DNA from: Anaerolineales bacterium
GTDB taxonomy: Bacteria; Chloroflexota; Anaerolineae; 4572-78; NAK82
Assembly (NCBI GenBank): GCA_024643945.1
Contig: JAHELX010000311.1
Span: 1 to 7,246, forward strand
Length of the DNA: 7,246 nt
Reading direction: 5' to 3'
Shown here: positions 1-7,246 of the stretch, in pieces
Layout of the letters: every line of letters begins with the position of its first letter
Position numbering within the stretch: the first letter of the stretch is position 1
Translations under genes and position numbers: made by a program
Notes under the pieces: model-generated
What the model saw: only the letters and a program-made list of their open reading frames with translations
What the model was told of the DNA's origin: nothing
Database searches by the model: none

Positions 1-180
1 ACATCAAACGTTTCGCGCATACGGGCGGTGACTTCGCCCGCCAACCGTTCGCGGACGGCTCGGCGTTGGGTATCCTGGTAGAGACGCGCGCTTTCTAAAG
101 CCACACTCAATTGCTCGGCCAATGTTTCCAGCAAGGCAATTTCGTCCTGTGTCCACGCACCGGCGTCATCAGGCTTACGC
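1..180 (-). repeat. Left copy of a diverged direct repeat (GAF paralogue 3' region)
   Basis: Positions 1-180 align without gaps to 6894-7073. A hand count gives about 134 of 180 identical bases (about 74%), best in the first 120. Both copies encode the same protein segment, from L-Y-Q-D-T-Q-R-R through G-E-V and M-R-E-T to D. The repeat reflects gene duplication rather than a mobile element: no terminal inverted repeats or transposase are present. Confidence 0.75.
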
Positions 181-1535
181 GCGCCAATCACACCTATAAC
201 CTGACCACGCGCTTTGATTGGAGTAGTCAGGCTGGTCGCGCCGTCCTCGCCCAGTATTGTCTGCCCTGTCTGTAACGCCGTCCCCATGTCCGGCCGCCAC
301 ACGTCACCAGCCGGGGAGAGAAGATGTTTACTCTTGAGGAAGCCCAAATTAGGTCGGACCTTGAGCAATTCAGCCCAGGCTTCCCGGCTTAATTCGCTAT
401 AAGCGCGACGTTCCGCCTCCAGGGCCTCGCGGGCATCAGCAAAGAGACGTGCGTTGTCGAAAGCCACCGCCACCTGATCGGCCATGATCTGCAGTGCGAC
501 CATGGTGTCCTGGTCAAAGGTACCTGGCTGGGTGCCTTGCACCGTCAGCGCGCCGAGCACCTGGCCGCGCGAGCGCAGAGGCAAGGCCGCCTCAGAACGA
601 GTATCGGGCAGCTCCGCTGTGGCCAGGCGCACGGCATCTTCCGCAGCCTCCAAGGCCACCCGCGCCTGGGCGTGGGCGACACTCCAGCCAACCATCCCCT
701 CGCCGACTTTGATCCGGTGGCCACGCGACAGCATCGCCTGACCAGGTTCGCCAGTGCCAGCGCGTAACACTGCCCACTCGCCGGCCTCGTCCATCAGAAA
801 CAGCCCCACATAGTACAGGTCAAACCGCTCGCGAATCAACTCAACTACCTGCTGGATCAAACGCTCTATGTCCAGAATCGAGGTGGCTGCCCGGCTCACC
901 TCAGCCGAAGCCTCGAGTTGAGTAGATCTCTCCTCCAGTGCGCGCGCGTGAGCTTCCAGCAAAGCGCGACCGGCTTCCAGCTCACGGTTGCTCTCGGCCA
1001 ACTCGCTTGCATTGCGGCGAGCCTCTTTGAATGAATTCTCCAGGCTCGAACTGGACAGCCAGGATATCGCCCCAAGAAGTCCAAAAATGATAGCCACTAC
1101 GGAGTAAAGTGGATAAGAGGCAAGACCGAACACGTATAGGATGACGACTTCTACAGCCGCCAGCAGGATAGACAACCAGGGAGCAGCAACGAGCGGGACC
1201 ACCACCACGGGGACTGCAACCAGCAGAACCACTGGGCTTGTAAGCTCCGTCCGCACGACGTAAGGCGTGCTAAGAGCTACCAGAGCCAAAAACGCATTAG
1301 GCGGCCAGCGATGACCGCGCCGCGTGTACCTATAGAACACACCGAATAGGACCAAACCCAGCAATTCTATAGCCAAAACAGAGAGCCTGGCATATCCAGA
1401 AACAATGTCATGAATTAGAACCAGCAAATCACCAACGCCTAATAGCAGCATAAGTACGATGAGGCGCTGCCCTCTCTGAGCAATCAGTTCGTCCTTCGTC
1501 TGAACACTGAGATATTTTTCAAGACCGCTCTTCAC
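1..1535 (-). CDS. Membrane-anchored GAF-domain protein (3' end outside window)
   Basis: Read on the minus strand, this frame is open from a GTG at 1535 to the window edge, giving 511 residues with no stop. The C-terminus lies outside the window. The start is supported by an AGGAGG Shine-Dalgarno 7 nt upstream. Residues about 24-160 are strongly hydrophobic and make five or six transmembrane helices. Residues about 165-212 are a charged, heptad-like linker, probably a coiled coil (S-E-L-A-E-S-N-R-E-L-E type). A full GAF domain follows at about 213-363, with a V-G-E-G-M-V-G-W core and an A-A-L-P-L-R-S-R-G-Q-V-L-G strand. A second, shortened GAF-like unit spans about 392-485, ending in the helix L-L-E-T-L-A-E-Q-L-S-V-A-L-E-S-A-R-L-Y. 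GAF domains bind small ligands or mediate signalling contacts. No histidine kinase, cyclase or phosphatase output domain is visible. Comparison with the paralogue at the right edge suggests only about 35 more residues, so it may be a sensor without its own output. It starts 35 nt after the diterpene cyclase and may be co-transcribed with it. A regulatory link to the cassette is inference. Confidence 0.85.
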   Translation of the reverse strand, partial: MKSGLEKYLSVQTKDELIAQRGQRLIVLMLLLGVGDLLVLIHDIVSGYARLSVLAIELLGLVLFGVFYRYTRRGHRWPPNAFLALVALSTPYVVRTELTSPVVLLVAVPVVVVPLVAAPWLSILLAAVEVVILYVFGLASYPLYSVVAIIFGLLGAISWLSSSSLENSFKEARRNASELAESNRELEAGRALLEAHARALEERSTQLEASAEVSRAATSILDIERLIQQVVELIRERFDLYYVGLFLMDEAGEWAVLRAGTGEPGQAMLSRGHRIKVGEGMVGWSVAHAQARVALEAAEDAVRLATAELPDTRSEAALPLRSRGQVLGALTVQGTQPGTFDQDTMVALQIMADQVAVAFDNARLFADAREALEAERRAYSELSREAWAELLKVRPNLGFLKSKHLLSPAGDVWRPDMGTALQTGQTILGEDGATSLTTPIKARGQVIGVIGARKPDDAGAWTQDEIALLETLAEQLSVALESARLYQDTQRRAVRERLAGEVTARMRETFD

Positions 1536-1542
1536 AACAATT

Positions 1543-1548
1543 CCTCCT
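1543..1548 (-). promoter_or_regulatory. Ribosome binding site fixing the GTG start of the membrane GAF gene
   Basis: AGGAGG on the minus strand, 7 nt before the GTG at 1535-1533. No ATG in this frame offers comparable spacing, so the GTG is the best start for the 511-residue partial protein. The site lies in the 35-nt gap after the cyclase stop codon. Confidence 0.7.
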
Positions 1549-1570
1549 CGACTGACATTGTGCTCCGCGC

Positions 1571-3043
1571 TTAAGGCTTCGTCATGGCCAGCGCACTGCA
1601 AATCGCGGACTCCACCACCCTGGCTGGGCTGTACAGGCATTTGCCAATCCATAAGGCCGGCATTTCCTCTCTGCAGGCCAGCAACCCCTGCCTGCCCCGG
1701 ACAAAAACCTCTCGGTCCACCGGCTCCATATGGCGGTCATACATGCTCAACGCCTGCAGACAGTAGGCTGTCTCCTCAGCGGTTGGCCTATCGTAATACC
1801 CCCAGCAACCATCGGAGCGCTGGGTGTCCAGGATCCAGCGCACGGCACTGTGGGCCAGGTCGTGATCAATGCTGATCAAGGCGATTACCGCGTGAGCCGT
1901 CGGATAGTAAGGAGAGGCATGCCACTTATCCATCCAGTAATGGCCGTCCACTTGTACACTGCGCAACCAGTTCACCACTTTCCTCACACGAAGTTCGTCT
2001 ACTTCTTTGAGCGCTTCCAGGACATGAATATTGGCGCTCGTACTCGGATCGCGCTCAAATGAGTAACAGATAAAGTGATCTTCCCGCTCGAACTGATAAA
2101 GAGGGCTCGGATCAGGATCAAGGCCAGCTAGTCTCATAACACTGAAGGCTACTGCCGAGTCATCAGCATTTGGAACGGAATGGTTTGAAGAGTGGCCTAC
2201 TCCTCCTCGTCTGTCCCAGAGGGCCTTCACGCTCCTTGCAAGTCGAGTAACTGCTCGATCGCGCACCATTTCGTCAGCGAGGAACAGATTCCACAACGAC
2301 CAGTTTGTCTCAAAGATGTCAAATGGAAACACCTGAGGAGCCTTGCCTCCATAGACTCTGGCCACGCTGGCGATGTAGCGGCGTGCCGCCACGTTGTCCG
2401 GCCATTTGGTGAGGAAGTAAGCGGTGGCAGAAGGGGACACGGCGACACTGCCATTACTCTCTTGAATAAATCTAACTTTCTCCACGTCAAAGTCATCCCC
2501 CATAAACTCCAGGGAAAAAGCCAGGGTGGTATCTCGCGTATAACGCATGTTCCGCGGGATCTTGGCCAGCTTCTCATTTCGCATCCTCTTGTATCGCTCA
2601 AACGCTGACAAGGGAAAAGCGAGTCCGAGTTCTTGCCCATGCTTGAGGAGAGTGGGCAGGATCACCTCAAAGCCAATCGTCTCATGTTCCTGCTCCAATT
2701 GATCGGCTTTTTCCCGGATGTATCTAAGCCCCCTCTCCATAGCACGTACATCCCGGCCATCCACGCTCCACTCGGCCAAAGCCAGAATGGCGGCCAGGGT
2801 CGAGATCACCCGGTCGTGAACGTACTCCACCTCCGCGCCCCAACTGCCATCATGATGTTGATTCTGCCTGAGCCAGTCGAGAGCCTCCGGAAAGGCGGGT
2901 ACACCAATATCGTGCTCCGCCGGGACCCGGGCCAGCCAGGCCGTATCATAGGCAGTAGGCTTCATTAGCCCGCTGCGACCAATACCAATCTCGTTAACGA
3001 TGGAACTCACCATTTGCTCAAGCCTTGGAGCGCCGTCGCCCAT
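1571..3043 (-). CDS. Class II (protonation-type) diterpene cyclase, Rv3377c/Haur_2145-like
   Basis: This 490-residue protein has the hallmarks of bacterial class II diterpene cyclases. These enzymes protonate geranylgeranyl diphosphate and fold it into a bicyclic labdane-, halimane- or clerodane-type diphosphate while keeping the diphosphate group. Near the N-terminus is P-T-A-Y-D-T-A-W-L-A (29-38), a sequence shared with copalyl diphosphate synthases. Terpene-cyclase QW-like repeats occur at Q60-G69 (D-G-S-W-G) and Q408-Y417 (D-G-C-W-G). The catalytic region H-S-V-P-N-A-D-D-S-A (288-297) sits where the D-x-D-D general-acid motif is expected, but the first Asp is Asn (N292). The middle Asp (D294), the proton donor in the family, and D295 are kept. 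There is no class I D-D-x-x-D/NSE domain, and the length fits a single-function beta-gamma enzyme. The ATG at 3043 has a perfect AAGGAGGT upstream. The gene follows the methyltransferase after 99 nt. The product cannot be read from sequence; kolavenyl, halimadienyl and copalyl diphosphate are candidates, with kolavenyl favoured by the cluster's resemblance to Herpetosiphon. Confidence 0.9.
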   Translation of the reverse strand: MGDGAPRLEQMVSSIVNEIGIGRSGLMKPTAYDTAWLARVPAEHDIGVPAFPEALDWLRQNQHHDGSWGAEVEYVHDRVISTLAAILALAEWSVDGRDVRAMERGLRYIREKADQLEQEHETIGFEVILPTLLKHGQELGLAFPLSAFERYKRMRNEKLAKIPRNMRYTRDTTLAFSLEFMGDDFDVEKVRFIQESNGSVAVSPSATAYFLTKWPDNVAARRYIASVARVYGGKAPQVFPFDIFETNWSLWNLFLADEMVRDRAVTRLARSVKALWDRRGGVGHSSNHSVPNADDSAVAFSVMRLAGLDPDPSPLYQFEREDHFICYSFERDPSTSANIHVLEALKEVDELRVRKVVNWLRSVQVDGHYWMDKWHASPYYPTAHAVIALISIDHDLAHSAVRWILDTQRSDGCWGYYDRPTAEETAYCLQALSMYDRHMEPVDREVFVRGRQGLLACREEMPALWIGKCLYSPARVVESAICSALAMTKP

Positions 3044-3047
3044 TCCG

Positions 3048-3055
3048 ACCTCCTT
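3048..3055 (-). promoter_or_regulatory. Strong Shine-Dalgarno of the diterpene cyclase
   Basis: AAGGAGGT on the minus strand, 4 nt from the ATG at 3043-3041. It is a perfect anti-16S match and fixes the start of the cyclase. Confidence 0.75.
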
Positions 3056-3059
3056 CTAC

Positions 3060-3092
3060 AAATTGTCTTGGCAATTTTATGGGTAGATCCCA
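3060..3092. other. Two small inverted repeats upstream of the cyclase gene
   Basis: The 99-nt gap between methyltransferase and cyclase is the longest intergenic stretch inside the cassette. On the plus strand it holds AAATTG-6 nt-CAATTT (3060-3077), immediately followed by TGGG-5 nt-CCCA (3080-3092). The first is a perfect 6-bp dyad just upstream of the cyclase ribosome binding site. It could be an operator half-site pair or a weak RNA hairpin. The stems are short, and no convincing -35/-10 pair or terminator U-tract accompanies them. The dyads are seen directly; any function is a guess. Confidence 0.25.
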
Positions 3093-3142
3093 GTTTACGT
3101 TCCCTGCATCCACTGCCGGACAATTCCCTCAAACGCAACGTA

Positions 3143-3952
3143 TCAAACCTTTGTGCCTTTCACGATAAAACCTGTTAGTGATGCAAGGAATAAACCTTGA
3201 GCATCAAGAAGTTTTAGTTCATTTAACCACTGAATTGCTTCTCCTTCAGAGATGAACCCGTTGGTCTCCATCTTGTTTACTGAGTTTTCTAAACCGAACA
3301 ATAAATTTGCCAGATCATAACTCGGTAAAATCATAGCTGCCGGTGCGACATGTACGTCCAATCCTGACTGCCTAAATAGCCGAGGCAATTGTCGTCCTAT
3401 CCAACCGTTTTGGTGATTTTCATCACACTGGTAATTCATGATCTGCCGGGTAAGTGCCATGTTCGGATGATCTACTAATAGTGTTTCCCAATCGGCTTCC
3501 GCAATGACAACAGAACCGCCTGGTTTCACGACGCGGATCATTTCTTTTAATGCTTTTTCTGGCGATTCCAGATGATGGAACACAGCCGCAGCTCGCGTTG
3601 CGTCAAAACAATTGTCACCGAACTGTGATAGTTCGTGTGCATCCCCCACGTGAAACTCAACCAATGCACCTGCCTTCTCAGCGCGGGCTTTTGCCTCAGC
3701 TATCAATTGCGCGCTGTAGTCAATCCCCACCACTCGACCGTTAGGGCCAACTATCTGGTACAGATTGACAGCATCATCCCCGGTACCACAACCCACATCC
3801 AAAACAGAATCACCTCTTGCTACTTCTAGCATCTCATAAGTCAGCGTTACATAGTCCTGTATAGATTCTAGCCTCTTTTCTCTATCCAGCGCGTAGACAT
3901 AGCGGTCTACCTTGCCTGACCGATCAACGTCCTCCCAACTGGACTTGTGCAT
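3143..3952 (-). CDS. SAM-dependent class I methyltransferase, candidate diterpenoid methyltransferase
   Basis: A 269-residue Rossmann-fold methyltransferase. Motif I is V-L-D-V-G-C-G-T-G (50-58). The acidic residue that binds the SAM ribose is D78 in V-V-G-I-D-Y-S. G103-D104 follows in H-V-G-D-A-H, then F-H-H-L near 125-128 and the post-motif strand R-V-V-K-P-G-G (140-146). This is the UbiE/Methyltransf_11-like layout, with a roughly 110-residue C-terminal part that probably forms the acceptor pocket. The ATG at 3952 is chosen because AGGAGG lies 7 nt upstream; an in-frame ATG at 3994 has no ribosome binding site. In the Herpetosiphon cluster a methyltransferase (Haur_2147) O-methylates kolavelool. 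The same role on the hydroxyl made by the Rv3378c-like enzyme is the natural inference here, but the acceptor cannot be proven from sequence. The gene is markedly AT-richer than its neighbours: by hand count, 3181-3240 is about 33% GC and 3241-3300 about 43%, against roughly 70% at 541-600. That suggests a separate origin. Confidence 0.88.
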   Translation of the reverse strand: MHKSSWEDVDRSGKVDRYVYALDREKRLESIQDYVTLTYEMLEVARGDSVLDVGCGTGDDAVNLYQIVGPNGRVVGIDYSAQLIAEAKARAEKAGALVEFHVGDAHELSQFGDNCFDATRAAAVFHHLESPEKALKEMIRVVKPGGSVVIAEADWETLLVDHPNMALTRQIMNYQCDENHQNGWIGRQLPRLFRQSGLDVHVAPAAMILPSYDLANLLFGLENSVNKMETNGFISEGEAIQWLNELKLLDAQGLFLASLTGFIVKGTKV

Positions 3953-3959
3953 TTTACTT

Positions 3960-3965
3960 CCTCCT
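3960..3965 (-). promoter_or_regulatory. Ribosome binding site deciding the methyltransferase start
   Basis: AGGAGG on the minus strand with 7 nt to the ATG at 3952-3950. It makes this ATG far more likely than the in-frame ATGs at 3994 and 3976, which lack a Shine-Dalgarno. The protein is therefore 269 residues rather than 283. Confidence 0.75.
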
Positions 3966-4025
3966 GAATTGCCCATTTTTCGGGGTCTAGTCATGACTAA
4001 AGCAGCACAAGCCGCCGCCTTTCTA

Positions 4026-5177
4026 TCACGGTTTTCTTCCGCGTGTCAACCGTTTGCTGACCGCCCTCGTGCGCCTCCGAATGGACGCAGAGGACGGCCC
4101 GATTCCCCAACGTGCAAAGGCGTGGATGCCCAGAAGTTCTCCAGGCACAACCGTTACCAACGGTGAAAACATCTCAGACACAGCTTCAACTGGAAAAACC
4201 AGGTCGGCTTGCTCCCTGATTTGGTCGTTACGTGAGGTTGTAACGACGATGACACGCGCCCCCATTTCCTGGCAGCCAGCCATAACTTCCAGTGCTCGTT
4301 CCAGGCTACGATCCAACGGTACAATGAACCACACTTGAGCATCCCCGTCCGGCTGGAGTAGATAAAATTGCTCGTGGGGGAACTCTTCCAGTTCAACACC
4401 ATACACCGGGCGCTGGATCTGCTCGAAGAACTTGGCCTGATAGAAGAGGGCAACCCCATAGCTGGGCCCGGCACCGAGGAAATAGAAATCGCCCTCGTCG
4501 CTCACACTCCAAAGGTATTTGTCCATCTCTGTGCTATAACTCATTGTCCGTTCAACGGCATTGGGGATGGCTTTTATCTCAGCCTTGATCTTTCCCACCC
4601 GTTTGTCATCAAGGTGACCACGGTTCTGGCCAATATGAATCGCAACCCAATACAGCGCGGCGAGGCTGAAACTGTAGTTGCCTAAGATGAGCGCCGCTTG
4701 GTCCACATAATCATTGGTGGCAAGGCCAGGGTCGGTGAACAGGCAGGGGAGTTCCTGTGACATCTGGCTCTCTCCCTGGGCTGTGACGCCGATCACATTA
4801 ACGCCAGCTTTCCTGGCAGCCCTGCCAGCTTCAAGGGTCATATTGACCTCACCACTGCTTGAAATCACGATAACCAGGGAGTCCGGGGGCAGCAACGTGT
4901 AGCGGGCCAATTGCATTGACTCCAAAGCCACAGTAGGGAGTCCGGTAAGTTGCTCGAAGGCATAGCATCCGGATAAGGCAGCAAAGTGAGAATCGCCACA
5001 GCCAGCCAGGTAGATTCTCTCAGGAATGACCTCGCCCACAACATTCCCCAACTGGCTTTGTACACTTTCAATGACTTTTGCCAACATCCCTCCCTGGCGA
5101 CTCAGCCCGGCCAGAGCCAGATTAACGAGTTGTGCTGTGGGTATTTTGAGTAGCTGATCGTATATGTCCTCCGACAT
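4026..5177 (-). CDS. Double SIS-domain sugar-phosphate isomerase/deglycase-like protein
   Basis: A 383-residue protein made of two SIS (sugar isomerase) domains, as in the isomerase half of GlmS and in FrlB/AgaS-type enzymes. The glutamine amidotransferase domain of GlmS is absent. SIS1 covers about 35-185, with the phosphosugar loops A-G-C-G-D-S-H (58-64) and V-I-S-S-S-G-E (104-110). SIS2 covers about 225-355, with F-L-G-A-G-P-S-Y-G (233-241) and a V-E-L-E-E-F-P-H-E-Q-F segment (261-271) where related enzymes carry catalytic Glu/His residues. Likely chemistry is isomerisation, amination or deamination of a 6-phosphosugar; the exact substrate is unknown. It begins 1 nt after the Nudix stop codon, with an AGGGGGA ribosome binding site inside the last Nudix codons, so translational coupling is likely. 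The last 24 residues are unusually Arg/Lys-rich and do not look like a SIS terminus. A +1 shift at a G4 run (4105-4108) would instead give a 35-residue tail ending at 3997. SIS proteins are not part of the described three-gene diterpene pathway, so its role here is open. Confidence 0.85.
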   Translation of the reverse strand: MSEDIYDQLLKIPTAQLVNLALAGLSRQGGMLAKVIESVQSQLGNVVGEVIPERIYLAGCGDSHFAALSGCYAFEQLTGLPTVALESMQLARYTLLPPDSLVIVISSSGEVNMTLEAGRAARKAGVNVIGVTAQGESQMSQELPCLFTDPGLATNDYVDQAALILGNYSFSLAALYWVAIHIGQNRGHLDDKRVGKIKAEIKAIPNAVERTMSYSTEMDKYLWSVSDEGDFYFLGAGPSYGVALFYQAKFFEQIQRPVYGVELEEFPHEQFYLLQPDGDAQVWFIVPLDRSLERALEVMAGCQEMGARVIVVTTSRNDQIREQADLVFPVEAVSEMFSPLVTVVPGELLGIHAFARWGIGPSSASIRRRTRAVSKRLTRGRKP

Positions 5178-5178
5178 T

Positions 5179-5793
5179 CTATTTCCCCCTATTGGTCAGA
5201 GCCTCGCCCACCACCTGATGGGCAATACTTCTAAACATCCCCCAGGCTGCCAGGTCGTGGAACTCGCCGCTCGACCCTAACAGCCTGCGCCAGCGGCGTG
5301 CTATCTCCAGCAGTTCTCCGGGCGCGACGGCTTTGAAATCCAGGATCTTTTCCCCGCCGGTCACCACTGGATGGTCTCCACTCTTCTCTTCGAGGAGGAA
5401 GACATAGGAGACAAAGCCTGGCACCTGCAGGTGATCATCTGGCGCCAAAACAGGCACATATCGGATCACAGCCAGGAAGCGTTGAAGCCGCGTCTCAAAA
5501 CCTGTTTCTTCCTGCAATTCACGCCACAACGCCGCCGATATCCCCTCATGGTGCCGGATGCCGCCGGTCGGCAGGCTGTAGAGTCTCTGGGGAAACCCCT
5601 CCTTGGTCATCACCCACACCAGCCCATCCATAGCCCGGCGTATGACCATCACCACCTCGCTCGTGCGCTCCGAGAAGAAGTCGCGAACCATGCTTGCGTC
5701 GAGCCCAGGGGCAACGCTGATCTGTTTTACGATAAGCCTTGGCTGGCCCCAACGCTGGGCCAGGATCTCCACCTCTTCACTGCGCCGTGTCAT
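5179..5793 (-). CDS. Nudix hydrolase
   Basis: A 204-residue protein with a perfect Nudix box at residues 77-99: G77, E83, the R91-E92-L93 and E95-E96 metal-binding cluster, then T-G-F (97-99). This matches G-x5-E-x7-R-E-U-x-E-E-x-G-U. Nudix enzymes cleave a nucleoside diphosphate or other diphosphate linked to a variable group, using Mg2+ or Mn2+. It is not a type I isopentenyl diphosphate isomerase, although that is also a Nudix fold, because the IDI active-site Cys region is absent. The box is preceded by an N-terminal extension of about 45 residues. The ATG overlaps the TGA of the Rv3378c-like gene (ATGA), and a repeated GGAGGAGGAGG Shine-Dalgarno is built into that gene's final codons. 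The two are therefore almost certainly coupled. In a terpenoid operon, candidate substrates are a prenyl or bicyclic diterpenyl diphosphate, or a nucleotide or sugar-nucleotide linked to the SIS step. This is inference; housekeeping activity is the alternative. Confidence 0.9.
   Translation of the reverse strand: MTRRSEEVEILAQRWGQPRLIVKQISVAPGLDASMVRDFFSERTSEVVMVIRRAMDGLVWVMTKEGFPQRLYSLPTGGIRHHEGISAALWRELQEETGFETRLQRFLAVIRYVPVLAPDDHLQVPGFVSYVFLLEEKSGDHPVVTGGEKILDFKAVAPGELLEIARRWRRLLGSSGEFHDLAAWGMFRSIAHQVVGEALTNRGK
5184..5190 (-). promoter_or_regulatory. Ribosome binding site of the SIS gene, inside the Nudix 3' end
   Basis: AGGGGGA on the minus strand, about 7 nt before the ATG at 5177. It lies within the last codons of the Nudix gene and is an imperfect Shine-Dalgarno. 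With the 1-nt gap between the two genes it points to reinitiation or coupled translation. Confidence 0.5.
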
Positions 5794-6746
5794 GCCTCCT
5801 CCTCCCAGACAGACGGTAGGCGGACCTGGGGTACAGGATGCCAGATATCTCCCGGTTCATACCGTCTACCAAGGCCGATAACCCCTCCCTGATTTAGACG
5901 ATAGAACGCCTGCATCTCCGAAAATGCACTAGTGGGTAATGCACCATAGTCCCGGTGCCGCCCCCTCCTAGCGTAGAGATGGTCATACAATATGTTACGG
6001 AGTTGTAGCTGTGACAAGTCCCACGAGAGACCAACCGTGAAGTACAGGTCTGCCCGGCTTTCGAGGAGAGGAGGCATCAGGGCTGCAATCCTTGGCCGAT
6101 TGAAGCTGATAAAGATATCCACCGGCTCCACAGGTTCGCCGTAATACAGTTCGACCGCTTCCTCGCGGCTCGGAGCCCGCCCGTGGTCGCGATAGTATTG
6201 CACGGCCAGCTCGAAAATCGGCGTGATCTGGTCTTGCTCGGAGTTGAAGCCCCAAAAGAGGCGATGCCGGTCATTCACCTGTGTTCGCTCCATCACCTCG
6301 TCAAAAAGTGCGAGTGTACCTTCGTATTGTGAGCCTTCCAAGGCCTGCCGGTAGTTACCGAAGAAGCGGACCCTGACCTTGTATTCTTCATAGAAACGCA
6401 AGAACTCAGGGCTCGCAGCCAGTCTCTCCATGCCGCTGGTCAGAGCCAGAGGCATATATCCTGTGCCCTTTCCCTCAAGCTGGCCGGGGACTATAGCATG
6501 GGTAAAAAGTGTGTGCACTCCGTGGTCGAAAAACGTCCGCACAATTTCTACGAATCTCTTGCCACCGTGTTTAAGGTATCGCTGCCAGTAGGACATATCT
6601 GCGGGCCAGTCGTCGAGATAATTGAGGATGAGCCACCGGACCGTCCCTCCAGCAGCAAACACGACGGTTTTCACGTGCTCGCGGGCTATCTCAGCCACCT
6701 CTGAGGTGCTCAGATTTTGGAACCAGGTGAGGTCTTCTGTCATCAT
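5790..6746 (-). CDS. Diterpene synthase of the Rv3378c/Haur_2146 family (tuberculosinol/kolavelool synthase-like)
   Basis: This 318-residue protein matches my recollection of M. tuberculosis Rv3378c along its length. Shared stretches include E-V-A-E-I near 16-20, G-T-x-R-W (34-38), F-F-D-H-G-V (72-77; F-E-H-G-I in Rv3378c), H-R-L-F-W-G-F (161-167), E-L-Y-Y-G-E (199-204), D-L-Y-F-T-V (233-238) and I-L-Y-D-H-L-Y (252-258; I-L-Y-D-H-I-Y in Rv3378c). The family has a cis-prenyltransferase fold but acts on a bicyclic diterpenyl diphosphate. It removes the diphosphate and adds water, giving tuberculosinol or kolavelool. Rv3378c can also use adenosine, giving 1-tuberculosinyladenosine. The D-D-W-P-A-D at 45-50 could serve metal or diphosphate binding. 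The motif I Asp of cis-prenyltransferases (D-G-x-x-R-W) is Gly33 here. Of the two adjacent ATGs, the first (6746) has GGAG 7 nt upstream. The gene starts 38 nt after the upstream GAF gene and overlaps the Nudix gene by 4 nt. The class II cyclase three genes downstream is the expected supplier of substrate. Confidence 0.88.
   Translation of the reverse strand: MMTEDLTWFQNLSTSEVAEIAREHVKTVVFAAGGTVRWLILNYLDDWPADMSYWQRYLKHGGKRFVEIVRTFFDHGVHTLFTHAIVPGQLEGKGTGYMPLALTSGMERLAASPEFLRFYEEYKVRVRFFGNYRQALEGSQYEGTLALFDEVMERTQVNDRHRLFWGFNSEQDQITPIFELAVQYYRDHGRAPSREEAVELYYGEPVEPVDIFISFNRPRIAALMPPLLESRADLYFTVGLSWDLSQLQLRNILYDHLYARRGRHRDYGALPTSAFSEMQAFYRLNQGGVIGLGRRYEPGDIWHPVPQVRLPSVWEEEA
5795..5805 (-). promoter_or_regulatory. 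Repeated Shine-Dalgarno of the Nudix gene, embedded in the preceding coding sequence
   Basis: GGAGGAGGAGG on the minus strand encodes the terminal W-E-E-E-A region of the diterpene synthase. It also provides several overlapping AGGAGG/GGAGG registers 1 to 7 nt from the Nudix ATG at 5793. With the ATGA stop-start overlap this is a typical translational coupling junction. Confidence 0.65.
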
Positions 6747-6753
6747 CTTCCTT

Positions 6754-6757
6754 CTCC
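6754..6757 (-). promoter_or_regulatory. Ribosome binding site of the Rv3378c-like gene
   Basis: GGAG on the minus strand, 7 nt from the ATG at 6746, inside the purine-rich run GGAGAAGGAAG (6747-6757). It supports the first of the two tandem ATG codons, although the AAGGA in the same run could serve the second. Confidence 0.5.
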
Positions 6758-6784
6758 AATGATTGGCGTCTCTGATTTCATAAG

Positions 6785-7246
6785 TCAGTTGGACTCTAGT
6801 TGCCCGTGTTCTTCTGTTACCAGGCGAATCACGATCTCATCCAACCCTAACGCCTGGTACATCTCGTCTACGGCGGTCTTGAGCACGGTCTCGACATCCA
6901 ACGTCTCGCGCATATGGGCCATGACTTCCCCCGTCATCCGCTCCCGCTCGGCGCGGCGCTGCGTGTCCTGATATAGTCTTGCGCTCTCTAGAGCTACTCC
7001 CAATTGCTCGGTCAGCGTTTCCATCAGCGCTGTCTCTTCCGCCGTCCACTCGTCGGCGCCATCAGGCTTGCAAAGCCTCACAACGCCCAAGGTGTGGTCA
7101 CGGATCTTGACCGGAATAGCCACGACTGCCTCACCGTCCTGGAAGGTGTGGCCCTCTTGGATTGCCTGCATCATCTCGGGTGGCCACTGGCTTGTGGATG
7201 GTTTTATATTGCCTTGCGCATCGCAGAGGTAGCCCAAGGTAGGCCG
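6785..7246 (-). CDS. GAF-domain protein, C-terminal part (5' end outside window)
   Basis: The last 153 residues of a larger protein, ending at a TGA (6785-6787). The frame stays open to the window edge, where R-P-T-L-G-Y aligns with R-P-N-L-G-F of the paralogue at the other end of the window. The TTG at 7237 is therefore internal, not a start. The visible part is the shortened GAF-like unit, with strands V-V-A-I-P-V-K-I and H-T-L-G-V-V-R-L, the helix E-T-L-T-E-Q-L-G-V-A-L-E-S-A-R-L-Y, and a basic/acidic helical linker. The C-terminal segment contains M-R-E-T-L-D-V-E-T-V-L and Q-A-L-G-L-D-E-I-V-I-R-L. There is no histidine kinase or other output domain after it, so the protein ends in a GAF/helical tail. 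It lies 38 nt upstream of the diterpene synthase in the same direction and is probably co-transcribed. Whether it regulates the cassette is unknown. Confidence 0.85.
   Translation of the reverse strand, partial: RPTLGYLCDAQGNIKPSTSQWPPEMMQAIQEGHTFQDGEAVVAIPVKIRDHTLGVVRLCKPDGADEWTAEETALMETLTEQLGVALESARLYQDTQRRAERERMTGEVMAHMRETLDVETVLKTAVDEMYQALGLDEIVIRLVTEEHGQLESN
6894..7073 (-). repeat. Right copy of a diverged direct repeat (GAF paralogue 3' region)
   Basis: Partner of 1-180 in the same orientation, so the five-gene diterpene cassette lies between the two copies. Similarity continues upstream at protein level to the window edge, for example R-P-T-L-G-Y here against R-P-N-L-G-F in the left paralogue. 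Confidence 0.75.

Follow-up and report, generated by a model that had tools for sequence, protein, structure and literature searches.

The window analysed here, a stretch of 7,246 bp from an Anaerolineales bacterium, carries homologues of Rv3377c and Rv3378c, the tuberculosinol and 1-tuberculosinyladenosine locus of Mycobacterium tuberculosis, and the question is what its genes make together and what the product is for. An earlier note on this DNA had described a five-gene diterpenoid cassette ending at position 1571, a rearranged and enlarged relative of the M. tuberculosis pair and of a Herpetosiphon cluster.

Gene organization of the locus

All five open reading frames were confirmed on the minus strand (Table 1), with the cyclase, the Rv3378c-family enzyme and the methyltransferase in one run as the note had it; Pfam matches were present for NUD, SIS, MT and DTC. 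The run does not end at 1571. The start of the 6TM-GAF gene is most likely the GTG at 1535 behind GAGGAGG, not 1652 as in the ORF list, and lies 35 bp past the DTC stop, which makes this the next gene of the run. The MT start is most likely the ATG at 3952, which has an AGGAGG-like site, whereas 3994 has none. The SYN start is preceded by GGAGAAGGA. GAFup, encoded on the same strand, precedes SYN by 38 bp and is 53% identical to part of the downstream GAF protein over 119 columns. With GAFup on one side and 6TM-GAF on the other, the run therefore comprises at least seven genes and continues beyond both window ends.

Table 1. Features of the window, in the order of transcription
Feature	Position	Strand	Basis
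GAFup, C-terminal part of a GAF-domain gene	6785-7246	-	GAF PF01590, E 7e-09; continues past window end
SYN, Rv3378c-family cis-prenyltransferase-fold diterpene synthase/transferase, 318 aa	5790-6746	-	phmmer, Foldseek
SYN Gly33 codon	6648-6650	-	phmmer alignment to Rv3378c; FA[AM]GGTxRW motif
NUD, Nudix hydrolase, 204 aa	5179-5793	-	PF00293, E 3.9e-12; 4-bp overlap with SYN end
Nudix box, complete, residues 77-99	5497-5565	-	GX5EX7REUXEEXGU read by eye in the translation
SIS, double-SIS protein, 383 aa, like the GlmS isomerase half	4026-5177	-	PF01380, E 1.8e-21, two stretches
MT, class I SAM-dependent methyltransferase	3143-3952 (ORF open from 3994)	-	PF13847, E 1.6e-29
DTC, class II diterpene cyclase, 490 aa	1571-3043	-	6vpt (Rv3377c), E 3.5e-88
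DTC catalytic motif N-A-D-D, residues 292-295	2159-2170	-	central Asp kept, first Asp replaced by Asn
6TM-GAF sensor gene, directly downstream of DTC	3-1535	-	GAF, E 9.2e-25; continues past window end
Six-helix membrane domain of the 6TM-GAF gene	933-1535	-	hhalign probability 98.2, E 2.8e-14; AlphaFold

Diterpene cyclase and synthase

DTC is closest to Rv3377c (PDB 6vpt, E 3.5e-88), and assignment as a squalene-hopene cyclase was ruled out by the far weaker match to those enzymes (7e-14). Its DxDD motif reads NADD, with the central general-acid Asp retained. NxDD is found in the window and in L001 and L023, the two other readable loci of its clade, but was rejected as a clade mark because only 21 of the 65 near homologues have it; in the others the first position is Asp (39) or Glu (4), and one partial protein is misaligned there. 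Counted on the phmmer alignment, DTC Gly467 and Tyr471 correspond to Rv3377c Ala475 and Tyr479. According to the Tpn2 survey (PMC9814783), Gly is common at the first of these places in the Rv3377c family and Tyr is conserved at the second, and Tpn2 has the same pair yet makes a clerodane, so the pair cannot settle the product of DTC.

Residues 9-296 of SYN aligned with Rv3378c (PDB 3wqk) at a phmmer E value of 5.7e-39, in agreement with the earlier assignment; no Pfam or NCBIfam model matched SYN at E 0.001. Its PDB matches were four distinct sequences, every one Rv3378c or an Rv3378c mutant, which leaves Rv3378c as its only solved relative by sequence, and the AlphaFold model of SYN had the same protein (4cmw) as its top Foldseek match (E 1.1e-21, 30% identity). 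In the phmmer alignment, Rv3378c Asp34, which we take from its motif to be the metal-binding Asp of cis-prenyltransferases, is replaced by Gly33 and Arg37 by Val. SYN Tyr57 and Tyr97, invariant in a 23-row alignment, correspond to Rv3378c Tyr51 and Tyr90, which PDB titles give as the mutated residues in the complexes with substrate, 3wqn and 4kt8. The Gly was present in 44 of 44 proteins of the window's clade, within FA[AM]GGTxRW, and the position is Asn in 90 of the 92 other homologues examined. The synthase-type protein encoded at L122 has Gly there as well (GGSRR). L122 probably corresponds to Haur_2145-2147, the O-methylkolavelool cluster of Herpetosiphon aurantiacus, and its synthase would then be kolavelool synthase, so an enzyme with Gly at this place is probably active.

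Nudix, SIS and methyltransferase genes

GX5EX7REUXEEXGU is the Nudix box motif, and the SIS protein matched PDB 3tbf (E 9e-14). Both genes recur between synthase and cyclase in L001 and L023, so the enlargement of the cassette is real; the methyltransferase recurs in neither. In one clade MAG, the locus tags of SYN and DTC (JXA89_27725 and 27720) indicate that the two are probably adjacent, with no Nudix or SIS gene between them. SIS was dropped as a cassette marker, the wider SIS family being found in 306 of 396 genomes at 1e-12. The nearest SIS copies outside the cassette are about 40% identical and lie amid genes that, by eye, are ABC-transporter-like and sugar-kinase-like.

Nudix proteins belong to a nucleotide-type family and SIS proteins to a phosphosugar-type one, and the two could serve the nucleotide or sugar side if the product were a terpene nucleoside resembling 1-tuberculosinyladenosine and SYN acted as a transferase to adenosine. 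Rv3378c, the one solved relative of SYN, moves the tuberculosinyl group to adenosine (PMC11476799), and the surroundings of the L122 cluster include a 5'-nucleotidase-type gene. A nucleoside product is nevertheless very unlikely: Asp34 and Arg37 of Rv3378c are replaced in SYN, the probable kolavelool synthase of L122 has the same Gly, and the JXA89 genome probably lacks Nudix and SIS genes between SYN and DTC. Kolavelool synthase hydrolyses its substrate, as stated in PMC8131916.

Distribution of the family

The SYN family comprised 1136 proteins at E 0.001 among the 7992 candidates scored and was found in 49 of the 396 genomes sampled from the class to which the nearest relative belongs, about one in eight, which does not bear out the view that such pathways are rare in bacteria. 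SYN proteins of the window's clade were set apart from 39 other family proteins by a 100/100 split, in a tree composed without Herpetosiphon-type or mycobacterial proteins. The cassette looks like a separate group, and the proposal of a rearranged Herpetosiphon cluster, as distinct from an enlarged one, was not upheld. Within the nearest genome's order and family there are only two genomes. No match was found in the plasmid collection, and no relative among viral contigs.

Comparison with known systems

The M. tuberculosis locus has the same two enzyme families, and its proteins are the best-scoring solved structures for DTC and SYN. The window differs from it in the Asp34 and Arg37 replacements in SYN, in the Asn at the first DxDD position of DTC, and in the added Nudix, SIS, MT and 6TM-GAF genes. 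At L122, cyclase, synthase and methyltransferase stand together as in the window, the synthase shares the Gly at the metal-Asp place, and the enzymes are 27-29% identical to those of the window (cyclase 28% over 519 columns, SYN 27%), in keeping with the relation that had been proposed to both known systems. The order there is DTC-SYN-MT, whereas the window has another order and two added genes, Nudix and SIS, neither of which was seen at L122. Directly upstream of the L122 cyclase are a hybrid histidine kinase and a receiver protein, whereas the window has GAF domains and no kinase was seen.

In PMC9814783, 44% of clusters with Rv3377c homologues are said to hold an Rv3378c equivalent, and the family is called terrabacterial; the main text of this survey has no 'sensor', 'regulator' or 'two-component', and 'kinase' is used for a precursor system only. 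A literature search, conducted mostly outside subscription journals, found no link of these enzymes to a sensor kinase.

Membrane sensor and its linkage to the enzymes

The six-helix domain of the gene after DTC is related to the sensor-kinase membrane domain adjoining DTC in other Anaerolineae (hhalign 98.2, E 2.8e-14). Its AlphaFold model (mean pLDDT 86.7) has six long helices, short loops and no extracellular domain, and Foldseek found no solved relative of the model at E 0.001. The part of the gene within the window has GAF domains and no kinase, and the L001 relative likewise has no kinase; canonical relatives, that of L031 among them, have the membrane domain joined to a histidine kinase.

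A related sensor domain, mostly on histidine kinases, is encoded immediately 3' of DTC and in the same orientation in 34 of the 39 loci where DTC is present with 700 bp left for a further gene (32 passed the automated cut, and L009 and L012, with overlaps of 1 and 6 bp, were added). In the adjacency count over 53 loci, presence is partly by construction, the profile (35 rows) having been built largely from the same loci, and genome-wide counts are a cleaner test. Among the 396 class genomes, the domain was found in 55, and SYN and the domain together in 37, within 10 kb of each other in 33 and unlinked in four (Fisher P 4e-28 for co-occurrence, kinship between genomes ignored); many of these genomes carry the same MAG loci. 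Matches numbered one to three per genome, with at most eight candidates scored in each. In the window's nearest readable relative (G001), where 8 of 31 candidates were scored, the single match at 1e-10 was the gene after DTC (E 3e-14). A phylum sample of 375 genomes gave SYN in 23, the domain in 19, both in 14 and both on the same contig in 13 (hand count), but is no independent repeat, since 12 of these 13 also belong to the class sample. Of all partners found in the SYN family, the sensor membrane domain recurs most constantly.

The association has exceptions. Eighteen of the 55 genomes with the domain had no SYN match; in 13 of these, the stretch examined held DTC in two (one with a weak SYN) and neither enzyme in 11. 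The domain fell below the 1e-10 cut in 12 of the 49 SYN genomes, and no sensor was found at the Legionella erythra locus L047 or at L026. Pointing the other way, a large histidine kinase adjoins DTC-SYN-MT in five of seven more distant loci read (Pfam-checked in two). Against the sensor domain, Herpetosiphon-type kinases gave weak matches (E values of 1e-6 to 1e-8 within a small set), close to the best score of other membrane proteins, 4.7e-6 within a larger one.

Evidence for extra co-evolution, sought over 29 loci, was mixed to negative. The membrane domain tracks SYN and DTC no closer than the kinase core does, with bootstrap differences of the correlations (membrane domain versus kinase core) of -0.27 to 0.12 for SYN and -0.40 to -0.10 for DTC. 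When the kinase core was controlled for, the membrane domain correlated with SYN at 0.26 (permutation p 0.013) and with DTC at 0.04 (p 0.32). Tight co-evolution of the membrane domain with the enzymes is thus not clearly supported.

These results bear on a reading that we rate as quite possible, though short of probable, in which an ordinary diterpenoid cluster carries a two-component regulator whose sensor reads another cue (redox, membrane state or starvation) and switches on synthesis of an unsensed effector such as an antibiotic or predation aid. The same synteny fits it, as does the want of clear extra co-evolution; relatives of an ICMT-type protein (L042) occur in 19 of 53 loci, and an FtsX-type permease, a GT87 protein and a P450, each a neighbour at one checked locus, would suit tailoring or export. 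Against it, the receiver after the kinase is, in the cases checked, a single CheY-like domain with no DNA-binding domain, an unusual form for a local transcription regulator, and three natural histidine kinase-DTC fusions (P0203, P0217 and P0229, among the 120 DTC relatives listed) couple the proteins more tightly than transcription control requires.

The model of six short-looped helices would also fit a sensor of membrane order, like the membrane-state kinases that control lipid synthesis, with the product a structural or protective membrane terpenoid; ICMT/PEMT-type methyltransferases near some loci agree with this. We consider it improbable, as the patchy occurrence (49 of 396 genomes) suggests an accessory compound and the adjoining enzyme genes vary from locus to locus.

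In CqsA/CqsS and LqsA/LqsS, a dedicated synthase gene lies near that of the sensor, and in the window a short-looped 6TM domain likewise adjoins synthesis genes. PMC4821796 describes those sensors as 6TM and short-looped, with histidine kinase output and a lipophilic ligand; in the window, the six helices come from a model. The likeness drawn here is one of architecture, the chemistry there being of alpha-hydroxyketones as against a diterpenoid here, and the window's sensor having no visible kinase.

Proposed pathway

Our preferred reading, held at a probability of about 0.45, is that the product of the cassette is a bicyclic and perhaps O-methylated diterpenoid, sensed by the adjacent 6TM protein. 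The reactions and the product are inferred from homology, and the sensing purely from how the genes are arranged and from the repeated occurrence of the sensor domain next to DTC, with some of the results above against it. Geranylgeranyl diphosphate would be protonated by the central Asp294 of DTC and cyclised to give a bicyclic diphosphate of halimane or clerodane type. SYN, with a cis-prenyltransferase fold and without the usual metal-binding Asp, would ionise this diphosphate, and water or another acceptor would take the allylic cation to yield a diterpenol. MT would then probably O-methylate the product, while the Nudix protein may trim a by-product, either a diphosphate or a nucleotide, and the SIS protein may carry out some phosphosugar step; a product differing from the known ones is plausible. 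Being small and lipophilic, the product could enter the membrane and be sensed there by the six-helix domain, and in other Anaerolineae the same kind of domain would act through its histidine kinase and then a CheY-like regulator. The presence of the sensor beside such enzymes in many relatives suggests that the terpenoid may be a signal.

Implications

The M. tuberculosis Rv3377c/Rv3378c pair has been linked to virulence. For O-methylkolavelool of cultured Herpetosiphon aurantiacus the enzyme route is known, and we know of no role for the compound. A 2024 study (PMC11476799) reports that orthologues were at first sought beyond mycobacteria without success. From the window's clade come, in addition, a synthase whose metal site is altered and two partner enzymes of an unusual kind. 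Should the diterpenoid prove to be the ligand, the locus would represent a terpenoid signal-receptor pair in bacteria. We suggest tentatively, as a possibility short of even odds, that bicyclic diterpenoids of Chloroflexota may be cell-cell or membrane-borne signals, made by Rv3377c/Rv3378c-type enzymes and read by a dedicated 6TM sensor, and that the M. tuberculosis pair may derive from a family in which signalling was the older role.

Gene organization of the cassette

The seven ORFs of the window form one run on the minus strand, listed in the table below in the order of the run. The genes for the Rv3378c-family synthase (SYN) and the Nudix hydrolase overlap by 4 bp, the latter is separated from that for the double-SIS protein (SIS) by 1 bp, and 35 bp lie between the class II diterpene cyclase (DTC) gene and the 6TM-GAF gene, with the GTG at 1535 as its start. 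A purine-rich site was found upstream of this GTG, of the methyltransferase (MT) start at 3952, and of the SYN, Nudix, SIS, and DTC starts. The two GAF genes, one on either flank of the cassette, are paralogous, with 53% of residues identical in an alignment of 119 columns. A stretch of 176 bases is common to both in the same orientation with 76% identity, and from this repeat it looks as though the cassette lay between duplicated sensor genes.

Coordinates of the window genes and of features at other loci
Sequence	Feature	Coordinates	Strand
Window	GAFup, GAF gene (cut)	6785..7246	minus
Window	SYN, Rv3378c-family synthase	5790..6746	minus
Window	NUD, Nudix hydrolase	5179..5793	minus
Window	SIS, double-SIS protein	4026..5177	minus
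Window	MT, SAM methyltransferase	3143..3952	minus
Window	DTC, class II diterpene cyclase	1571..3043	minus
Window	6TM-GAF, six-helix membrane sensor (cut)	3..1535	minus
Window	Repeat of the flanking GAF genes	1-176 and 6894-7069	
L120	Run of GAF-type genes	4897-19134	
L122	5'-Nucleotidase/metallophosphatase-type gene	9062-11230	
L047	SYN-family gene and split cyclase relative	9998-12569	
L016	Radical-SAM protein gene	8453-10048	

Cassette enzymes and the synthase motif

The closest match of DTC was Rv3377c. Its first DxDD Asp is replaced by Asn and the central Asp, described as the general acid in PMC9814783, is retained. The Nudix box is complete, the SIS protein resembles the isomerase half of GlmS, and MT is a class I methyltransferase for which no NCBIfam model reached its cut-off among the 25 matches listed. 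Synthesis of a bicyclic diterpenoid by the cassette is a well-supported prediction from homology.

Rv3378c was the only solved structure matched by SYN in a sequence search (E 5.7e-39), and the SYN family profile matched it with an E-value of 6.5e-88. The SYN model (mean pLDDT 72, with a weak last third) matched Rv3378c first and cis-prenyltransferases next in a structure search. In the alignment, Asp34-Gly35-Thr36-Arg37-Arg38-Trp39 of Rv3378c corresponds to Gly33-Gly-Thr-Val-Arg-Trp of SYN, and both Tyr51 and Tyr90 are retained. The invariant Asp of cis-prenyltransferases coordinates Mg, according to PMC6450523; judging by its place in the motif, Asp34 would be this residue in Rv3378c.

Among 136 family proteins examined, all 44 that were >55% identical to SYN carry FA[AM]GGTxRW, and the other 92 have Asn (90), Lys (1), or a gap (1) at the Asp position. 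A tree built from 84 of the proteins, the window SYN among them, split the two groups at 100/100. Both other readable loci of the window clade (L001 and L023) contain Nudix and SIS genes, and no MT was found in either. GAF genes precede the cassette in L001 and in L025, which carries the other end of the L023 synthase gene and is extended by L120, and in L001 they also follow it; the L023 contig ends downstream of its cassette. In L120, which overlaps L025, six GAF-type genes in a row lead up to the synthase gene of this member of the window clade. Five of the six were checked with Pfam, and two of the six have periplasmic-binding-protein-like domains and one a MASE11 domain.

Distribution of the family

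Scanning one genome per species yielded 53 loci, nearly all from Chloroflexota and chiefly Anaerolineae judging by their record titles, with one from Legionella erythra (L047), where the Rv3378c-family gene adjoins a class II cyclase relative split into two overlapping pieces. In 19 of the 53, a protein related to the ICMT-type methyltransferase of L042 was present. In L016, a gene for a radical-SAM protein with a B12-binding match slightly under cut-off sits between SYN and DTC and perhaps provides an additional modification step. In 396 genomes of the nearest relative's class, sampled from a larger set, SYN was detected in 49 (E 1e-10), two of which (G001 and G002) have window-clade SYN. The 6TM domain was found in 55, both in 37, and the two <10 kb apart in 33; its 1-3 matches per genome are lower bounds, since at most 8 candidates were scored per genome.

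Sensor genes beside the cyclase

Outside the window, the usual cassette is SYN-DTC-[6TM-PAS-histidine kinase]-[CheY-like receiver], as checked with Pfam for L031. A 6TM-domain profile (A2) built from 35 sensor proteins of such cassettes matched the window 6TM-GAF protein (hhalign 98.2%, E 2.8e-14). Pfam gave only weak matches to the 6TM domain, with MASE6 under its cut-off, and the 6TM model had no match among solved structures. After removal of 8 loci without DTC and 6 without room after it, 39 of the 53 were left, and a sensor directly follows DTC on the same strand in 34. It lies further on in L001 (398 bases) and L035 (640 bases) and on the opposite strand 1.8 kb from DTC in L003; no sensor was found in L026 or L047. 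At the more distant loci L105 and L106, the 6TM kinase gene is on the opposite strand facing DTC-SYN, so that linkage is kept without an operon.

Ten genomes of a phylum sample had distant SYN matches only, and seven of these loci were read. In five (L121-L124 and L127), where MT matches also occur, DTC has next to it a large protein that gave a histidine kinase match, and Pfam confirmed kinase and receiver domains in both loci checked (L122 and L127). DTC was not found in the stretch read for L125, nor a sensor in that for L126. The domains of these kinases are weakly related to A2, and their position beside DTC is firmer evidence than domain similarity. L122 is most likely the O-methylkolavelool cluster of H. 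aurantiacus 114-95T; its synthase motif, GGSRR, has Gly at the Asp position, as does SYN of the window. A 5'-nucleotidase/metallophosphatase-type gene comes after this cluster.

Three DTC relatives (P0203, P0217, and P0229; 844, 812, and 810 residues) are natural fusions of HisKA and HATPase domains to DTC. The phospho-accepting His of the H-box is retained in P0203 and is Gln in P0217 and P0229, and the fused kinase may therefore be partly degenerate.

Possible sensing of the product or control of synthesis

Several results count against sensing of the product: 11 of the 13 stretches retrieved, from a total of 18 sensor-only genomes, showed neither DTC nor SYN, a co-evolution test of the membrane domain with the enzymes was mixed to negative, and no kinase was found in the part of the cut 6TM-GAF gene within the window. 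The 6TM protein could instead control diterpenoid synthesis in response to another cue, a reading to which we give roughly one chance in three. Our preferred, still tentative reading (probability about 45%) is that the 6TM protein may sense the diterpenoid product of its own cassette.
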